Shown here in pieces: positions 1-63,014 of a stretch of 63,014 bases of DNA; position 1 is the stretch's first letter, and each line of letters begins with the position of its first letter. Under the pieces are notes generated by a model, which saw only the letters and a list, made by a program, of their open reading frames with translations, made no database searches and was not told where the DNA came from. Made by a program: the position numbers and the translations under genes. The DNA comes from Magnetococcales bacterium (GTDB lineage Bacteria > Pseudomonadota > Magnetococcia > Magnetococcales > Magnetaquicoccaceae): the NCBI GenBank assembly GCA_015231755.1, contig JADGAZ010000025.1:1-63014 (forward strand), given 5' to 3'.

Positions 1-65
1 TGCTCTTCGGTGATGCCAAGAAGATGCTGGACGAAGTGCTCAACCATTTGCGTGCCTCTGCTTAA
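1..65 (+). CDS. pntB: NAD(P) transhydrogenase subunit beta, C-terminal end (partial)
   Basis: Only the last 20 codons are inside the window, ending at TAA 63-65. The visible tail reads LFGDAKKMLDEVLNHLRASA. The LFGDAK motif followed by a short amphipathic helix is the characteristic C-terminus of the beta subunit of proton-translocating NAD(P) transhydrogenase, the membrane enzyme that couples NADH-to-NADP+ hydride transfer to the proton gradient. The call rests on this short tail alone. The start and the other subunits lie to the left of the window. Hairpins follow directly downstream. Confidence 0.7.
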   Translation, partial: LFGDAKKMLDEVLNHLRASA

Positions 66-74
66 GTGTTGCAT

Positions 75-189
75 ACTCCCCCGCAAGGGGGAGTCCCGCC
101 TTTCAGTCCCCCGGACTCTCTTTGGTTGCAACGCATTGAAAAAAAAGAGAGGGTCTGGGGGATTCCTCCCCCAGGGTTTTGCTTTTTTT
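75..189 (+). terminator. Hairpin array ending in a rho-independent terminator after pntB
   Basis: Three inverted repeats follow the pntB stop. At 75-94 ACTCCCCC and GGGGGAGT flank a GCAA loop. At 155-174 CTGGGGG and CCCCCAG flank ATTCCT and are followed by a T-rich tract (177-189), a good intrinsic terminator for plus-strand transcription. A longer imperfect pairing, about 105-122 with 145-162, would compete with the left arm of the terminator. The arrangement could be a plain terminator or an attenuator-like switch in front of the TPR gene at 289. Only the terminator is well supported. Confidence 0.65.
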
Positions 190-288
190 ATTTCTTTTTC
201 AATTTCAATTACGATTGTCGAGATCCATGATGCGCGTTCCCAATCGGGAAAGGCGCTTTGAGGGATTCATTTGACGAGGAGAATCAAG

Positions 289-780
289 GTGGATGAGCAG
301 GTAGCGGACATGGTGTTGAAAGCCCTTGCGCGGGGTCTGGAGGCCGATCGACTGGCGGCCAGTGGTCAATTCGACGAGGCGTTGCGGATTCATCGGGAGG
401 AGGCGATTCCGGTCTTCGAGCAGGCTGGCGATTGGCGCTCCAAGGCGGTCACCCAGGGCAAGATCGCGGACCTGCTGGCTTCCCAGGGGCAATTGGAGGA
501 GGCGTTGTTGCTGCTGCGGGAGGAGGCGTTGCCGGCTTTCGACAGACTGGGTGATTTGCGGGATTGCGCCATCGTGTTTGACCGGATCGCGTTTATTCAC
601 GAAATCCGGGGGGAGTGGGCCGAGTCATTGGGAGTCCGTCAGGCAAAGGAGTTGCCGATTTATGAGGCGCTCAAGGATCAGGCCGCTTGTGAGGTGACTT
701 TGCAGCAGATTGAGCAACTGCGCGTGGAGTTGGAACCTCATGCCGCGAAGGTGAAAAGCAAGAAGAAAAAGAAGAAATGA
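289..780 (+). CDS. Small TPR-repeat protein with poly-lysine tail
   Basis: A soluble protein of 163 residues with no signal peptide. It consists of about three helical repeats of roughly 40 residues. Similar blocks recur (EALRIHREEAIPVFEQAGD, EALLLLREEALPAFDRLGD, ESLGVRQAKELPIYEALKD), as in tetratricopeptide repeats, so a scaffold or protein-binding role is likely; no enzymatic motif is visible. The C-terminus ends in KSKKKKKK, an exposed basic tail that could bind nucleic acid or an acidic surface. The GTG at 289 is chosen because GAGGAG at 276-281 lies 7 nt upstream; an in-frame TTG at 271 has a poorer site. The gene stands alone between pntB and the oppositely oriented ccm operon. Its specific function is unknown. 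Confidence 0.75.
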   Translation: MDEQVADMVLKALARGLEADRLAASGQFDEALRIHREEAIPVFEQAGDWRSKAVTQGKIADLLASQGQLEEALLLLREEALPAFDRLGDLRDCAIVFDRIAFIHEIRGEWAESLGVRQAKELPIYEALKDQAACEVTLQQIEQLRVELEPHAAKVKSKKKKKK

Positions 781-815
781 ATGGTTTTGGTGGGTGATTG
801 AAAAGAGTTAAGGTC

Positions 816-859
816 GTGGGGCGCTGCCCCACACCCTGCCAGGGTGGTAACCACCCTGG
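816..859 (-). repeat. Tandem palindromic (REP-like) hairpins downstream of ccmH
   Basis: Two near-perfect palindromes lie between the convergent TPR and ccmH genes. GTGGGGC/GCCCCAC (816-832, 3-nt loop) is followed by CCAGGGTGGT/ACCACCCTGG (839-859, 1-nt loop). On the minus strand they fold after the ccmH stop and are followed by a weak T-rich stretch (CTTTTC), so they may help end the ccm transcript. The paired-hairpin design resembles dispersed palindromic elements common in GC-rich proteobacteria. Confidence 0.6.
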
Positions 860-893
860 ACCCGTGATGATGGGGAATTGCTTGGGCTTGGAA

Positions 894-1364
894 TTACATG
901 CGGAGTTGATCCAATTCTTTTTGAATGCGTTCTTGCATGGCGGCGTGGGTGGGAACGGGCTTGACGTTCTCGTTGGCCCGTTTGCGCCATTGCCGCATGG
1001 CAAGCCATAAGGCCAGACCCCCGATTCCCAATCCGATGAACGGGGCGCTCCACAACAGAGTGTTCATGCCCTGTGTGGTGGGTTCCAGGTAGATGTAATC
1101 CCCGTAGCGTTGAAAGAAATAGTCCCGGATGGCCGTTTCCTGTTCTCCGGCGGCGACCTTGGCGCGGATCACGTTCAGCATGTCCTTGGCCAGATCGGAG
1201 TTGGACTCATAGACCGACTGGTTCTGACACACCGCGCAACGCAGATCCTTGGCGATGTGACGCACCATGGCTTCGGTGGGGTCTTCCCCCCGGAGTTCGG
1301 CCAGCGCCGGGCCGGGCATCGCCAGCAGCCAAGCCAGCAACAGCAAGGGAGGAAAATGTCTCAT
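894..1364 (-). CDS. ccmH: Cytochrome c maturation protein CcmH (CycL)
   Basis: 156 residues. This is the thiol-disulfide oxidoreductase that keeps apocytochrome c haem-binding cysteines reduced during system I haem ligation at the outer face of the inner membrane. Residues 1-22 form a signal peptide ending ALA. The family redox motif LRCAVCQNQS (Cys43, Cys46) is followed by the conserved three-helix part (SDLAKDML, QETAIRDYFFQRYGDYI) and one transmembrane helix at about 103-123. Length fits the short alphaproteobacterial type without a fused CcmI/NrfG TPR part. The ATG overlaps the ccmG stop by 4 bp (ATGA), so translation is probably coupled. It is the last gene of the operon; no ccmI follows. 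Confidence 0.95.
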   Translation of the reverse strand: MRHFPPLLLLAWLLAMPGPALAELRGEDPTEAMVRHIAKDLRCAVCQNQSVYESNSDLAKDMLNVIRAKVAAGEQETAIRDYFFQRYGDYIYLEPTTQGMNTLLWSAPFIGLGIGGLALWLAMRQWRKRANENVKPVPTHAAMQERIQKELDQLRM

Positions 1365-1900
1365 TTGACCTCTCCTTGCATCAGGGGCAGGGCGCGTTGT
1401 TCGAACCAGCCGGGAAACAAGGGACCGGTGTGCTTCATGCGGATGGTGCCCTTGGGGTCCACGAGATAGGATTCCGGCGCGCCGTACACCCCCCAGTCGA
1501 TGGCGATTTTTTGTGTCGGATCCTGGGCGTGGGGATAACCCGGATTGCCGTGGCGGGCCAGGAACGTGCGGGCGGAATCCGGATTGTCGCGGAAGTCCAC
1601 ACCCAGCATCACGAAGTCGGAGCGATTTTTGGTTTGTTTCGCCAGTTCGATCAGATAGGGATGCTCGGCCACACAACTGACGCACCACGACCCCCAGAAA
1701 TTGACCAGTACCCATTTGCCCCGATGGGCCGACAATTGGACCGGCTGATCCCCCTCCAGAGCCGGGGCGGTGAAGTCGTTCGCCGGGCGGTTGACCAGCG
1801 GGGAGGGGATCTCCCGGGGATCGTTTTTCAGTCCCAGGGCGAACAGGAGCAGAATGGCCATCACCGCCCCCAGCAAGACGATTTTCCACAGTCCATTCAT
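1361..1900 (-). CDS. ccmG: Thiol:disulfide interchange protein CcmG/DsbE
   Basis: 179 residues. A membrane-anchored periplasmic thioredoxin that passes electrons from CcdA/DsbD to CcmH and apocytochrome c. An N-terminal transmembrane anchor (about 5-24) is followed by a thioredoxin fold with active site WCVSC at 72-76 (NFWGSWCVSC). The conserved GVYGAPESYLVD stretch holds the cis-proline. GAGGAG lies upstream of the ATG at 1900. It is separated from ccmF by 72 bp and overlaps ccmH by 4 bp. Confidence 0.96.
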   Translation of the reverse strand: MNGLWKIVLLGAVMAILLLFALGLKNDPREIPSPLVNRPANDFTAPALEGDQPVQLSAHRGKWVLVNFWGSWCVSCVAEHPYLIELAKQTKNRSDFVMLGVDFRDNPDSARTFLARHGNPGYPHAQDPTQKIAIDWGVYGAPESYLVDPKGTIRMKHTGPLFPGWFEQRALPLMQGEVK

Positions 1901-1972
1901 GCCTTGTTCTCCTCGTGATCCGCTGGCCTTGCCGTGAATGGGATTTTATTGATCCGGAGTGCCGGTTGAGGC

Positions 1973-3931
1973 TCAATCCGCACGTCGTTGCAGCCGTCGT
2001 CCCTGCAACATGGCCCAGAAGACCCCCACCACCATGATCCCGGAACCGATCCAGATCCACGACACCAGGGGCGTGCGATAGATGCGGAACGCCCACACCC
2101 CATCCTTGACCCCATCCCCCAGCACCACATACAGATCCTCCCGCCAACTGCTGTGGATGGCCGCTTCGGTGGTGGGCTGGGAGTGTTCGCTGTAGACCCG
2201 TTTTTGTGGTCTGAGCATCAAGGTGGCCTCACCGGGGCGTTCGGCGCGGATGACCGCCTCGTCGGCTTGCCAGTTGCGGCGGGCGGTTTTGTCCATGGAT
2301 TCCAGGGTCAGGCTCCATGAGCCGATGCGCATGGAATCTCCCTTGGCCAAGAACAGGTCCCGTTCCTCCTGAAAGAGTCCGGAGCCGACAAAGCCGGCCA
2401 CCATCACCAGGGTGCCGAGGTGCACCAGCATGCCGCCGTAACGCCGTTTGTTGCGGGTGACGAGGCGCAGAAAGGCACCGGGAGCGGAGAGGGATTCCCG
2501 GCTCATGCGGGTTTTGATGTTGCGGAGCAGGTCTTTGAGATGGGTGGCCCCGACAAAAAGAATCAGCCCTGTGGCGATGGCGCCGGAAGGGTGGGTGACG
2601 CCGACCAACGGGGCGACCAGCATGCCGATGAGGCCGATGATCCCGGCGGGCAGGAACTCCTGACGCAGTTTGGCCAGCGATGCCCGTTGCCAAGGGATGA
2701 GGGGTCCCAGGCCCATCAGGGCGAGCATGCCGAGCATGATGGGGATGAACACCTTGTTGTAATAGGGGGCACCCACCGAGACCTTGGCGGTGGAAAGGGT
2801 TTCGACGGCCAGGGGATACAGGGTGCCCAGCAGCACGGTACAGGCTCCGGCCACCAGGAACAGGTTATTGATCAGGAATGAAAACTCTTTGGACCAGGGG
2901 CTTTCCAGTTTCGGGGTTTCCCGGAGTTGGTCGGATTTGGCGGTGAGCAGTCCGAAGGAGAACAGCAGCAGCGCGGACATGAACATCAGGATATAGACCC
3001 CCCGTCCCGGATCCGTGGCAAAGGCGTGGACCGAAGAGAGCACCCCGGAGCGCACCAGAAAGGTGCCCAGCAGGGAGAGGGCGAAGGTGGTGATGATCAA
3101 AAAGAGGTTCCAGGTTTTGAACATGCGGCGTCGTTCCTGGACCATGACCGAGTGCAGAAAGGCCAGACCGGTGAGCCAGGGCATGAAGGAGGCGTTTTCC
3201 ACCGGATCCCAGGCCCAGTATCCCCCCCAGCCCAGTTCATAGTAGGCCCAATAGGCGCCGAAGACGATGCCGATGGTGAGCATGGCCCAGGAGAACAGGG
3301 TCCAGCGGCGGGTGGCCAGGATCCATTCGCTGTCGCCTTGTGAGGTGATCAGGGCGGCCATGGCGAAGGCATAGGGGATGGCGAAGCCCACATAGCCCAT
3401 ATAGAGGAACGGGGGATGGAATACCATGCCCGGATCTTGCAACAAGGGGTTGAGATCCCGGCCATCCGGGGGGGGTGAGAGCAGCCGTTCAAAGGGGCTG
3501 GACAAGAACACCACCAGCAGCAAAAACCCCAGCAGCAGTCCGCCATTGATGGAGAGCACCCAGGGCATGGAGACCGGATGGGTGTTCCAGTGTTTCCAGG
3601 CGGCGATGGCGACGAACAAAGAGAGCATCCAGGCCCACAGCAGCAGGGATCCTTCGTGTCCGCCCCACATGGCTGTGGCCAGATAGAACACCGGCAGCTT
3701 GAGTGAAGCGTGTTCGGCCACGTATTGCACCGAGAAGTCGTGTTTCAGAAAAGAGGCGATCAGCCCGGCGGAGGCCAGGGTGAGCAGGGCGCAGATCATG
3801 AAGGCGGCCTGTCGGGCCACCCGGATCCAGACCATCCGTTGCCAGCGCAGTCCGATCCATGGGGCGATCAGCATCAGCCCGGCCAGCATCAGGGCGATCA
3901 GGGTGGAAAAGTGGGCGATTTCGATCCACAT
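1973..3931 (-). CDS. ccmF: Haem lyase subunit CcmF
   Basis: 652 residues with about 15 predicted membrane helices, the usual CcmF size. It takes haem from holo-CcmE and, with CcmH and CcmI, attaches it to CXXCH motifs of apocytochromes c. The tryptophan-rich WWD haem-binding segment GWGGYWAWDPVENASFMPW is present (about residues 231-249). Histidines around HPPFLYMGY and VRSGVLSSVHAFATDP match conserved haem-ligand regions. It lies 42 bp after ccmE in the same operon. Confidence 0.97.
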   Translation of the reverse strand: MWIEIAHFSTLIALMLAGLMLIAPWIGLRWQRMVWIRVARQAAFMICALLTLASAGLIASFLKHDFSVQYVAEHASLKLPVFYLATAMWGGHEGSLLLWAWMLSLFVAIAAWKHWNTHPVSMPWVLSINGGLLLGFLLLVVFLSSPFERLLSPPPDGRDLNPLLQDPGMVFHPPFLYMGYVGFAIPYAFAMAALITSQGDSEWILATRRWTLFSWAMLTIGIVFGAYWAYYELGWGGYWAWDPVENASFMPWLTGLAFLHSVMVQERRRMFKTWNLFLIITTFALSLLGTFLVRSGVLSSVHAFATDPGRGVYILMFMSALLLFSFGLLTAKSDQLRETPKLESPWSKEFSFLINNLFLVAGACTVLLGTLYPLAVETLSTAKVSVGAPYYNKVFIPIMLGMLALMGLGPLIPWQRASLAKLRQEFLPAGIIGLIGMLVAPLVGVTHPSGAIATGLILFVGATHLKDLLRNIKTRMSRESLSAPGAFLRLVTRNKRRYGGMLVHLGTLVMVAGFVGSGLFQEERDLFLAKGDSMRIGSWSLTLESMDKTARRNWQADEAVIRAERPGEATLMLRPQKRVYSEHSQPTTEAAIHSSWREDLYVVLGDGVKDGVWAFRIYRTPLVSWIWIGSGIMVVGVFWAMLQGRRLQRRAD

Positions 3932-3973
3932 GGTGTTTTCGGGGAGGCTCTTGGCAAGTCTGAAGTGAATGGA

Positions 3974-4429
3974 TTATTTCAGGGATTTCATCAGCGATTC
4001 TTTGGATTTTGCGATGCCCTGCTCGCTCATTTCCACCGGCACATAGTCTTCGCTGTGTTTGGCGAGGATGGTATCGGCGCTGAAATCCTGTCCAGATTTC
4101 CAGGTGCCTTCCACCACCACGCCCTGACCTTCCCGGAACAGGTCGGGGACCATGCCATCGTAGCGCACCGGGATTTGGGCCTTGCCGTCGGTGACCAGGA
4201 AGCGGATCTTCAGGGTGCCGGCCTCCCGCACCAAGGATCCGGCTTGGACCATGCCGCCGACGCGAATTTTCTTGCCGTCGAGTTCCCGTTGTTTGGCGAC
4301 CGCTTCGGCGGGGGTGTGGAAATAGACCAGGGCGCCGGTGAAGGATGAAAACACCAGAGCCGCCAGTGATCCCCCCACCACGAGTACGGTGAGAATGAGA
4401 AAAAGGCGTTTGTTGGCGAGGGGTTTCAT
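3974..4429 (-). CDS. ccmE: Haem chaperone CcmE
   Basis: 151 residues. CcmE covalently binds haem delivered by CcmABCD and carries it to CcmF. It has an N-terminal membrane anchor (8-28) followed by an OB-fold beta-barrel. The haem-attaching histidine is His125 in LAKHSEDYVP, with Tyr129 as the usual axial ligand. The start overlaps the ccmD stop (ATGA). Confidence 0.96.
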   Translation of the reverse strand: MKPLANKRLFLILTVLVVGGSLAALVFSSFTGALVYFHTPAEAVAKQRELDGKKIRVGGMVQAGSLVREAGTLKIRFLVTDGKAQIPVRYDGMVPDLFREGQGVVVEGTWKSGQDFSADTILAKHSEDYVPVEMSEQGIAKSKESLMKSLK

Positions 4430-4563
4430 GGGGTTCCGGAGTCGTGTTGATCGAGTTGTTTCTGGAGCCGTTTCCAGGACAGGTGCCAGTGCAGGGTGTA
4501 GCCGCCATAGACGGCCAGGGCCAGCAGATAGACGGCGGCGATGTAGGGGGTATAGTCATTCAT
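4426..4563 (-). CDS. ccmD: Haem exporter small subunit CcmD
   Basis: A 45-residue gene between ccmC and ccmE: MNDYTPYIAAVYLLALAVYG, then GYTLHWHLSWKRLQKQLDQH and DSGTP. It has one membrane helix (about 8-26) and a basic cytoplasmic tail, as expected for CcmD, which releases holo-CcmE from the CcmABC complex. It overlaps ccmC by 8 bp and ccmE by 4 bp. The choice of frame is fixed by the ATGA overlap at its stop. Confidence 0.9.
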   Translation of the reverse strand: MNDYTPYIAAVYLLALAVYGGYTLHWHLSWKRLQKQLDQHDSGTP

Positions 4564-5254
4564 CGGGGTGCATCCTTGCGGATTCCAGGGCGTCCAGATG
4601 GCGACGGGCTTCGATCTGGCGGGCTTTGACCGTCACCATGAACAGTCCCATGAGGATAAACGCGCCGGAGAGGATCAGCAATGGGGGAAGCAGCGGTCCG
4701 GAGATGTGAACTCCGGAATTGCCCGACGCGGCCATGGAGGGGGGTTGATGCAGGGTGCGCCACCACACCACGGAGTAGTGAATGATGGGCAGGTCCACGG
4801 CGCCGATGATGGCCAGGATGGCGGTGGCCCGGGCGCCCTTGATGGGATCGTCCAGGGAGTTGCGCAGCACCATCAACCCTTTGAACAGGATCAGCAGCAC
4901 CAGCATGGAGGTGAGGCGTGCATCCCAGGCCCACCAAGTGCCCCACATGGGTTTGCCCCAGATGGAGCCGGAGGCCAGGGTGATGGCGGTGAAGGCCGCG
5001 CCCACGGAGGTGGCGGCCTCGGCGAGGATGTCGGCGGTTTCGGAGCGTTTCCAAAGATAAAGCACCGAGGCCACGGTGACGAACAGATAGCTCAACAGGG
5101 CCATTTTGGCGGAAGGCACATGGATGTACAAAATGCGCACCGCGCCGCCTTGTTGGAAATCCTCGGGGGCGCCGTAGACGAACCACAGCCCCACGGCCAG
5201 CATCGCAAGGGTGGCTATGCCCGTGAGGGTTTGAATTTTTTTAAGGATTTTCAT
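4556..5254 (-). CDS. ccmC: Haem exporter protein CcmC
   Basis: 232 residues with six membrane helices. CcmC presents haem to CcmE using its WWD motif, seen here as WGKPMWGTWWAWDARLTS. Two conserved histidines flank it, in ILYIHVPSA and LPIIHYSVVWW, the expected haem ligands. The ATG at 5254 follows the ccmB stop by 12 bp. Confidence 0.96.
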   Translation of the reverse strand: MKILKKIQTLTGIATLAMLAVGLWFVYGAPEDFQQGGAVRILYIHVPSAKMALLSYLFVTVASVLYLWKRSETADILAEAATSVGAAFTAITLASGSIWGKPMWGTWWAWDARLTSMLVLLILFKGLMVLRNSLDDPIKGARATAILAIIGAVDLPIIHYSVVWWRTLHQPPSMAASGNSGVHISGPLLPPLLILSGAFILMGLFMVTVKARQIEARRHLDALESARMHPDE

Positions 5255-5266
5255 GGTGTTGTCGGT

Positions 5267-5932
5267 TCACTCCTCCACCAGCCAGCCGAAGGCCCAGGGG
5301 GCCATGGCGAGATAGACCAAATCGAAAATGATCAACAGCTTGAGCCATGGGATCACCTCGCCATCCTGGAGCAGCACCCCCGCGATGGCCTGGACTCCGG
5401 CAATCAGCATCGGAGCGGTCAAGGGGAGCAGCAGCAGGGCCAGCAGGGTTTCCCGGGAGCGGGCGCCCCGGGTCATGGCGGCCAGAAGGGTTCCCAGACC
5501 GGTCAATCCCAGGGTGCCCAGGGTGAGGATGCCGAGGATCGCCGGCACATGGCCCCAGGCATCGACGTTGAACAGCACCAGGGTCAGGGGGAGTATCAGG
5601 AATTCCACCAGCAGGGTCAACAGGAGATTGCCGAGCCACTTGCCAAAAAAGATCACGCCACGGGGTACCGAGGCGAGCAGCAATCCCTCGAAGGCGCCAT
5701 CCTCCTCTTCGGCCTGGAAGACCCGCCCCAGTCCCACCAGCGTGGTGAACAAGGTGGTGGCCCACAACAGACCCGGCAGCAGACGCAAGGCCTCTTTGCG
5801 GTCCGGTTCAAAGGCGGCCTGAAACACCACCAGCACCGAAATGGCGAAAAAGAGCATGGACGACAGGGTGGCGCGACGACGCAGGTCTCCGGCCACATCC
5901 TTCCAGGCGATGCGATAGACGGCCTTCAGCAC
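5267..5932 (-). CDS. ccmB: Haem exporter membrane subunit CcmB
   Basis: 221 residues with six hydrophobic segments and the CcmB signature region (EEEDGAFEGLLLASVPRGVIFFGKWLGN). It forms the membrane part of the CcmAB ABC complex that drives release of holo-CcmE. The start is a GTG at 5932, giving VLKAVYRIAWKDV; no ATG occurs at a sensible position and the reading frame further upstream is low-complexity. It overlaps the ccmA stop by 7 bp. Confidence 0.93.
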   Translation of the reverse strand: MLKAVYRIAWKDVAGDLRRRATLSSMLFFAISVLVVFQAAFEPDRKEALRLLPGLLWATTLFTTLVGLGRVFQAEEEDGAFEGLLLASVPRGVIFFGKWLGNLLLTLLVEFLILPLTLVLFNVDAWGHVPAILGILTLGTLGLTGLGTLLAAMTRGARSRETLLALLLLPLTAPMLIAGVQAIAGVLLQDGEVIPWLKLLIIFDLVYLAMAPWAFGWLVEE

Positions 5933-6654
5933 GGGAGCGGCTCCGGAGCGGAGGCGTGAATGGGGGTGAGTACGCCCCGCGCCAGTTGATGGGGGCGATG
6001 GGGCAGGGCGGCCACCCGTTCCGGGTCGTGACTGGCCATCACCAGGGCGCCACCGTGGCGCAGGTAGTCCGTCAGGATGGCGTTGAGCCACTGGACCCCT
6101 TGGGTATCCAGGGCGGAGTAGGGTTCGTCGAGGAGCAGCAGCCGGGGATGGGCCAGGAGCATACGGGCCAGGGCCAGCCGTTTGCGCATGCCGGCGGAAA
6201 ACCATTGCACAGGCTTGTCCGCGGCTTTGGCCAGACCCACGGTTTCGATGGCTTGGCGCAGCCGGGATTCCGGGAGGTTCAGGCCCCGCAGATCACGGAA
6301 GAACAAGAGATTTTCCACCGGGGTGAGATGGCCGTAGAGATGGGTCTGATGGCCCACGAACAGCAATTTGTCCCGGGCTTCGTTGCCGTATCGGGTCACA
6401 TCCAGGCCATCCAGCAGATAACGCCCCTGACGGACGGTCAAGAGGGTGGCCAGCAACGCCAGCAGGGTGGATTTGCCGCAGCCGTTGGTCCCGTACAAGG
6501 CCACGCACTCTCCCTGCCGCACGTTCAGATCGATGCCCTGGAGCACCCGATGGCGACCGAAGCGGTGATGCACCCCCTCCAGTTGGATCACCAACGGAGT
6601 GGATCCAGGGTCGGAGGGGGGAGCGGGGAAGGAATCGGTGGAAGAGTGGGTCAT
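5926..6654 (-). CDS. ccmA: Haem exporter ATP-binding protein CcmA
   Basis: 242 residues. This is the ABC ATPase that powers the CcmABCD complex. Walker A is GTNGCGKST, the signature is FSAGMRKRLALARML and Walker B is LLLLDEP, followed by the switch histidine in MASHDPE. The ATG at 6654 is used; the first 20 residues are Pro/Ser-rich and extra to the core domain, so the true start could be slightly further in. It begins 10 bp after the SPOR gene stop. Confidence 0.94.
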   Translation of the reverse strand: MTHSSTDSFPAPPSDPGSTPLVIQLEGVHHRFGRHRVLQGIDLNVRQGECVALYGTNGCGKSTLLALLATLLTVRQGRYLLDGLDVTRYGNEARDKLLFVGHQTHLYGHLTPVENLLFFRDLRGLNLPESRLRQAIETVGLAKAADKPVQWFSAGMRKRLALARMLLAHPRLLLLDEPYSALDTQGVQWLNAILTDYLRHGGALVMASHDPERVAALPHRPHQLARGVLTPIHASAPEPLPC

Positions 6655-6664
6655 GCCATTGGGG

Positions 6665-7630
6665 CTACTGGTTCGGTCCGAGGACCGTCCCCTTGGCGCC
6701 GGCCTTGGCGTTGGCCAGATTGGCGGCCTGCTGGGCCCGGGCCTGGGTGGGGAAGGGACCGAGACGGACCCGGAACACATTCTTTTTCCCGGCCTTTTGA
6801 GTGTTTTGATAGACGGGCATGCGTTTGCCGTCGAACATCAGGTTGGACAGCTTGTTGGCCAGGGCGGTGGCGTGTTCGGTATCGTTGAACGAGGCGACCT
6901 GGACCGAAAACCCGCTGGGCGGTGGGGTGGCGGGTTTCTGGAGTGGTTTGTCGTTGGTGTCGGCGGCATCCTCGGAGTCGTCGGCCTGATTTTTCTGGGC
7001 ATTTTTGGCCTGTTGACGTTTCGGGGGCGAGCCGAGGGCGGAGTTGGGATCGTTGCTGTGGTCGGAGCGATCCTGATCCTGGGCCGAGGGCTGGGGGGGA
7101 TGGGCGGGTTCGCGCTGGGGCGCCGGAGGCGCGGTGCGGGATCCGGAACCATCCGCCGCCATGCGGGGCATGGGGGGAGGAGCCGCATGGGAGTCGCCGG
7201 GGGTGTTCTTGGCCGGGGTCAGACCGCCGTCCCGGGAGAGGGGGCGGGACTCCAGACGGGCCGACTCCAGGGCGGAAGCCTCTTTGGGGTTCCAGGCTTC
7301 CTGGGGTTTGGAGGCATCCGGTTTGCCGCTGTTGTTGTCGGGAGCGGTCAGATCCTTGGCGTCGATTTCGACCTTGGATTCGGATTTGTTTTGGGCTCCT
7401 TCCGGATTGAAAATCGGGGCCGGAGCCACCTGGGTGAGCCAAGCGGATTTGTTGCTGTCTGCGGTGCGGTCCCCGACTTTGACCTTGGGGGTGGGTTGCG
7501 TCTCTTTTTCGGCGATGAGATCTCCGGGGGTGCGGACCATGTTGAAGACCACCACCATGAGGATCAGAACAAGAATGATGCCGCCGGTCACCAGAAACAG
7601 GAACTGTTCGCGATTGGGTGATGCTTTCAT
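6665..7630 (-). CDS. SPOR-domain inner-membrane protein
   Basis: 321 residues. A short cytoplasmic start is followed by one membrane helix (about 12-32, FLFLVTGGIILVLILMVVVF), a long charged and Pro/Ala-rich periplasmic linker, and a C-terminal SPOR domain (about 240-321, opening GFSVQVASFNDTEHA and ending near FRVRLGPFPTQARAQQAANLA). SPOR domains bind denuded glycan strands in septal peptidoglycan, so a cell-division or envelope role (FtsN/DedD-like) is likely. It is the first gene of the unit that continues into ccmABCDEFGH, a setting that does not explain its role. The ATG at 7630 is chosen because the membrane helix directly follows. Confidence 0.85.
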   Translation of the reverse strand: MKASPNREQFLFLVTGGIILVLILMVVVFNMVRTPGDLIAEKETQPTPKVKVGDRTADSNKSAWLTQVAPAPIFNPEGAQNKSESKVEIDAKDLTAPDNNSGKPDASKPQEAWNPKEASALESARLESRPLSRDGGLTPAKNTPGDSHAAPPPMPRMAADGSGSRTAPPAPQREPAHPPQPSAQDQDRSDHSNDPNSALGSPPKRQQAKNAQKNQADDSEDAADTNDKPLQKPATPPPSGFSVQVASFNDTEHATALANKLSNLMFDGKRMPVYQNTQKAGKKNVFRVRLGPFPTQARAQQAANLANAKAGAKGTVLGPNQ

Positions 7631-8011
7631 AAGAGCCTTATCGGATGTCGTGTTTGGTTCGTGTTTGAGAAGACGGTCCGCGACCGGTCTACGCGCCCTG
7701 CGGATTGAGTCCGGTTTATTTTGCAATAAATGAGCCATTCCAATCCTTGACGCCTCTCTTTTTGGAGCATCCGTTTCAATTATGGTAAGCCAAAGCCGGG
7801 GGTTCTTCAAGCGTTCGGGCCGGGATCGGCCTTATATCGGGGAAAAAAGAAAAACGGGGTGGGGGAAGGTTGGGCGATGCCTTCCATCACAGCGGCGTCA
7901 TCGCCGTGTGGGAGGGGTCTGCGAGGCATGGATGTTTTTGGCCTTGCGACCCAAAAGGCTTCTTGGAACAGCAGGTTCCTTCAGGCGATGCCATGGAGTC
8001 CGGAAGGGGAC
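7631..8011. other. Intergenic region between the RelA/SpoT-like and SPOR genes
   Basis: About 380 bp without a convincing gene. Apart from the sigma-54-like site at 7722-7738, only short inverted repeats are seen, such as GGAAC/GTTCC near 7965-7979, a few tens of bases past the RelA-like stop, which might act as a weak terminator. Nothing else is recognised. Confidence 0.5.
7722..7738 (-). promoter_or_regulatory. Sigma-54-like promoter for the SPOR-ccm operon
   Basis: Read on the minus strand, TGGCTC (7737-7732), five bases, then TTGC (7726-7723) match the sigma-54 -24/-12 consensus TGGCAC-N5-TTGC at 9 of 10 positions, with the invariant GG and GC correctly spaced. The predicted start lies about 80 nt before the SPOR gene. 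The rest of the 7631-8011 gap holds no recognisable gene. Confidence 0.45.
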
Positions 8012-9256
8012 TCAGGGCGAGAGATGTTCTTGTAAACATTCGATCAGTTCGGTGGAGATGCCGGTGATGGTGGGATCGTTTTCAAAGTGGTGGCGGGTGA
8101 TGAACTGAAAGACCGTGTTGGTGTGGCCGGTCTTGGCCGCCAGGACGCAGCTGACCACCAACAAGGTGACGCCACGGGAGATGTGTTCGTATTTGGCGGT
8201 GGCCGGGTCGCCGAACAGAATCCGGGCAAAGGGCTTGATCAATTTTTCGTTGTGGCGGATCAACTCTCCGGCTTCCATCACATTGGGGATGTCCAGATGG
8301 CAGCAGACTTCGGTGAGGGTGATGATGCTCTGGGTCTTGAAAATCAACCGGGTGTCGTAGTGGTCGGCGATTTTGCGGTCATAGGCGTTGATCAAACGGT
8401 TGTCCAGCACAAAGCGCTCCATATCCTCCTGACGGATCAGGCAGGCTGTGGGCGGTTTTTCCAGCAGGCCCGGCTTGGGGGTCTGGGGCGGGGCGTTTTT
8501 TGGGGGGGGTGGCGCGATATTTCTGGCCTCGTCTCCCAGGGGAATGGGCTCGAAGGGCAGATCCGGCAGGGGAGGCAGGGTGTCACTCGCCTCGAATCCC
8601 GCATCCACATGACGGGTCGCCTTTTTGGCGTGATGGGCGAAGGGCTTGATCTGGTTGAGTTCCAGATCCGCCAGCTCGAACAGGGAGGTGACCCGGGCAT
8701 ACTCCCGTTGTTTGTGGGGCGGGCAGTGTTCCCGGGTCTGAAAGCCCAGGTGCTTGTTGATCTCCAGCCAGGCGTGCTGCAACACCGAACGGATTTGCAA
8801 CTCCACCAAGAAACCCCGGAAACGACGGTATTCGATCAGCTCCAAGCGGTTGTCCAGTAGTCCCACCTGGAGGTTGGTGGAGGTGTAACCGAACCGGTTG
8901 GGATCGCTGGTTTGGGATTTGGGCTGTTCCGGAGAGGCGAACACATTGAACTCCCGCCGGATGATCTCCGAGATGACCTGCACCTCCTCCTCGAAATAGG
9001 TGATGATGCGAATGCCCGCGATATCCGGCACGTCGTTGAGGGTGGCATAGGGTTCTTTCGGACTCTGGAGCTTGTCGACCAGACTCTCCTTTTCCTTGAT
9101 GCGACCGACAATCGAATGGATCTTCGGACCATCGGGCACGATGAACTCCTTGATCAGCGTCAGGGTCCGATCCAGGAAATCCTGATAGGTTTTCTTTTGC
9201 TGGTCGTATTGCAGGAGGATCTTGTCGATCAACACCGAGTCGAGTGGCTTCATCAT
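8012..9256 (-). CDS. RelA/SpoT-domain protein with novel C-terminal region
   Basis: 414 residues. Residues about 5-200 resemble the (p)ppGpp synthetase fold of small alarmone synthetases. IVGRIKEKESLVDKL matches the substrate-binding start. DVPDIAGIRIITYF holds the Mg-binding Asp and the Arg, and VELQIRSVLQHAWLEINKHL holds the catalytic Glu. The substrate loop usually written GYRSxH is here GYTSTNL, with His replaced by Asn, so activity or substrate may differ. No HD hydrolase domain is present. A Pro-rich linker (about 228-285) leads to a roughly 125-residue C-terminal domain I do not recognise. The start is the ATG at 9256, preceded by GGAG. It lies 44 bp after ntrX and may belong to that transcript. 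Confidence 0.7.
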   Translation of the reverse strand: MMKPLDSVLIDKILLQYDQQKKTYQDFLDRTLTLIKEFIVPDGPKIHSIVGRIKEKESLVDKLQSPKEPYATLNDVPDIAGIRIITYFEEEVQVISEIIRREFNVFASPEQPKSQTSDPNRFGYTSTNLQVGLLDNRLELIEYRRFRGFLVELQIRSVLQHAWLEINKHLGFQTREHCPPHKQREYARVTSLFELADLELNQIKPFAHHAKKATRHVDAGFEASDTLPPLPDLPFEPIPLGDEARNIAPPPPKNAPPQTPKPGLLEKPPTACLIRQEDMERFVLDNRLINAYDRKIADHYDTRLIFKTQSIITLTEVCCHLDIPNVMEAGELIRHNEKLIKPFARILFGDPATAKYEHISRGVTLLVVSCVLAAKTGHTNTVFQFITRHHFENDPTITGISTELIECLQEHLSP

Positions 9257-9300
9257 GCTGCTCCAGGGAGTGGTTCCCAATCATTCATTTTTTGATTGTA

Positions 9301-10680
9301 TCAGTCCAACCCCAGTGTTTTCAACTTCCGGTGCAGCGCGGAGCGCTCCATGCCGATCACCTCGGCGGTGCGGGAGATGTTGCCATTGTGGCGCGCCAGC
9401 TGGGTCTTGAGGAAAATCCGTTCAAAGGCCACCCGGGCGTCCCGAAGATTTTCGTTTTCCAACAGGGTATCCCAGGGGGTATTGGTGGGGGTGGCGCCGG
9501 GTTTTTGATGGATGAAGGCGGGCAGATCCTCCGGATCGATCACCGTGCCCGGGGCCATGATCAGCAGCCGTTCCACCAGATTTTTCAACTCCCGCACATT
9601 GCCGGGCCAGTGGTACTGGGCCAGACAGGCCATGGCCGCCGCGGAAAAAGAGCGCGGTTGTGGCAGAGCGGCCTGATTGATCTTGAGAAAATAGTCCACC
9701 AGAGGTTTCAGATCCTCCAGTCGTTCCCGCAAGGGCGGAATGGCGATGGGGATGACATTCAGCCGGTAGAACAGATCCAGCCGGAAGCGGCCCTGATCGA
9801 TTTCGGTTTGCAGATCCTTGTTGGTGGCCGCGATCACCCGCACATCCACCTGGATCGAACGCCGTCCCCCCACCCGCTCGAAGCGGCGCTCCTGGAGGGC
9901 GCGCAGAATCTTGGCCTGGGTCTTGAGGGACATGTCGCCGATGGAGTCCAGAAACAAGGTACCTTTGTTGCTTTGTTCAAAGCGGCCCGCCTGGGTGATC
10001 TTTTGGCCGGTGGGACCGGTGGTTTCCAGGCCGAACAGTTCGATTTCGATGGACTCTTCCGGAATGGCCGCCGAATTGACCGCGATGAACGGTCCCGCCG
10101 CCCGGTTGGACAGGGCGTGCAGCCGTCGGGCCGCCACCTCCTTGCCGGTACCGTTATCGCCGGAGATCAACACCCAGCCTTCGGTGGGAGCCACCCGCAA
10201 CAGTTTTTCTTCCAGGACGCGCATGGCCGGGGAGTCCCCGATCATCGGCGGCACCGAGTCCATTTGGGCCTTGAGTTCCCGGTTTTCCCGCGCCAGATCG
10301 TAGGTGCGGATCGCCCGGTCCAGCAGCAACAACACCCGATCCAAAGAGAGGGGTTTTTCCAGGAAGTCATACGCACCTTCCTTGGTGGCGGAGACGGCGG
10401 TTTCGATGGTGCCGTGTCCCGACATCATGATCACCGGAATTTCCGTTTCCCGTGCGCGGTTTTTTTCCTGATTTTTGATGCGTCGCAGGGTTTCGATGCC
10501 GTCGATGCCGGTCATCCAGATGTCGAGGAGAATGGCCGCCACCTCGTATTGTTCCAAAACAGCCAGCCCCTCTTCCCCGGAGGCGGCCTCGATGACCGCG
10601 TACTCCTCGTCTTCCAGGATGCCCCGCAGGCTGGTGCGGATCGCCTCTTCGTCGTCGATGATCAGAATGGTTGGGTTCAT
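9301..10680 (-). CDS. ntrX: Nitrogen/redox response regulator NtrX
   Basis: 459 residues. The receiver domain (1-120) has acidic residues DDEE and phosphoacceptor Asp53 in LLDIWM. The AAA+ domain has Walker A GDNGTGKE and Walker B GTLFLD, with arginine-finger region VRVIAATNKDL. A C-terminal Fis-type helix-turn-helix follows (ISRTAEVIGMERSALHRKLKTLGLD). The sigma-54-contacting GAFTGA loop is absent (the region reads ETTGPTGQKITQAGRFEQ), as in alphaproteobacterial NtrX, so it probably does not remodel sigma-54 polymerase. It overlaps ntrY by 4 bp. Confidence 0.92.
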   Translation of the reverse strand: MNPTILIIDDEEAIRTSLRGILEDEEYAVIEAASGEEGLAVLEQYEVAAILLDIWMTGIDGIETLRRIKNQEKNRARETEIPVIMMSGHGTIETAVSATKEGAYDFLEKPLSLDRVLLLLDRAIRTYDLARENRELKAQMDSVPPMIGDSPAMRVLEEKLLRVAPTEGWVLISGDNGTGKEVAARRLHALSNRAAGPFIAVNSAAIPEESIEIELFGLETTGPTGQKITQAGRFEQSNKGTLFLDSIGDMSLKTQAKILRALQERRFERVGGRRSIQVDVRVIAATNKDLQTEIDQGRFRLDLFYRLNVIPIAIPPLRERLEDLKPLVDYFLKINQAALPQPRSFSAAAMACLAQYHWPGNVRELKNLVERLLIMAPGTVIDPEDLPAFIHQKPGATPTNTPWDTLLENENLRDARVAFERIFLKTQLARHNGNISRTAEVIGMERSALHRKLKTLGLD

Positions 10681-12911
10681 GGCAGTGGGATGTGCTCCTG
10701 ATCCGCAGCGTGGGACAGAACCGGGGCCGGAGTCGCCACCCCTTGAATCGGCAGGCGGATTTCGATCAGCGCGCCATTCCATTGGGATTGGCGGATCCGG
10801 ATGGTGCCACCGTGATCCTCGATGATTTTCTTGACGATGGCCATGCCCAATCCGACTCCCGTGGCCTTGGTGGTGAAGTAGGGTTCAAAAATGCGGTCCC
10901 GGTCGCCGGGGGGGATGCCGGAACCCGAGTCGGCGATCTGAATGCGCACCCAGTCGCCATTGTCCGTAACCTCGGTGGAAATGGCAAGAAAACTCGATTC
11001 GTTGCGTTCGCGAATGGCCGCCATGGCGTTGGAGACCAGATTGGTGAACACCTGTTTGATTTGTCCCCGGTCGTGGGAAAACAGGGGCAGATCCGGGGTG
11101 AACTCCGTGGTGACGGTGATTTTTTCCAATTCGGCCCGGTGCAGCAGCAACACCTCCCGAATGCCGGTGTGCAGGTCATTGGGGGTGAGTTCGGGTCTGG
11201 GCAGACGGGCAAAGGTGGAAAATTCGTTGACCAGTACCCGCAACTCCTCCACCTGATTGATGATGGCATTGGTGCCGTCGTCCAGCACCTGCCAATCCGG
11301 GCAGGTGTCGGTTTGATGTTTCATGTATTTGCGGCGCAGACGCTGGGCCCATAACTGGATCGGGGTGAGGGGGTTTTTGATTTCATGGGCGATGCGGCGG
11401 GCCACTTCGCTCCAGGCCCGGCTGCGTTGCGCCAAGAGAATGTCGGAGATGTCGTCGAAGGTGGCGATGAAGCCGTGACTGACCCCGGCGCCGTCATCCA
11501 GGGGGGTGACCCGGGCCATCAGGGTACGGGTACGGTCCGCGCCTTGGATTTGCATCTGGAACTGGGTGGCGTTTTCTTCGGAGCCGTTCGGATTGGTTTG
11601 GGAGGCCCGTCGGGAATTGCTTTGGGCCAGGGGGGTGAGCATGGATTCCGGGAGCAGGGCGCGGTAGTGGTGACCGATGGCCTGTTGACTGTCGATGCCC
11701 AGCAGCATGCCGGCGGCGGGGTTCATGAGGGTGATCTCCCCCCCCCGGTTGACGCTGATCACCCCGGCGGAGATGTGCTGCACGATGGCGGCCATGAAAT
11801 GGCGTCGTTCTTCCAGCAAGGCGTTGGTGGCTTGGAGTTCGTCGTGGTTTTCCTGGAGCTTGCGGGTCATGGCGTTGAAGGCGGCCATGAGGGTGGCCAG
11901 TTCGTCGTTGCCGGTGACCGACAAGGTGACGGTCAGATCTCCGATGGCCACCTTGCGGGCACCGACGATCAATTCGGCGATGGGATCGGTCAGGTCGTCG
12001 GCCAGGCGGAATCCCGACCAGATGGCCGCCAGAATCAGCAGCAGGGCGATCAGAGCCAAAGTGACGGTATGGTTGGCCTTGAGCAGTCCGTGGGAGGCGC
12101 GCAGATTGCGGTAGTCCACGTAGACCGCTTCGGTGGTCTCCAACTGGCCAAGGATTTGACGGTCGATCCAATGGCCGGTGGAAAGCACATAATTGTCGTC
12201 CAGGGGGACAAAGGCCCGCACCCGGTCTCCGGCATCGCTGGTGACCACCAACGCCTTGGAGGCTCCTTCCATGAGGGCGTCCAGGTCGGGGAGGGGATCG
12301 AAGGGCAGTTCTCCGGCCCGGGCGATGCGGGTGCCGTCCGGACGCAGAATGGCCACCTCGTCCAGACCCCGGGCGGTGCGTTCCACCTCCAGGACCGCGG
12401 AGAGGGCCTCATCGTCATCCAGGGTCAAAGAGGAGGCCACGGCCCGGTTGCGCACGATGCCTTCGGCGTCGTGGCGCACATTGCGTTGGCTCTCCCGGTA
12501 GTAGGAGCGGGAGACATCCAGGGCCGTGTCCATGGCCCGGGAGATCCGGTCGGAAAACCAGGAGTCCACCCCCCGGTTGAGAAAGTTGACCGACAGGATG
12601 GCGATGATCAGGGTGGGCAGCAGGGAGAGGGCCACGAACATCAGGGCCATGCGGGTCCGGAGCATGGAGCCGGTGCGTCGTTGTCTGCGGTCGAGCCAGA
12701 GCCGGAAGATGTGGCGCAGCACCAGAAAGCCCAGCGCCAGCGCCAGAAACAGGTTGACGTAGAGCAGAATCAGGAACGCCACCCCATAGTCGCCACTGCC
12801 CACAGCGGCGGCGCCCCGCAATCCCTGGGCCGTCAAGAAGGTGATGGTGGCCACCACCACCAGCACCAGCACCAGATACCACAGACGAAACGGTTGAAAG
12901 AACGGTTTCAT
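10677..12911 (-). CDS. ntrY: Membrane sensor kinase NtrY
   Basis: 744 residues. Membrane helices at the N-terminus (three within about 1-100) and another near 290 flank a periplasmic domain. HAMP, PAS, HisKA and HATPase_c domains follow. The H-box is VARRIAHEIKNPLTPIQL (about residue 508), and the ATP-binding boxes include FTNLVSNAMAAI, DSGSGIPPGDRDRIFEPYFTTK and GVGLGMAIVKKI. It pairs with NtrX in nitrogen, redox or envelope control depending on the species. It starts 4 bp inside the DUF4390 stop and ends in ATGA with ntrX. Confidence 0.93.
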   Translation of the reverse strand: MKPFFQPFRLWYLVLVLVVVATITFLTAQGLRGAAAVGSGDYGVAFLILLYVNLFLALALGFLVLRHIFRLWLDRRQRRTGSMLRTRMALMFVALSLLPTLIIAILSVNFLNRGVDSWFSDRISRAMDTALDVSRSYYRESQRNVRHDAEGIVRNRAVASSLTLDDDEALSAVLEVERTARGLDEVAILRPDGTRIARAGELPFDPLPDLDALMEGASKALVVTSDAGDRVRAFVPLDDNYVLSTGHWIDRQILGQLETTEAVYVDYRNLRASHGLLKANHTVTLALIALLLILAAIWSGFRLADDLTDPIAELIVGARKVAIGDLTVTLSVTGNDELATLMAAFNAMTRKLQENHDELQATNALLEERRHFMAAIVQHISAGVISVNRGGEITLMNPAAGMLLGIDSQQAIGHHYRALLPESMLTPLAQSNSRRASQTNPNGSEENATQFQMQIQGADRTRTLMARVTPLDDGAGVSHGFIATFDDISDILLAQRSRAWSEVARRIAHEIKNPLTPIQLWAQRLRRKYMKHQTDTCPDWQVLDDGTNAIINQVEELRVLVNEFSTFARLPRPELTPNDLHTGIREVLLLHRAELEKITVTTEFTPDLPLFSHDRGQIKQVFTNLVSNAMAAIRERNESSFLAISTEVTDNGDWVRIQIADSGSGIPPGDRDRIFEPYFTTKATGVGLGMAIVKKIIEDHGGTIRIRQSQWNGALIEIRLPIQGVATPAPVLSHAADQEHIPLP

Positions 12912-13477
12912 GGCAGTTCCGACAGATGGGTGAAATCCATGGATTGGTTCAGAGTCAGCCAGCGATCCAGGAGCCGGAACATGCGGGACATTCCTTCCTG
13001 GGTGATCGAGACCCGGGTTTGCAGTTGGTAATGGACGCCCGGAAGCGGTTTGAAGCGGGAGTGCAGCAGAATGAAGCGGGGATTGGCGAAAAAGCTCATG
13101 GCTTCGTCTTCGTCGCTGGTATAGTGAACCAGACTGCTGTTTTCCTCCCGCAGTTCGTAGCGTTCGGTGATCAGGCGCATACGGATGTGACGCTGGATCT
13201 CTTTGTCCAGGATGCGGACATTCGGCAGCCACTCATGCAGGCGCATCACGGTGAAACGATAGGTGGCCAACAGGGGGTCGCCCTGTTTGAGTTGCAGTTC
13301 GATTTTGTCCTGGAACGTCGGGTTCAAGGAGACCTGGGCGAAGAGCTTATCGCTTTGGAAGACCGGGCTGGCCTCTTGGATGACGGGTGTGTTCTCGGGG
13401 AGAGGATCCCTCCCGCACCCGGAAAGCAGGATCGCCAGCAGGGCGATCCAGGCTGTCACGGGGCGGGAGGGGATCAA
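12908..13477 (-). CDS. DUF4390 lipoprotein upstream of ntrY
   Basis: About 189 residues. The N-terminus has a lipoprotein signal (VTAWIALLAILLSGC) with Cys near residue 22. The remaining beta-rich domain (QVSLNPTFQDKIELQLKQGDPLLATYRFTVMRLHEW) matches the DUF4390 family, which is often found next to ntrYX. No catalytic motif is evident. The start is uncertain: a TTG at 13477 gives a well-formed signal peptide, a GTG at 13459 is an alternative, and neither has a strong ribosome site. It starts 17 bp after lpxC and overlaps ntrY by 4 bp. Confidence 0.8.
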   Translation of the reverse strand: MIPSRPVTAWIALLAILLSGCGRDPLPENTPVIQEASPVFQSDKLFAQVSLNPTFQDKIELQLKQGDPLLATYRFTVMRLHEWLPNVRILDKEIQRHIRMRLITERYELREENSSLVHYTSDEDEAMSFFANPRFILLHSRFKPLPGVHYQLQTRVSITQEGMSRMFRLLDRWLTLNQSMDFTHLSELP

Positions 13478-13493
13478 AAAGGGCGGAGCCTGC

Positions 13494-14426
13494 TCACATG
13501 GAGAAGGCGACGGCGGCCTGGCGCACCCGGGGCACGGCGGTCGGGACATATTCCGCGAAAGAGGCATGTTCGGTGGACTCCACCAACTCCCAGGCATCGG
13601 TGCGGGCCAGGAGTTTGCGCAAAAGAAGGTTGTTCATGGCGTGGCCGGAGCGGACACCCTTGAAGTGGCCGAGAATCGGACGGCCCAGCAGATAGAGGTC
13701 TCCGATGGCGTCGATGATCTTGTGACGCACGAACTCTTTTTCGTAGCGCAAGCCCCCTTCGTTGAGGATTCGGAAGTCGCCGATGACGATGGCGTTATCC
13801 AGGGAGCCTCCCCGGGCCAGACCGTTGGCCCGCAGGGTTTCCAGATCCTTGAGGAATCCGAAGGTCCGGGCCCGGCTGATGTCCTTGATGAAGGTGGTTT
13901 CGGTGATGTCGATTTCCACGCCCTGCTCGGCGAGCAAAGGGTGATCGAAATCGATGTGGAAGCTCAAGCGGAACTGGTCGCAGGGGTGGAACGAGGCCCG
14001 TTTGTTTTCGTGGGAAACCGAAATGGATTTCTTGATGCGCAACCACTTTTTGGCGACCCGTTGTTCCACGATGCCGGCACACTGGATCAAAAAGACGAAC
14101 GGAGCGGCGCTGCCATCCATGATCGGCACTTCCGGGCTGTCCAGGTCCACGTAGGCGTTGTCCACACCCAGGCCCGCGAACGCGGCCAGGAGGTGTTCCA
14201 CGGTGGAGACTTTGGCCCCATCGGCGTTGGCGATGGTGGAGCACAGTTGGGTATCCACCACATTTTCCACCCGGGCCGGGATCAGCGCCCCCCCCAGGTC
14301 GATGCGGTGGAAGACGATGCCGGTGTTTTCCGGCGCCGGTCGCAAGGAGAGATAGACCTTGTTGCCTCCATGGAGGCCGATCCCGGTGCAACGGATGGTG
14401 TTCTTGAGTGTGCGTTGAAAAACCAT
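13494..14426 (-). CDS. lpxC: UDP-3-O-acyl-N-acetylglucosamine deacetylase LpxC
   Basis: 310 residues, normal for LpxC. It is the zinc hydrolase for the first committed step of lipid A synthesis in the cytosol. Zinc ligands are visible in [14 protein letters not shown] and in [15 protein letters not shown] (HxxxD), and the catalytic His lies in RSGHAMNN. In many bacteria lpxC sits just after ftsZ. Here it does too, but a terminator and its own promoter separate the two, and it heads a unit with DUF4390-ntrY-ntrX. Confidence 0.97.
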
Positions 14427-14576
14427 GTCAGTAGGTTCCGTTAAATATGATCCATTGTTGGGACCCATTTTTTTCGGGCATTCATGGGAGATTTAGAGTT
14501 CTTGAGTCGCGCTGGTGTCAATTTGACGGCGGCTGAGAGGCTCTGGCAACTCCCAATGTTTCGGTTATGCTGGTTA

Positions 14577-14594
14577 AAGCAAGTATAGTGCCAA
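14577..14594 (-). promoter_or_regulatory. Sigma-54 (-24/-12) promoter upstream of lpxC
   Basis: On the minus strand the sequence reads TTGGCAC (14594-14588), TATAC, then TTGCTT, an exact TGGCAC-N5-TTGC match with correct spacing. Transcription would start near 14568, about 140 nt before the lpxC ATG. The TATACT hexamer inside it could also serve as a sigma-70 -10 box, but no good -35 lies 16-18 nt upstream. The remaining 14427-14842 gap holds this promoter and the ftsZ terminator, nothing else recognised. Confidence 0.65.
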
Positions 14595-14727
14595 CACACA
14601 AACATGAACGCTCAACTGTAATCAAAAATTTCAATATACCGGAGATTGCGACTCTGGAGAAGGAAAAAAGCAGCGGGCAGGGGCGGTGATGCCCAAAGTC
14701 AAGGGTGGTTTTTGCTGGAGGAGGGAT

Positions 14728-14766
14728 AAAAAAAGGCGGTCTCTTTGGATGTCGAGAGACCGCCTT
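14728..14766 (-). terminator. Rho-independent terminator after ftsZ
   Basis: A perfect 12-bp stem (AAGGCGGTCTCT at 14733-14744 with AGAGACCGCCTT at 14755-14766) has a 10-nt loop. On the minus strand it is followed by a run of Ts. It closes the dcw transcript about 75 nt after the ftsZ stop. Confidence 0.93.
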
Positions 14767-14842
14767 GAAAAATTCCGGTATCGGGATGTTGTCCACCGCG
14801 TTTGATGGCGAACGCCCTGGTGTTTGGGCTGTCGGGTGGTTG

Positions 14843-16075
14843 TCAGTCCATCTGGCGACGCAAGAAGGTGGGGATGTCGAAGGTGTCTTCGTTGTTGGAT
14901 TGTTCGATGCCGCCGTTGTAGTCATCCATGTTTTTGCTGGCGCGGCGGAAGGGACGGACCACCGTGGATTTTTTGGGATCCGTGGTGTCGTTCAGACCGA
15001 TGTCCTTGCCTGGGGGGGTGACGGCTTTGTAACCGGGACGGGGGGCGGGTTGTTTGTTGGTGGTTTGATTCTTGGGGGAGGAGAGGTTTTCCTTGGTGGG
15101 GAAGGCGACCTGTTCCGCGCCGCCGATGCCGGTAGCCACGACCGTGACCCGGACCGAATCCTCCATGGATTCGTCGAGGACGGCCCCGACCACGATGATG
15201 GCGTCGTCGTGGACCATGTCCTTGACCACCGTAACCGCCTCATCCACCTCCTGGAGGGCCAGATTGTAGCCGCCGGTGATGTTGATGAGCACGCCCCGGG
15301 CACCATGAATGGAGATTTCATCCAGCAACGGGCTGGAGATGGCCTGGGTGGCGGCATCCAGGGCGCGGGTATCGCCGGTGGCCTCTCCGGCGCCCATCAG
15401 GGCGTGACCCATTTCGTTCATGACCGTGCGCACGTCGGCGAAGTCCACGTTGACCAGACCGGTGATGGTGATCAGGTCGGTGATGCCCCGGACCGCCTGC
15501 AACAGCACGTCGTCGGCCTTGCGGAAGGCTTCGAGGATGGTGGTGTTCTTGCCGACGATGCTCAGGAGTTTCTGGTTGGGGATGGTGATGACCGTATCCA
15601 CGTGATCCCGCAGTTGTTTAAGTCCCTCTTCGGCGTACTGGAGGCGACGGCGACCCTCGAAGCCGAAAGGCTTGGTGACCACGGCCACGGTCAGGATGCC
15701 CATCTCCTTGGCCAACTGGGCGATTACCGGAGCGGCGCCGGTTCCGGTGCCGCCGCCCATGCCGGCGGTGATGAAGACCATGTCCGCCCCTTCCAGGGAC
15801 TCCTTGATGCTTTCGCGGCTCTCCTCGGCGGAGCGCATGCCCACTTCGGGCTTGGCGCCGGCCCCGAGTCCACGGGTGATGTTGACGCCGATCTGCAGAC
15901 GGGTCGGCGCCAGATTACGGGCCAACGCCTGGGCATCGGTGTTGGCCACGATGAATTCCACCCCTTCGAGTTGGGCCTGAATCATGTTGTTGATGGCATT
16001 GCCACCGCCACCGCCGACGCCGATAACCTTGATGATCTGCAACGGTTCCGCTGTCGTCTCGAATTCAATGGCCAT
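14843..16075 (-). CDS. ftsZ: Cell division GTPase FtsZ
   Basis: 410 residues. The tubulin-like protein that forms the division ring. The GTP-binding signature [14 protein letters not shown] and the T7 loop [11 protein letters not shown] (synergy Asp) are intact. A Pro/Lys-rich variable linker (about 320-395) leads to the conserved C-terminal peptide [11 protein letters not shown], which docks on FtsA and ZipA. It is the last gene of the dcw cluster. Confidence 0.98.
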
Positions 16076-16111
16076 GAGAACCCCCTTCCAGGATAGTGAC
16101 GCGCAAGTTCA

Positions 16112-17353
16112 TTAAAAAATTTCTCCAAACCATTCTCGCATGCGTTGGAACACGTTTTTGATGGGGATTCCACCGGGTTCCGGCTGCATGCGACGACCAA
16201 TTTCCCGTTCGTTGCGACTGGCCCACTGCACCAGACCCACGGCGGTGGCGAAGACCGGACTGGAAACCACATCCGTCAATCCCCCCACGCCTTGGGGGAA
16301 TCCCCGTCGCACCGGTTTGTTGAACACCTCTTCGGCCAGTTCCACCATGCCATCGGTAATCGAGGAGCCTCCGGTAAGCACCACTCCGGCGGCGATATGC
16401 TCTTCAAAGCCCGAACGGGCGATCTCCCGGTTGACCAGGGTGAACAGTTCTTCGACACGGGGTTCGATGATTTCCGCCAGGATGTGGCGGGCCAGGGAGC
16501 GGGCCTTGCGGTCGCCGATGCTGGGCACTTCGATGGTTTCGTCGGTGTTGATCATGGCGGCCAGGGCGCAGCCGTATTTGCGTTTGAGCTGTTCGGCTTC
16601 CCGGGTGGGGGTGCGCAGGCCCACGGCGATGTCGTTGGTGAGGTGATCCCCGCCAATGGCCAGTACCGCCGTATGTTTGATGTGACCTTCCGAAAAGATG
16701 GCGATATCCGTGGTGCCGCCGCCGATATCCAGCAGACAGACGCCCAGTTCTTTTTCGTCTGCGGTCAGCACGGATTCCGAGGAGGCCAGTTGTTCCAGAA
16801 TGATGTCACCCACGTCCAGGCCGCAGCGGTTGACACATTTGATGATGTTTTGCGCCGAGGCCACGGCTCCGGTGACGATGTGGACCCGGGCTTCCAGGCG
16901 TACCCCGTGCATGCCCAGGGGTTCCTTGATGCCGTCCTGGCCGTCGAGAATGTACTCCTGGGGAATGACATGCAGGATTTCTCTGTCCATGGGGATGCTT
17001 TGCGCCCGGGCTGCATCCAGCACCCGGCTCACGTCGCTTTGGGTCACCTCCCCGTCCCGGGTGGCCACCACGCCGTTGGAGTTCCCACTCTTGATGTGTC
17101 CCCCCGCGATTCCGGCGAAGACCATGTTGATTTCCACCCCGGCCATCATTTCCGCCTCTTCCACGGCCATGCGGATGCTTTCCACCGTGGAGTCGATGTC
17201 GATGACCACCCCTTTGCGGAGTCCTCGCGATGGGTGGGTGCCGATGCCGATGATGTCCAATCGTCCATCCGGTTGTGTATCCGCCACCACACAACAAATC
17301 TTGGTGGTGCCGATATCCAGACCGACGATCAGGTTTTGGTCCTGTTTGGGCAT
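16112..17353 (-). CDS. ftsA: Cell division protein FtsA
   Basis: 413 residues from the ATG at 17353 (an in-frame TTG lies two codons earlier). Actin-like ATPase that tethers FtsZ to the membrane. The phosphate-1 loop GLDIGTTKICCVVA, LLDIGGGTTDIA and GVVLTGGSSITDGM are the usual nucleotide-binding motifs. The C-terminal NVFQRMREWFGEIF is the amphipathic membrane-targeting helix. It is separated from ftsZ by 36 bp and from ftsQ by 116 bp. Confidence 0.97.
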   Translation of the reverse strand: MPKQDQNLIVGLDIGTTKICCVVADTQPDGRLDIIGIGTHPSRGLRKGVVIDIDSTVESIRMAVEEAEMMAGVEINMVFAGIAGGHIKSGNSNGVVATRDGEVTQSDVSRVLDAARAQSIPMDREILHVIPQEYILDGQDGIKEPLGMHGVRLEARVHIVTGAVASAQNIIKCVNRCGLDVGDIILEQLASSESVLTADEKELGVCLLDIGGGTTDIAIFSEGHIKHTAVLAIGGDHLTNDIAVGLRTPTREAEQLKRKYGCALAAMINTDETIEVPSIGDRKARSLARHILAEIIEPRVEELFTLVNREIARSGFEEHIAAGVVLTGGSSITDGMVELAEEVFNKPVRRGFPQGVGGLTDVVSSPVFATAVGLVQWASRNEREIGRRMQPEPGGIPIKNVFQRMREWFGEIF

Positions 17354-17469
17354 AATCAACCCGAAAATGTTTGTTGAACCGGGCCCCTGCGGGCATCCTC
17401 TGTTTGAAAAAACATGTTCAATCTACGTCATGCGCGATCATTTGCGTTTTTTCTTTGGATCTCGGTCTT

Positions 17470-18216
17470 CTAAGTGGCCGGCGGCTGACGTCGCGGGTCG
17501 AACTTTTCCGGCAGGGGCGGTTCCAGATGGGGCTCCGGTCGCACCGATATGCGATTGGCGATGCGCAACTCAACCTGACGAATGCGAAGATCCAATATCT
17601 TGTAACGTTTCTGTAACCTATGCAAGAGACTAAGTTCCTGTTCCGCTCGATTCGACAACAACAACTTGACACCCTTGCGGGTATACAGGATCCAGCCTCC
17701 GCCCGGTTGTCCCACCGCTTCGGAGATTTGATCCTTGATCCAGGCCTGTTTGTCCAGCAGATTCAAGATCCACACGACCTGGGCCGCCTGGTTGGGTCCG
17801 GGTGTCGGCGTGACCACGGGCAAAAGCAGCGGATCGGTTTTTTCATACGGCTTGATGGGCATGCCGTATTCGTCCAGTACCATCAACCGGTCATCTTTTC
17901 TTCCCAGCCCCACGGCGCTTTTTTCCGACAGCACCACCGTCAATGTCGAAGGAAAAAGACGTTTTACCCGCACCGAGTGGATCCAGGGAAGGGATAATAA
18001 ACGAGAGCGTATATTTTCCGGGTCGATGGTCAGCAGATTGGTTCCCTTGGGGGTATCCATGATCTGCATCGCCACCTGGTTGGGAATATTCACCAACCCC
18101 CGGATATGAATGGTTTCCAGCGGAAACCAGTTGGTCCGCTTGATCGCCTCCCATCCCTGATGGCCCAGCAGGCCACCCACCATCAGGAGCAGAATCGTCA
18201 GAAGTCCGCGGGACAT
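17470..18216 (-). CDS. ftsQ: Cell division protein FtsQ
   Basis: 248 residues. It has an N-terminal membrane helix (about 4-20), then a periplasmic POTRA domain (about 32-105, FPLETIHIRGLVNIP to LPWIHSVRVKRLFPSTLTVVLSEKSAVG) and a beta domain. It links FtsL/FtsB to the early divisome. It overlaps the end of ddl by 19 bp. Confidence 0.95.
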   Translation of the reverse strand: MSRGLLTILLLMVGGLLGHQGWEAIKRTNWFPLETIHIRGLVNIPNQVAMQIMDTPKGTNLLTIDPENIRSRLLSLPWIHSVRVKRLFPSTLTVVLSEKSAVGLGRKDDRLMVLDEYGMPIKPYEKTDPLLLPVVTPTPGPNQAAQVVWILNLLDKQAWIKDQISEAVGQPGGGWILYTRKGVKLLLSNRAEQELSLLHRLQKRYKILDLRIRQVELRIANRISVRPEPHLEPPLPEKFDPRRQPPAT

Positions 18217-19184
18217 GTTTCCAACCCGGCGCTGACCAGAATCCGTTCCGCCAGATCATCGAAGGACCACCCGATGGCGCCCGCCGCCTTGGGTGCCAGA
18301 CTGGTGGCGGTCATGCCGGGCAGGGTGTTGATTTCCAGCACCCAGGGGGTTTGTTCCGCGTCGATGATCATGTCCACCCGATACAGGCCGCGACATCCGG
18401 TCACCTGTCCGGCGGCCACTCCCGCCTCCGTGGCCCGTGCCATGGCCTGCTCCGACAGCCCTTCCGGTGGAATCAGATAGCGGGTCGTTCCCCCCGAGGC
18501 GTATTTGGCCTGATAGTCGTAAAAACCCGGTCCGGGGCGGATTTCGATCAAGGGCAGAGGGGTGTCGTCGAATACCGCCAGGGTCACTTCGGTGCCCCGG
18601 ATTTCTTGTTCCACCAGCACCCGGACCTCATCCGTGCCGTCGGCCTGCGCCGCCAGCAGCAGTCCCGCCCGCAGGCTGTCCGAATCTTGCGCCCGGCTGA
18701 TGCCCACGCTGGATCCGGTGCTCATGGGTTTGACGAAACACGGCAGGGGCAAGGTGAGTTGGGCCATGCCGGCTTCCGGGTTGTCCCCGGGAAAACGCAA
18801 CTCCTCCCAGGGAGGGGTCGGAATGCCCGCGTCGCGAAACAGCCGTTTGCTCAACAGTTTGTTCATGCACAAAGCCGACGCGCCCACAAACGAACCGGTG
18901 TAAGGAATGCCCAAAATCTCCAGCATGCCCTGAATGGTGCCATCTTCCCCGCCGGCTCCGTGCAGGGCCAGCACCGCCACCGCCACCCGGTTTTCGAGGA
19001 GGGTGGCGGCCAACGCCCGCCCATCCGCCGGATCGATGGCTATCGGGTTCCAGCCCCGGCGCTCCAGGGCCGCCAACAGGGCCGCGCCGCTTTTCAAGCT
19101 CACTTCCCGTTCCGGCGAGGAGCCTCCCATCAGGACCGCCACCCGTTTTCCCGCAGCCAGGGCTTGTTTGAGCCGTTCGATCAT
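18198..19184 (-). CDS. ddl: D-alanine--D-alanine ligase
   Basis: 328 residues. ATP-grasp enzyme making D-Ala-D-Ala for the MurF step. Key regions are GGSSPEREVSLKSG, LALHGAGGEDGTIQGMLE, CFVKPMSTGSSVG and LEINTLPGMTATS. It is placed between murB and ftsQ as in many dcw clusters. Confidence 0.97.
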   Translation of the reverse strand: MIERLKQALAAGKRVAVLMGGSSPEREVSLKSGAALLAALERRGWNPIAIDPADGRALAATLLENRVAVAVLALHGAGGEDGTIQGMLEILGIPYTGSFVGASALCMNKLLSKRLFRDAGIPTPPWEELRFPGDNPEAGMAQLTLPLPCFVKPMSTGSSVGISRAQDSDSLRAGLLLAAQADGTDEVRVLVEQEIRGTEVTLAVFDDTPLPLIEIRPGPGFYDYQAKYASGGTTRYLIPPEGLSEQAMARATEAGVAAGQVTGCRGLYRVDMIIDAEQTPWVLEINTLPGMTATSLAPKAAGAIGWSFDDLAERILVSAGLETCPADF

Positions 19185-19193
19185 GGTGATCCG

Positions 19194-20117
19194 TCACTCC
19201 CATCCCACCAGTTTGACTTCCGGTTCCAACAGGATGCCGGAGTGCTGTTCCACCTGCGTTTGCGTCTTGTGGATCAAGGCCCGCATGTCCGTTGCCCTGG
19301 CCCCGCCCAGATTGACGAAAAAATTGCAGTGTTTGGTCGAAACCTGGGCATTGCCCACCCGTGCGCCCCGCAATCCCGCCTGCTCAATCAGCGCCCAGGC
19401 CTTTTCACCCGTGGGCGGATTTTTGAACACACTGCCCGCGCTGGGTTTGTCCAGAGGCTGGGAGAGGCGTCGCCGCTGGTTGAAGGCCCGCATCCGCTCC
19501 CGCACCCGTTGGGGATCGTCCAACAAAAAAACAAAACGGGCGCTGGTGAAAATCCAGTCACCCGGACATTCGCACTGTCGATACCCCAGGCCCAACCCAA
19601 CCGGATCCAACACCCGACGGCTACCGGAAGAGTCCAGCACCTCGGCTTCCAGCAGAAGATCCTTGATCTCCCCGCCATAGGCTCCGGCGTTCATGCGCAA
19701 CGCCCCGCCTACGCTGCCCGGAATCCCGGCCAGAAATTCCGCGCCGGTCAATCCCAGACGTCGGGCGAAATGGGCCAGACTCTGTGTGGTCGCTCCCGCG
19801 TCGGCATGGATCACCCAGGGGGCGTCGGGGGAATGCTTCAAGGATTCGGTAACAGTATAAATCCGATTCAGTCCCCGGGTCAAATCCAGAACCGCACCGT
19901 CGAACCCTTTATCGGCAATCAGCAGATTGCTGCCCCCCCCCAGAGTCTGACGGGGCACCCCCACGGGCCAGCGGGCCAGCAGGTCGGACAGTTCGGCCAC
20001 CGACGACGGGGTGATCAGCCAGCGGGCCGGACCCCCCATGCGCCAGGTGGTCCGTTCCGCCAAAGGCGCGTCTGCCACAACGGGGGTGGCCAGGGAAAGA
20101 TGGGCAAAGGGATTCAT
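19194..20117 (-). CDS. murB: UDP-N-acetylenolpyruvoylglucosamine reductase MurB
   Basis: 307 residues. FAD enzyme that reduces UDP-GlcNAc-enolpyruvate to UDP-MurNAc with NADPH. TTWRMGGPARWL, GGGSNLLI and GIPGSVGGALRMNAGAYG form the FAD site. AGSVFKNPP contains the catalytic Ser, and the C-terminal EVKLVGWE carries the conserved Glu. It sits 6 bp after murC and 9 bp before ddl. Confidence 0.97.
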   Translation of the reverse strand: MNPFAHLSLATPVVADAPLAERTTWRMGGPARWLITPSSVAELSDLLARWPVGVPRQTLGGGSNLLIADKGFDGAVLDLTRGLNRIYTVTESLKHSPDAPWVIHADAGATTQSLAHFARRLGLTGAEFLAGIPGSVGGALRMNAGAYGGEIKDLLLEAEVLDSSGSRRVLDPVGLGLGYRQCECPGDWIFTSARFVFLLDDPQRVRERMRAFNQRRRLSQPLDKPSAGSVFKNPPTGEKAWALIEQAGLRGARVGNAQVSTKHCNFFVNLGGARATDMRALIHKTQTQVEQHSGILLEPEVKLVGWE

Positions 20118-20123
20118 GGCAGG

Positions 20124-21524
20124 TCAGGAGGCCGCGAAATCCCTGGCCCGATGGCTGATGCTGCCGGCTCCCAGAAATAGGGCCACATCTCCGGGTCTGA
20201 GCAGGGATTCCAGGGCTTCGCGCCAGTGTTCGCCACCGGGGAGCGGTTGGGTGTCGATGCCGCTGACTTCCCGGATTCCCTGCACCAGGGGGGCTTGACC
20301 GCCTCCCGCCAGGGGGCCCGGCAACGGAGTCTCTCCCGCCGGATAGATCTGATCCACCAGGGCAACGTCGGCGTCGGTGAAACAGCCGAGAAATTCCTGA
20401 AACAGATCCTGCACCCGGCTGTAACGGTGGGGCTGGAAGATGGCCACCAGCCGTCGGTCTCCGTAGGCCTCCCGGGCCGCCGCCAGGGTGGCGCGGATTT
20501 CCGAGGGGTGATGGGCGTAGTCGTCGATGATGGTGCGCTGGGGGGTGTCCAGCAGAATGTCGAAGCGGCGTCTCACCCCCCGGTAACGCTCCAGTCCGTT
20601 GAGGATCGACTCCCAGGGGATTTCCAACTCCCGGGCCACGGCGATGGCCGCCAGGGCGTTTTGCACATTGTGGCGACCCGGCACCGGAATGGCCGCCTCC
20701 CCCAGAACCGTGGGTTGTCCGCCGTCTTCGGGATTATGGAACACCACCTCGAACCGGGTCCGGCCCCGTTCCCAGCGGATGGCGCGGGCTTGCAGATCGG
20801 CGCCGCTTTCCAGGCCGTAGGTGACGACGCGTTTTTCTTCCAGGCGCAAGGCCAGTTCGGCCACCTGGGGGTGGTCGTGGCACAACACCGCCAGACCGTA
20901 GAAAGGAATCTTTTCCAGGAAATTAAAATAAGCCTGCCGTACCGCCTCGAAGTTTTTGTAAAACTCCATGTGCTCCGGGTCCATGTTGGTGACCACCGCG
21001 ATGGTGGGAAAAAGCTTGAGAAAGGTCCCATCGCTTTCGTCCGCCTCGGTGACCAGAAAATCCCCCCCTCCGAGCCGGGCATTGCTGCCGAAGGCCTTGA
21101 CCACCCCGCCGTTGACCACGGTGGGATCCATGCCGGCTTCACCCAGCAGGGTGGCGGTCATGGAGGTGGTGGTGGTTTTGCCATGGGTTCCGGCGATGGC
21201 GATGCCGTATTTCATGCGCATCAGTTCCGCGAGGATTTCGGCCCGGCGGGCCACGGGAATCCCCAGACGGCGGGCTTCCTGGATCTCCGGGTTGGCCAGG
21301 GTAATGGCGGAGGAGCGCACCACCACATGGGCGTCGCGCACGTGTTCCGGGGCGTGGCCCACGCGAATGGTGGCCCCCAGATCCTTGAGCCGTTGCACCG
21401 AGGCGTTCGCCGCCATGTCGGAGCCGGAAATCTGATAGCCCAGATTGAGCAACACTTCGGCAATGCCGCTCATGCCGATGCCGCCAATGCCCACGAAATG
21501 AAATTTGCGGATTTTATCATACAT
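20124..21524 (-). CDS. murC: UDP-N-acetylmuramate--L-alanine ligase MurC
   Basis: 466 residues. Adds L-Ala to UDP-MurNAc. The Mur ligase P-loop is GTHGKTTTTSM, and the N-terminal GIGGIGMSGIAE is the UDP-MurNAc Rossmann loop typical of MurC. DDYAHHPSEIRATL is the usual C-terminal motif. It overlaps murG by 8 bp. Confidence 0.97.
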   Translation of the reverse strand: MYDKIRKFHFVGIGGIGMSGIAEVLLNLGYQISGSDMAANASVQRLKDLGATIRVGHAPEHVRDAHVVVRSSAITLANPEIQEARRLGIPVARRAEILAELMRMKYGIAIAGTHGKTTTTSMTATLLGEAGMDPTVVNGGVVKAFGSNARLGGGDFLVTEADESDGTFLKLFPTIAVVTNMDPEHMEFYKNFEAVRQAYFNFLEKIPFYGLAVLCHDHPQVAELALRLEEKRVVTYGLESGADLQARAIRWERGRTRFEVVFHNPEDGGQPTVLGEAAIPVPGRHNVQNALAAIAVARELEIPWESILNGLERYRGVRRRFDILLDTPQRTIIDDYAHHPSEIRATLAAAREAYGDRRLVAIFQPHRYSRVQDLFQEFLGCFTDADVALVDQIYPAGETPLPGPLAGGGQAPLVQGIREVSGIDTQPLPGGEHWREALESLLRPGDVALFLGAGSISHRARDFAAS

Positions 21525-22635
21525 GGGAGTGGGTTCCTTGGGGCGCCAGAAGTTGCAGTATTGCGGTGATCATGTCGGCTGCGGCCCGGGGACGGGCCAG
21601 GGTCCGGGCCAAGTCCCCCGCCTGGATCAGGCCATCGGGATCCTGGAGACGGTCGGCCAGAAAGTTGGTCAACCAGGATACGTTAAACTCTTTTTGCTCC
21701 CGGGTCCAGGCTCCACCCGCCGCCGTGAGGGGACGGGCGTTGGCGGTTTGGTGGTCGTCGGCGGCGAAGGGGTAGGGAACCAGCAAAGCCGGGCGTCCGG
21801 TGGCGGCCAACTCCGCGATGGAAGAGGCTCCGGCCCGGGCGATCACCAGATGGGCCTCTTGATAGGCGCTGACCATGTTTTGAAAGAACGGCTCGGTTTG
21901 CGCCGGAATCCCCGCCTGGGCGTAACGGGTCCGCACGGTTTCCAGATCCTCCGGTCGGGCCTGCTGGCGTACCGTGATGCGCAGACCGGTCTGACGATGC
22001 AGCCGGATGATGGCCTCGGGCACCACTTCGGTAAAGACGTGGGCACCCTGGCTGCCGCCGAAAATCAGCAGCCGGAACGGCTCTCCGGGGGCCGGGGGTA
22101 CCAGGGGGGGAAAGGGGTGGACAAAGGTGCCGCCCACCGGATTGCCGGTTTCCAGGGCGTGGCCGGGGGGAAAAAAGGTGGTGGCCTGGGCAAATCCGGT
22201 CAAAACCCGGTTGGCGAGGCGTCCCAACAGCCGATTGGTCAGACCCGGAATGGCGTTTTGTTCGTGGAGTACCGTGGGAACGCCCATCAAGCGGGCGGCG
22301 GTCACCGCCGGAGCCGAGGCGTATCCTCCCATGCCCAGGACCCCGTGGGGGGCGAACTCCCGCACCACCCGTCGGGCTGCCGCCACCGCCAGGGGCAGTC
22401 CCGCCAGGGTGCGGAGCCGGTCCAAAGGCCCGCTGCCTTTGAGACGACCGATTTCCAGCGTAATCAGCCGCTTGCCCCGGGCCGGAATCAACTGGCACTC
22501 CATGCCCCCCTGGGCGCCGACGAACAGGGTTTCTCCCCCTGCGGCTTCCCAGGCGTCGGCTACCGCCAGGGCGGGAAACAGATGTCCTCCGGTGCCACCC
22601 CCGGCGAGCAGCAACCGTTTGCCGGCGGGATTCAT
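21517..22635 (-). CDS. murG: UDP-GlcNAc:lipid I transferase MurG
   Basis: 372 residues. GT-B glycosyltransferase that makes lipid II at the inner leaflet. Glycine-rich loops AGGGTGGHLFPALA and FGGSQGAHVFTE, GMGGYASAP, HEQNAIPGLTN and ARAGASSIAE are diagnostic. The start is the ATG at 22635, overlapping the ftsW stop (ATGA). Confidence 0.97.
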   Translation of the reverse strand: MNPAGKRLLLAGGGTGGHLFPALAVADAWEAAGGETLFVGAQGGMECQLIPARGKRLITLEIGRLKGSGPLDRLRTLAGLPLAVAAARRVVREFAPHGVLGMGGYASAPAVTAARLMGVPTVLHEQNAIPGLTNRLLGRLANRVLTGFAQATTFFPPGHALETGNPVGGTFVHPFPPLVPPAPGEPFRLLIFGGSQGAHVFTEVVPEAIIRLHRQTGLRITVRQQARPEDLETVRTRYAQAGIPAQTEPFFQNMVSAYQEAHLVIARAGASSIAELAATGRPALLVPYPFAADDHQTANARPLTAAGGAWTREQKEFNVSWLTNFLADRLQDPDGLIQAGDLARTLARPRAAADMITAILQLLAPQGTHSHV

Positions 22636-23828
22636 GAGGACTCCCGCGCGGTGGCGCCACCTCCTCCCCTGGCCGCGGCGGGGGGGACGGTGCGCGAAAA
22701 GGCCAGCAACAGCCCGATGGACGACAAGGTGATCACCATGGACGATCCCCCATAGCTGACCAGGGGCAGGGTCAAGCCCTTGGGGGGGAGCAGTCCCATC
22801 ACCACCGCCATGTTGGCGATGGCCTGGGAGGCGACGAGCATGGTCAGACCCACGGTACTCAAGCGCACGAAGTGATCCTGGGTATGGCGGGCAATGAGCA
22901 TGGCCCGCCATACCAGCAGCATGAACAGGCCGATGATGGTCAAGGTCCAGAACAGTCCCAGTTCCTCGCCGATGACCGCGAAGATGAAATCGGTATGGGA
23001 TTCTGGTAGATAGAACTGTTTTTGCTGTCCTTCCCCCAGTCCGGCCCCCATGACTCCACCGCTGCCGAAGGACAGCAGGGATTGCACCAGTTGGAAGTCG
23101 CTGTTCAGGGGGTCGTCCCAGGGATCCAGGAAGGAGGTGACCCGTCGGAAGCGGTAGGGGGCCATGATCACCCCGGCTGCGGCCAGGGGAATGGCGGCTG
23201 CGGCCACGGCGGCGATCCAGGAGAGGGGCATGCCGGCGATGAAGATCACCGACATCACCACCACGCCACAGATCAGGGTGGCCCCGAAGTCCGGTTCGGC
23301 CATCAGCAGGGCCGCCCCCAGACCGAACAGTCCCAGCAACGGCAGCAACCCCTCTCGGAAGTAGCGTACCCGTTGGGGTTCCAGGGCGAGCAGATGGGAG
23401 ATGTAGAGGGTCAGCACCACCTTGAACGGCTCCGAGGGCTGCAAGGTGAAGACCCGCAGATTGATCCAGCGTCGCGCCCCGCCGCCTTCCATGCCGATGC
23501 CGGGAATGAAGACCAGAAACAACAGAAAAATGATCACCCAGAAAGCGGTGCGGCTCAAGGTGCGGATGGTGGGAATGGGCAGGCGGCTCAATCCGGCCAT
23601 GGCGATCAGGCCCGTGAGGGCGAAGATCGCGTTGCGCAGCGCGTAGTGGGTGGGATCGTCGTATTTGCGCAAGGCGATGGGGGATGAGGCGGAATAGACC
23701 ATCACCAGCCCGATCAACAGCAGCGTGAAGGCGCTTCCGGCCAGCCACAGATCGATGGAACCCGTGCCCGGATTCTTGTCGTCGTCGATCCAGGGATTGC
23801 GGGTGGAGGAGGAGGGTTTAGAGCTCAT
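22632..23828 (-). CDS. ftsW: Peptidoglycan glycosyltransferase FtsW
   Basis: 398 residues, ten membrane helices, SEDS family. It polymerises lipid II at the septum with FtsI. Conserved features include ARRWINL, FQPSEP-type segment (LQPSEPFKVVLTL), AEPDFGATL, the SHTDFIFAVIGEELG loop and PLVSYGGSSM. It overlaps murD by 11 bp. Confidence 0.96.
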   Translation of the reverse strand: MSSKPSSSTRNPWIDDDKNPGTGSIDLWLAGSAFTLLLIGLVMVYSASSPIALRKYDDPTHYALRNAIFALTGLIAMAGLSRLPIPTIRTLSRTAFWVIIFLLFLVFIPGIGMEGGGARRWINLRVFTLQPSEPFKVVLTLYISHLLALEPQRVRYFREGLLPLLGLFGLGAALLMAEPDFGATLICGVVVMSVIFIAGMPLSWIAAVAAAAIPLAAAGVIMAPYRFRRVTSFLDPWDDPLNSDFQLVQSLLSFGSGGVMGAGLGEGQQKQFYLPESHTDFIFAVIGEELGLFWTLTIIGLFMLLVWRAMLIARHTQDHFVRLSTVGLTMLVASQAIANMAVVMGLLPPKGLTLPLVSYGGSSMVITLSSIGLLLAFSRTVPPAAARGGGGATARESS

Positions 23829-25194
23829 GGACAGCCTCGCGGAATCGATCGCCGCGCTCCTCGAAGTTTTTGAACATGTCGAAGGAGGCGCAGGCCGGAG
23901 AGAGCAGCACGGATTGTCCGGGGGTCGCCAGCGTGCGGGCCAGACGCACCGCCTGGGTCAGGTCCGCCACCCGGTGAATCCGGGGACCGTTGTTTTGCAG
24001 GGCCTGGGCGATGTCGTTGGCGGACTCCCCCAGCAAGATGGCGTGGGTGACCACCTGGGCCGCCACCGGAGCCAAGTCGGAGAACGCCCCTTTTTTGTCC
24101 CGTCCCCCGGCGATCAGCACCACCCCGCCTCCCGACTCCCCGGGGGGCGCGAAGGAGCGCAGGGACATGAGGGTCGCCCCCACGTTGGTGCCCTTGGAGT
24201 CGTTGAAGTAGTCCACCCCGTCGAGATGACGCACCAGTTCCATGCGGTGGGGCAGGCCGGGAAAGGTGGTCAGCACCGCGATCACGGTGGCGATGGAAGC
24301 ACCGGCTTCCAGGGCCGCCGCTGCTGCTGCCGCCGCGTTGGCCTGATTGTGGGCGCCCCGGATGCGGATTTGCTTCAGGGGCAGGATCGGTACGGGCGTG
24401 GAGAGACGGTGATCGATCAGTTGGCCGTCTTGGGTGTACAGGCCGCCGGGCATGGCCCGTTCGGTGGAAAACGGGATCACCGTCACCTGGCGTTGGGCGA
24501 GTTCCTCCCGGTCTGCGTCCAGCAACGGATCGTCGGCGTTGAGGATCACCCGATCACCGGGCCGGGAATTCGCGAATAGGCGTCGTTTGGCTTGGCGATA
24601 GCCTTCTAGGTCCGGGTAGCGGTCCAGGTGGTCCGGGGTGAGGTTGAGGTGGACCGCCACTTCCGCGTGGAAGGCGTCGATGCTCTCCAACTGAAACGAC
24701 GACAGTTCCAGCACATAGGCGCGGATTTCAGGATGCCACAACTCCAGAGCCGGCATGCCCAGATTGCCGCCTGTCGCCGTGGCGATGCCCTGATGACGCA
24801 ACATCTCTCCGATCAGGGTGGTGACCGTGGATTTGCCGTTGGAGCCGGTGATGCCGACAAAGTGGGCATGGGGGCTTTCCTGGCGGACGTGGCGGTGCAG
24901 CCACTCCACGTCGTTGAGAATCGGGATGCCCGCCGCCAGCAGCGGAGCCAGTTCCGGCAGCGCCCGGGGCACCCCCGGAGAGAGCAGTATGGTCCGGCAG
25001 GCGGCGAAGGCCTCGGTGGGCAGGGGATTGCCGCTGCGCATGACCATATGGGGCAGGTCGGCCAGGGGCCGGGTCGCTTCAGGACGGGCGTCCCAGACCA
25101 GGGTGGGCACGCCACGGGCGCTCAGAAAGCGGGCGGCGGCGCACCCGGAACGGCCCAGGCCGAGAATGCCGATGGGTGCCGGGGAAAGAGTCAT
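23818..25194 (-). CDS. murD: UDP-N-acetylmuramoylalanine--D-glutamate ligase MurD
   Basis: 458 residues. Adds D-Glu to UDP-MurNAc-L-Ala. ATP loop GITGSNGKSTVTTLIGEML, the HLNLTPDHLDRYPD motif and the C-terminal NDSKGTNVGA and LLSPACASFDMF signatures identify it. It starts 1 bp before the mraY stop. Confidence 0.97.
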   Translation of the reverse strand: MTLSPAPIGILGLGRSGCAAARFLSARGVPTLVWDARPEATRPLADLPHMVMRSGNPLPTEAFAACRTILLSPGVPRALPELAPLLAAGIPILNDVEWLHRHVRQESPHAHFVGITGSNGKSTVTTLIGEMLRHQGIATATGGNLGMPALELWHPEIRAYVLELSSFQLESIDAFHAEVAVHLNLTPDHLDRYPDLEGYRQAKRRLFANSRPGDRVILNADDPLLDADREELAQRQVTVIPFSTERAMPGGLYTQDGQLIDHRLSTPVPILPLKQIRIRGAHNQANAAAAAAAALEAGASIATVIAVLTTFPGLPHRMELVRHLDGVDYFNDSKGTNVGATLMSLRSFAPPGESGGGVVLIAGGRDKKGAFSDLAPVAAQVVTHAILLGESANDIAQALQNNGPRIHRVADLTQAVRLARTLATPGQSVLLSPACASFDMFKNFEERGDRFREAVHEL

Positions 25195-25195
25195 C

Positions 25196-26281
25196 TTAGC
25201 GTATCTTGAGGGTTGAGAGTCCGATCAGGGCCAGGATGATGGAGACGATCCAGAACCGGACGATGATTTTGGGTTCCGCCCACCCTTTGAGTTCAAAGTG
25301 GTGATGGATCGGCGCCATGCGGAAAACCCGTTTGCCGATGAGCTTGAACGAGGCGACCTGGATGATCACCGAAAAAGTCTCCAGCACGAAGATGCCGCCG
25401 ATGATGGCCAGCACGATCTCATGGCGGGTGGCCATGGCGATGGTGCCCAGGGCCGCCCCCAGGGACAAGGATCCCACATCCCCCATGAATACCTGGGCCG
25501 GATAGGTGTTGAACCACAAAAATCCCAACGCCGCCCCCACCATGGCGCCGCAGAAGATGGTCAGCTCCCCGGCTCCCGGCACATGGGGAATGCCCAGATA
25601 GTTGGCGAACTTGGCGTGTCCGGTGAGATAGGCGATGAACATGAAGCTGGCGGCGGTGAGCATGGTGGGTCCGATGGCCAGACCGTCCAGGCCGTCGGTG
25701 AGGTTGACGGCGTTGCTGGAACCCACGATCACCAGAATGGCGAAGGGCAGAAAAAACCACGCCAGATCGATGGTCACATCCTTGAGAATGGGTAGGGCCA
25801 GGGAGCCGAAAAGCGCGGGCTGGGTCAATTTCAGGTAGAGGGCCACGGTGACGGCGATGATGGACTGCAGCAGAAAACGCACCGAGGCCGGAGCCCCCCG
25901 GGTATGGCGTTTGGTCACCTTGGCGTAGTCGTCCCAAAAGCCGATGGCCCCGAATCCCAACGTGGTCAACAACACCATGTGGATGAACGGATTGGCCAGA
26001 TTGGCCCACAGCACCGTCGATACCGTGATGGCCAGCAGCATCAGGGCGCCACCCATGGTGGGAGTGCCGCCTTTTTCCAGCAGATGGCGTTTGGGGCCGT
26101 CGGCGCGGATCGGTTGTCCGTGGGTCTGCAACCGCCCCAGGGCGCGGATCATCCACGGCCCCACCACAAACGACAGGATCAATGCGGTCAAAATGGCCCC
26201 AATGGTCCGGAACGTGATGTATTTGAAGAGGTTCAGGGCCGACCAGTGACCGCTTAAAGGGTAGAGCAGATTATACAGCAT
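25196..26281 (-). CDS. mraY: Phospho-MurNAc-pentapeptide transferase MraY
   Basis: 361 residues with ten membrane helices. Transfers phospho-MurNAc-pentapeptide to undecaprenyl phosphate, making lipid I. Active-site aspartates lie in GFWDDYAKV and [10 protein letters not shown], and the [12 protein letters not shown] histidine cluster is intact. It overlaps murF by 11 bp. Confidence 0.97.
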
Positions 26282-27659
26282 GGTTCATCAGATCCTTGAC
26301 GATGCGTTCCATCCGCATGCCGCGGGATCCCTTGACCAGAATGGCGTCATCGGGGCGCAGCAAGGCGGAGAGGGTTGCCGACCATTCGGCCGGATCATGG
26401 AGGTGGTACGCGGTCACCTCGGGGGCGCCGAGGAGGGCGTTGTGGAGCGCGTTCATGGCGTCACCGGCGGTGATCACCACAGCGATGCGGTGTTGGGTGA
26501 TGTCGGAAGCCAAGTGGGCATGCAGGGTCGGGCTTTGTTCCCCCAGTTCCAGCATATCCCCCAGAATCGCCACCCGGCGTGGGGCCGGGCGGGCGCCCAG
26601 GGCGGCCAGTGCGGCGGCCATGGAGCCGGGATTGGCGTTGTAGGTGTCGTCGATGACGGTCCAGCCCGCCGGGGCCTGTTGTGCCAGACCCCGCCCGGGC
26701 AACGGGGCGAAGTCGGACAGGGCCGCGCCGATGGCCTGGGGGGAGACGCCGGCGGCACGGGCCGCCCCAGCCGCCGCCAGGGCGTTGAGGATCATGTGGG
26801 GACCGCAGAGGCCCAGATCCACCGGGATGGTTTGTCCATCCGGCCAGGTGATGATGCCCCGTCGGGAGCCGGTCGGATTCCCGGTCGCCGGGGCATCCTC
26901 CCAGCGGATTTCCGCCTCCGGAGTGGGGCCGAACCGTTGCACCGGTCGGCTGCCCGCCCGATGTTTCAGGATGGCACGGTTGGGGTCTTGGGCCGGAATC
27001 AGACACAGGCCGTCCGCGGGCAGATGGGCCAGCAGTTCCCCCTTGGCCGTCGCCACCTCGTGGATGCCGGAAAAGGAGGCCATGTGGGCGGGTTGGACAT
27101 TGGTCACCACGCCGATGACCGGTTGGGCCAGATCCGCCAGATGGGCGATCTCCCCGGGGGCGCTCATGCCCATCTCCACCACGGCGGCCCGGCACCCTTC
27201 CGGCATGGCCAGCAGGGTCAACGGCACCCCGATGTGGTTGTTGAGATTGCCCGAGGTGGCGTGTACCACCGGAATTTCCCGGCGCAGGCAAGCGGCGATC
27301 ATCTCCTTGACCGTGGTTTTGCCCGAAGAGCCGGTGACCCCGATCACCACAGGGGCCACATGATGTCTCCAGGCATTGCCGGCTTTTCCCAGGGCGGTGA
27401 GCACATCGTCCACCAGCAACACCGGCACGGGGCACTCTCCTGGCGGTATCCGTTCCGCCAGAATCGCCGTCGCGCCGTTTGCGATGGCGGTGGGAATGTA
27501 ATCGTGACCGTCGAAATGGGGGCCGGCCAGGGCCGCGAACAGCATGCCGGGTTGAATGTTGCGGCTGTCGGTGGAAATCCCCGCGATCACCGGATCGACG
27601 GCGGGGGAGTCCCCGACCGGGCGGGCCTGACAGGCGGCGCGAATGAAGGAAAGTTGCAT
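26271..27659 (-). CDS. murF: UDP-MurNAc-tripeptide--D-Ala-D-Ala ligase MurF
   Basis: 462 residues. Adds the dipeptide made by Ddl. ATP loop [16 protein letters not shown], the [12 protein letters not shown] motif, and [13 protein letters not shown] typical of MurF. It begins 4 bp before the murE stop and overlaps mraY by 11 bp. Confidence 0.97.
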
Positions 27660-27663
27660 GGTG

Positions 27664-29151
27664 TTATGGTGATCCCTGAAATCCCAGGCGGGCCAGATGG
27701 TCCCGCGCGGTTTGCGCGTCGTCGAACGGTATGATCCCGGTTGCGGTGATCTGACCGGTTTCGTGGCCCTTGCCGGCGATCAGCACCACGTCTCCGGGGC
27801 GCGCCATGGAGATTGCCGCTCCGATGGCCCGATCCCGGGCCGGAATGGTGTCGAAAGGACCACCGGCAGTCTCCAGACCCCGCAGGATCTCCTGGCGGAT
27901 CGAGGCGGGATCCTCGGAGCGGGGATTGTCGTCGGTCACCACCGTGAACGAGGCCAGCCGTCCGGCGATCTCGCCCATGATGGGACGTTTGCCCGCGTCC
28001 CGCTCCCCGCCGCAGCCAAAGACCAGCAGGCGTCTGGCCTGGGGAGAGATTTCCGCCGCGGTGGTCAGCAGCCGCTCCAGGGCATCGGGAGTATGGGCGA
28101 AATCCACGATCACGGTAAAGGGTTGACCGTGGCGGATCGGTTCCAGCCGTCCCCGTACCGGTCGGAAGGCGGACAGACCGGCGGCGATGCCGGATTCTCG
28201 CACCCCCAGACTCCAGCACAAGGCGGCGGCGGTCAGGGCGTTGGCCACGTTGAACCGTCCTGAAGATTCCACAACCAGGTCGAGGGGGGCTTGAGGGGTG
28301 GTCATGTGGAAACAGGTTCGGGTCCATTCCAGCCGGATGTCTTTGGCCGTGAACCGGGCTTCTGGCGCCCCCTCCAGGGAAAAACCGCTCACCGGAATGC
28401 CGCGGTGTTCACACGCCTGGACCAGTTCGCGCCCCTTGGGGTCGTCCAGGTTGATGATCGCCGCCCCCGGATGGGGCGGGTCGAGAAACAAGGAGCGTTT
28501 GGCCTGCCAGTAGGCCTCCATGGTGCCGTGATAGTCCAGATGGTCCCGGCTCAAGTTGGTGAAGGCCACGGCGCTCCAGGGGATGCCGGCGGTGCGCTGC
28601 TGGGTCAGGGCGTGGGAGGAGACCTCCGCCACCACCGCCGCGCAACCGTGGGCGCGCATTTCGTGGAGGGTCTGCTGGAGCGTGACCGGATCCGGAGTGG
28701 TGAGGGTGGCGGGTCGTGTGCCGCCGCCATGGCGGCTGCCGGTGGTGCCGATCACGCCGGAGGCCATGCCGGAGGCCCCCAGGATCGCCTCCACCATGGC
28801 GGCCACCGTGGTCTTGCCGTTGGAACCGGTGATGCCGACGCATGGCAACCCGTCCGTCGGATGGTCGTAAAAGGCGGCGGCCAGGGCGGCCAGGGCGCGA
28901 CGGGGTTGCGGATGGATCACACCGGTGGCGGGGATCTCCCGGGAGCCGTCGTGCAGAATGGCCACGGCGCCGGCAGCCAGCGCCGGGTCGATGAACTGCG
29001 CTCCCTGGGCCCGACTGCCCGACAGGGCCGCGAACAAGGCGCCGGGACCCACCAGGCGGGAGTCGGCGGTCACGGCGCTGATCTCCACATCCGCCCCCAC
29101 GAGGCGCACCCCTTCCAGGCGGGTCTGGGCCAGCAGTCGGGAGAGCTTCAT
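27664..29151 (-). CDS. murE: UDP-MurNAc-tripeptide synthetase MurE (meso-DAP type)
   Basis: 495 residues. P-loop GITGSNGKTTVAAM, TTPDPVTLQ, and carbamylated-lysine region AYWQAKRSLF. The amino-acid specificity motif is DDNPRSEDP; DNPR indicates meso-diaminopimelate rather than lysine, predicting a Gram-negative-type peptide stem. It overlaps ftsI by 4 bp (ATGA). Confidence 0.97.
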   Translation of the reverse strand: MKLSRLLAQTRLEGVRLVGADVEISAVTADSRLVGPGALFAALSGSRAQGAQFIDPALAAGAVAILHDGSREIPATGVIHPQPRRALAALAAAFYDHPTDGLPCVGITGSNGKTTVAAMVEAILGASGMASGVIGTTGSRHGGGTRPATLTTPDPVTLQQTLHEMRAHGCAAVVAEVSSHALTQQRTAGIPWSAVAFTNLSRDHLDYHGTMEAYWQAKRSLFLDPPHPGAAIINLDDPKGRELVQACEHRGIPVSGFSLEGAPEARFTAKDIRLEWTRTCFHMTTPQAPLDLVVESSGRFNVANALTAAALCWSLGVRESGIAAGLSAFRPVRGRLEPIRHGQPFTVIVDFAHTPDALERLLTTAAEISPQARRLLVFGCGGERDAGKRPIMGEIAGRLASFTVVTDDNPRSEDPASIRQEILRGLETAGGPFDTIPARDRAIGAAISMARPGDVVLIAGKGHETGQITATGIIPFDDAQTARDHLARLGFQGSP

Positions 29152-31274
29152 TCGAGGATCAGGCGGAGTTCGCCCCCCTCGTCGGTGGTGGCCTCTTTGA
29201 CCAGTGGTCCCGAACCCTGAATCCGGGGCACCAGCCCTTTGGCGCGGGCTTTTTCCAGGGCGTCGGCCAAAGAGAGGTTCTTGTACGGGGACTCTTCGGC
29301 GTTGGCTTCTTCCTCTGCGGGGGGGGCCGGGGGTTTGGCTCCGGGGGCCGTGGGCGGCGGAATGGGTTTGGCCTCTTCCCGGGGGGGAGGCAGTTTGACA
29401 TCCACCGGCGTGGAGGGCAGCACCGCCAGCAGGGGCAGAATCTCTTCGGCGATCTCCCGGAACACCGGGGCTGCGGCCAGACCCCCGTAATAAAGCTTGC
29501 TGTCCGGTTCGTCGATGCCCACGAAAATCACGATTTTGGGATCTTCCGCCGGGATGAAACCCACGAACGACGCAAAATAGCTGCCGCTCATGTAGCCTTG
29601 CCGTCCCGAGGCCTTGCGGGCGGTACCGGTTTTTCCGCCCACGGTGTAGCCGGTCACTTTGGCTTGGGCGGCGGTACCTTCGTTGGAGACCACGGTGGTG
29701 AGGATCCGGCGCATGGTGGCGGAGGTCTGTTCGGAGATGACCCGTTTGGGATCGGCGCGGGGAATGGAGACCTGTTGCTGATTGATCATGCGGCCCGCCA
29801 CCAGATGGGGCGGACGCATCAGGCCGCCGTTGACCGCGGAGGTGGCGGCGGTGGTGATCTGGAGGGGCGTGGCCAACACCCCGTAACCGTAGGAGCGGTT
29901 GGCCTGACCCACATAACGGTAATGGGTGATGTCCGCCAGACTGCCTGGGGATTCGTTGGTCTGTTCCACCCCGGTGGGACGGGAGAAACCGAAATTGAGG
30001 ATGTATTGCTCCAGGGTATCGGCTTTCATCATCAGACCGATCTTGGCGGCGCCGACATTGGAGCTTTTCTGGATGACCTGACTGACCGTCAAGGCCGACT
30101 GTCCCACGTGGAAATCCCGGATGGTGCGATCCCCGATGGTGAAACGGCCATTGTCGATGTTGATGACCGTGTTCTCCTTGACCAGTCCCAGATCCAAGGC
30201 GGCGCCGATGGTGAAGATCTTGAAGGTGGAGCCCGGTTCGTAGGCGTCGAGGATGGCCCGGTTGCGGCGTTGATCCGGTTGGCTTTCCAGCATGTTGTTG
30301 GGGTTGAAGGCGGGTTGATTGACCATGGCCAGGATGTCGCCGCTTTTCGGATCCATGATGACCACCGATCCCGCCTTGGCCTTGCTGCGGGTCACGCCCC
30401 GCAGCAAGGCGCGATAGGCGATGTACTGCACGGTGGCGTCGATGGTGAGCACGATGTCGGCACCGGGTTTGGCCTCGGTGATGTTGTGGACCATGGGCAT
30501 CACCCGGCCCATGCGGTCCTGGGTGATGATGCGGGATCCGGATTGGCCATGGAGTTCTTTTTGAAACACTTTTTCCAGCCCTTCGGCCCCCAGTCCGTCG
30601 TAGCCGACGAAACCCAGGATGTGACCGGTGATCTCACCCATGGTGTAGAAGCGCTGCATGTCCGGGATGAAGAAAAGCGCCGGATTGTTCAGGTGTTGAA
30701 TTTTATTGATGATTCCCGGATGCAGCTTGCGGGCGATGATCGGAAAGGAGCCGGATTTGGCCTTTTTGAGGCGGCGGCGCAGATAGTGGCGTTCCGTGCC
30801 CAGGATGGGGGCGAGCTGGTCTGCCAATTGTTGTCGATCCTGGACCTGATCGATATCCACCGACAAGGAGCGGACCGGCAGACTGACCGCCAGGGTATGG
30901 CCCCGGCGATCCAGGAAGCGGCCCCGTTGTCCCTGGGCGGTGATCTTTTTTTGATATTGGTTGAAGGCCCGGCGTTGGAGTTCGGCCCCTTGCAGCACGG
31001 AAAGATCGATGGCCCGGGAGGCCAGTATCGCGAAGGCCAGTACAAAAAAGCCCACCACGACATTCAGCCGCATGCCCACGTTGACGCTTTCCACCGGTCG
31101 GCTGCCGGGTCTGGGTTTGAGCCGTTCGGAGGTGGTGGAGGGCGGTGGGGAGAGGGAAATCTGGCTCCCGGGGGTCGTGCGGACCCGGCGTCCGGGGCGC
31201 GGAAACCGCCTCCCCAGATTGCGCGACAAGGAGATCAGTTGGGCCAGCCGGTTGATGTTGTTCTTGTTGCTCAC
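29148..31274 (-). CDS. ftsI: Septal transpeptidase FtsI (PBP3) with a PASTA-like tail
   Basis: 708 residues, longer than the usual 570-600. A basic N-terminus with one membrane helix (about 67-87) leads to the pedestal domain and the transpeptidase domain. Catalytic motifs: EPGSTFK (Ser near 347), SSN (SSNVGAAKIG) and KTG (VGGKTGTARKAS, near 545). After the catalytic domain a Pro/Ala-rich linker (about 620-660) leads to a final 45-residue block (SLADALEKARAKGLVPRIQGSGPLV and onward) resembling a single PASTA repeat, uncommon in Gram-negative FtsI. It partners FtsW. It overlaps ftsL and murE by 4 bp each. Confidence 0.95.
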   Translation of the reverse strand: MSNKNNINRLAQLISLSRNLGRRFPRPGRRVRTTPGSQISLSPPPSTTSERLKPRPGSRPVESVNVGMRLNVVVGFFVLAFAILASRAIDLSVLQGAELQRRAFNQYQKKITAQGQRGRFLDRRGHTLAVSLPVRSLSVDIDQVQDRQQLADQLAPILGTERHYLRRRLKKAKSGSFPIIARKLHPGIINKIQHLNNPALFFIPDMQRFYTMGEITGHILGFVGYDGLGAEGLEKVFQKELHGQSGSRIITQDRMGRVMPMVHNITEAKPGADIVLTIDATVQYIAYRALLRGVTRSKAKAGSVVIMDPKSGDILAMVNQPAFNPNNMLESQPDQRRNRAILDAYEPGSTFKIFTIGAALDLGLVKENTVINIDNGRFTIGDRTIRDFHVGQSALTVSQVIQKSSNVGAAKIGLMMKADTLEQYILNFGFSRPTGVEQTNESPGSLADITHYRYVGQANRSYGYGVLATPLQITTAATSAVNGGLMRPPHLVAGRMINQQQVSIPRADPKRVISEQTSATMRRILTTVVSNEGTAAQAKVTGYTVGGKTGTARKASGRQGYMSGSYFASFVGFIPAEDPKIVIFVGIDEPDSKLYYGGLAAAPVFREIAEEILPLLAVLPSTPVDVKLPPPREEAKPIPPPTAPGAKPPAPPAEEEANAEESPYKNLSLADALEKARAKGLVPRIQGSGPLVKEATTDEGGELRLILE

Positions 31275-31540
31275 TTTGGGGCCTCAAGCCATTGATCGGG
31301 TCGCATCGGATGCATGCCCAGATCCTTTTTGGCCCGGCGTTCGATGGTGTTGAGGTCGGTGCGGGCGACCCATTCCACCTGCAGAGCCTGTTCCTGGTCG
31401 AGCAGTACAATCCGTTTTTTGGCCTGCCGTTCCAGTTCCCGATGGGCTTCGAGCATCCACATGCGGGAAGCCACGGTGACAGCCGCCGTGATCACCAGCA
31501 GAATGGTCAGCAGGGTGTGAAGCAGCCAGGGTGACTTCAT
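31271..31540 (-). CDS. ftsL: Cell division protein FtsL
   Basis: 89 residues. One membrane helix (about 5-25) is followed by a periplasmic coiled coil (EAHRELERQAKKRIVLLDQEQALQVEW) and the C-terminal IERRAKKDLGM segment typical of FtsL. Position between rsmH and ftsI supports the call, because FtsL sequences are poorly conserved. The start overlaps the rsmH stop (ATGA). Confidence 0.9.
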   Translation of the reverse strand: MKSPWLLHTLLTILLVITAAVTVASRMWMLEAHRELERQAKKRIVLLDQEQALQVEWVARTDLNTIERRAKKDLGMHPMRPDQWLEAPK

Positions 31541-32562
31541 GGCATCTCGTCTCGCGTCGTGGTCGCCGGGGTGGAGGCGGGCAGGCGTTGGATGGTGCGC
31601 AGTTTGGCGCTTCGCGCCCGGGGATTGGCGGCGGTTTCCGCCTCTCCGGGGGTGAGGGGTTTGTTGTGCAGCAGCCGGAACTTCGGCACAAAGGGTTCGG
31701 GGAGTCGGGGCAGCAGCGCGGCCGGTCCGGTGGGGGTGGGGGGCGGCAGGGCGGCGGCCCGGAAAATCTGTTTGACGATGCGGTCTTCCAGGGAGTGAAA
31801 CGCGATCACCGCCACCCGTCCTCCCGGCGCCAGGGCGGCCAGGGCGGCGTTGACACCGTTTTCCAACTCTTCGAGTTCCCGGTTGACCGCAATCCGCAGG
31901 GCCTGAAAAATCCGTGTGGCCGGATGGATGCGGCCTCCGGCGGGGAGTACCCGTTCCAGGAGCGCGGCCAACTGCCGGGTGGTGACAAACGGTTGGGTGA
32001 CGCGCTGTTCCACGATGGCCCGTACCGCCCGACGGGCGTGGCGTTCCTCGCCGAAGCGGAAGAACAGATCGGTCATGGCCTCCGGGGTCATGCGGTTGAT
32101 CAGATCCGCTGCGGTGGGGTGGTGGTTCGAGTGGTCCATGCGCATGTCCAACGGTCCATCCAGTCGAAAGGAGAAACCCCGTTGGGGGGTATCCAGTTGT
32201 CGGGAGGAGAGTCCCACGTCGAACAGACAGCCATCGACTGTTCCGGTCAGGTTCCGTTCTTCCAGGAGTCTGCCCAGTTGGCCAAAAGGTGTGTGCAGAA
32301 TCGTCAACCGTCCCTGGGATGCGGCCACCAGGGAGGCTCCCCGTTGCACCGCTTCCGGATCCTGGTCCAAGGCGATCACCCGACCATCCGGGGCCGAGGC
32401 GGCCAGCAGGGCGCGGGTGTGGCCTCCGTCACCAAAGGTGGCGTCCACGTAAAGCCCTCCGGGACGCGGCGCGAGGGCGTCGAGGGTTTCTTGTGGCAAG
32501 ACGCTGCAATGGCCCTCGTATCCGGCTGAGGCCGCGTGATGGGTGTCGTTGGCCCCCGTCAA
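31537..32562 (-). CDS. rsmH: 16S rRNA (cytosine1402-N4)-methyltransferase RsmH (MraW)
   Basis: 341 residues. SAM-dependent methyltransferase acting on C1402 of 16S rRNA. Motifs GLYVDATFGDGGHTRALL, LFDVGLSSRQLDTPQRGFSF, TRIFQALRIAVNREL and AFHSLEDRIVKQ are diagnostic. No ATG exists before the conserved HCSVLPQETLDAL start. The TTG at 32562, about 20 residues upstream with AAGGA further upstream, is the closest plausible start. It is the first protein gene of the dcw cluster; no mraZ is present. Confidence 0.95.
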   Translation of the reverse strand: MTGANDTHHAASAGYEGHCSVLPQETLDALAPRPGGLYVDATFGDGGHTRALLAASAPDGRVIALDQDPEAVQRGASLVAASQGRLTILHTPFGQLGRLLEERNLTGTVDGCLFDVGLSSRQLDTPQRGFSFRLDGPLDMRMDHSNHHPTAADLINRMTPEAMTDLFFRFGEERHARRAVRAIVEQRVTQPFVTTRQLAALLERVLPAGGRIHPATRIFQALRIAVNRELEELENGVNAALAALAPGGRVAVIAFHSLEDRIVKQIFRAAALPPPTPTGPAALLPRLPEPFVPKFRLLHNKPLTPGEAETAANPRARSAKLRTIQRLPASTPATTTRDEMP

Positions 32563-32650
32563 GAAGAGAGGATCCTTGAGTTGGATGGTGAATGGAAGAG
32601 TCGTTGCCTTTGGGCGTTTCCGATCTGTTTGTATCGTTAACGCACCCAAG

Positions 32651-32681
32651 ATTATAGGGTCCGAAGGGTCTGGGGTGTCAA
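32651..32681 (-). promoter_or_regulatory. Sigma-70 promoter of the dcw cluster
   Basis: On the minus strand, TTGACA (32681-32676) and TATAAT (32656-32651) are both exact consensus hexamers, separated by 19 nt, slightly longer than the ideal 17. The predicted start near 32644 leaves an 80-nt leader to the rsmH TTG. Confidence 0.7.
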
Positions 32682-32727
32682 GCCGGGCTTTAAGCCGAAG
32701 GCGGAAAAAAACTTCAATCTGGCATGG

Positions 32728-33128
<401 letters not shown>

Positions 33129-33180
33129 ATGCTTGGCTGCTTTGAAACTGGTGGCGCACCATGCCTGGATCAGGGGCTGA

Positions 33181-33224
33181 AGTCAAGGAGGAGCCTGGAC
33201 ATGGCAGCAGGATCCTCCTTGACT
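33181..33224. repeat. Perfect 12-bp inverted repeat between the SulP gene and rnpB
   Basis: AGTCAAGGAGGA (33181-33192) and TCCTCCTTGACT (33213-33224) are exact inverse copies around a 20-nt spacer, 32 bp after the SulP stop. No T-run follows on the minus strand, so it is a weak intrinsic terminator at best. The outer TTGACT on the minus strand (33186-33181) could be the -35 of rnpB, with CATGGT 17 nt downstream as a poor -10. Confidence 0.55.
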
Positions 33225-33255
33225 GGTCGGTGGGTGGGTGACGGTCTGATCGAAA

Positions 33256-35517
33256 TCAGTCGTAGAGCATGCGGAGCTTGTTGTCGGCGTTGCGCAGACG
33301 AATGGTCAGGGTATGGGTCAGGGCGGTCAGGATGTTGATGGCCAAACGTTTGTGGCGTTCGGCGAGTTGATGAAAATGCTCCCGCGTCAGCACATACAGC
33401 TCCACATCCTCCACGACCAGGGCCTCGTTGCTGCGGGGCTTGCCATCCAGAAAGGAGAGTCCCCCGAAGAAATCCCCCTGGCCGATCGTGGCGAGATGGT
33501 GCAAGCGGTTGTCGCTCAAATAGGACTGTACATTGACACAGCCTTTGCGCAGGAAATAAATCTCATCGCCTGCCTGCCCGTATTTGTAGATCAGTTCTCC
33601 GGCGGACATCGAGCGTTCCAGCAGACAGGATTCCAGATCTTTCAGCGTGTCTTCCGCGTGACTTTTGAAAAGTTCGATTTCACCCAGGCTCAGGGGGGCC
33701 TGGTCGTGGTTGTTTTGGGTATCCATATCGGCCAGGATGTCATTTTCGACCCATTCGATGGCCGACTCCAATCCTGGGAACAGGAGTGTGTTCTCACGGG
33801 TGGTGATGCCGGTCTGGTCGAGAAATTCCCGCAGATTGCGACCACTCGGCAAGGAGGTGCGGACATTGCTGAACAGCAAGGTTCCGTGGCGTTCCAGCAT
33901 GCTTTCCTGGATCACATGCAGCGTGTGTGCGGCGGTGACATCCATGGAGGTCACCCGGCGGAAATCCAGAATGAGGTATTCGGCGGTTTTGAGATCGGAT
34001 TCCAGGGCCGTATAGAATTGGTACGTGGTCCCGAAGAACAGGCTTCCCTGGAGTTCATAGACCACAGCCCGGTCGCCGACCTGATCCAGCAGCAGGGTCT
34101 GTTCTTCCGAACGAATGCGACGTGAGGGGAATTCGTGGATGGAGAAACGGTTGCGCACGACGGTTCCCCCCACCTGTTCCCGCACGAACAGAAGAATGGA
34201 GAGCAGTACACCCGTGGCCGAAGCGCCAATCAGACTGGTGGTCAAGGCCACCACCACCACGGCGGCCACCACGACGAAATCAAAGACCGTATCTTTGGAT
34301 TTCAGGAACATCAACGGTTCCTTGTCGATCATCCTCAATCCGATCACGATGAGAATGCCCGCCAAAGAGGCCACGGGAATCCAGGATATGAAGGAGTTCA
34401 ACAGCAATGCGGCCACCAGGGCGGCGATGCCTTCGATGATGCCGGAAACGCGGGTTTTGGCGCCGCTGACCAGATTCACCAGGGTGGAACCCATTTGACC
34501 GGCACCGCACACCCCACCCATGGCCGAAGAGGTCATGTTGGCCACACCTTGCGCCACCAGTTCCCGATTGGAGTCGTGACGACTGCGTGTCATTTGATCG
34601 AGTACGACACAGGTTTTGAGGGTGTCGATGCTCAACAAGGCGGCCAAGGTCAGGGCGCTGCCGAACAGCTTGGCCAATTCGCTCAGACGCATGTCGCCGA
34701 TTTCGTTCCAGCGGTTCATGATGGAATCGATAAAACCTCCCCCCACCGAACCCAGAGAACCGATGACCAGTTTGTTGTTTTCCAAGGTCAGCATGGTGGG
34801 ATCCAGCGTGGCCGAGATGAAATAGACCAGCAGTCCGGCCAGGATTCCCAGAATGGTTCCGGGAATCGCCTTGGTCAACCGGGGGCCGAAGGCCATCATC
34901 AGGGCCGTTGCGCCGCCAATGGCCAAGGCACGGTAATCCCAGGTGTTGGGAGTGATCACCGCTTTCCACCAGGGGGCGCCGCTGGTGACCCCGAGAAATT
35001 TGGGGATCTGACTGCCAATGATGGTCATGCCCACACCGGTCAGATAGCCGCTGACCACCGTGTAGGGAATGTATTTGATCAGATTGCCGATCTTGAGCAT
35101 GCCGATCATGACCTGGAAGGCGCCGGTCAAGATCGACATGACTGTAATCATGAGTATCACGGTCAGGGGGGATGTCTGTTGTTGAACCAGACCCAGGGCA
35201 AAGGCGGACAACAAGGCTGCGGCAGGCGCGCAGGGGGCCGTGATCAGGCGATCCGTGCCTCCCAGCGTGGATGCGATGATCCCCAGGGCAAAGGTACCGA
35301 TGATTCCGGCCAGGGCACCGAACGGTACGAATTCCGTGCCGATTACTCCAAAGATGGTGACACCAAAAGCCACTGCCGATGGCAATGCGACCATCATGGC
35401 CGTGATGCCTCCCCAAACATCTCCGGAGATCCGGAAATTTTTGAGTTTGGAAAGTGGAGAAGGGGCCATCGGAATGACGTTGTCAGGAATCTTGCAAACG
35501 TGTGCTTGAGTATTCAT
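33256..35517 (-). CDS. SulP-family anion transporter with STAS and cyclic-nucleotide-binding domains
   Basis: 753 residues. Residues about 30-445 form a SulP/SLC26 membrane domain (GGITAMMVALPSAVAFGV, GTDRLITAPCAPAAALL, ALLSIDTLKTCVVLDQMT). A STAS domain follows (about 470-590, LILDFRRVTSMDVTAAHTL). A C-terminal cNMP-binding domain (about 610-735, AGELIYKYGQAGDEIYFLRKG, GQGDFFGGLSFLDGKPRSNEA) suggests gating by cAMP, c-di-GMP or a related ligand. Substrate may be sulfate, bicarbonate or another anion. It is the last gene of a phosphate-transport unit, 108 bp after the Sel1 gene. The ATG at 35517 lacks a strong ribosome site. Confidence 0.9.
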   Translation of the reverse strand: MNTQAHVCKIPDNVIPMAPSPLSKLKNFRISGDVWGGITAMMVALPSAVAFGVTIFGVIGTEFVPFGALAGIIGTFALGIIASTLGGTDRLITAPCAPAAALLSAFALGLVQQQTSPLTVILMITVMSILTGAFQVMIGMLKIGNLIKYIPYTVVSGYLTGVGMTIIGSQIPKFLGVTSGAPWWKAVITPNTWDYRALAIGGATALMMAFGPRLTKAIPGTILGILAGLLVYFISATLDPTMLTLENNKLVIGSLGSVGGGFIDSIMNRWNEIGDMRLSELAKLFGSALTLAALLSIDTLKTCVVLDQMTRSRHDSNRELVAQGVANMTSSAMGGVCGAGQMGSTLVNLVSGAKTRVSGIIEGIAALVAALLLNSFISWIPVASLAGILIVIGLRMIDKEPLMFLKSKDTVFDFVVVAAVVVVALTTSLIGASATGVLLSILLFVREQVGGTVVRNRFSIHEFPSRRIRSEEQTLLLDQVGDRAVVYELQGSLFFGTTYQFYTALESDLKTAEYLILDFRRVTSMDVTAAHTLHVIQESMLERHGTLLFSNVRTSLPSGRNLREFLDQTGITTRENTLLFPGLESAIEWVENDILADMDTQNNHDQAPLSLGEIELFKSHAEDTLKDLESCLLERSMSAGELIYKYGQAGDEIYFLRKGCVNVQSYLSDNRLHHLATIGQGDFFGGLSFLDGKPRSNEALVVEDVELYVLTREHFHQLAERHKRLAINILTALTHTLTIRLRNADNKLRMLYD

Positions 35518-35625
35518 GGTATTAATGCTTCTTGTTGTCCACCTTTTGAGGTTGTTGCTCAATGCCCTTATGGTTTTAGGTGGATGCGGTTGGACCGATC
35601 CATCCAAGCGGGCATGCTTTACGGT

Positions 35626-35970
35626 TTATGCGGCTGTTCTTTGGGCCAAGGCCCGCTGGTTTGCCAAGGCGACTTGTTGCGGTGACATCCTGTGTTGTAA
35701 CCGATTTCTTTCTTGAATCGCGATTTCATCCCCAAGACGGGCGGCCAGTTCAAGCCACATGTAGGCGGATACCAGGTCCTGGGCCACACCTTGACCATCC
35801 CGTAGCATGAAGGCCAGATTCATCTGGGCCTGGGGATCATCCTTCTGGGCCAAACGCTCGAAGGCCTTGAAAGCGCGGGACATGTCGTGTTGTTCGTAGG
35901 CTCTGACAGCATTTGTGAATTCCTCATCTTGTTGACTCAAAAAAAGATCGATAACTGATGTTTTTCTCAT
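35626..35970 (-). CDS. Small Sel1-repeat protein
   Basis: 114 residues, soluble, no signal peptide. Two to three helical repeats of Sel1 type are seen: FKAFERLAQKDDPQAQMNLAFMLRDGQGVAQDLVSAYMWLELAARLGDEIA. Such proteins act as adaptors. It is placed between the PhoU-like gene (33 bp) and the SulP gene, so it may bridge components of that unit. No specific function can be assigned. Confidence 0.8.
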   Translation of the reverse strand: MRKTSVIDLFLSQQDEEFTNAVRAYEQHDMSRAFKAFERLAQKDDPQAQMNLAFMLRDGQGVAQDLVSAYMWLELAARLGDEIAIQERNRLQHRMSPQQVALANQRALAQRTAA

Positions 35971-36003
35971 TGGTATTCTCCAGGATTGGGGTGGGTTGAT
36001 CGG

Positions 36004-36708
36004 TTAATTGAAGGATTGATGGACCAAGCGGTATGGGCTGGCTTCGCGCATGATCGACAAAGCGAGCAGTGCGTCGCGGGCAGCGGTCAGATGTTTTTGG
36101 ATCTCGAACAAGGAGCGGTAGACCATCCATCGTTTCATCATGGATAAAACCATGGGCGGCGTGATGTCGTTTTCCCATTGGGTCGGGTTCAGGATCTGAC
36201 GCATGGAACGCAGATAGCGCGTCTCCATGGAGTCCACCAAGCCCGACAGGGTTGCAACCTGGGTCTGGACACCGGCGTTCCGGTCCTGGAGCGCGGCGAA
36301 TCCTTCGGCGAGAGACTCGGAACTGGCATGGATCAGCAAGACCATGGCCTTGATGTCCGGGTCCGTGTTGACGCACATGAGAGAGGACTCGTGGATGGTA
36401 TCGTCGATGCGACCCACCAGGGCGTCCAGGGCCAGCACGGCCCGGAGCCATTCGTGTCGTTCGAGGGGCGGGCAGCGACTCAGCAGATCCAGATTCCGGA
36501 TCAAAGTCGCGGCCCGCTCCTCCTTGTGGAGCGTTCCCATGGGTTCCTCACCGCCGCTTTCCGGAGTCAACGCCAATCGGCCAACCAGCAGTTCGGCTGC
36601 TTGCATCAGCAGAGCGCACTGATCGGCAACCAGATTGTCGAACTCCGCTACCCCGGCGACAATCGATTGGACCATGGCGTGGATGTCTGGAAAAGTCGTC
36701 TTGTCCAT
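36004..36708 (-). CDS. Divergent PhoU/DUF47-like helical protein
   Basis: 234 residues, almost entirely helical, no membrane segment. Visual comparison with the DUF47 protein at 39300-39998 shows the same layout. Both open with FP and a F-NLVADQCALLMQA / FYGMINEQCDLCAQA pair of helices. A central LDALV--IDDTIHESS corresponds to IDQILNYAKTTVREM, and the end KRWMVYRSLFEIQKHLTAARDAL matches KRRELYRHLSNTADKMAEAGDVL. It is therefore probably a PhoU-fold regulator of the neighbouring PiT transporter, though acidic metal-binding motifs are weak. It begins 35 bp after pit. Confidence 0.6.
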   Translation of the reverse strand: MDKTTFPDIHAMVQSIVAGVAEFDNLVADQCALLMQAAELLVGRLALTPESGGEEPMGTLHKEERAATLIRNLDLLSRCPPLERHEWLRAVLALDALVGRIDDTIHESSLMCVNTDPDIKAMVLLIHASSESLAEGFAALQDRNAGVQTQVATLSGLVDSMETRYLRSMRQILNPTQWENDITPPMVLSMMKRWMVYRSLFEIQKHLTAARDALLALSIMREASPYRLVHQSFN

Positions 36709-36743
36709 GTGAACCTCCAGTTCATGCTTTGTAGTGCGTGTTG

Positions 36744-38219
36744 TTACTTCATCCGTTCCGTGTACAGATCCATCACGATGGCCAGCCGTTGGCTCACATC
36801 TTTGTTGTACGGCTTATTGAGAACGGTTTTTTCCTTCATTCGCCAGGTTTCGGATGTTGCGGCCAGGGCATTCACCAACTGCCAGCGGTAATCGAAGGTC
36901 TTGCCGGAAAGCGCCTTGACCGAATCGATCTGCGGTTGATTCAACAGACCGCTTTTGCTCAGTTCCGGGAATTTGACCGGATCCACGGTGATGCGTTCCA
37001 TGCGGGCTTCCTGCACAAAGGTCAACTCGGACTTGTAGTCCGCATGGGGCAGAATTTTGTCCACATCATTTTTGAGCGCGCCAGAGGTTGCATAGGTTTT
37101 GCCGATCAGCGACTCCAGGGACTTGACATCCAGTTTTTTGGCGTGTCTTTCCAGCAGGGGCTGGGAGACCTGGAATTCAACCTTTTGGAACACGTTGATT
37201 GCAAAGACGTTTTGCACCAGGAAGAGCATGACGAAACTGGCCAGGGCCGAAACGATCGGCGTCTGGATCCAGGCCACCACGATGCGTCCCGTCACCTTCC
37301 AGCGAATGTTGCTGGCATTCTTGAGTAAGGCGATGCCGATCACGCCACCCACCACGGCCTGGGAACTGGAGACCGGCACCAGCGGAATGGTTGGCAGTCC
37401 CAGGGTGGCCAGGAAGAATTCCAGATCCTCGGAGGCGAAGAGAAACAGCACCAGCGAGGTGGCCAACACCACCACCACGGCTCCAACCGGGGTCAAGGGC
37501 GCGATGCTGTCGCCCACGGTCAGCATCACTTTCTTGCCGTAGGTGTAGATGCCCACGGAAATGGCGATGCCGCCGACGAGAAAGAGAATCTGCAAACCGG
37601 AGATGGGGCCCAGATCCTGGAACGGATTGGCGCCGATGAACACGCCCATGACATTGGCGATGTTGTTGGCGCCCAGGGAGTAGGATCCCAACACGCCGGC
37701 GATGATCAGGGCGTAACGGGTCATGGCGTCCAGGGAGATCAGGTGGATCTTTTGCTTGTTGAGCCACCAGGAGACGCCTTTGTACATGTAATAGCTGAAG
37801 AAGGCCGTCAACACCGGGCTGAGGAACCAAGTACCGATGATGGTCTTGAACACGCTGAAGTCCGTGGCCATGCCGGTGAAGAAGTTCCATCCGATGATGG
37901 CGCCAACGATGGCCTGGGTGGTGGAGACCGGCAAGCCCAGCACGGTCAGCCAAGCCACCACGGCGGCGGCGGCGAAGGCGGCCACGAAGGCCCCACCCAG
38001 GGCGTTGATGTCACCCAGTTTGGAGAGGGTATGGGCGGCGCCCGCGCCGCTGATGACCGCACCCAGAATCACGAAAATGGTGCAGATCAGGGCTGCCGTA
38101 CTGAATTTGACCATTTTGGTGCCAACGGCGGTGCCAAACACGTTGGCCGCGTCGTTGGCGCCCAGCGACCAGCCCAGAAACAGGCCGCTGGACATGAAAA
38201 AGAGAACTGAAAGATCCAT
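36744..38219 (-). CDS. pit: PiT-family phosphate permease with a C-terminal soluble extension
   Basis: 491 residues. Two inverted PiT repeats hold the family signatures GANDAANVFGTAVG (near the N-terminus) and GANNIANVMGVFIGA, plus PVSTTQAIVGAIIG and PVSSSQAVVGGVIG. About ten membrane helices span residues 1-350. A charged extension of roughly 140 residues (about 352-491) follows the last helix and matches nothing I recognise. Family members cotransport phosphate with protons or sodium, usually as metal-phosphate. It starts 36 bp after the DUF47 gene, its likely regulator. Confidence 0.92.
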   Translation of the reverse strand: MDLSVLFFMSSGLFLGWSLGANDAANVFGTAVGTKMVKFSTAALICTIFVILGAVISGAGAAHTLSKLGDINALGGAFVAAFAAAAVVAWLTVLGLPVSTTQAIVGAIIGWNFFTGMATDFSVFKTIIGTWFLSPVLTAFFSYYMYKGVSWWLNKQKIHLISLDAMTRYALIIAGVLGSYSLGANNIANVMGVFIGANPFQDLGPISGLQILFLVGGIAISVGIYTYGKKVMLTVGDSIAPLTPVGAVVVVLATSLVLFLFASEDLEFFLATLGLPTIPLVPVSSSQAVVGGVIGIALLKNASNIRWKVTGRIVVAWIQTPIVSALASFVMLFLVQNVFAINVFQKVEFQVSQPLLERHAKKLDVKSLESLIGKTYATSGALKNDVDKILPHADYKSELTFVQEARMERITVDPVKFPELSKSGLLNQPQIDSVKALSGKTFDYRWQLVNALAATSETWRMKEKTVLNKPYNKDVSQRLAIVMDLYTERMK

Positions 38220-38255
38220 GGTGTCTTTGCTCCCGAGTGGGCTTTGGAAAAGGTG

Positions 38256-38921
38256 TTACGCAGCCCGTTTGATCGTATAGATGGCCAGGAGGTCGCACAC
38301 ATCTTCGGCCTCGTTGGCCAACTGGTCGATCTTGTCCACAAAGTTGCGCAGATGGGCCTTCTGGTCCAGTCCCAGATTGGTCTTGAAGATGGCGGTTTTC
38401 AGGGCGATTGAGATTTTGTCCGCCTCTTTCTCGTAGAGCATCACCTTGTGGGAGTGGTCGCGCACCGCGTTGATGTCACGGAAAAAGGCCCGCGTGGACA
38501 TGACGCAGGATTCGACGCTCAACGCCACCTGCTCGCAGAGCAATTTCAGATCCTTGTGCAGTTCCGTGGGGTATTGGGGATTTTCGATGGAAAAATTGAT
38601 CAGGTTATCTTCAAACAGGTTGATTACGGTATCCAGATCTTCCAGCAGGCTCAAGACATCGCCACGGAAGTCGGGAATCAGGGCCTGTTCGTAAAGCTCG
38701 GATTCGATGTGACGGCGCAGATCATCCCCGCGGGACTCCATCGTGCTGACTTCTTTGACCTTTTGTTGGAACGCAGATGCCGTGTTGCCGCCCGCCTCCA
38801 GAAAATAGGTGATGGCCGCCTTGAAATGGATGTTGCATTCCGACAGGACATCCAGAAATTCGTCGATTTTGTTTTCGAGAGCCTTGGTGCGACCGAACAG
38901 GGAGAAGTTGGCAGTACTCAT
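38256..38921 (-). CDS. DUF47/PhoU-like regulator of PiT
   Basis: 221 residues, all helical. It follows the DUF47 (TIGR00153) pattern: ESRGDDLRRHIESELYEQALIPDFRGDVLSLLEDLDTVINLFEDNLINF and EKEADKISIALKTAIFK, with E-x-x-x-D metal-binding motifs as in PhoU. It is the first gene of the unit leading into pit (36744-38219), the typical DUF47-pit pairing. Confidence 0.9.
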   Translation of the reverse strand: MSTANFSLFGRTKALENKIDEFLDVLSECNIHFKAAITYFLEAGGNTASAFQQKVKEVSTMESRGDDLRRHIESELYEQALIPDFRGDVLSLLEDLDTVINLFEDNLINFSIENPQYPTELHKDLKLLCEQVALSVESCVMSTRAFFRDINAVRDHSHKVMLYEKEADKISIALKTAIFKTNLGLDQKAHLRNFVDKIDQLANEAEDVCDLLAIYTIKRAA

Positions 38922-39231
38922 AGTGGTTCCTTATCATTCGAGAGTCAGCAGGTGCGCCTTTGCAAGATTTTGCGAGGCATTCTTGAACTCTAACTCTCCA
39001 TGATTCGTGCCATGGAATTTTTTTTAAATTTATTAAGTTAAATCAATAAAATGAGAAGGTTTTAACGTATTTTTTGCTGTACAAATAGGATGAAAAATTT
39101 TTTTCATGCCTTGTGGACATGTTTGTTTAATTTGTTGAAATATATCGATAAGAAAACAATGTAAAAACGTATTGATTGACAGGGGTGATGCGGGTGGCAA
39201 ACCATTGGGGAAAGTCAGGGGGCTGAATCCC
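38922..39231. promoter_or_regulatory. AT-rich promoter region of the DUF47-pit-SulP unit
   Basis: This 310-bp gap is far richer in A+T than its surroundings, notably 39011-39180. It must hold the promoter for the minus-strand unit beginning at 38921, but no clear -35/-10 pair or Pho box could be assigned. It contains the 16-base A/T-tract palindrome TGAAAAATTTTTTTCA at 39091-39106, which recurs at 41642-41657. A TGGCAC at 39013-39008 lacks the partner TTGC. A possible 66-codon frame here looks spurious. Confidence 0.5.
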
Positions 39232-39270
39232 AAAAAAAAGCGCGCGCCCCGGGGAGGGGCACGCGCTTTT
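39232..39270 (-). terminator. Rho-independent terminator after the pit2-DUF47 unit
   Basis: AAAGCGCGCGCCCC (39237-39250) pairs with GGGGCACGCGCTTT (39256-39269) with one G-U wobble and a 5-nt loop. On the minus strand a run of Ts follows. It ends the unit whose last stop is at 39300, so the two phosphate-transport units are separate transcripts. Confidence 0.92.
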
Positions 39271-39299
39271 CAAGGTCAGGCTGGGTGAAGCGAGTGGAA

Positions 39300-39998
39300 T
39301 CAGGAGATCTGCACCACGATGTCGTGGAGCACGTCACCGGCTTCGGCCATCTTGTCGGCGGTATTGGACAGATGGCGATAGAGTTCCCGGCGCTTGAAGA
39401 CCTCCATCACATGGGCCAGCGCAGAGGATTCGGCGCGGGGTTCGTTGTTGTCCAGGGCGCGCAGTTGGGCATCCACCTTGAACAACTCGGCAATGGCGCG
39501 GCGATAGGCTTTTTCCGTGGAGCGTTCGGCTTTGTGAACGGCTTCGGCATCCTGGTCGGCCAGGGCCGGGGTGACTCCCAGTTTCTGGTATCCGCGTTTC
39601 AGGGCATCCACGCCTTCCCGCAGTAGTTGGGCCATCTCACGGGTGTTCTGGTCGGGGCGCAGGCCCAGACCTTCCATTTCCCGCACCGTGGTTTTGGCGT
39701 AGTTCAGGATCTGGTCGATGGTGCTGACGGCACGGTAGATGTCTTCCCGGTCCATCGGCGTGGCGAAGGCCTGATTGAGTACGCTCATGTTGCGGGCTTT
39801 GATCTCGTCGCCTTTCTTTTCGAGTTCACGGACCAAAAGACCTTTGTCCTCGGCGCCGGTATCCATGAAATCCACCAGGGCATCCATGGCCTGGGCGCAC
39901 AGATCGCACTGTTCGTTGATCATGCCGTAGAAATCCGGCACCCGCGGGAAGACGTTGTTGAGGATTTTGGAAGCCAGCGAATTGGAACTGCCACTCAT
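39300..39998 (-). CDS. DUF47/PhoU-like regulator (second copy)
   Basis: 232 residues, all helical, DUF47 family: VRELEKKGDEIKARNMSVLNQAFATPMDREDIYRAVSTIDQILNYAKTTVREM is the characteristic PhoU-like core. It lies downstream of the second PiT gene by 99 bp. It differs clearly from the copy at 38256 (different helical lengths and little identity), so it is not a recent duplicate. GGAGAA precedes the ATG. Confidence 0.9.
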   Translation of the reverse strand: MSGSSNSLASKILNNVFPRVPDFYGMINEQCDLCAQAMDALVDFMDTGAEDKGLLVRELEKKGDEIKARNMSVLNQAFATPMDREDIYRAVSTIDQILNYAKTTVREMEGLGLRPDQNTREMAQLLREGVDALKRGYQKLGVTPALADQDAEAVHKAERSTEKAYRRAIAELFKVDAQLRALDNNEPRAESSALAHVMEVFKRRELYRHLSNTADKMAEAGDVLHDIVVQIS

Positions 39999-40097
39999 GG
40001 TTGGTTCTCCTTTTTCTTAAGTCATGCGGGCACATCCGGCCCGGATCGTGAAATGGTTTTTTGAACAACGCTCAAGTTGGTTGATGTGCGGGCTGGT

Positions 40098-41147
40098 TCA
40101 AATGGCGATGGCGCCGCCTGTGAGCAGTCTGACGAGATAATAGGTCAAAGCACCCACCACACCGGCACTGGGGATGGTGATGATCCAGGTGCTGACGATC
40201 TCTTTGGCTTTGGCCCAGCGGACCGCCTTGGGACGCTCGGAGGCGCCGATACCCATGATGGCGGAACTCACCACGTGGGTGGTGGAGACCGGCGCACCCA
40301 TGAGGGAGGCGGAGAGGATCAGGGTGGCGGAGGTGAGTTGGGTATCCAGGGCGTGGAGCGGACGCACCTTGAAGATGCCGAAGCCCACGGTGCGCACGAT
40401 ACGCCAACCGCCGGAGAGAATGCCCAGGGTGATGACGAGGGCGCAGGAGTAGATGACCCAGTTGGGCACCACGAATTTGTCGATGAATCCACCCAGCACC
40501 AGAATCATGGTGATGATGCCCATGCTTTTCTGGGCGTCGTTGGCCCCGTGGGAGAAAGCGAGACCAGCGGCGGTGAGGAACTGGATCTTTCTCAATGGTT
40601 TGTTGACCGAAGGGGTGGCCTTGCGCAGCAATCCGCGCATGAAGCGGTGAATGAGAAAACCAACCCAGAAGCCAAGTACGGGTGAAACGAGCAGCGAGGC
40701 GAGAATCTTGACGAAGCCGGTGACTTTGCCATTCATCAGTTCGGAAAAGCCCCACAGCACGTTGTTCATGCCGGCGGAAACCACGACCGCGCCGATCAAT
40801 CCACCCACCAAAGCGTGGGAGGAGGAGGATGGCAGGCCGAACCACCAAGTGAGCAGGTTCCAGAAGATGGCGCCGCAGATGCCGCACAAAATGATCGAAA
40901 CCGAGACAAGCGGTGGCAGGTCGTTGACATTGATGAATTTGCCGATGGTGTTGGCCACGGCGGTACCGCCCAGGACCGGCCCGAGCAGTTCAAAGGTGGC
41001 CACAACGATGACCGATTGGATCGGAGTCATGGCCCGTGAGGCGATAATGGTGCCGATGATGTTTGAGGCGTCGTGGAAGCCGTTGGTGTAGTCAAAGATC
41101 AAGACAATGATCACCGCCGCCACAGCCAGTGTGTAAAGCGTATCCAT
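40098..41147 (-). CDS. pit: PiT-family inorganic phosphate transporter (second)
   Basis: 349 residues, about ten membrane helices, the compact PiT type without the C-terminal extension. Signatures: FDYTNGFHDASNIIGTIIASRAM near the start and GLAFSHGANDAQKSMGIITM in the second repeat, with PSSSSHALVGGLIGA and PVSTTHVVSSAIMG. The ATG at 41147 follows AAGGA by 5 nt. The frame continues upstream to 41282, but that stretch is hydrophilic and unlike PiT. It pairs with the DUF47 gene downstream. Confidence 0.93.
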   Translation of the reverse strand: MDTLYTLAVAAVIIVLIFDYTNGFHDASNIIGTIIASRAMTPIQSVIVVATFELLGPVLGGTAVANTIGKFINVNDLPPLVSVSIILCGICGAIFWNLLTWWFGLPSSSSHALVGGLIGAVVVSAGMNNVLWGFSELMNGKVTGFVKILASLLVSPVLGFWVGFLIHRFMRGLLRKATPSVNKPLRKIQFLTAAGLAFSHGANDAQKSMGIITMILVLGGFIDKFVVPNWVIYSCALVITLGILSGGWRIVRTVGFGIFKVRPLHALDTQLTSATLILSASLMGAPVSTTHVVSSAIMGIGASERPKAVRWAKAKEIVSTWIITIPSAGVVGALTYYLVRLLTGGAIAI

Positions 41148-41738
41148 ATGTTCCTTATCCCTAGCGATGCAGAGTAGTGCGATAGCAGAGCAGGCCGTTT
41201 GACGGGTATTGGGAAATCCGGCTGGCACGAAGACGACAGAAATCATCCGATCCCATGGGCTGCGTCTGATTCCTTGATGCAAGCAAGGAGCAGGCGTTGC
41301 AGGATCGGTTGGGTTCGATCAATCTTGGTGAGAAGAGACACTTGAAGATCTGGTGACCGTTTTTTTGTTGGCTTCGGGCCGTGTGCAAGCAAAGCCTGAA
41401 ACGTCAAGCTGTGACGGTCGATCTTCTTGGCTGTCTTTTCCGTTACGGGCGAGGGAACGGCGTGACCATCGTCTCAAAGAGTCCATTTCCGAACGTAGCG
41501 CGCGTATTTCCGAATGGATTCTTCTTGGGTGTGGCGAGGTGTTCCGATTCGTCCGAAGTGCCGTATTGCCGGGTTTGGCGTACCCATCACGAAGATCATA
41601 GCCCGACCGGAGCGGGTCTGGAAGTGGAATTCAGGCAGGGGTGAAAAATTTTTTTCAGGGGTCGAATGGGGGGGGAGATGTGACGTTATGTAACTTGTTT
41701 CCGGAATTGAATTTTTCCCTGTTTGAGCCGGTTTGGGG
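41148..41738. other. Intergenic region upstream of pit2 and downstream of the NtrC-type regulator
   Basis: About 590 bp with no convincing gene on either strand; short frames of 75-87 codons show no start site or family resemblance. It must contain the end of the sensor-regulator unit and the promoter of pit2. The 16-mer TGAAAAATTTTTTTCA at 41642-41657 is identical to the one at 39091-39106. A TTGGGTTCGATCAA sequence at 41309-41322 resembles half of an FNR-type site. Confidence 0.45.
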
Positions 41739-43163
41739 TCAGGGGGTGCGCGCCCGTCCCGAAAGCCGGTAGTTGAGGGTTTGGCGGCTGATTCCCAGCA
41801 ATGTGGCCGCGATTCCCTGATTGTTGCCCGCTCGGCGCAACGCTTCGCGGATCAGATAGCCTTCCGCATCCTTCAGGGTGGGGAACCGTCCGGGGATCTC
41901 CAGGTGGGGGCCTTCTTCTTCCGGATCCTGGCCCGCTTCCGGGGTGGTTCGCTGAGTCTGGATGACCTCCTTGAAACTCTCCATGGAGAGGACCGGACCA
42001 AAACGGTGTCGTGCCACCGCGTTGAAAATCAGGGCGCGCAGTTCCCGCACGTTGCCTGGGAAATGATACACCGACAACAGGGTATACAGTTCCGCCGGCA
42101 CCCTCAGACCGTGTTTGTCCATGGTGGAGGTGGCCTCTTGGAGAAAGAAGTCGATCAGCAGTGGCAGATCGTCGGCCCGTTTGCGCAAGGGGGGAATCTC
42201 CAGGGGGTGGCTGGAGAGCCGGAAGAACAGATCCTGCCGGAAGAGTCCCTTGGTCATGAGTTGTTGCAGGTTGCGGTTGGTGGCGGTGATGATGCGGGCA
42301 CGGCTGATTTTGGGAATGTCCGAGCCCAGGGGATAGTAGGTGCCATCCTGCAACAGTCGGAGCAGTTTTACCTGGGAGGCGGCGGTCAGATCGCCGATTT
42401 CGTCGAGAAACAGGGTCCCCGAGGTGGCCTGGGTGATCAATCCCTCCCGATCCTTTTCCGCGCCGGTGAAGGCTCCCTTCATGTGGCCGAAGAGGGTATC
42501 GGAGAACATGGTGTCGTCGAGTCCGGCGACGTTGACGGTCACCATGCGACCGGAGCGTTGGCTTAAATGGTGGATGGCGCCGGCGATCATCTCCTTGCCT
42601 ACCCCGGTTTCCCCGGTGATCAGGGCCGGTTCCGGGGATTCGGCGATGGCTTCGATGTATTGAAACACCGAGATCATCTTGCCGTGGCGGGTGAGAATCG
42701 ACGCGAACGCTTCGGGATGTTTCAGTTTCTGGTTGAGCAGGCTGTGGCGCAACACTCCCACGTGACGGCGCAGCGTACAGACTTCCAGGGCGTGGCGCAC
42801 CGAAGAGACCAGACGACTCTCTTCCACGGGTTTGATCAGATAGTCGAAGGCGCCTTCCTTCATGCAACCGATGGCGGTTTCCACATCCTGGGAGGCGGTC
42901 ATCACCACCACCGGCAGCGCCGGATATTCCCGTACCAGGCGCATCAGCAGTTGCGTGCCGGGAAGATGCGGCATGATCAGGTCGAGGATCACCATGGCGG
43001 GAGGGGTCCGGGCGATGAACGCCATGGTCTCCCGGGGATCTTGCAAGGTGGCGACCGGTCCGATTCCATGGGCTTCCAGCAGATAACGGGTGGCGATCAG
43101 TTCGTCGGCTTCGTCATCCACAAACAGAACCAGAGGCTGGACGGAAAAGGTGGTCGTGTTCAT
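41739..43163 (-). CDS. NtrC-family sigma-54-dependent response regulator
   Basis: 474 residues. Receiver domain with DDEAD and phosphoacceptor Asp61 (VILDLIMPH). The AAA+ domain has Walker A GETGVGKE, an intact GAFTGA loop (GHMKGAFTGAEKDREG), Walker B GTLFLDEIGD, and RIITATNRNL. A Fis-type DNA-binding end follows (GNNQGIAATLLGISRQTLNYRLSG). Unlike NtrX at 9301, it can be expected to activate sigma-54 promoters. It overlaps the kinase gene by 4 bp (ATGA). Target genes are not evident; nos is upstream. Confidence 0.9.
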   Translation of the reverse strand: MNTTTFSVQPLVLFVDDEADELIATRYLLEAHGIGPVATLQDPRETMAFIARTPPAMVILDLIMPHLPGTQLLMRLVREYPALPVVVMTASQDVETAIGCMKEGAFDYLIKPVEESRLVSSVRHALEVCTLRRHVGVLRHSLLNQKLKHPEAFASILTRHGKMISVFQYIEAIAESPEPALITGETGVGKEMIAGAIHHLSQRSGRMVTVNVAGLDDTMFSDTLFGHMKGAFTGAEKDREGLITQATSGTLFLDEIGDLTAASQVKLLRLLQDGTYYPLGSDIPKISRARIITATNRNLQQLMTKGLFRQDLFFRLSSHPLEIPPLRKRADDLPLLIDFFLQEATSTMDKHGLRVPAELYTLLSVYHFPGNVRELRALIFNAVARHRFGPVLSMESFKEVIQTQRTTPEAGQDPEEEGPHLEIPGRFPTLKDAEGYLIREALRRAGNNQGIAATLLGISRQTLNYRLSGRARTP

Positions 43164-45241
43164 GCGGGATTGGACCGGAGGGGGAATACCGGGAGCGTGA
43201 CGGTGATGGTGGTCCCGTGGCCCGGTTGCGATGCGGTTTGGATGGTGCCGCCGTGACGACGCACGATATCCCAGACGATGGACAACCCCATGCCCAGTCC
43301 TCCTTGTTCCCCCTTGGTGGTAAAAAATGGGGTAAACATGTTGGCGATCTCCTGTTCCGTCATGCCAACGCCCTGGTCCATCACCTGGACAACCACCCAT
43401 TGTCCGTCTTCTGATGGCGCGCCGTCAAGCGTGACTGGTGATTTCCGATCCTGCAGCGACTCCAGGGAGTTGAGCACTAGGTTGAGAAAGAGTTGTTCGA
43501 GTTGCAGGGGATTGCCATGCACATCCGGCAACTCTGGCGGCAGGTTGACCTCGAAGTGGTCGGTATGTTTTTTGATGGGGTGCTGCATGATGGAAACGAT
43601 GTTGCGGATCGTCTTGTGGAGGTCGACCCGGCTGAAACGGGTGTCGGGGTCCGGTTTTGCCATATGTTTGAGATTGTTGACAATACCTGTAATGCGCCGG
43701 GAGTTGGACAGAATGCTTTCCATCAGACCGGGAAGCATCTCCAGGGCGTGATCCACGGGGACGCCCCCCAGGGAGAACTCTCCATGTTCCAGCCGGTATT
43801 GGCGCAACACCGCGGCCATGTCTGGCCAACCGCGTGTCAGGGCCACAATGTTGAACTGGATGGTGTTGTTGGGATTATTGATCTCGTGGGCCATGCCTGC
43901 CGCCAGCACCCCCAGGGAGGCCAACCGGGCATAACGGACCGCCTGTTCTTGTTGGGTGTGTTCTTCGGTGATGTCGGAGGTGAGAATCATCACTTCCGCG
44001 ATGTCGCCTTCGGTGCGGATGGGCACGAAACGCACCTCCCGCCATTGGGTGTCGGAGAAAGGATACTGGAAGTGATCCATCTCCCCGGAGGTGTAAACCT
44101 TGTGCAGCGCCTGGAAATACCAGTCGCGCACTTCCGCGTGTTCATCCCCGAACAGATCTCCCAGCACCCGCACTTCGGGACGGTTGGCCAACAGCACCTT
44201 GCCGTGACGGTCCACGGTCAGGATCGTGTCCGGATATTGATTGAACACAATGCGCAGCTTGATGGCCGACTGTTTCAGCTCCGCGTACAGACGGTTCTTT
44301 TCGTTCAGATTGTGTTCCATGTGCAGCAGAAACATCACCAGGATGGTGGTGATGATCAGTCCCCCCGCCCCGATCAGCCAGGGTGTGTGGGGAAACTCCT
44401 CGCCGCTCAACAGGTGCTTCGACGGAATGGCGTTGATGATCCAGCGTTTGTTCGCCACCGGAACGGTTTCGCGCATGACGTAAGGCTGTCGAGCGAGCCA
44501 GTCTTTCCAGTTGGAGGCGTTCACCAGTTGTTCGGGTTTGGCTTCCAGACGGCTGTAGTAGGAGTCGAGAAACCGTTCCTGACCCTGTTCATCCGGTTCC
44601 AGAATCAGGATCTGCACGCCTCTGGGTTCCAGGAGCCGGATCGCCTGCTGCACCAGTTCTTCCAAGTCGAACACCCCCAGCAGCACGCCCCGTGTCTGGT
44701 GTTCGGAGAGGCCGTCGGGAGGGTGGCGCAGCGGCACGACCACCACGAATTCCTCGATCATCTCCCCGGATGGCTTGGGGTGGAACAGGGTGGTCACCGT
44801 GATTTCCTCCCGGTTCTGGGCGTGCTGGAACAACGGCATCAAGGACGTGTCGGTCTGGAAGTCATGTTCTTTCGGAAAGATGGAATGGGTGCGGTGGGCG
44901 CGCAGCGGTTGGGCGGCATGGACCCCGAACTGGGGAATCCAGATCAACTCCCGGATGCCGTGAACCTTGGAGAAAAAGGTGTGGGCCAGTTGGGTGAACT
45001 CCATCAGGGAGGCGTCCCGGGCGCGCAGCAGATCCCCCAGGATATCCACCACATGGATGGCTTCGTTCAGTTCCCGTTGCAAGGCGCCGACCCGATCCTT
45101 GGCCAGCCAGTGGAACTCCAGGCGGGAGTGGTTTGCCAGTTGGGTGTGCAGGGCGGTGAAGGCCAGCAAAGACAGAATCACACCCAGCACCGCGATGCCC
45201 AGGATCGTCCGGTGCATGGTGGCGGGTCCGATTGAATACAT
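43160..45241 (-). CDS. Membrane sensor histidine kinase with CHASE-like sensor and PAS domains
   Basis: 693 residues. Two membrane helices (about 11-32 and 290-312) enclose a roughly 255-residue extracytoplasmic domain. Its features (LIWIPQFG, EEFVVVVPLRHP, GVLLGVFDLEELVQQAI) recall CHASE sensor domains. A PAS domain (about 330-445) is followed by HisKA with H-box ASLGVLAAGMAHEINNPNN (His near 450) and HATPase_c with FLNLVLNSLESL, DQGVGMTEQE and GGLGMGLSIVWDIV. Start M1 or M9 (45217); neither has a strong ribosome site. It begins 6 bp after the SIS gene and couples to the regulator. Confidence 0.85.
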   Translation of the reverse strand: MYSIGPATMHRTILGIAVLGVILSLLAFTALHTQLANHSRLEFHWLAKDRVGALQRELNEAIHVVDILGDLLRARDASLMEFTQLAHTFFSKVHGIRELIWIPQFGVHAAQPLRAHRTHSIFPKEHDFQTDTSLMPLFQHAQNREEITVTTLFHPKPSGEMIEEFVVVVPLRHPPDGLSEHQTRGVLLGVFDLEELVQQAIRLLEPRGVQILILEPDEQGQERFLDSYYSRLEAKPEQLVNASNWKDWLARQPYVMRETVPVANKRWIINAIPSKHLLSGEEFPHTPWLIGAGGLIITTILVMFLLHMEHNLNEKNRLYAELKQSAIKLRIVFNQYPDTILTVDRHGKVLLANRPEVRVLGDLFGDEHAEVRDWYFQALHKVYTSGEMDHFQYPFSDTQWREVRFVPIRTEGDIAEVMILTSDITEEHTQQEQAVRYARLASLGVLAAGMAHEINNPNNTIQFNIVALTRGWPDMAAVLRQYRLEHGEFSLGGVPVDHALEMLPGLMESILSNSRRITGIVNNLKHMAKPDPDTRFSRVDLHKTIRNIVSIMQHPIKKHTDHFEVNLPPELPDVHGNPLQLEQLFLNLVLNSLESLQDRKSPVTLDGAPSEDGQWVVVQVMDQGVGMTEQEIANMFTPFFTTKGEQGGLGMGLSIVWDIVRRHGGTIQTASQPGHGTTITVTLPVFPLRSNPA

Positions 45242-45247
45242 GTTTTT

Positions 45248-45847
45248 TTAGTCCATGGCCTGGGCTAGATAGGCGTGAATCAGATGATCCAGGATCAGAT
45301 GGGCATCTTCCGCCGGGCCGTATTCCTTGAATCCGGTGGGCACATGAATGCCCTCGTCGGCCATGGGGTGCAAGGCTCCCCCGTCGAAAGCGGTGATGGC
45401 CACGGTATGGATGCCCACCGAACGGGCATAGGTGAAGGCCGCCAGCAGATTGGGGGAGTTGCCCGACGCCGAAATGCCCACCAGCACATCCCCGGGACGG
45501 CCCAATGCCCGCAGTTGCTTCACAAAGACATCCCGATAGCCGTGATCGTTGCTGATGGCGGTGAGAATCGCTTGGTTGTCCACCAGGCTGATGGCGCGAA
45601 ACGGTTTGCCCATGTCCCGATGCAAGCCGATGGCCAGATCGTTGGCGAAATGGGTGGCGGTGGTCGCGCTGCCGCCGTTGCCGATGAAATAGATGGTGGC
45701 TTCGCGTTTGCGGGCATCCCGCAGGGTCTGGATGAACCGGGCGATCTGGCTGGTGTCGATCGCTTGCAGAATCCGGGTCAGATGGGCGAAATAGTCGCTG
45801 GCGAAACCGGCGGGATCCGGAATGGAATGGGGTTTGGATGGGTTCAT
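45248..45847 (-). CDS. SIS-domain phosphosugar isomerase-like protein (GmhA/DiaA family)
   Basis: 199 residues, one SIS domain. FIGNGGSATTATHFANDLAIG and GISASGNSPNLLAAFTYARSVG are phosphosugar-binding loops of the sedoheptulose-7-phosphate isomerase/DiaA family. Catalytic residues of GmhA cannot be confirmed by eye, so enzyme versus DnaA-binding (DiaA-like) role is open. It is 66 bp after nosL and 6 bp before the kinase, so it could be part of either unit. Confidence 0.8.
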   Translation of the reverse strand: MNPSKPHSIPDPAGFASDYFAHLTRILQAIDTSQIARFIQTLRDARKREATIYFIGNGGSATTATHFANDLAIGLHRDMGKPFRAISLVDNQAILTAISNDHGYRDVFVKQLRALGRPGDVLVGISASGNSPNLLAAFTYARSVGIHTVAITAFDGGALHPMADEGIHVPTGFKEYGPAEDAHLILDHLIHAYLAQAMD

Positions 45848-45913
45848 GGACGAAGCTCTTTACCGTGCGCACAAGGATTCTTTAAGGAAACGATGGGTCT
45901 ATCTTCGGTCATT

Positions 45914-46453
45914 TCATGTCCCGGATGCAATGCCCGTCAATCCGGAGGCCCCGGGATCCCCCTTGGCCGGGAACATTTCCATCTGGCGCAAGGTGGTGTG
46001 ATCGATCACCCGGCCTCCATATTCCCGTGCAAACCCTTCGGCCTGCGGGAGTGTGCCAAAGGGAATCACCTCGGATTGGCCCATGCCCCCGGCCCGGCGG
46101 GAGTCGAGGACAAAATGGGCCTTTTCGGCTGCGATCCAGGTGCCGGGTTGAGGATTTTTCCAGTCCGCGCGCCCCATGTCGTGGACATAGAAAGCCCGGA
46201 TACGGCGTGTCGCCCCTTCCAGTTGCAGATAGGCCAGGGCGTCGCGCACCGAAGAAAACCACAACGGCGCCGACTCTCCCGCCACATGGATCTGTCCTTT
46301 GGGGCCGGGATGTTCGGACAGGGCCATGCCGCAATAAAAACCGGTGGTGCCGGCTGCGGGTTCCAGCGGGGCGGGTGGGGGATCGTTCCGGGGATTGCCG
46401 CAGGCGCTCACCAGCAGCGTCAGCACCAGCAGCAGGGGCATCAATCGGCCCAT
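45914..46453 (-). CDS. nosL: Copper chaperone lipoprotein NosL
   Basis: 179 residues. A lipoprotein signal ends at VSACG (Cys18). FYCGMALSEHPGPKGQIHV is the NosL copper(I)-binding region (Cys, Met, His). NosL delivers copper to the CuZ centre assembly on NosDFY. It follows nosY by 36 bp. The C-terminal 20 residues extend past the family core. Confidence 0.92.
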   Translation of the reverse strand: MGRLMPLLLVLTLLVSACGNPRNDPPPAPLEPAAGTTGFYCGMALSEHPGPKGQIHVAGESAPLWFSSVRDALAYLQLEGATRRIRAFYVHDMGRADWKNPQPGTWIAAEKAHFVLDSRRAGGMGQSEVIPFGTLPQAEGFAREYGGRVIDHTTLRQMEMFPAKGDPGASGLTGIASGT

Positions 46454-46489
46454 GGGTCAGGTTCCTTCCTGCAAGGTCAGAGAGTTTTT

Positions 46490-47317
46490 TTAAAGTTCCC
46501 GGCGTCGGAAGATTCCGATGGCCGCCAACAGCGGGATGACCACCCAGGCCGTCAGAGCGCCCAACAGCACCGTCGGGGAGAAGGGCATCTGGCCGCTCAA
46601 GCCCGCCAGTCCGGAAAAGGTGCGGGTGTTTTCAAAGGCGGTGAGGTTGTACAGCCGGAAGATATCCGTGGGATTGCCCAGCAGTAGCCAGGGAAAGATC
46701 TGTTCGTGGATCTGTCCCTTGGTGGCCACCAGCATCCCCAGCAGTCCCATATCATACAGCACCACGAAAAACAGCCACAGGCCGATGGCCACTCCGGCGG
46801 CTCCCCCCCGTTCCCTGGCCAGGGCGCTGACCAGATGGGCCAGGGCGATGAAGACCGCGCCCAGCAGCACGGAACTGCCGATCAAGGCCCCGAAGGCCCG
46901 CCAGCTTTCCGGATCCGCCCCTTCTCCCTGAAGTCCCACCGCCAGCCCCGCCGCTCCGTATCCCACTACCGTGGCCACGGCCAACACCCCCACCTGTCCG
47001 ACGAATTTTCCCAACACCACCTGGGAGCGGGTCACCGGATGGGCCAGCAACAGCAGCAGGGTGCCCCGTTCCATCTCGCCCACCAAGGCGTCGTGGGAGA
47101 GCATCAGGGCGATCAGCGGCACCAGGAAAATGGTCAGACTCGACAGACTGACCACGGTCACCGCCAGGGGATTGGCCCCCAGATTGCCGGTGGGGGCGCT
47201 TCCCAGAAAGGTCAGGGCAAAGGCCAGACCCGCCATCAGCAACGTGGCGCTGATCACCCAGCGGTTGCGCAACGCGTCCCGGGTCTCCTTGTCGGCGATG
47301 ACCAGCAGGGGATTCAT
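46490..47317 (-). CDS. nosY: ABC transporter permease NosY
   Basis: 275 residues, six membrane helices. Family features include the N-terminal ADKETRDALRNRWV and LMLSHDALVGEMERGTLLLLLAHPVTRSQVVLGKFVGQ. With NosF it forms the membrane part of the NosDFY complex needed for CuZ maturation of NosZ. The stop lies 36 bp before nosL; the start overlaps nosF (ATGA). Confidence 0.95.
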   Translation of the reverse strand: MNPLLVIADKETRDALRNRWVISATLLMAGLAFALTFLGSAPTGNLGANPLAVTVVSLSSLTIFLVPLIALMLSHDALVGEMERGTLLLLLAHPVTRSQVVLGKFVGQVGVLAVATVVGYGAAGLAVGLQGEGADPESWRAFGALIGSSVLLGAVFIALAHLVSALARERGGAAGVAIGLWLFFVVLYDMGLLGMLVATKGQIHEQIFPWLLLGNPTDIFRLYNLTAFENTRTFSGLAGLSGQMPFSPTVLLGALTAWVVIPLLAAIGIFRRREL

Positions 47318-48243
47318 GGGGACTCCTCTTTTTTGTCGCCGGAACGCTCCCGGCCAAAATGGGCGTAGACATGATCCAAGGTGGGCAACAGGATCTCCAC
47401 ATCCTCGACTTCCAACCCTGCCGCCAGCAAACGGCGCAACAGGGACATCTTTTCATCCACCGGGATGGTCAGTTCCACTTCCGTAGCGGTGAGGCTTTGG
47501 GCGGTGACACCGCTCATGGCCCGGATCACCCCGTCCGGGTCCGGCGTCTTGACCTTGAAACGGGCCGGCAAGGCCGCCTGACGGCGCAATTCATCCAAGG
47601 TGCCCAAAGCCCTCACCCGGCCATGTTCCAGAATCATGGCCAGATCGGTGCGGGCTTCGAGTTCGGTCAGCACGTGGGAAGAGAGCAGTATGGTGACCCC
47701 CTCGGCGCGCAACTCCTGGATCACCCGGTAGAATTCTTGGCGCAACATGGGATCCAGACCCGTGGTGGGTTCGTCGAGCATCAGCAGTTTCGGGCGACCC
47801 AGCAGGGCCTGGGCCAGTCCGAGACGTTGACGCATCCCCTTGGAATAGCCCTTGACCCGTCTGCCTGCCGCCTCCGCCAGTCCCACCCGTTCCAGAAGGG
47901 CGGCCCGGCGGGCCGGATCCTCTCCTTTGAGCCGGGCGTAGTGGCGCAGGGTCTCTTCTCCGGTCAATTCGTCGTGAAAGGTGACGTTTTCCGGCAAGAA
48001 ACCGATCTGACGGCGAAACGCCGGGGCCACCCGCGCCGGATCCTCTCCCAGTACCGTGATGCGTCCCGAGGTGGGACGGGTCAGACCCAGCAGCAGTTTC
48101 ATCAAGGTGGTCTTGCCCGCCCCGTTGTGACCCAGCAGGGCCATGCACACCCCAGGCGGCACGGTAAACGATACTCCGTCCAGGGCGTGATGTCGGGCAT
48201 AGGCCTTGACCACCTCCTCGACCACCAGCGCGGTTGGATTCAT
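47314..48243 (-). CDS. nosF: ABC transporter ATP-binding protein NosF
   Basis: 309 residues. Walker A GHNGAGKTT, signature YSKGMRQRLGLAQALL, Walker B LLMLDEPTTGLDP and switch SSHVLTELE. A C-terminal extension of about 80 residues is usual for this family. It overlaps nosD and nosY by 4 bp each, so the three are translationally coupled. Confidence 0.95.
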   Translation of the reverse strand: MNPTALVVEEVVKAYARHHALDGVSFTVPPGVCMALLGHNGAGKTTLMKLLLGLTRPTSGRITVLGEDPARVAPAFRRQIGFLPENVTFHDELTGEETLRHYARLKGEDPARRAALLERVGLAEAAGRRVKGYSKGMRQRLGLAQALLGRPKLLMLDEPTTGLDPMLRQEFYRVIQELRAEGVTILLSSHVLTELEARTDLAMILEHGRVRALGTLDELRRQAALPARFKVKTPDPDGVIRAMSGVTAQSLTATEVELTIPVDEKMSLLRRLLAAGLEVEDVEILLPTLDHVYAHFGRERSGDKKEESP

Positions 48244-49550
48244 GGGTTCCTCTGGGGCGTTTCAAGGTCCGGGGGGAGGGTCACAGGGTCTGGGGGCGGG
48301 GCGATCAGGGGCCAACTGTCCACCACCCCGCCCGGATTGAGGGTTGGAAACCGTCCCTGGGCCAGCCTGAGAGTCTCCATCACCGGACTGGCCAGCAGCA
48401 ACTTGGCCAGGGGATAGTTCCACACCACCCGATCCATCAAGGTGTTGGGACGGTAGGCCACATCCGCGATGCCGTCGCCGTTCAAGTCGAAGGCGGGATT
48501 GTCGCTCCAGTAGTTGCCCCGTTGATCCTTGGACCATTCGTAGTGGACCATGCCCGAATATTTCACCTGGGTGTGGTTGTTGACGAAGGCGTTGTCGTGG
48601 ATGATGTTTTTTTCCGAGCCGCCGGTGAAGTGGATGCCGATGTCGCACCCTTCAAAGCGGTTGTGGTGCATGGTATTGAAAGACGACGTATAAATAAAAG
48701 AACATTTCTCCTTCGTGCCCCGCACCAGATTGTGATCCAGCACCGAGTGGTGGGAGGAGTGGAACATCAGGCCGTGATCCCGGTCGTTGAGGGAGATGTT
48801 GCGCTGGATCTTGAGGTGTTCGGAGTACATCAAGGCATAGCCCACCCCGTTGCCGATGGAAATGTTGTCGGTCACCTCGTTGTGGTTGGCGAACATGTAG
48901 TGGACCGCGAAGCGCAGTCGGGTGAAGCGGTTGCCCCGGATGATGTTGCCGTGGGCGGTATGGATATAGAGGCCATCCCGGCCCCCTTCGACCCGGTTGC
49001 CCTCGAAGAGCGAGCCGCTGGAGTTCCAGATGTTGATGCCGTTGCCCCGGTCGTTGATCCACAGGTCATCCCGGTTGGCGATGCGGTTGTGGCGCACCAC
49101 CACCTTTTGCGCCCCCTGGATGGCCACCCCGTAGAGGTTGCCGAGGATGCGGTTGTCCTCGATCACCGCCCGGTCTCCCCCCTTGACCACCAGAACGCCT
49201 CCGTCCAGGTCGGTATCCACAGTGCCCGAGCCGGTCAGGGTCAGGCCGCGCACCATCACGTCGGGCGCGTTGATGGTCAAAGCGCTCCCTTTGCCTCCGC
49301 CATCCACCACGGCTTTTCCCTCCCCCCCCTCCAGCACCAGGGGACGGTCCACCGTGGCCGGACCATAGGAGCCGGGTTGCAACCGCAGGGTGTCGCCGGG
49401 AGTGGCGGCGGCGATGGCCTGACGCAACGCCTCCGGACCCGGTTCCACCACCACGTCCGCCGCAAGGCCGACGACAGGATGCAAAAGGCCGACGGCCAGG
49501 AAAATCCCGACCGTCGGCGCGCTCATCTCCCGTTTCAATAAGAAAGACAT
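48240..49550 (-). CDS. nosD: Periplasmic copper-processing protein NosD
   Basis: 436 residues. A signal peptide (cleavage near GLA-ADV, about 31) is followed by a right-handed parallel beta-helix built of repeats such as NRILGNLYGVAIQGAQKVVVRHNRIANRDD and NGINIWNSSGSLFEGNRVEGG. This is the NosD/carbohydrate-binding CASH architecture. NosD interacts with NosFY and NosL in CuZ assembly. The ATG at 49550 is used because it is the first inside the nosZ-nosD gap; an internal ATG at 49526 would shorten the signal. Confidence 0.93.
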   Translation of the reverse strand: MSFLLKREMSAPTVGIFLAVGLLHPVVGLAADVVVEPGPEALRQAIAAATPGDTLRLQPGSYGPATVDRPLVLEGGEGKAVVDGGGKGSALTINAPDVMVRGLTLTGSGTVDTDLDGGVLVVKGGDRAVIEDNRILGNLYGVAIQGAQKVVVRHNRIANRDDLWINDRGNGINIWNSSGSLFEGNRVEGGRDGLYIHTAHGNIIRGNRFTRLRFAVHYMFANHNEVTDNISIGNGVGYALMYSEHLKIQRNISLNDRDHGLMFHSSHHSVLDHNLVRGTKEKCSFIYTSSFNTMHHNRFEGCDIGIHFTGGSEKNIIHDNAFVNNHTQVKYSGMVHYEWSKDQRGNYWSDNPAFDLNGDGIADVAYRPNTLMDRVVWNYPLAKLLLASPVMETLRLAQGRFPTLNPGGVVDSWPLIAPPPDPVTLPPDLETPQRNP

Positions 49551-49567
49551 GGGGAGAGTCGGAACGG

Positions 49568-51514
49568 TCAGCCCTCCACCAGCATGCGACCTTGCATTTC
49601 CATGTGCAGGGCGTGGCAGAACCATTGGCAGTAGTAATACCACACGCCGACCCGGTCCGCCTTGAAGGTCACGGAGGCACTCGCCTGGGGACCGACCTCC
49701 ATGCAGACGTTGTGACCGATCACGGTGATGCCATGGGTCAGATCCACCACCTCGTCCACATTGGAGACGATCAGGGTCACCTCATCGCCTTTCTTCACGG
49801 AGAATTCGGTCAGGCTGAAGGTCGGGGCGTGGCTGATGATGTAAACCCGTACCTTGTTGGTCTCTCCTTCGCGGACCACCTTGCTGTCCTTGCCCAACTC
49901 GATGCCATCCTTTTTGGCCTGGGCGTGCAGATCGGCGAACATGGGGTCTTTCGGGTTGTAGACTTCCACCGGATTGACCTTGGACTTGTGTACGATGATG
50001 GCGTCGTGGGGTTCGGCGAAGGTGGGGCCGTCGTGGACCAGTTTCATCTCGTCGCCGGAGATGTCGATCAATTGATCGTTTTCCGGCTTCAGGGGGCCGA
50101 CGTTGAGGAAGCGGTCCTTGGAGAATTTGCACAGGGCCACCAGCCATTTGCCATCCGCTTCCTTGGTTTCGGCCATGGAGGCGTTGGTGTGGCCCACCTG
50201 ATAGTGGACATCCAGCTTCTGGCGCACCGGATTGACCTTGGTATCGCCCTTGTATTGCTTGATGGCGTCTTCGATGTTCCACTTGACGATCTGGCTGTCC
50301 AGGAAGACCGAGGTGTAGGCGTTGCCCCGACCGTCGAAGGTGGTGTGCAGCGGTCCCAGACCCAGTTCCGGATTGGCGACGATGCACTCTTTTTCAGTGA
50401 TCTTGCCGGCGAACAGGTCATCGAGCCTGGCCCACTCCACCACCGTGACCGTGGGGGAGAGCTTGCCATTGAGAATGATGTACTTGCCATCCGGGGTGGC
50501 GTTGCAGCCGTGGGGGCTGTTGGCTACCGGAATGTAGCGGGTGAAGGCGGATTTGGCGTCCTTGCGGCCATCCACCACCGGCACGCCGTTGATCACGGTG
50601 GCCTTGCCCGCCTTTACCGCCTCTTCGATGGCCTTGATGTTGAAAAATACCGCGTGATCCGCCGGAGAGGCGGTCATTTCGGCGGTGGTGAACCCTTCTT
50701 CCGAGTTGTAGCAGGTGGAGGCGACATATTTGCCCTGGTAGTCGGAGTCGTTGTTGTCCAGGTTGCCGCTCACCATCACCTGCCAAGCCACTTTCATGGT
50801 GTCGGCGTCCACGGCGGAGAAGATCCCGACATATTTCTTGGGATCTTTCATGGTGGTGGCGTCGTTGGGCAGGGGAATGCGCATTTCGCTGTTGCAAAAG
50901 ACATAACCGGTCTTGGGATAACGTTGCAGACGCAGACCGTGGATGGCGTGGGCGTTGGGGATTTCCAACACCTTGTCGGTCTTCATGATGTCGCAACGGA
51001 TGCGGGCGATGCGGGTGTTGGCCTTGTCGTTGATGAACAGATAACGCCCGTCGTAGGTGCCGTCGGTGTAGGACATGCGGGGATGATGGGTGTCTCCGTG
51101 GTCATAGGTGACCCTGCCCTGTTTTTGTAGGTACTCTTTGGTTTCCGGGGTGAGACCTTCCGAGAGGATTTTTTTGCTTTCGTTGGTCAGTCCCCAACCC
51201 GTGGCGCTCTCCCGGTTGAAAACCGGAATGCGCATCAGTTCGCGCATCGACGGCAGACCCAGAACCCGCACCTCGCCGGAGTGACCACCGCTCCAGAAAC
51301 CATAATATTCATCCAGTTGACCCGGGGGAATGTCGGCTTTGGCCGCCGCGCTGGCGGTCGCGGGCAGGGTTGCGGCGGCGGCAGCCGCCAGGGCGCCTCC
51401 CCCCACCATGCCGGTTCGGCACGCCATGCCGGTCAAACTTCCGACCGTGGCCACCTTGATACCGGTTCCCAACAGATCACGTCGGGTCACTCCCTGCTTT
51501 TCGTTTTCCGCCAT
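49568..51514 (-). CDS. nosZ: Nitrous oxide reductase NosZ (clade I, Tat-exported)
   Basis: 648 residues. It reduces N2O to N2 in the periplasm. The twin-arginine signal is RRDLLG at 11-16, diagnostic of clade I. DTHHP (141-145) and further histidines form the CuZ seven-bladed propeller site. The C-terminal cupredoxin CuA site reads CQWFCHALHMEMQGRM (Cys629, Cys633, His637, Met640). AAGGGAG precedes the ATG at 51514. A palindrome and a hairpin lie in the 150-bp gap behind nosR. Confidence 0.98.
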   Translation of the reverse strand: MAENEKQGVTRRDLLGTGIKVATVGSLTGMACRTGMVGGGALAAAAAATLPATASAAAKADIPPGQLDEYYGFWSGGHSGEVRVLGLPSMRELMRIPVFNRESATGWGLTNESKKILSEGLTPETKEYLQKQGRVTYDHGDTHHPRMSYTDGTYDGRYLFINDKANTRIARIRCDIMKTDKVLEIPNAHAIHGLRLQRYPKTGYVFCNSEMRIPLPNDATTMKDPKKYVGIFSAVDADTMKVAWQVMVSGNLDNNDSDYQGKYVASTCYNSEEGFTTAEMTASPADHAVFFNIKAIEEAVKAGKATVINGVPVVDGRKDAKSAFTRYIPVANSPHGCNATPDGKYIILNGKLSPTVTVVEWARLDDLFAGKITEKECIVANPELGLGPLHTTFDGRGNAYTSVFLDSQIVKWNIEDAIKQYKGDTKVNPVRQKLDVHYQVGHTNASMAETKEADGKWLVALCKFSKDRFLNVGPLKPENDQLIDISGDEMKLVHDGPTFAEPHDAIIVHKSKVNPVEVYNPKDPMFADLHAQAKKDGIELGKDSKVVREGETNKVRVYIISHAPTFSLTEFSVKKGDEVTLIVSNVDEVVDLTHGITVIGHNVCMEVGPQASASVTFKADRVGVWYYYCQWFCHALHMEMQGRMLVEG

Positions 51515-51559
51515 CGTTTTTCTCCCTTCTTAAAGGTCAATTAAAAATTGGGAACCGCG

Positions 51560-51577
51560 TTGTGTGATTTCACACAG
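51560..51577. promoter_or_regulatory. Palindromic operator upstream of nosZ (CRP/FNR-like)
   Basis: TGTGTGA (51561-51567), TT, TCACACA (51570-51576) is a perfect dyad. It resembles a CRP/FNR-family site but with unusual spacing, neither TGTGA-N6-TCACA nor TTGAT-N4-ATCAA. A TTTAAT at 51545-51540 could be the -10, placing the dyad about 35-41 bases before the start, a class II activator position. The regulator cannot be named from sequence. Confidence 0.5.
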
Positions 51578-51620
51578 TGGTAAGATAGCACCCTTGTCTG
51601 AAAAGAGGGCAATAAAATTC

Positions 51621-51650
51621 ACCTGGAATTGATTTTGGTCAATTCCAGGT
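51621..51650 (-). terminator. Hairpin between nosR and nosZ
   Basis: A perfect 12-bp stem, ACCTGGAATTGA (51621-51632) with TCAATTCCAGGT (51639-51650), loop of 6. On the minus strand it follows the nosR stop by 13 nt and is trailed by GAATTTTATT, a moderate T-tract. It may terminate or attenuate nosR transcripts so that nosZ is expressed from its own promoter, or protect an mRNA end. Confidence 0.6.
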
Positions 51651-51663
51651 AAAATATTATTGT

Positions 51664-53826
51664 TCAGACAAAGCTTTCGGTCTCTTTGGCCGCGGCGGAC
51701 TCCCGGCGTTCCCGACGGGTGCGGCGCATGATCAGAGTGGGACAGACTGCTTCGTTGACGTAATTCAGTTGGCAGTGCAGGCAATAGATGCATTCGTTGG
51801 GGTGGATTTCGCCATTGGGCTGGATCGCCTGGACCAGACATTCGTTGCCGCAGTTGGAGCACAGCTCTCCGCACTGCCGGCGTCTTTTGAGCCAAGCGAA
51901 GATGCGCATCCGGCCGGGAATGGCGATGGCCGCCCCCAGGGGACAGAGATAACGGCAGAAAAACCGTTCCACGAACAGTCCGGCCACCAGCAAGCCCACG
52001 GCCCACAGCACGTAAGGCCACTCCCGGTCCATGCGCAGCAGCACCACGGTCTTGAAGGGTTCGATTTCCGCCAGTCTTTCGGCGGTGGCCATGGAGGTGA
52101 GGGAAATGGCCAGCAGTCCCAAGAACAGCACATACTTGATGGCCCACAACCGTTCATGCCAGGCGAACGGCAGGCGGAACTGGGGCACCCCGAGTTGACG
52201 GGCCACCCAGTTGAGCAGTTCGGTCAAGGCGCCGAACGGACAGAGCCAGCCGCAAAAGGCTCCCCGTCCCCAAAAGAGCAGCGACAGGGCCGTGGCGCAC
52301 CACAGCACGAAGATCAACGGTTCGATGAGGAAGAACTCCCAGCGGAAATGGCCCATCAGGGCGTGCAGGAAGGTCAACACGTTGACCACTGACAACTGGG
52401 CCTGGGCGTATCCCCCGATCCAGATCACCGAAAACAGCAAAAATCCCCGTCGCAGCCAGGAGACCAGCCGCGGATGGGTGACCAGCAGCTCCTGAAAGAA
52501 AAAGATCAGGGTCAGGATGACCAGAGAGACCGACAGCACCACCACATCCCCCATGCGATCCTGCCAGATCCGTTGCCACAGGGGAGGGGTGTCGTCGTCG
52601 GTGGCGGACTCCGGAGTCTGGGTGGTCGCCGCCGCCGACGGTGCCGGTGCCACGGGGGTCGGATGCTGCACGAAGCGTTCCGGCAGGGTGTAGGTGATGG
52701 AAAAACTGGTGAAGGTTTTTTCGATGGGTCCGGTGGGGCGGTGGGCCAGCAGTTCCAGAGACCAGGGACGGGTGGGATCGAAGGCGACCCCTTCCGGCAT
52801 CTTGAACAGCCCCACCTCCGCGAATTCCGGCATGCCCGGAGCCAGATCCCGCATGCGCCGGTACTGGTAGTCGTGGAGCAAAATGCTGTTGCCATCCTGG
52901 TTGATCTTGAAGCGGTCGAAGATCCCACCCCGCACGAATCCTGATCCCCGGAACGAATACGAGCCGTTGGCCATGATCAGCAACGCCTGCTGACCCGGGG
53001 CGAGCCACTCCCGCAGATTGGCGAACTCCGCTTCTCCCAGGAGGTTTTTGCCGATATCCGCAGGGGTCGCCAGGGCCACATGCAGATCGATGAACAATTC
53101 GGCTGGTGGCATGATCTTGATGTAAGGCTCGCCGCTACCGGCGCCGATTTTGAGAAAGGCCGCGTCCACCTCGCCGTGGTTCAAGGTCATGCGGCGGATC
53201 GCCCCTTCCCCCAGGAGGGTGTTCCACTCCGTGGCCTTGAAGGGGGGATCAAGCAGCGTGGCCCGGACTATTGGCGCCTCGGCCTTGCCTCCCCGGGCGA
53301 TGGCCCGGGCGGCCCGATGGATGCCGTCGTTGATGACGATGGCGGTGACCGTGGCCCCGCTGATGGCGTCGATGGCCTGTTTGGTTCCGGATTCCGCCTC
53401 CTTGAGGAGGTTGCGTCCCACGTAGCGGGTCACGAAGTCGAACAGTTTGTGTTCCGGAATGCCCACGAGCAGAATCGGTTCGGCGTGTTTGACCACCTTG
53501 CCCCCGGTGATCACGCCGTTTAAGTCGATCCCCCCCAGGATCTCGATGGGTTTGCCCGAATAGCCGATGTCGCTAGTGCGGAAAAGGTGTCCCACCGGTT
53601 GGTTGTTCTTGTAGGCCATGCCGATGGCCGGTGAGCCTTTCGGTTCGTCGAACCGGTCCGCGTCGGGAAACACCTCCCCCGGTTGCACCACCACATCGTA
53701 GGCACCGAACTCACGGGCCTGGAGCATGACCGGTTGTCCAAGCATCAGGATCCACCCCAGCGCCACCATCCAGCCGGACCATCTTCTGGGCCGGTTGCGC
53801 GGTTGGATTGATCGGTTCTGGCTCAT
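51664..53826 (-). CDS. nosR: Transmembrane flavoprotein NosR
   Basis: 720 residues. An N-terminal hydrophobic segment (18-36) leads to a periplasmic FMN-binding domain with the covalent-flavin motif ISGATVTA (about residues 154-161). A polytopic domain follows with NosR/NapH-type cysteine motifs GRGAFCGWLCPFGAL and ERFFCRYLCPLGAA. Two C-terminal ferredoxin-type clusters (CGELCSNCGNECLVQ and CIYCLHCQLNY) end it. NosR donates electrons to NosZ and is needed for nos expression. It is the first gene of the nos unit; no nosX/apbE is present here. Confidence 0.96.
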   Translation of the reverse strand: MSQNRSIQPRNRPRRWSGWMVALGWILMLGQPVMLQAREFGAYDVVVQPGEVFPDADRFDEPKGSPAIGMAYKNNQPVGHLFRTSDIGYSGKPIEILGGIDLNGVITGGKVVKHAEPILLVGIPEHKLFDFVTRYVGRNLLKEAESGTKQAIDAISGATVTAIVINDGIHRAARAIARGGKAEAPIVRATLLDPPFKATEWNTLLGEGAIRRMTLNHGEVDAAFLKIGAGSGEPYIKIMPPAELFIDLHVALATPADIGKNLLGEAEFANLREWLAPGQQALLIMANGSYSFRGSGFVRGGIFDRFKINQDGNSILLHDYQYRRMRDLAPGMPEFAEVGLFKMPEGVAFDPTRPWSLELLAHRPTGPIEKTFTSFSITYTLPERFVQHPTPVAPAPSAAATTQTPESATDDDTPPLWQRIWQDRMGDVVVLSVSLVILTLIFFFQELLVTHPRLVSWLRRGFLLFSVIWIGGYAQAQLSVVNVLTFLHALMGHFRWEFFLIEPLIFVLWCATALSLLFWGRGAFCGWLCPFGALTELLNWVARQLGVPQFRLPFAWHERLWAIKYVLFLGLLAISLTSMATAERLAEIEPFKTVVLLRMDREWPYVLWAVGLLVAGLFVERFFCRYLCPLGAAIAIPGRMRIFAWLKRRRQCGELCSNCGNECLVQAIQPNGEIHPNECIYCLHCQLNYVNEAVCPTLIMRRTRRERRESAAAKETESFV

Positions 53827-53898
53827 GTCGGGGGACTCCGTGTTGTGGGTAGAGTTGGAAAGAAGAATCGTGTTACGGTTAAGGGATTCCTTTTCATT

Positions 53899-53927
53899 CT
53901 CGACTCATGAATGGTTCCCGAGTCAAG
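53899..53927. promoter_or_regulatory. Inverted repeat upstream of nosR
   Basis: CTCGACTC (53899-53906) and GAGTCAAG (53920-53927) form an 8-bp dyad with one mismatch and a 13-nt spacer, 73 bp before the nosR ATG. It could be an operator in the divergent nosR / secreted-protein promoter region. No canonical FNR or sigma-54 site was found between 53827 and 54093. Confidence 0.35.
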
Positions 53928-54093
53928 GCCCGCTGTGGGTGCATTTTTTTAATTTACACAGAAAACGGGATTGGTTAAATTGCCCAGAAGGCGGGTTGGT
54001 TGGTGGTGTCATGGGGAGAATGACCGATGCCCGCTTCCTTGGCGCGTGGCCAGGGAACGTCTCGTACTTGAAAACCATGAGGAGGAAAGGCAA

Positions 54094-54579
54094 ATGAATA
54101 AAGGTCTGCGTGTTTTGGCTCTGGCGACTCTGCTGGGTGGCGCCGCCATGTTCTCCGCTGCTGATGCTTCGGCCTGGTGGGGCGGTCCCGGTTGGGGCAA
54201 CAACGGTTGGAACAACAACAACTGGAACAACAACAACTGGAACGACTGGAACAATAACTGGGGCAACAATTGGCTTGGCAACGGCAATGGCAACGGCCGC
54301 GCCAATGGCAATTTCGGCTTCAACATGGGTGGTGACGTGGCCGGTTCCGGTAACGGCTATGGCAACAATAATTGGAACAATAACTGGAACAATACCAACG
54401 GCTGGAACAACGGCTGGAACAATGGCTGGAACAACGGCTGGTATCCCGGATACGGCTATGGCCCGGGTTGGGGTTATCCCGGATATGGTCCGGCCTGGGG
54501 TGGTGCGCCGGGTTGGGGTTACGCTCCCGCCGCTCCGGCTCCGGAAGCCAAAGCCGAAAAGGCCGACGAGAAGAAATAA
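54094..54579 (+). CDS. Secreted Asn/Trp/Gly-rich protein, sulfur-globule-like
   Basis: 161 residues. A signal peptide (1-27, cleavage near ADASA-WWG) precedes a low-complexity region rich in Asn, Trp, Gly and Tyr: WWGGPGWGNNGWNNNNW, repeats of GWNN, then GYGYGPGWGYPGYGPAWGG and an Ala/Lys/Glu tail. No cysteine is present. This composition resembles sulfur globule envelope proteins of sulfur-oxidising bacteria, and a structural role around periplasmic inclusions is possible, but many low-complexity secreted proteins look alike. AGGAGG lies 9 nt upstream of the ATG. It is monocistronic with its own terminator. Confidence 0.65.
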   Translation: MNKGLRVLALATLLGGAAMFSAADASAWWGGPGWGNNGWNNNNWNNNNWNDWNNNWGNNWLGNGNGNGRANGNFGFNMGGDVAGSGNGYGNNNWNNNWNNTNGWNNGWNNGWNNGWYPGYGYGPGWGYPGYGPAWGGAPGWGYAPAAPAPEAKAEKADEKK

Positions 54580-54586
54580 TCCGTCG

Positions 54587-54622
54587 CCAAAAGGGATGGA
54601 GCAGCGCCTCCATCCCTTTTGG
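54587..54622 (+). terminator. Strong hairpin after the Asn/Trp-rich gene
   Basis: A perfect 15-bp stem, CCAAAAGGGATGGAG (54587-54601) with CTCCATCCCTTTTGG (54608-54622), loop CAGCGC. It lies 8 nt after the stop codon. The T-tract after it is short, but U and A bases inside the stem allow it to act in both directions. Confidence 0.8.
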
Positions 54623-54902
54623 ACCTTTGTGTGCGGGTGAAATCGGGATGAGGTCTGCGAAGTTTGTTTCGGACCGGTATTTATTTCTTTTGTTTTATGA
54701 TTTATATATTTTTCTGATCTCCTGTTTTTGGAGACTTCAAGCCGTCCCCGCCTTTTCGGCTCCCTTTTGTTTTCCCGCTTGACTGGCTTTCCACGGCGTT
54801 GAGGCGCTTTTCATCCCTTCTGGCGGCGGTTTGGGACGTATGAGTCACAAGGCGCGACCAGGGCTTTAATCTTTGGAGAAATATCAAGATGAGATCGGCG
54901 CG

Positions 54903-56945
54903 ATGGCTTTTGAAGCAGGCGAGCCACGGGACGTGATCCTGTATTTGTGCGAAAAGCCCTCCCAGGCCCGGGACATCGCCCGCATGCTGGGTGCCAACGG
55001 CAAGCGGGATGGTTATCTGGAAGGGGGCGGCATCCAGGTGACTTGGTGTCTGGGCCATCTGCTGGAGATGATCCCCCCGGACGGATACGGCCCGGTCTGG
55101 AAGGCGTGGCGGTTGGAGACCTTGCCGATTCTGCCCGACGGTTGGCGGGTGGAGGTGCGGGACAAGGTGGGCAAGCAGTTTCGGGTGATTCAGGGATTGT
55201 TGAAAAAATGCGCGGAAGTGGTGATCGCCACCGACGCGGACCGGGAAGGGGAGACCATCGGACGGGAGGTGCTGGACCATTGCGGTTATCGGGGTCCGGT
55301 CTCCCGGTTGTGGCTGTCGGCTTTGGATGACGAGAGCATTCGCAAGGCGTTGGGCGCCCGTCTGCCCGGGGCCAAAACCGAGCCGTTGTACCGGGCCGGC
55401 CTGGGACGGGCCCGGGCGGACTGGCTGGTGGGGATGAATTTGACCCGGGCCTATACCATTTTGGGGCGACGGGGAGGCTACGAGGGGGTGTTGACCGTGG
55501 GTCGGGTGCAGACCCCCACCTTGAAACTGGTGGTGGATCGGGACCGGTTGATCGAACATTTCAAGCCGACGGATTTTTTTGAGGTCTGGATCGATTGCGC
55601 GGCTCCGGCGGGGCGGTTCCGGGCCAAGTGGGTGGTGCCGGAAGCGTGGGCCGACGAGGAGGGGCGTTGTCTGGAACGTGCCCGGGCCGAAGCGGTGGCC
55701 CAGGGGGTGGCCGGGGGGTCGGGCCGGATCGTCAAGGCCGAAACCAAACGGATGCGGGAGGCGCCCCCTTTGCCTTTGGATCTGTCCACCTTGCAGCAGG
55801 AGTCCTCCCGCCGTTGGGGCATGGGGGCGGCGCGTACCCTGGAAGTGGCCCAGGCGTTGTACGAAACCCACAAGGCCATCACCTACCCCCGCACCGATTG
55901 TCGGTATCTGCCGGAAAATCAGTTGTCCGAAGTCGGGGCCGTTTTTCAATCCATGGTCCGTTCCGACGCTTCCATGGCGACGCTGGTGGGTCAGGCGGAT
56001 GGGACGTTGCGTTCCAAGGCGTGGGACGACGGCAAGATCACCGCCCATCATGCCATGATTCCTACCAAGGCGGGGACCGGAGTGGGGGGCATGTCCTTGG
56101 AGGAGTCCCGGCTTTATGATCTGGTGCGGCGTCACTATCTGGCGCAATTTTTTCCGGTGTACCAGTTTGATCGGACCGTGGTGGAGGTGGAGGCGGCAGG
56201 CGCGTTGTTTCGGGCGTCGGGCAATGTGGAGATCGCGCCGGGCTGGAAGGTGGTGCTGCGTCGGGAGGCCAAACCCGGTGAAGCCGAAGAGGAGCGTCTG
56301 CCCCAGGGATTGAAAAAAGGGGAGTCGGTCTTGGTGGAAGGGGGGCGGGTGGAGGAGAAACGCACCAAACCGCCCAACCGTCACACGGAAGGGACTTTGA
56401 TTCAGGCCATGAAAAACGTGGGCCGCATGGTGGAGGATCCCCGTTTCAAGCAGACCCTGCGGGAGACCTCCGGAATCGGCACCGAGGCCACCCGGGCTGC
56501 GATCATCGAGAATCTGTTGCAACGCATGCTGTTGCGCAAGGAGGGCAAGAACCTGATCAGCGCCCCGGTGGCCCGGGTGCTGGTGGACGTGTTGCCCCGC
56601 AGCGTGACCAATCCCGCCACCACCGCCATTTGGGAGCAGGCTTTGGAGGAGATCGCCCAGAACATCCGCACCCTGGAAGAGTTTGAAAGCAAGGCGGTGA
56701 TCTGGGTGAGTCGTCTGATCGAGGCGGTCAAAAGCGAAGGGGAGCGTCATCTCAACCGGTTCGCCGAACTGGTCCCTGCTGCGGTATCCGCCTCATCCCC
56801 TGCCGCCCCTTCCGGTTCCCCCGCCGCCGGGAACCCTTGTCCCGCCTGTCGCAAGGGACGGGTGACGACCCGTACCACCAAGGAGGGGCGCTCTTTTTTG
56901 GGGTGTGACCGTTTTCCCAGGTGTCGGTTTGTCGGGTCGGCGTGA
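54903..56945 (+). CDS. topB: DNA topoisomerase III
   Basis: 680 residues from the ATG at 54903; an in-frame TTG at 54873 adds ten residues. The Toprim domain starts at ILYLCEKPSQARDIARMLG and holds TDADREGE. GYEGVLTVGRVQTPTL and the active-site region ITYPRTDCRYLPE (catalytic Tyr) identify a type IA topoisomerase of the TopB branch, which decatenates DNA with RecQ. One C-terminal zinc finger (CPACRKG to CDRFPRCRF) is present. The gene has no operon partner. Upstream 54623-54902 is AT-rich with no clear promoter. Confidence 0.94.
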   Translation: MAFEAGEPRDVILYLCEKPSQARDIARMLGANGKRDGYLEGGGIQVTWCLGHLLEMIPPDGYGPVWKAWRLETLPILPDGWRVEVRDKVGKQFRVIQGLLKKCAEVVIATDADREGETIGREVLDHCGYRGPVSRLWLSALDDESIRKALGARLPGAKTEPLYRAGLGRARADWLVGMNLTRAYTILGRRGGYEGVLTVGRVQTPTLKLVVDRDRLIEHFKPTDFFEVWIDCAAPAGRFRAKWVVPEAWADEEGRCLERARAEAVAQGVAGGSGRIVKAETKRMREAPPLPLDLSTLQQESSRRWGMGAARTLEVAQALYETHKAITYPRTDCRYLPENQLSEVGAVFQSMVRSDASMATLVGQADGTLRSKAWDDGKITAHHAMIPTKAGTGVGGMSLEESRLYDLVRRHYLAQFFPVYQFDRTVVEVEAAGALFRASGNVEIAPGWKVVLRREAKPGEAEEERLPQGLKKGESVLVEGGRVEEKRTKPPNRHTEGTLIQAMKNVGRMVEDPRFKQTLRETSGIGTEATRAAIIENLLQRMLLRKEGKNLISAPVARVLVDVLPRSVTNPATTAIWEQALEEIAQNIRTLEEFESKAVIWVSRLIEAVKSEGERHLNRFAELVPAAVSASSPAAPSGSPAAGNPCPACRKGRVTTRTTKEGRSFLGCDRFPRCRFVGSA

Positions 56946-57148
56946 CGGGGGGCGGCGGACAGGGCTGGAGGGGGTTGGTTGTGGCGAAGGGGGGGGCGTT
57001 GAGGGATGGATAAGACTTTTTTAAAAGTGGAATAATTTTTGCTCACTTGTGTCTGGGCGGACCGTTTCTTTAATCCGAATAACTACACGCGAATAATGTT
57101 CAAATGGCTCCATGCAAAATTTGTTTGTGGGCAGCACCCATTATTTGG

Positions 57149-57176
57149 TAAGGTCTCGGGAATAAACGGCCGATAG
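57149..57176 (+). promoter_or_regulatory. Possible flagellar sigma-28-like promoter before tpsB
   Basis: TAAGGTCT (57149-57156), 12 nt, then GCCGATAG (57169-57176). The FliA consensus is TAAAGTTT-N11-GCCGATAA, so the hexamer regions match at 6 of 8 and 7 of 8 positions, but spacing is one base too long. Transcription would start near 57184, about 30 nt before the tpsB ATG. Confidence 0.4.
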
Positions 57177-57212
57177 CGAGCAGAATCTAATTGCGTTTTG
57201 TCAGGTCAGGGG

Positions 57213-58916
57213 ATGAGCAAGATGATCAAACAGAGCTGGGAGTGTGCTTGGCGAACTGGAATGGCCGCATCCATGGCATTGACCTTGGGGGCTTTTGAAG
57301 CGGTCGCGGCTCCCCTGGACTCCGGGGCGTTGATGGATACGCTGCAAAAACCGGTGGAGGCGGCTCCCAAAGCCCCACCAGCCATCAATCTGGCACCGGA
57401 AAACGACAAAAAAGCGCCGAAACGCGATCAGGGTGTCAAAGTTCGGGTGGCCTCTTACAAAGTCAGCGGCAACGCGTCGATCCCCCAGGAGCAGCTTCTG
57501 CCCCTCCTCGACCCCTTCAAGGGGCGGGAGATGACCTTCGACGATCTCAATACCGCCGCCCTCCGGATTACCGATTATTATCGGGAATTGGGTTATTTCC
57601 TGGCCACGGCCTATCTGCCTCCCCAGGAACTCACCCCCAACGCCAAAGGCGAAGTCACCATCCAGATCGTGGTGGTGGAAGGTCGTCTGGATCAGGTCCA
57701 TGTCAATGGCAACGACCGGCTGTCCGCAGAGCGGGCCCGGGCCTATGTGGAAGCCAACGTGAACCGGAATGCGGCCATGCAGGCCAAAGGACTCGAAAGA
57801 GGACTGCTGCTGCTGGATGACCTGCCGGGTGTGACGGTCCAATCCACCCTGAAACCGGGCAAAACCCCCGGCACTTCGGATCTCGATGTGGTGCTGGGCA
57901 CCGAACCCCTCTTTACCGGCAGCATCGACCTGAGCAATCATGGCTCCCAGTATACCGGTGATTTTCGTGGCGGCTTCAGCCTCAACGTTAACAGCCCGTT
58001 GCGGATCGGGGATCAACTCACCCTGCGCACCCTGGTTTCCGAAGACGACATGTGGTTCGGTCGGGTCAGCTACACGGTGCCGGTCAATACCATGGGTACC
58101 CGGGTCGGCGCCCACTACTCCCAACTCGATTATGACTTGAACGGCACCCTTTCGGCCATCGGCGGCGACGGCAAAAGCTATGGTCTGTTCGCCTCCCACC
58201 CCTTTGTCCGTTCCCGGATCTACAACCTGTATGGACAACTGGCCTGGGATCACAAAGAGTCGGAACAGAAAGTGGCCGGGATTCGCTCCAACCAGTACGA
58301 GCCGGATGTCTTCACCGCCGCGGTCACCGGAGATGTCCGGGATGGCTGGAACGGAGGAGGTCTCACCGCCTATGAGTTCGCCATCCACCACATCAACAAC
58401 GACAGCTTCCCGGCGGGTTATGTGGGGGCGGGCTCCGACCAGACGTTCAATTTCCTGCTTTCCCGTCTGCAACGTCTGCCGGGTGATTTCAGCCTTTTTG
58501 TCGCCACTTCGGGACAACTCAGCGGCGATGACCTGATCTCTTCCGAGCAGTTCCGTCTGGGTGGCCCCAACGGAGTGCGCGCCTATCCCCAGGGAGAAGG
58601 TTCCGGAGACAGTGGCGCCTTGTTGAATGTGGATCTGCGTTATGACCTGGATTGGCTCGGCGAGCGTCTGGGTCGTTCCGATCTTCAGGCGGTGCTTTTC
58701 GGCGATGTGGGCACGGTCCATCTGAATACCCCGGTGGCAGGGGTGGATACCAACCGTACCCTCTCCGGCGTGGGCGTGGGGTTGAATCTCTTCAACGCCG
58801 CCAACCAGTTCTCCGTGAAGTGGAGCGCCGCTTTGCAACTGGATCCCGAAACCATCACCTCCGAATCCCGTCAGGGAGATGGCCGTACCTGGATCCAGGC
58901 GGTCAAGTGGTTTTGA
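57213..58916 (+). CDS. Two-partner secretion outer-membrane transporter (TpsB, ShlB/FhaC family)
   Basis: 567 residues. A signal peptide (about 1-32, cleavage near AVAA-PLD) is followed by a POTRA region (about 73-175, VRVASYKVSGNASIPQEQLLPLL and ELGYFLATAYLPPQELTPNAKGEVTIQIVVVEGRLD). A 16-stranded beta-barrel ends in WIQAVKWF with terminal aromatic Phe. The lid-loop motif VRGY appears as VRAYPQGEGSGD. It exports the TpsA encoded just downstream (92 bp gap). The ATG at 57213 is preceded by CAGGGG. Confidence 0.94.
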   Translation: MSKMIKQSWECAWRTGMAASMALTLGAFEAVAAPLDSGALMDTLQKPVEAAPKAPPAINLAPENDKKAPKRDQGVKVRVASYKVSGNASIPQEQLLPLLDPFKGREMTFDDLNTAALRITDYYRELGYFLATAYLPPQELTPNAKGEVTIQIVVVEGRLDQVHVNGNDRLSAERARAYVEANVNRNAAMQAKGLERGLLLLDDLPGVTVQSTLKPGKTPGTSDLDVVLGTEPLFTGSIDLSNHGSQYTGDFRGGFSLNVNSPLRIGDQLTLRTLVSEDDMWFGRVSYTVPVNTMGTRVGAHYSQLDYDLNGTLSAIGGDGKSYGLFASHPFVRSRIYNLYGQLAWDHKESEQKVAGIRSNQYEPDVFTAAVTGDVRDGWNGGGLTAYEFAIHHINNDSFPAGYVGAGSDQTFNFLLSRLQRLPGDFSLFVATSGQLSGDDLISSEQFRLGGPNGVRAYPQGEGSGDSGALLNVDLRYDLDWLGERLGRSDLQAVLFGDVGTVHLNTPVAGVDTNRTLSGVGVGLNLFNAANQFSVKWSAALQLDPETITSESRQGDGRTWIQAVKWF

Positions 58917-59008
58917 TGGCTTTGTAACAATGCTTGAAAAAAACACTGCATAAAAAATATGTCAGGGGTTTCTTGTTAAGATTACCGAACCGACTTGAGG
59001 GTGATTCC

Positions 59009-62000
59009 ATGAGCATGATTCGATTCGCGGCACTGTTCTCCTCCTTGACTGGATCGGCGGAAGCCGAATGTTCCGTGCCCAATCGTCACTCCCGGCGCAA
59101 ACGCGCCTCCATGGAATCCCGTTCCGGGCGCGGACCCGGCGCCTTGGCCCTGATGGCCGGAGCGCTGGGTGTGGGCATCGGCAATCAGGCCATGGCCCTT
59201 CCCCAGGATGGGGCCGTCGCCGCCGGGTCCGGAACCATCGCCCAACCGGATGCCAATACCCTCAAGGTCGATCAGGCCAGCAACCAGTTGGTGGTGGATT
59301 GGCGCTCCTTCAACATCGGCAGCAACGAAGCCGTCGTCTTCCAACAACCTTCCGCCAGCTCCGTGGCCTTGAACCGGGTGGTGGGACAGGATCCTTCCAC
59401 CATCCTGGGCCGCCTGAGCGCCAATGGTCAGATCTTCCTGGTCAACCCCCACGGCATCCTCTTCGGAGGCACGGCGCAGGTGGATCTGGGTGGACTGGTC
59501 GCCAGTACCCTCAACATCGCCAACGATGACTTTCTCGCCGGGCGTTATGTCTTCAAAAACGACGGCAATGCCGGCACGGTCCAGAACCAGGGCCGCATCA
59601 ACGCCAATGCCCCCAAAGGGGGCTTTGTCGCTTTGGTCGGTCCCCAGGCCCTCAACGATGGCGTCATCACCGCCAAAATGGGTACCGTGGGATTGGCCGC
59701 CGGGGATCAGGTGAAAATGGATTTCGCCGGGGATGGGCTGCTCTCCTTCTCGGTGGACAAGGCTTCCGTGAAAGCGTTGGCCCAGAACAAAGGGGTGATC
59801 CAGACCGAAGGCGGTCGGGTCGCCATGGTGGCTGCGTCGGCTTCGGATCTGATCCGTACCGTGGTCAACAACGAAGGCGTGGTGGAAGCCAAGGGACTGG
59901 TTCAACAAGGTGGCAAGATTATGCTGTCGGGCACGGGGGGGGATGTGGCCAACAGCGGCGCCCTCGACGTTTCCGGAGCCCAGGAGGGCGCTGCCGCCGG
60001 TGCCGTGGAGGTCCGCTCCACCCATGACATCCACCTGACCGATACCGCCACGATCCGCGCCGATGCCAAGGGCACCCGCGACGATGCCGGTGAGGTGGTT
60101 GTGGTGGCCAAAGGCAAGACCACTTTCGCCAAGGATGCCCGCGTCACCGCCCGTGGCGGTTCCGTCTCCGGCAAGGGCGGCAATGCGGAGTTGAGCGGCA
60201 AGAACGTGGATATCCAGGGTCGGGTGGATCTGACCGGTGGCGGTGGATGGGGTACCTTGTTGCTGGATCCCACCAATCTGTTCATCACCGATGGCACCAG
60301 CGCCGGATCCTATACCGCCTCTTCTTCCGGAACCGACACCATCACCGCTGGAACCATCACCGCCCTTACCACTTCCACCAATCTGACCCTGGAAGCCACC
60401 GACAACATCAACTCCTCGGCCACCTCCATTACCGGTGGCGGCGGTAATTTGACCCTTTCGCTGGTTTCGGGGGGCAGTCCCAACGCCATCAACTTGGCTT
60501 CCACGCCTCTGGCCATGGCCGGTGGCACCCTGACCCTGAACACCATCGGAGCCGGCAAGGTCAATCTCGGCACCGTCACCAACGCCGGCACCGTGACCGT
60601 CAACGGCACCACGGGTCAGGTGGACATCCGGGCCATCACCACGGCCAGCAATGCCGGGGTCACCATCACCAGCACCGGCGGCAATATCAACCTGCTCAAC
60701 GATATCAACGCCGGTACCGGCACCATCACCGTCACCGGCACCGGTGCCAACGTGGGACTGTCGGCCAACCAGACCCTGACCGGTGGCGCGATCAATCTCA
60801 CCACCACCGGCTCGACCTCATTGACCGTTTCCGGCAATATCACCGCGACCGGTACCGTGACCTTGTCGAGTCCGTCCGTCTCCGTGGGTGGAACCCTCAG
60901 CGCCTCGGGGCAGACCGTCACCGCCAGCAGCCTGACCACCAGCTTTGGTGTCAGTGGCTCCATCGCCGCGGCCACGGTCAACATCACGCCCACCGACGCC
61001 ACCTCCGTGGCCTTGGGTGGCGCCACCTCCGGCACGCTGGCCATCGCCGATGCGGACCTGGATCGGATCACCGCTTCCACCGCCATCAATGTGGGTTCCA
61101 GCACCCATACCGGTGGCATCAACATCGGGACTCTCTCCCCCACCTCGATTCTGAATGTCACCACCACCGGTGCCATCGCCCAGGCGGGTGGCACGGGTAT
61201 CACGGTGGCTTCCAAGAATGTCAACCTGACGGCCGGCAGCAGTGGCCTCGGTGTTTCGGGCACTCCGGTGCTGTTCAATGTCACCGGTACGGCCAAACTT
61301 TCCGCCACCACCAATAATGGCAATGTCTATCTGGAAGCCAACTCTGGCAATCTGACCACCTCCAGCGGACTGGCCGTGGATACGGGAACCGGCAACAAGA
61401 CCGTCAGCATCGTGGCCAGCAGTGGCAATATCACCCTGGACTCTTTGACCGGTTACACCGTGGGTGACGACAACCTGACCTTCTCCGCCACCAAGAGCGC
61501 CGGAGCCACGTTGGATGTCACCGGTTCCATCACCACCACCGGCAGCGTGGCCCTCAACTCCACGGGCAACATGAGTGTCGTCGGTGTGAGTGGCGCCACT
61601 GGGGTCGCCATCACCCTGGATAACGCCAACAGCGTCTTCACCCATAGTTCCGGCACCATCCAGTCCACCAACAGCGCCATCACCGTCACCGCCGATCAGA
61701 TGACTCTGGGGGCTTCCATCAATGCCGGAACCAGCTCCGTCACTCTGGCCCCCAAGGCCGCGGCCCAGGTGATCAATGTCGGTTCCTCGGCGGCGGATGC
61801 TTCTGGCACCCTGGGACTCACCGATACCGAACTCGCGTTCGTCACGGCGGGCACCATGGTGGTGGGCAACACCTCCAATACCGGCGGTATCGCTGTGGTG
61901 GGCGCGGTCGCCAACGCCAATGCCGCCAATCATACCTTCACCACCGGCGGCGCCATCAGTGGCACGGCGGGCACCATCACCACCACCGGCACCCTGGCCC

Positions 62001-63014
62001 TGAATGCCATCACCGGTATCGGAACCGCGGGCGCCATCTTGACTGCCGCCCCCACCATCACCTTTGCCAATACCGGCACCGGTGTGGCCAACAATGTCCA
62101 GATCTCCAATACCAGCGCCAGCGGCACGGCCATCAGTGGCAGCAATGGCGCCACTTCCGGCAACGTCACCCTGACCGCATCCAATGGTCTGGCCCTGGGC
62201 GCCATCACGGTGCCCGGCGCCTTCGCCGCTACCGCCACCGCCGGCAACATCACCAATACCGGTGCCTTGACCATTACCGGCAACTCCACCTTGACCGCTG
62301 CCACTGGCGCTTCGATTTCGGTCAACAATGCCGCCAACAACTTCACCGGTACCGTGACCTTTGCCAGCGCCGGCACCCTGGCGGATGTCACGCTGGTGGA
62401 TACCACCGCCTTCGACATCGCCGCCTTGACCTTGACCGGAAACCTGTCGGTCACCGCGGGCGGAGCGATCACCACCTCCGGCGCCCTGGTCATCCCCGGC
62501 ACCACCACTTTGTCGGCTGCCGGTTATGATGTGACCGCCAGCAACGCGGCCAACAATTTCACCGGCGCGGTTTCTGTGACCGGTGCCAACGTCACCCTGG
62601 TGGATCTCAACGCCATGGTGTTGGGTGCCTCCACCGTCACCGGGACTTTGGGTGTCACCACCACCGGCGCCCTCACCCAGTCCGGTGCGTTGAGTGTGAG
62701 TGGCGTGGCGACCCTGGCGGCGGGAGCGGCCAATGACATTACCTTGTCCACCGCCACCAACGACTTTGCCACGGTGGCCATCACCACGGGTAACAATGTC
62801 ACCCTGGCGGATGCCAATGCCTTGATTCTGGGGGCCTCGACGGTTTCCGGCACCTTGGGAGTCACCACCTCTGGAGCCATCACCCAGTCCGGGGCCTTGA
62901 GTGTGGCCGGTGTGGCGACTTTGGCAGCAGGATCTGCCAACAACATCACCTTGAGTACCGCCACCAACGACTTTGCCACGGTGGCCATCACCACGGGTAA
63001 CAATGTCACCTTGG
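59009..63014 (+). CDS. Filamentous-haemagglutinin-type secreted adhesin (TpsA), 5' part
   Basis: At least 1335 residues, open to the window end with no stop. The start is the ATG at 59009 after GAGG. An extended signal (about 1-68) ends at GNQAMA. The TPS secretion domain follows (about 70-300): LVVDWRSFNIGSNEAVVFQQ, VALNRVVGQDPSTILGRLSANGQIFLVNPHGILFGG and GLVAST, with NPHGI standing for NPNGI. The rest is Thr/Ala/Gly/Ser-rich beta-helix (ITTTGTLALNAITG-type strands). Tandem repeats dominate the end. Likely adhesion, aggregation or competition; the C-terminus, which would decide, is missing. Confidence 0.93.
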   Translation, partial: MSMIRFAALFSSLTGSAEAECSVPNRHSRRKRASMESRSGRGPGALALMAGALGVGIGNQAMALPQDGAVAAGSGTIAQPDANTLKVDQASNQLVVDWRSFNIGSNEAVVFQQPSASSVALNRVVGQDPSTILGRLSANGQIFLVNPHGILFGGTAQVDLGGLVASTLNIANDDFLAGRYVFKNDGNAGTVQNQGRINANAPKGGFVALVGPQALNDGVITAKMGTVGLAAGDQVKMDFAGDGLLSFSVDKASVKALAQNKGVIQTEGGRVAMVAASASDLIRTVVNNEGVVEAKGLVQQGGKIMLSGTGGDVANSGALDVSGAQEGAAAGAVEVRSTHDIHLTDTATIRADAKGTRDDAGEVVVVAKGKTTFAKDARVTARGGSVSGKGGNAELSGKNVDIQGRVDLTGGGGWGTLLLDPTNLFITDGTSAGSYTASSSGTDTITAGTITALTTSTNLTLEATDNINSSATSITGGGGNLTLSLVSGGSPNAINLASTPLAMAGGTLTLNTIGAGKVNLGTVTNAGTVTVNGTTGQVDIRAITTASNAGVTITSTGGNINLLNDINAGTGTITVTGTGANVGLSANQTLTGGAINLTTTGSTSLTVSGNITATGTVTLSSPSVSVGGTLSASGQTVTASSLTTSFGVSGSIAAATVNITPTDATSVALGGATSGTLAIADADLDRITASTAINVGSSTHTGGINIGTLSPTSILNVTTTGAIAQAGGTGITVASKNVNLTAGSSGLGVSGTPVLFNVTGTAKLSATTNNGNVYLEANSGNLTTSSGLAVDTGTGNKTVSIVASSGNITLDSLTGYTVGDDNLTFSATKSAGATLDVTGSITTTGSVALNSTGNMSVVGVSGATGVAITLDNANSVFTHSSGTIQSTNSAITVTADQMTLGASINAGTSSVTLAPKAAAQVINVGSSAADASGTLGLTDTELAFVTAGTMVVGNTSNTGGIAVVGAVANANAANHTFTTGGAISGTAGTITTTGTLALNAITGIGTAGAILTAAPTITFANTGTGVANNVQISNTSASGTAISGSNGATSGNVTLTASNGLALGAITVPGAFAATATAGNITNTGALTITGNSTLTAATGASISVNNAANNFTGTVTFASAGTLADVTLVDTTAFDIAALTLTGNLSVTAGGAITTSGALVIPGTTTLSAAGYDVTASNAANNFTGAVSVTGANVTLVDLNAMVLGASTVTGTLGVTTTGALTQSGALSVSGVATLAAGAANDITLSTATNDFATVAITTGNNVTLADANALILGASTVSGTLGVTTSGAITQSGALSVAGVATLAAGSANNITLSTATNDFATVAITTGNNVTL
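62534..63014 (+). repeat. 207-bp (69-residue) tandem repeats in TpsA
   Basis: Units start at 62534, 62741 and 62948; the last is cut by the window end. The second and third start with ACCTTG and encode TLSTATNDFATVAITTGNNVTL almost identically; the first is more diverged. A further degenerate unit begins near 62324 with a 216-bp spacing. The repeat encodes a beta-helix module reading LGASTVSGTLGVTTSGAITQ and SGALSVAGVATLAAGSANNI. More copies probably follow outside the window. Confidence 0.9.

Follow-up and report, generated by a model that had tools for sequence, protein, structure and literature searches.

On the minus strand of the window, the whole 63,014-nt stretch of Magnetococcales DNA analysed, ftsZ (end at 14843) precedes lpxC, a DUF4390 gene, ntrY and ntrX. 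The start of lpxC (13494–14426; UDP-3-O-acyl-GlcNAc deacetylase, Pfam PF03331, E 4e-111) was placed by conservation: LpxC of relatives begins at a conserved 15-residue segment equivalent to 14426, the likely start, and the ATG at 14468 was rejected on this ground and because one relative, G003, has a stop within that extension. The DUF4390 gene (12908–13477; PF14334, E 2e-15) encodes a putative lipoprotein with the lipobox LLSGC and starts at a TTG at about 13477, 16–17 nt past the lpxC stop. The sensor kinase gene ntrY spans 10677–12911 (NtrY_N, HAMP, PAS, HisKA and HATPase domains) and the response regulator gene ntrX spans 9301–10680, and in both cases the ATG, at 12911 and 10680, respectively, overlaps the stop of the gene before it in an ATGA. 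The order ftsZ-lpxC-DUF4390-ntrY-ntrX is conserved in the Magnetococcales loci with enough sequence, with two exceptions (L123 and L121), where DUF4390-ntrYX lies away from lpxC. ntrYX stands beside lpxC in none of the outgroup loci, which comprise 53 loci of other Proteobacteria, one of them filed as Verrucomicrobia. The initial annotation had taken the tight spacing to suggest cotranscription with lpxC, and the conserved order and the ATGA overlaps agree with it; on sequence grounds, cotranscription of lpxC, DUF4390, ntrY and ntrX is supported. Genus g1 alone has a further minus-strand gene (8012–9253), about 45 nt past ntrX, that encodes a RelA/SpoT-fold protein (YjbM-like in the PDB, E 6e-10), possibly a small alarmone-synthetase-like protein and the product of a fifth operon gene.

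The ftsZ–lpxC gap contains a rho-independent terminator of ftsZ (14728–14766, minus strand), recognised by eye, with a 10–12 bp stem (14766–14755 with 14744–14733), a 10-nt loop and a T7 tract; a terminator scan limited to loops of up to 8 nt does not list it. Thus, a separate promoter is required for lpxC, and the sigma-54-like element reported before it does lie past the terminator. This element, P2, reads TTGGCAC-TATAC-TTGCTTTAA on the minus strand between ftsZ and lpxC. Its core TGGCAC-N5-TTGC (14579–14593) presents GG at -24, GC at -12 and the 5-nt spacer between TGGCAC and TTGC. Sigma-54 promoters are recognised at -24 and -12 and start 12 nt downstream; the predicted +1 lies near 14567, with a predicted leader of about 141 nt. 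The element had been described as 140 nt before lpxC; the distance from the LpxC start at 14426 back to the C of the -12 element is 153 nt.

A sigma-70-like promoter, P1 (14633–14669, minus strand), is predicted from TTTTTTCCTT (14669–14660), a 21-nt gap and TATATT (14638–14633), and its predicted start precedes the -24 element of P2 by about 33 nt in the window. In the alignment, TTTTTTCCTT, a gap of exactly 21 nt and TAYNAT occur in every g1 and g2 genome and, with minor variants, in G028 and G024; the spacing is constant across the family, and the gap is 22 nt in G037 and G025. P1 and P2 are far more widely spaced in G028 and thus constitute separate elements. Because the hexamer 17 nt before the P1 -10, TTCTCC, is a poor -35, the sigma-70 identity of P1 is something we infer; P1 looks like a housekeeping promoter, and lpxC is probably dual-controlled. 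The proposal that lpxC is under enhancer-dependent control consequently holds in part: the sigma-54 site agrees with it, but a conserved promoter-like element just upstream speaks against purely enhancer-dependent expression. The predicted leader carries a TTGACACC element (14513–14521, minus strand), conserved in g1 except in G003 and repeated in g2, which may bind a regulator within the transcribed leader; it was rejected as the -35 of a third promoter, as no -10 was seen by eye at 16–18 nt. Up to three TGACACC copies occur in the lpxC leader of g2. The only Rfam match, a weak one to Xoo8 over the lpxC 5' coding region (26.7 bits, against a gathering threshold of 90), was taken as coding similarity.

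An exact pattern search located TGGCACNNNNNTTGC a single time in the window, at 14579–14593 on the minus strand. This one exact TGGCAC-N5-TTGC compares with a mean of 0.23 in dinucleotide shuffles, at least one match arising in 22/100 shuffles, so that from the window alone chance would be possible. Similarly, two-mismatch versions of the core are no more frequent than expected by chance, and the exact match is by itself modest evidence. Genome-wide, exact-pattern counts of TGGCAYN5TTGC gave 27 matches versus 8 for a reversed control. Scoring with a -24/-12 position weight matrix, a hand approximation of the published consensus, was applied to the DNA before lpxC, and the top score of the ftsZ–lpxC gap exceeded those of 200/200 shuffles. 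As positive controls of the sigma-54 type, matching sites are present in the same genome upstream of a type IV pilin gene and of flagellar-rod flgF/G, gene classes often under sigma-54. No conserved activator-site block was seen upstream of P2 in the alignment, where the only conserved upstream block is P1, and NtrC-type enhancer patterns are not enriched.

Chance is excluded by the comparison with related genomes. lpxC was found in 36 of the 41 Magnetococcales genomes compared, and 28 of 35 relatives carry a -24/-12 site before it at a shuffle p ≤ 0.02. The search for such sites that had been recommended for related genomes revealed conservation, contrary to the outcome that had been named as refuting: 22 of 26 named Magnetococcales loci have the site at p ≤ 0.01 (median score 15.8), against 2 of the 53 outgroup loci under the same test (median score 3.4). 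A chance match preserved by close kinship would accord with the shuffled windows, but the site reappears in several families between which intergenic DNA otherwise hardly aligns, and it is rare in the outgroups, which leaves this explanation scarcely credible. On a FastTree phylogeny of FtsZ/LpxC/NtrY/NtrX, one clade with support 1.0, made up of 24 genomes from families f1, f8, f12 and f13, has the site without exception, and outside this clade it is patchy (G022, G018, G025) or, partly in f5, degenerate. Family f11 (MC-1-like), G019, G020 and G032 have lost it or retain it in degenerate form, although these possess rpoN; its loss from these rpoN-bearing lineages, and partly from f5, indicates that Magnetococcales can dispense with this control. 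rpoN was found in 39/41 genomes and is present in that of the window (PF04552 at G000 C18:50164, E 2e-66). G023, the sole genome over 90% complete without detectable rpoN (93% complete), also has no site, a co-absence in the expected direction in one case. In nWRX3bin12 (L121/L191), where ntrYX is located elsewhere, lpxC retains its -24/-12 element and none occurs within some 600 nt upstream of DUF4390; similarly, HA3dbin1 (L193) has no such site before its separate DUF4390-ntrYX. The site thus stays with lpxC when the operon is split, which argues that the promoter belongs to lpxC and that ntrYX is a passenger.

Across families, conservation covers TTGGYAY and [TG]TGC and does not include TATACT. 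This distribution bears on the suggestion that the element is a sigma-70 promoter, with TATACT as its -10 or TTGGCA as its -35, and that the sigma-54 match is a by-product. The TATACT hexamer is kept, as NATANT, within genus g1 only, where all genomes display 4–5 of 6 matches to TATAAT (TATACT, TATAGT, GATAAT or CATACT), whereas outside g1 the hexamer matches at 1–3 of 6 positions and TGGYAY..TTGC persists. With TTGGCA as a -35, the best -10 at 16–18 nt is mostly a 1–3/6 match; the promoter scan returned no sigma-70 site, and a separate conserved -10-like element is available upstream in P1. We consider a sigma-70 promoter at this position distinctly improbable. The invariable NATANT spacer of g1 makes an embedded -10 possible in that genus, where sigma-54 and sigma-70 holoenzymes might compete for the same 30 bp at overlapping promoters. 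However, inspection by eye showed no good -35 at a suitable spacing (GTTCAT or similar), a housekeeping start is already offered by P1 and the g1 genomes are close relatives, so that overlapping promoters appear unlikely. A further alternative is that the block is a regulator site, an NtrC/NtrX-type dyad GCA-N7-TGC, and no promoter. NtrX is encoded in the operon and GCAN7TGC is found 23 times versus 2.1 expected, but this count merely reflects the sigma-54 motif. Conservation is asymmetric, with TTGG on the left and no CCAA on the right, G028, G022 and G024 retain the -24/-12 element without GCA, and the published NtrX pattern GCAn9TGC (PMC7240162) is not enriched before lpxC (3 versus 2.3 expected); this alternative is highly improbable. 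The core described initially as an exact sigma-54 promoter is confirmed and conserved in relatives, and its identification as a genuine sigma-54 promoter before lpxC is supported by motif and conservation.

The protein encoded at 9301–10680 is NtrX-like, as its best NCBIfam match is NF051870 at 514 bits, below the curated cut-off of 600, and the domain order and the partner NtrY agree. Its L1 loop has GLETTGPTGQ in place of GAFTGA and its Walker B motif DS in place of DE. The lack of GAFTGA, pointed out earlier for this protein, extends to every NtrX of the order examined, and NtrX is very unlikely to be the P2 activator. The Walker B motif is DS or DA in the site-bearing clade and DE in families outside it. 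On the tree, this glutamate is lost in the same clade that has the lpxC site fixed; as this is one event, no causal claim is made. With NtrX excluded, the genome encodes about 19 activators that have either a GAFTGA-like loop or a full domain. Among them, the NtrC-type regulator at 41739 had been put forward as a candidate. The minus-strand region 41739–45241 encodes a response regulator and a kinase, and the regulator is part of a family of about seven paralogous TLFGHxxGAFTG proteins (L094–L100), which by sequence is a lineage expansion of sigma-54 activators. Its close orthologues (at least 77%) are confined to g1, with none in G003, G008, G024 and G029, and the site is present in G003 (98% complete), G024 and G029. 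This genus restriction, together with its place as one of seven paralogues, makes it unlikely as a dedicated activator. The tolB-linked regulator L089 and its paralogue L091 were also rejected, each being absent from site-keeping genomes. G003 encodes 11 PF00158 proteins, NtrX among them. By reciprocal best hit, six activators of the window genome are shared with G003, G024 and G029, namely L081, the FlbD-like L083, L085, NtrC (L086; TIGR01818, 598 bits, cut-off 559), the receiver-less 330-aa L087 and L094.

Apart from the lpxC site, the best intergenic match of the genome is TGGCACGAAGATTGC, an exact sigma-54 site in the tolB–pal gap (L194:6664–6678, minus strand; G000 C7:84663–84677), followed by pal-cpoB-queC-tilS-ftsH, genes named by eye from their sequences, CpoB by PF16331. 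It is kept in 8 of the 10 g1 genomes with data and not beyond g1. Downstream of it lies TTTACA-N18-GATTAT, a possible housekeeping promoter. A weaker element, TGGCTC-N5-TTGCA (7722–7737, minus strand), precedes a SPOR-domain gene, is kept in G006 and G010 and is a probable second sigma-54 site in the window. Elsewhere in the genome, TGGCAT-TTTTG-TTGC is located about 100 nt before dnaK (L072:1500–1520, plus strand). The tolB-pal and SPOR sites suggest an envelope regulon, and FtsH is known to degrade LpxC in E. coli (PMC12444477). A Magnetococcales sigma-54 envelope regulon, comprising lpxC-DUF4390-ntrYX in much of the order and, in one genus, pal-cpoB-queC-tilS-ftsH and the SPOR gene, under one activator and with NtrX feedback, is a tentative and rather doubtful extension. 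If it were true, a single activator would switch LPS synthesis together with its protease and with outer-membrane tethering, and an NtrX devoid of key ATPase and sigma-54 residues would act back on its own operon.

The preferred reading, to which we assign a probability of roughly 0.8, is that P2 is a functional sigma-54 (RpoN) promoter of lpxC-DUF4390-ntrY-ntrX, where P1 would provide basal and P2 induced output. Sigma-54 RNA polymerase would bind at about 14601–14567 as a closed complex, and transcription would start near 14567 only after remodelling by a GAFTGA-type enhancer-binding protein encoded elsewhere. lpxC is usually essential, and the sigma-70-like P1 would supply basal LpxC, expected to be essential here, with P2 adding output on an envelope or nutritional signal. 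The poised complex at P2 may also impede transcripts from P1. Through the presence of ntrYX in the same mRNA, the same signal would alter the amount of a cell-envelope two-component system.

In Desulfovibrio vulgaris, lpxC (DVU2917) is a target of the GAFTGA response regulator DVU2934 and is listed as sigma-54-dependent (PMC3333781, PMC4641369). There, as proposed for Magnetococcales, lpxC is under sigma-54; the regulator of D. vulgaris is known, its motif is kept in few Desulfovibrio only and no ntrYX operon is described, whereas Magnetococcales lpxC heads an ntrYX operon and has a second promoter. NtrYX lowers lpxC mRNA in Rhodobacter sphaeroides, apparently indirectly, and in Caulobacter (PMC7240162, PMC12444477), and Caulobacter NtrX also has no GAFTGA (PMC10274813). 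Thus, ntrYX is tied to lpxC in these species too, but no sigma-54 promoter is described for them, and in Magnetococcales lpxC and ntrYX form one predicted operon. A sigma-54 promoter has been predicted before lpxC of Leptospira interrogans (review, PMC12655853), likewise an in-silico -24/-12 element; this is a spirochaete, known by prediction only and with no described ntrYX link. More generally, sigma-54 promoters have been linked with LPS, lipoprotein and peptidoglycan genes by Francke et al. 2011 (PMC3162934), whose main text names neither lpxC, ntrX nor Magnetococcus. The literature searched contained no report combining a site conserved in much of the order, tandem promoters and an lpxC/ntrYX operon. 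Sigma-54 control of lpxC is known from Desulfovibrio, and the attached ntrYX and the tandem promoters set the Magnetococcales case apart.

The finding brings together in one operon the sigma-54 control of lpxC reported in Desulfovibrio and the NtrYX control of lpxC reported in alphaproteobacteria, and it allows the activator to be sought concretely. Several families have kept at lpxC a promoter type that depends on an activator ATPase to fire, which points to lpxC transcription as a real control point. lpxC encodes the key step of lipid A synthesis, and the dual promoters point to signal-controlled building of the outer surface in these magnetotactic-type bacteria.
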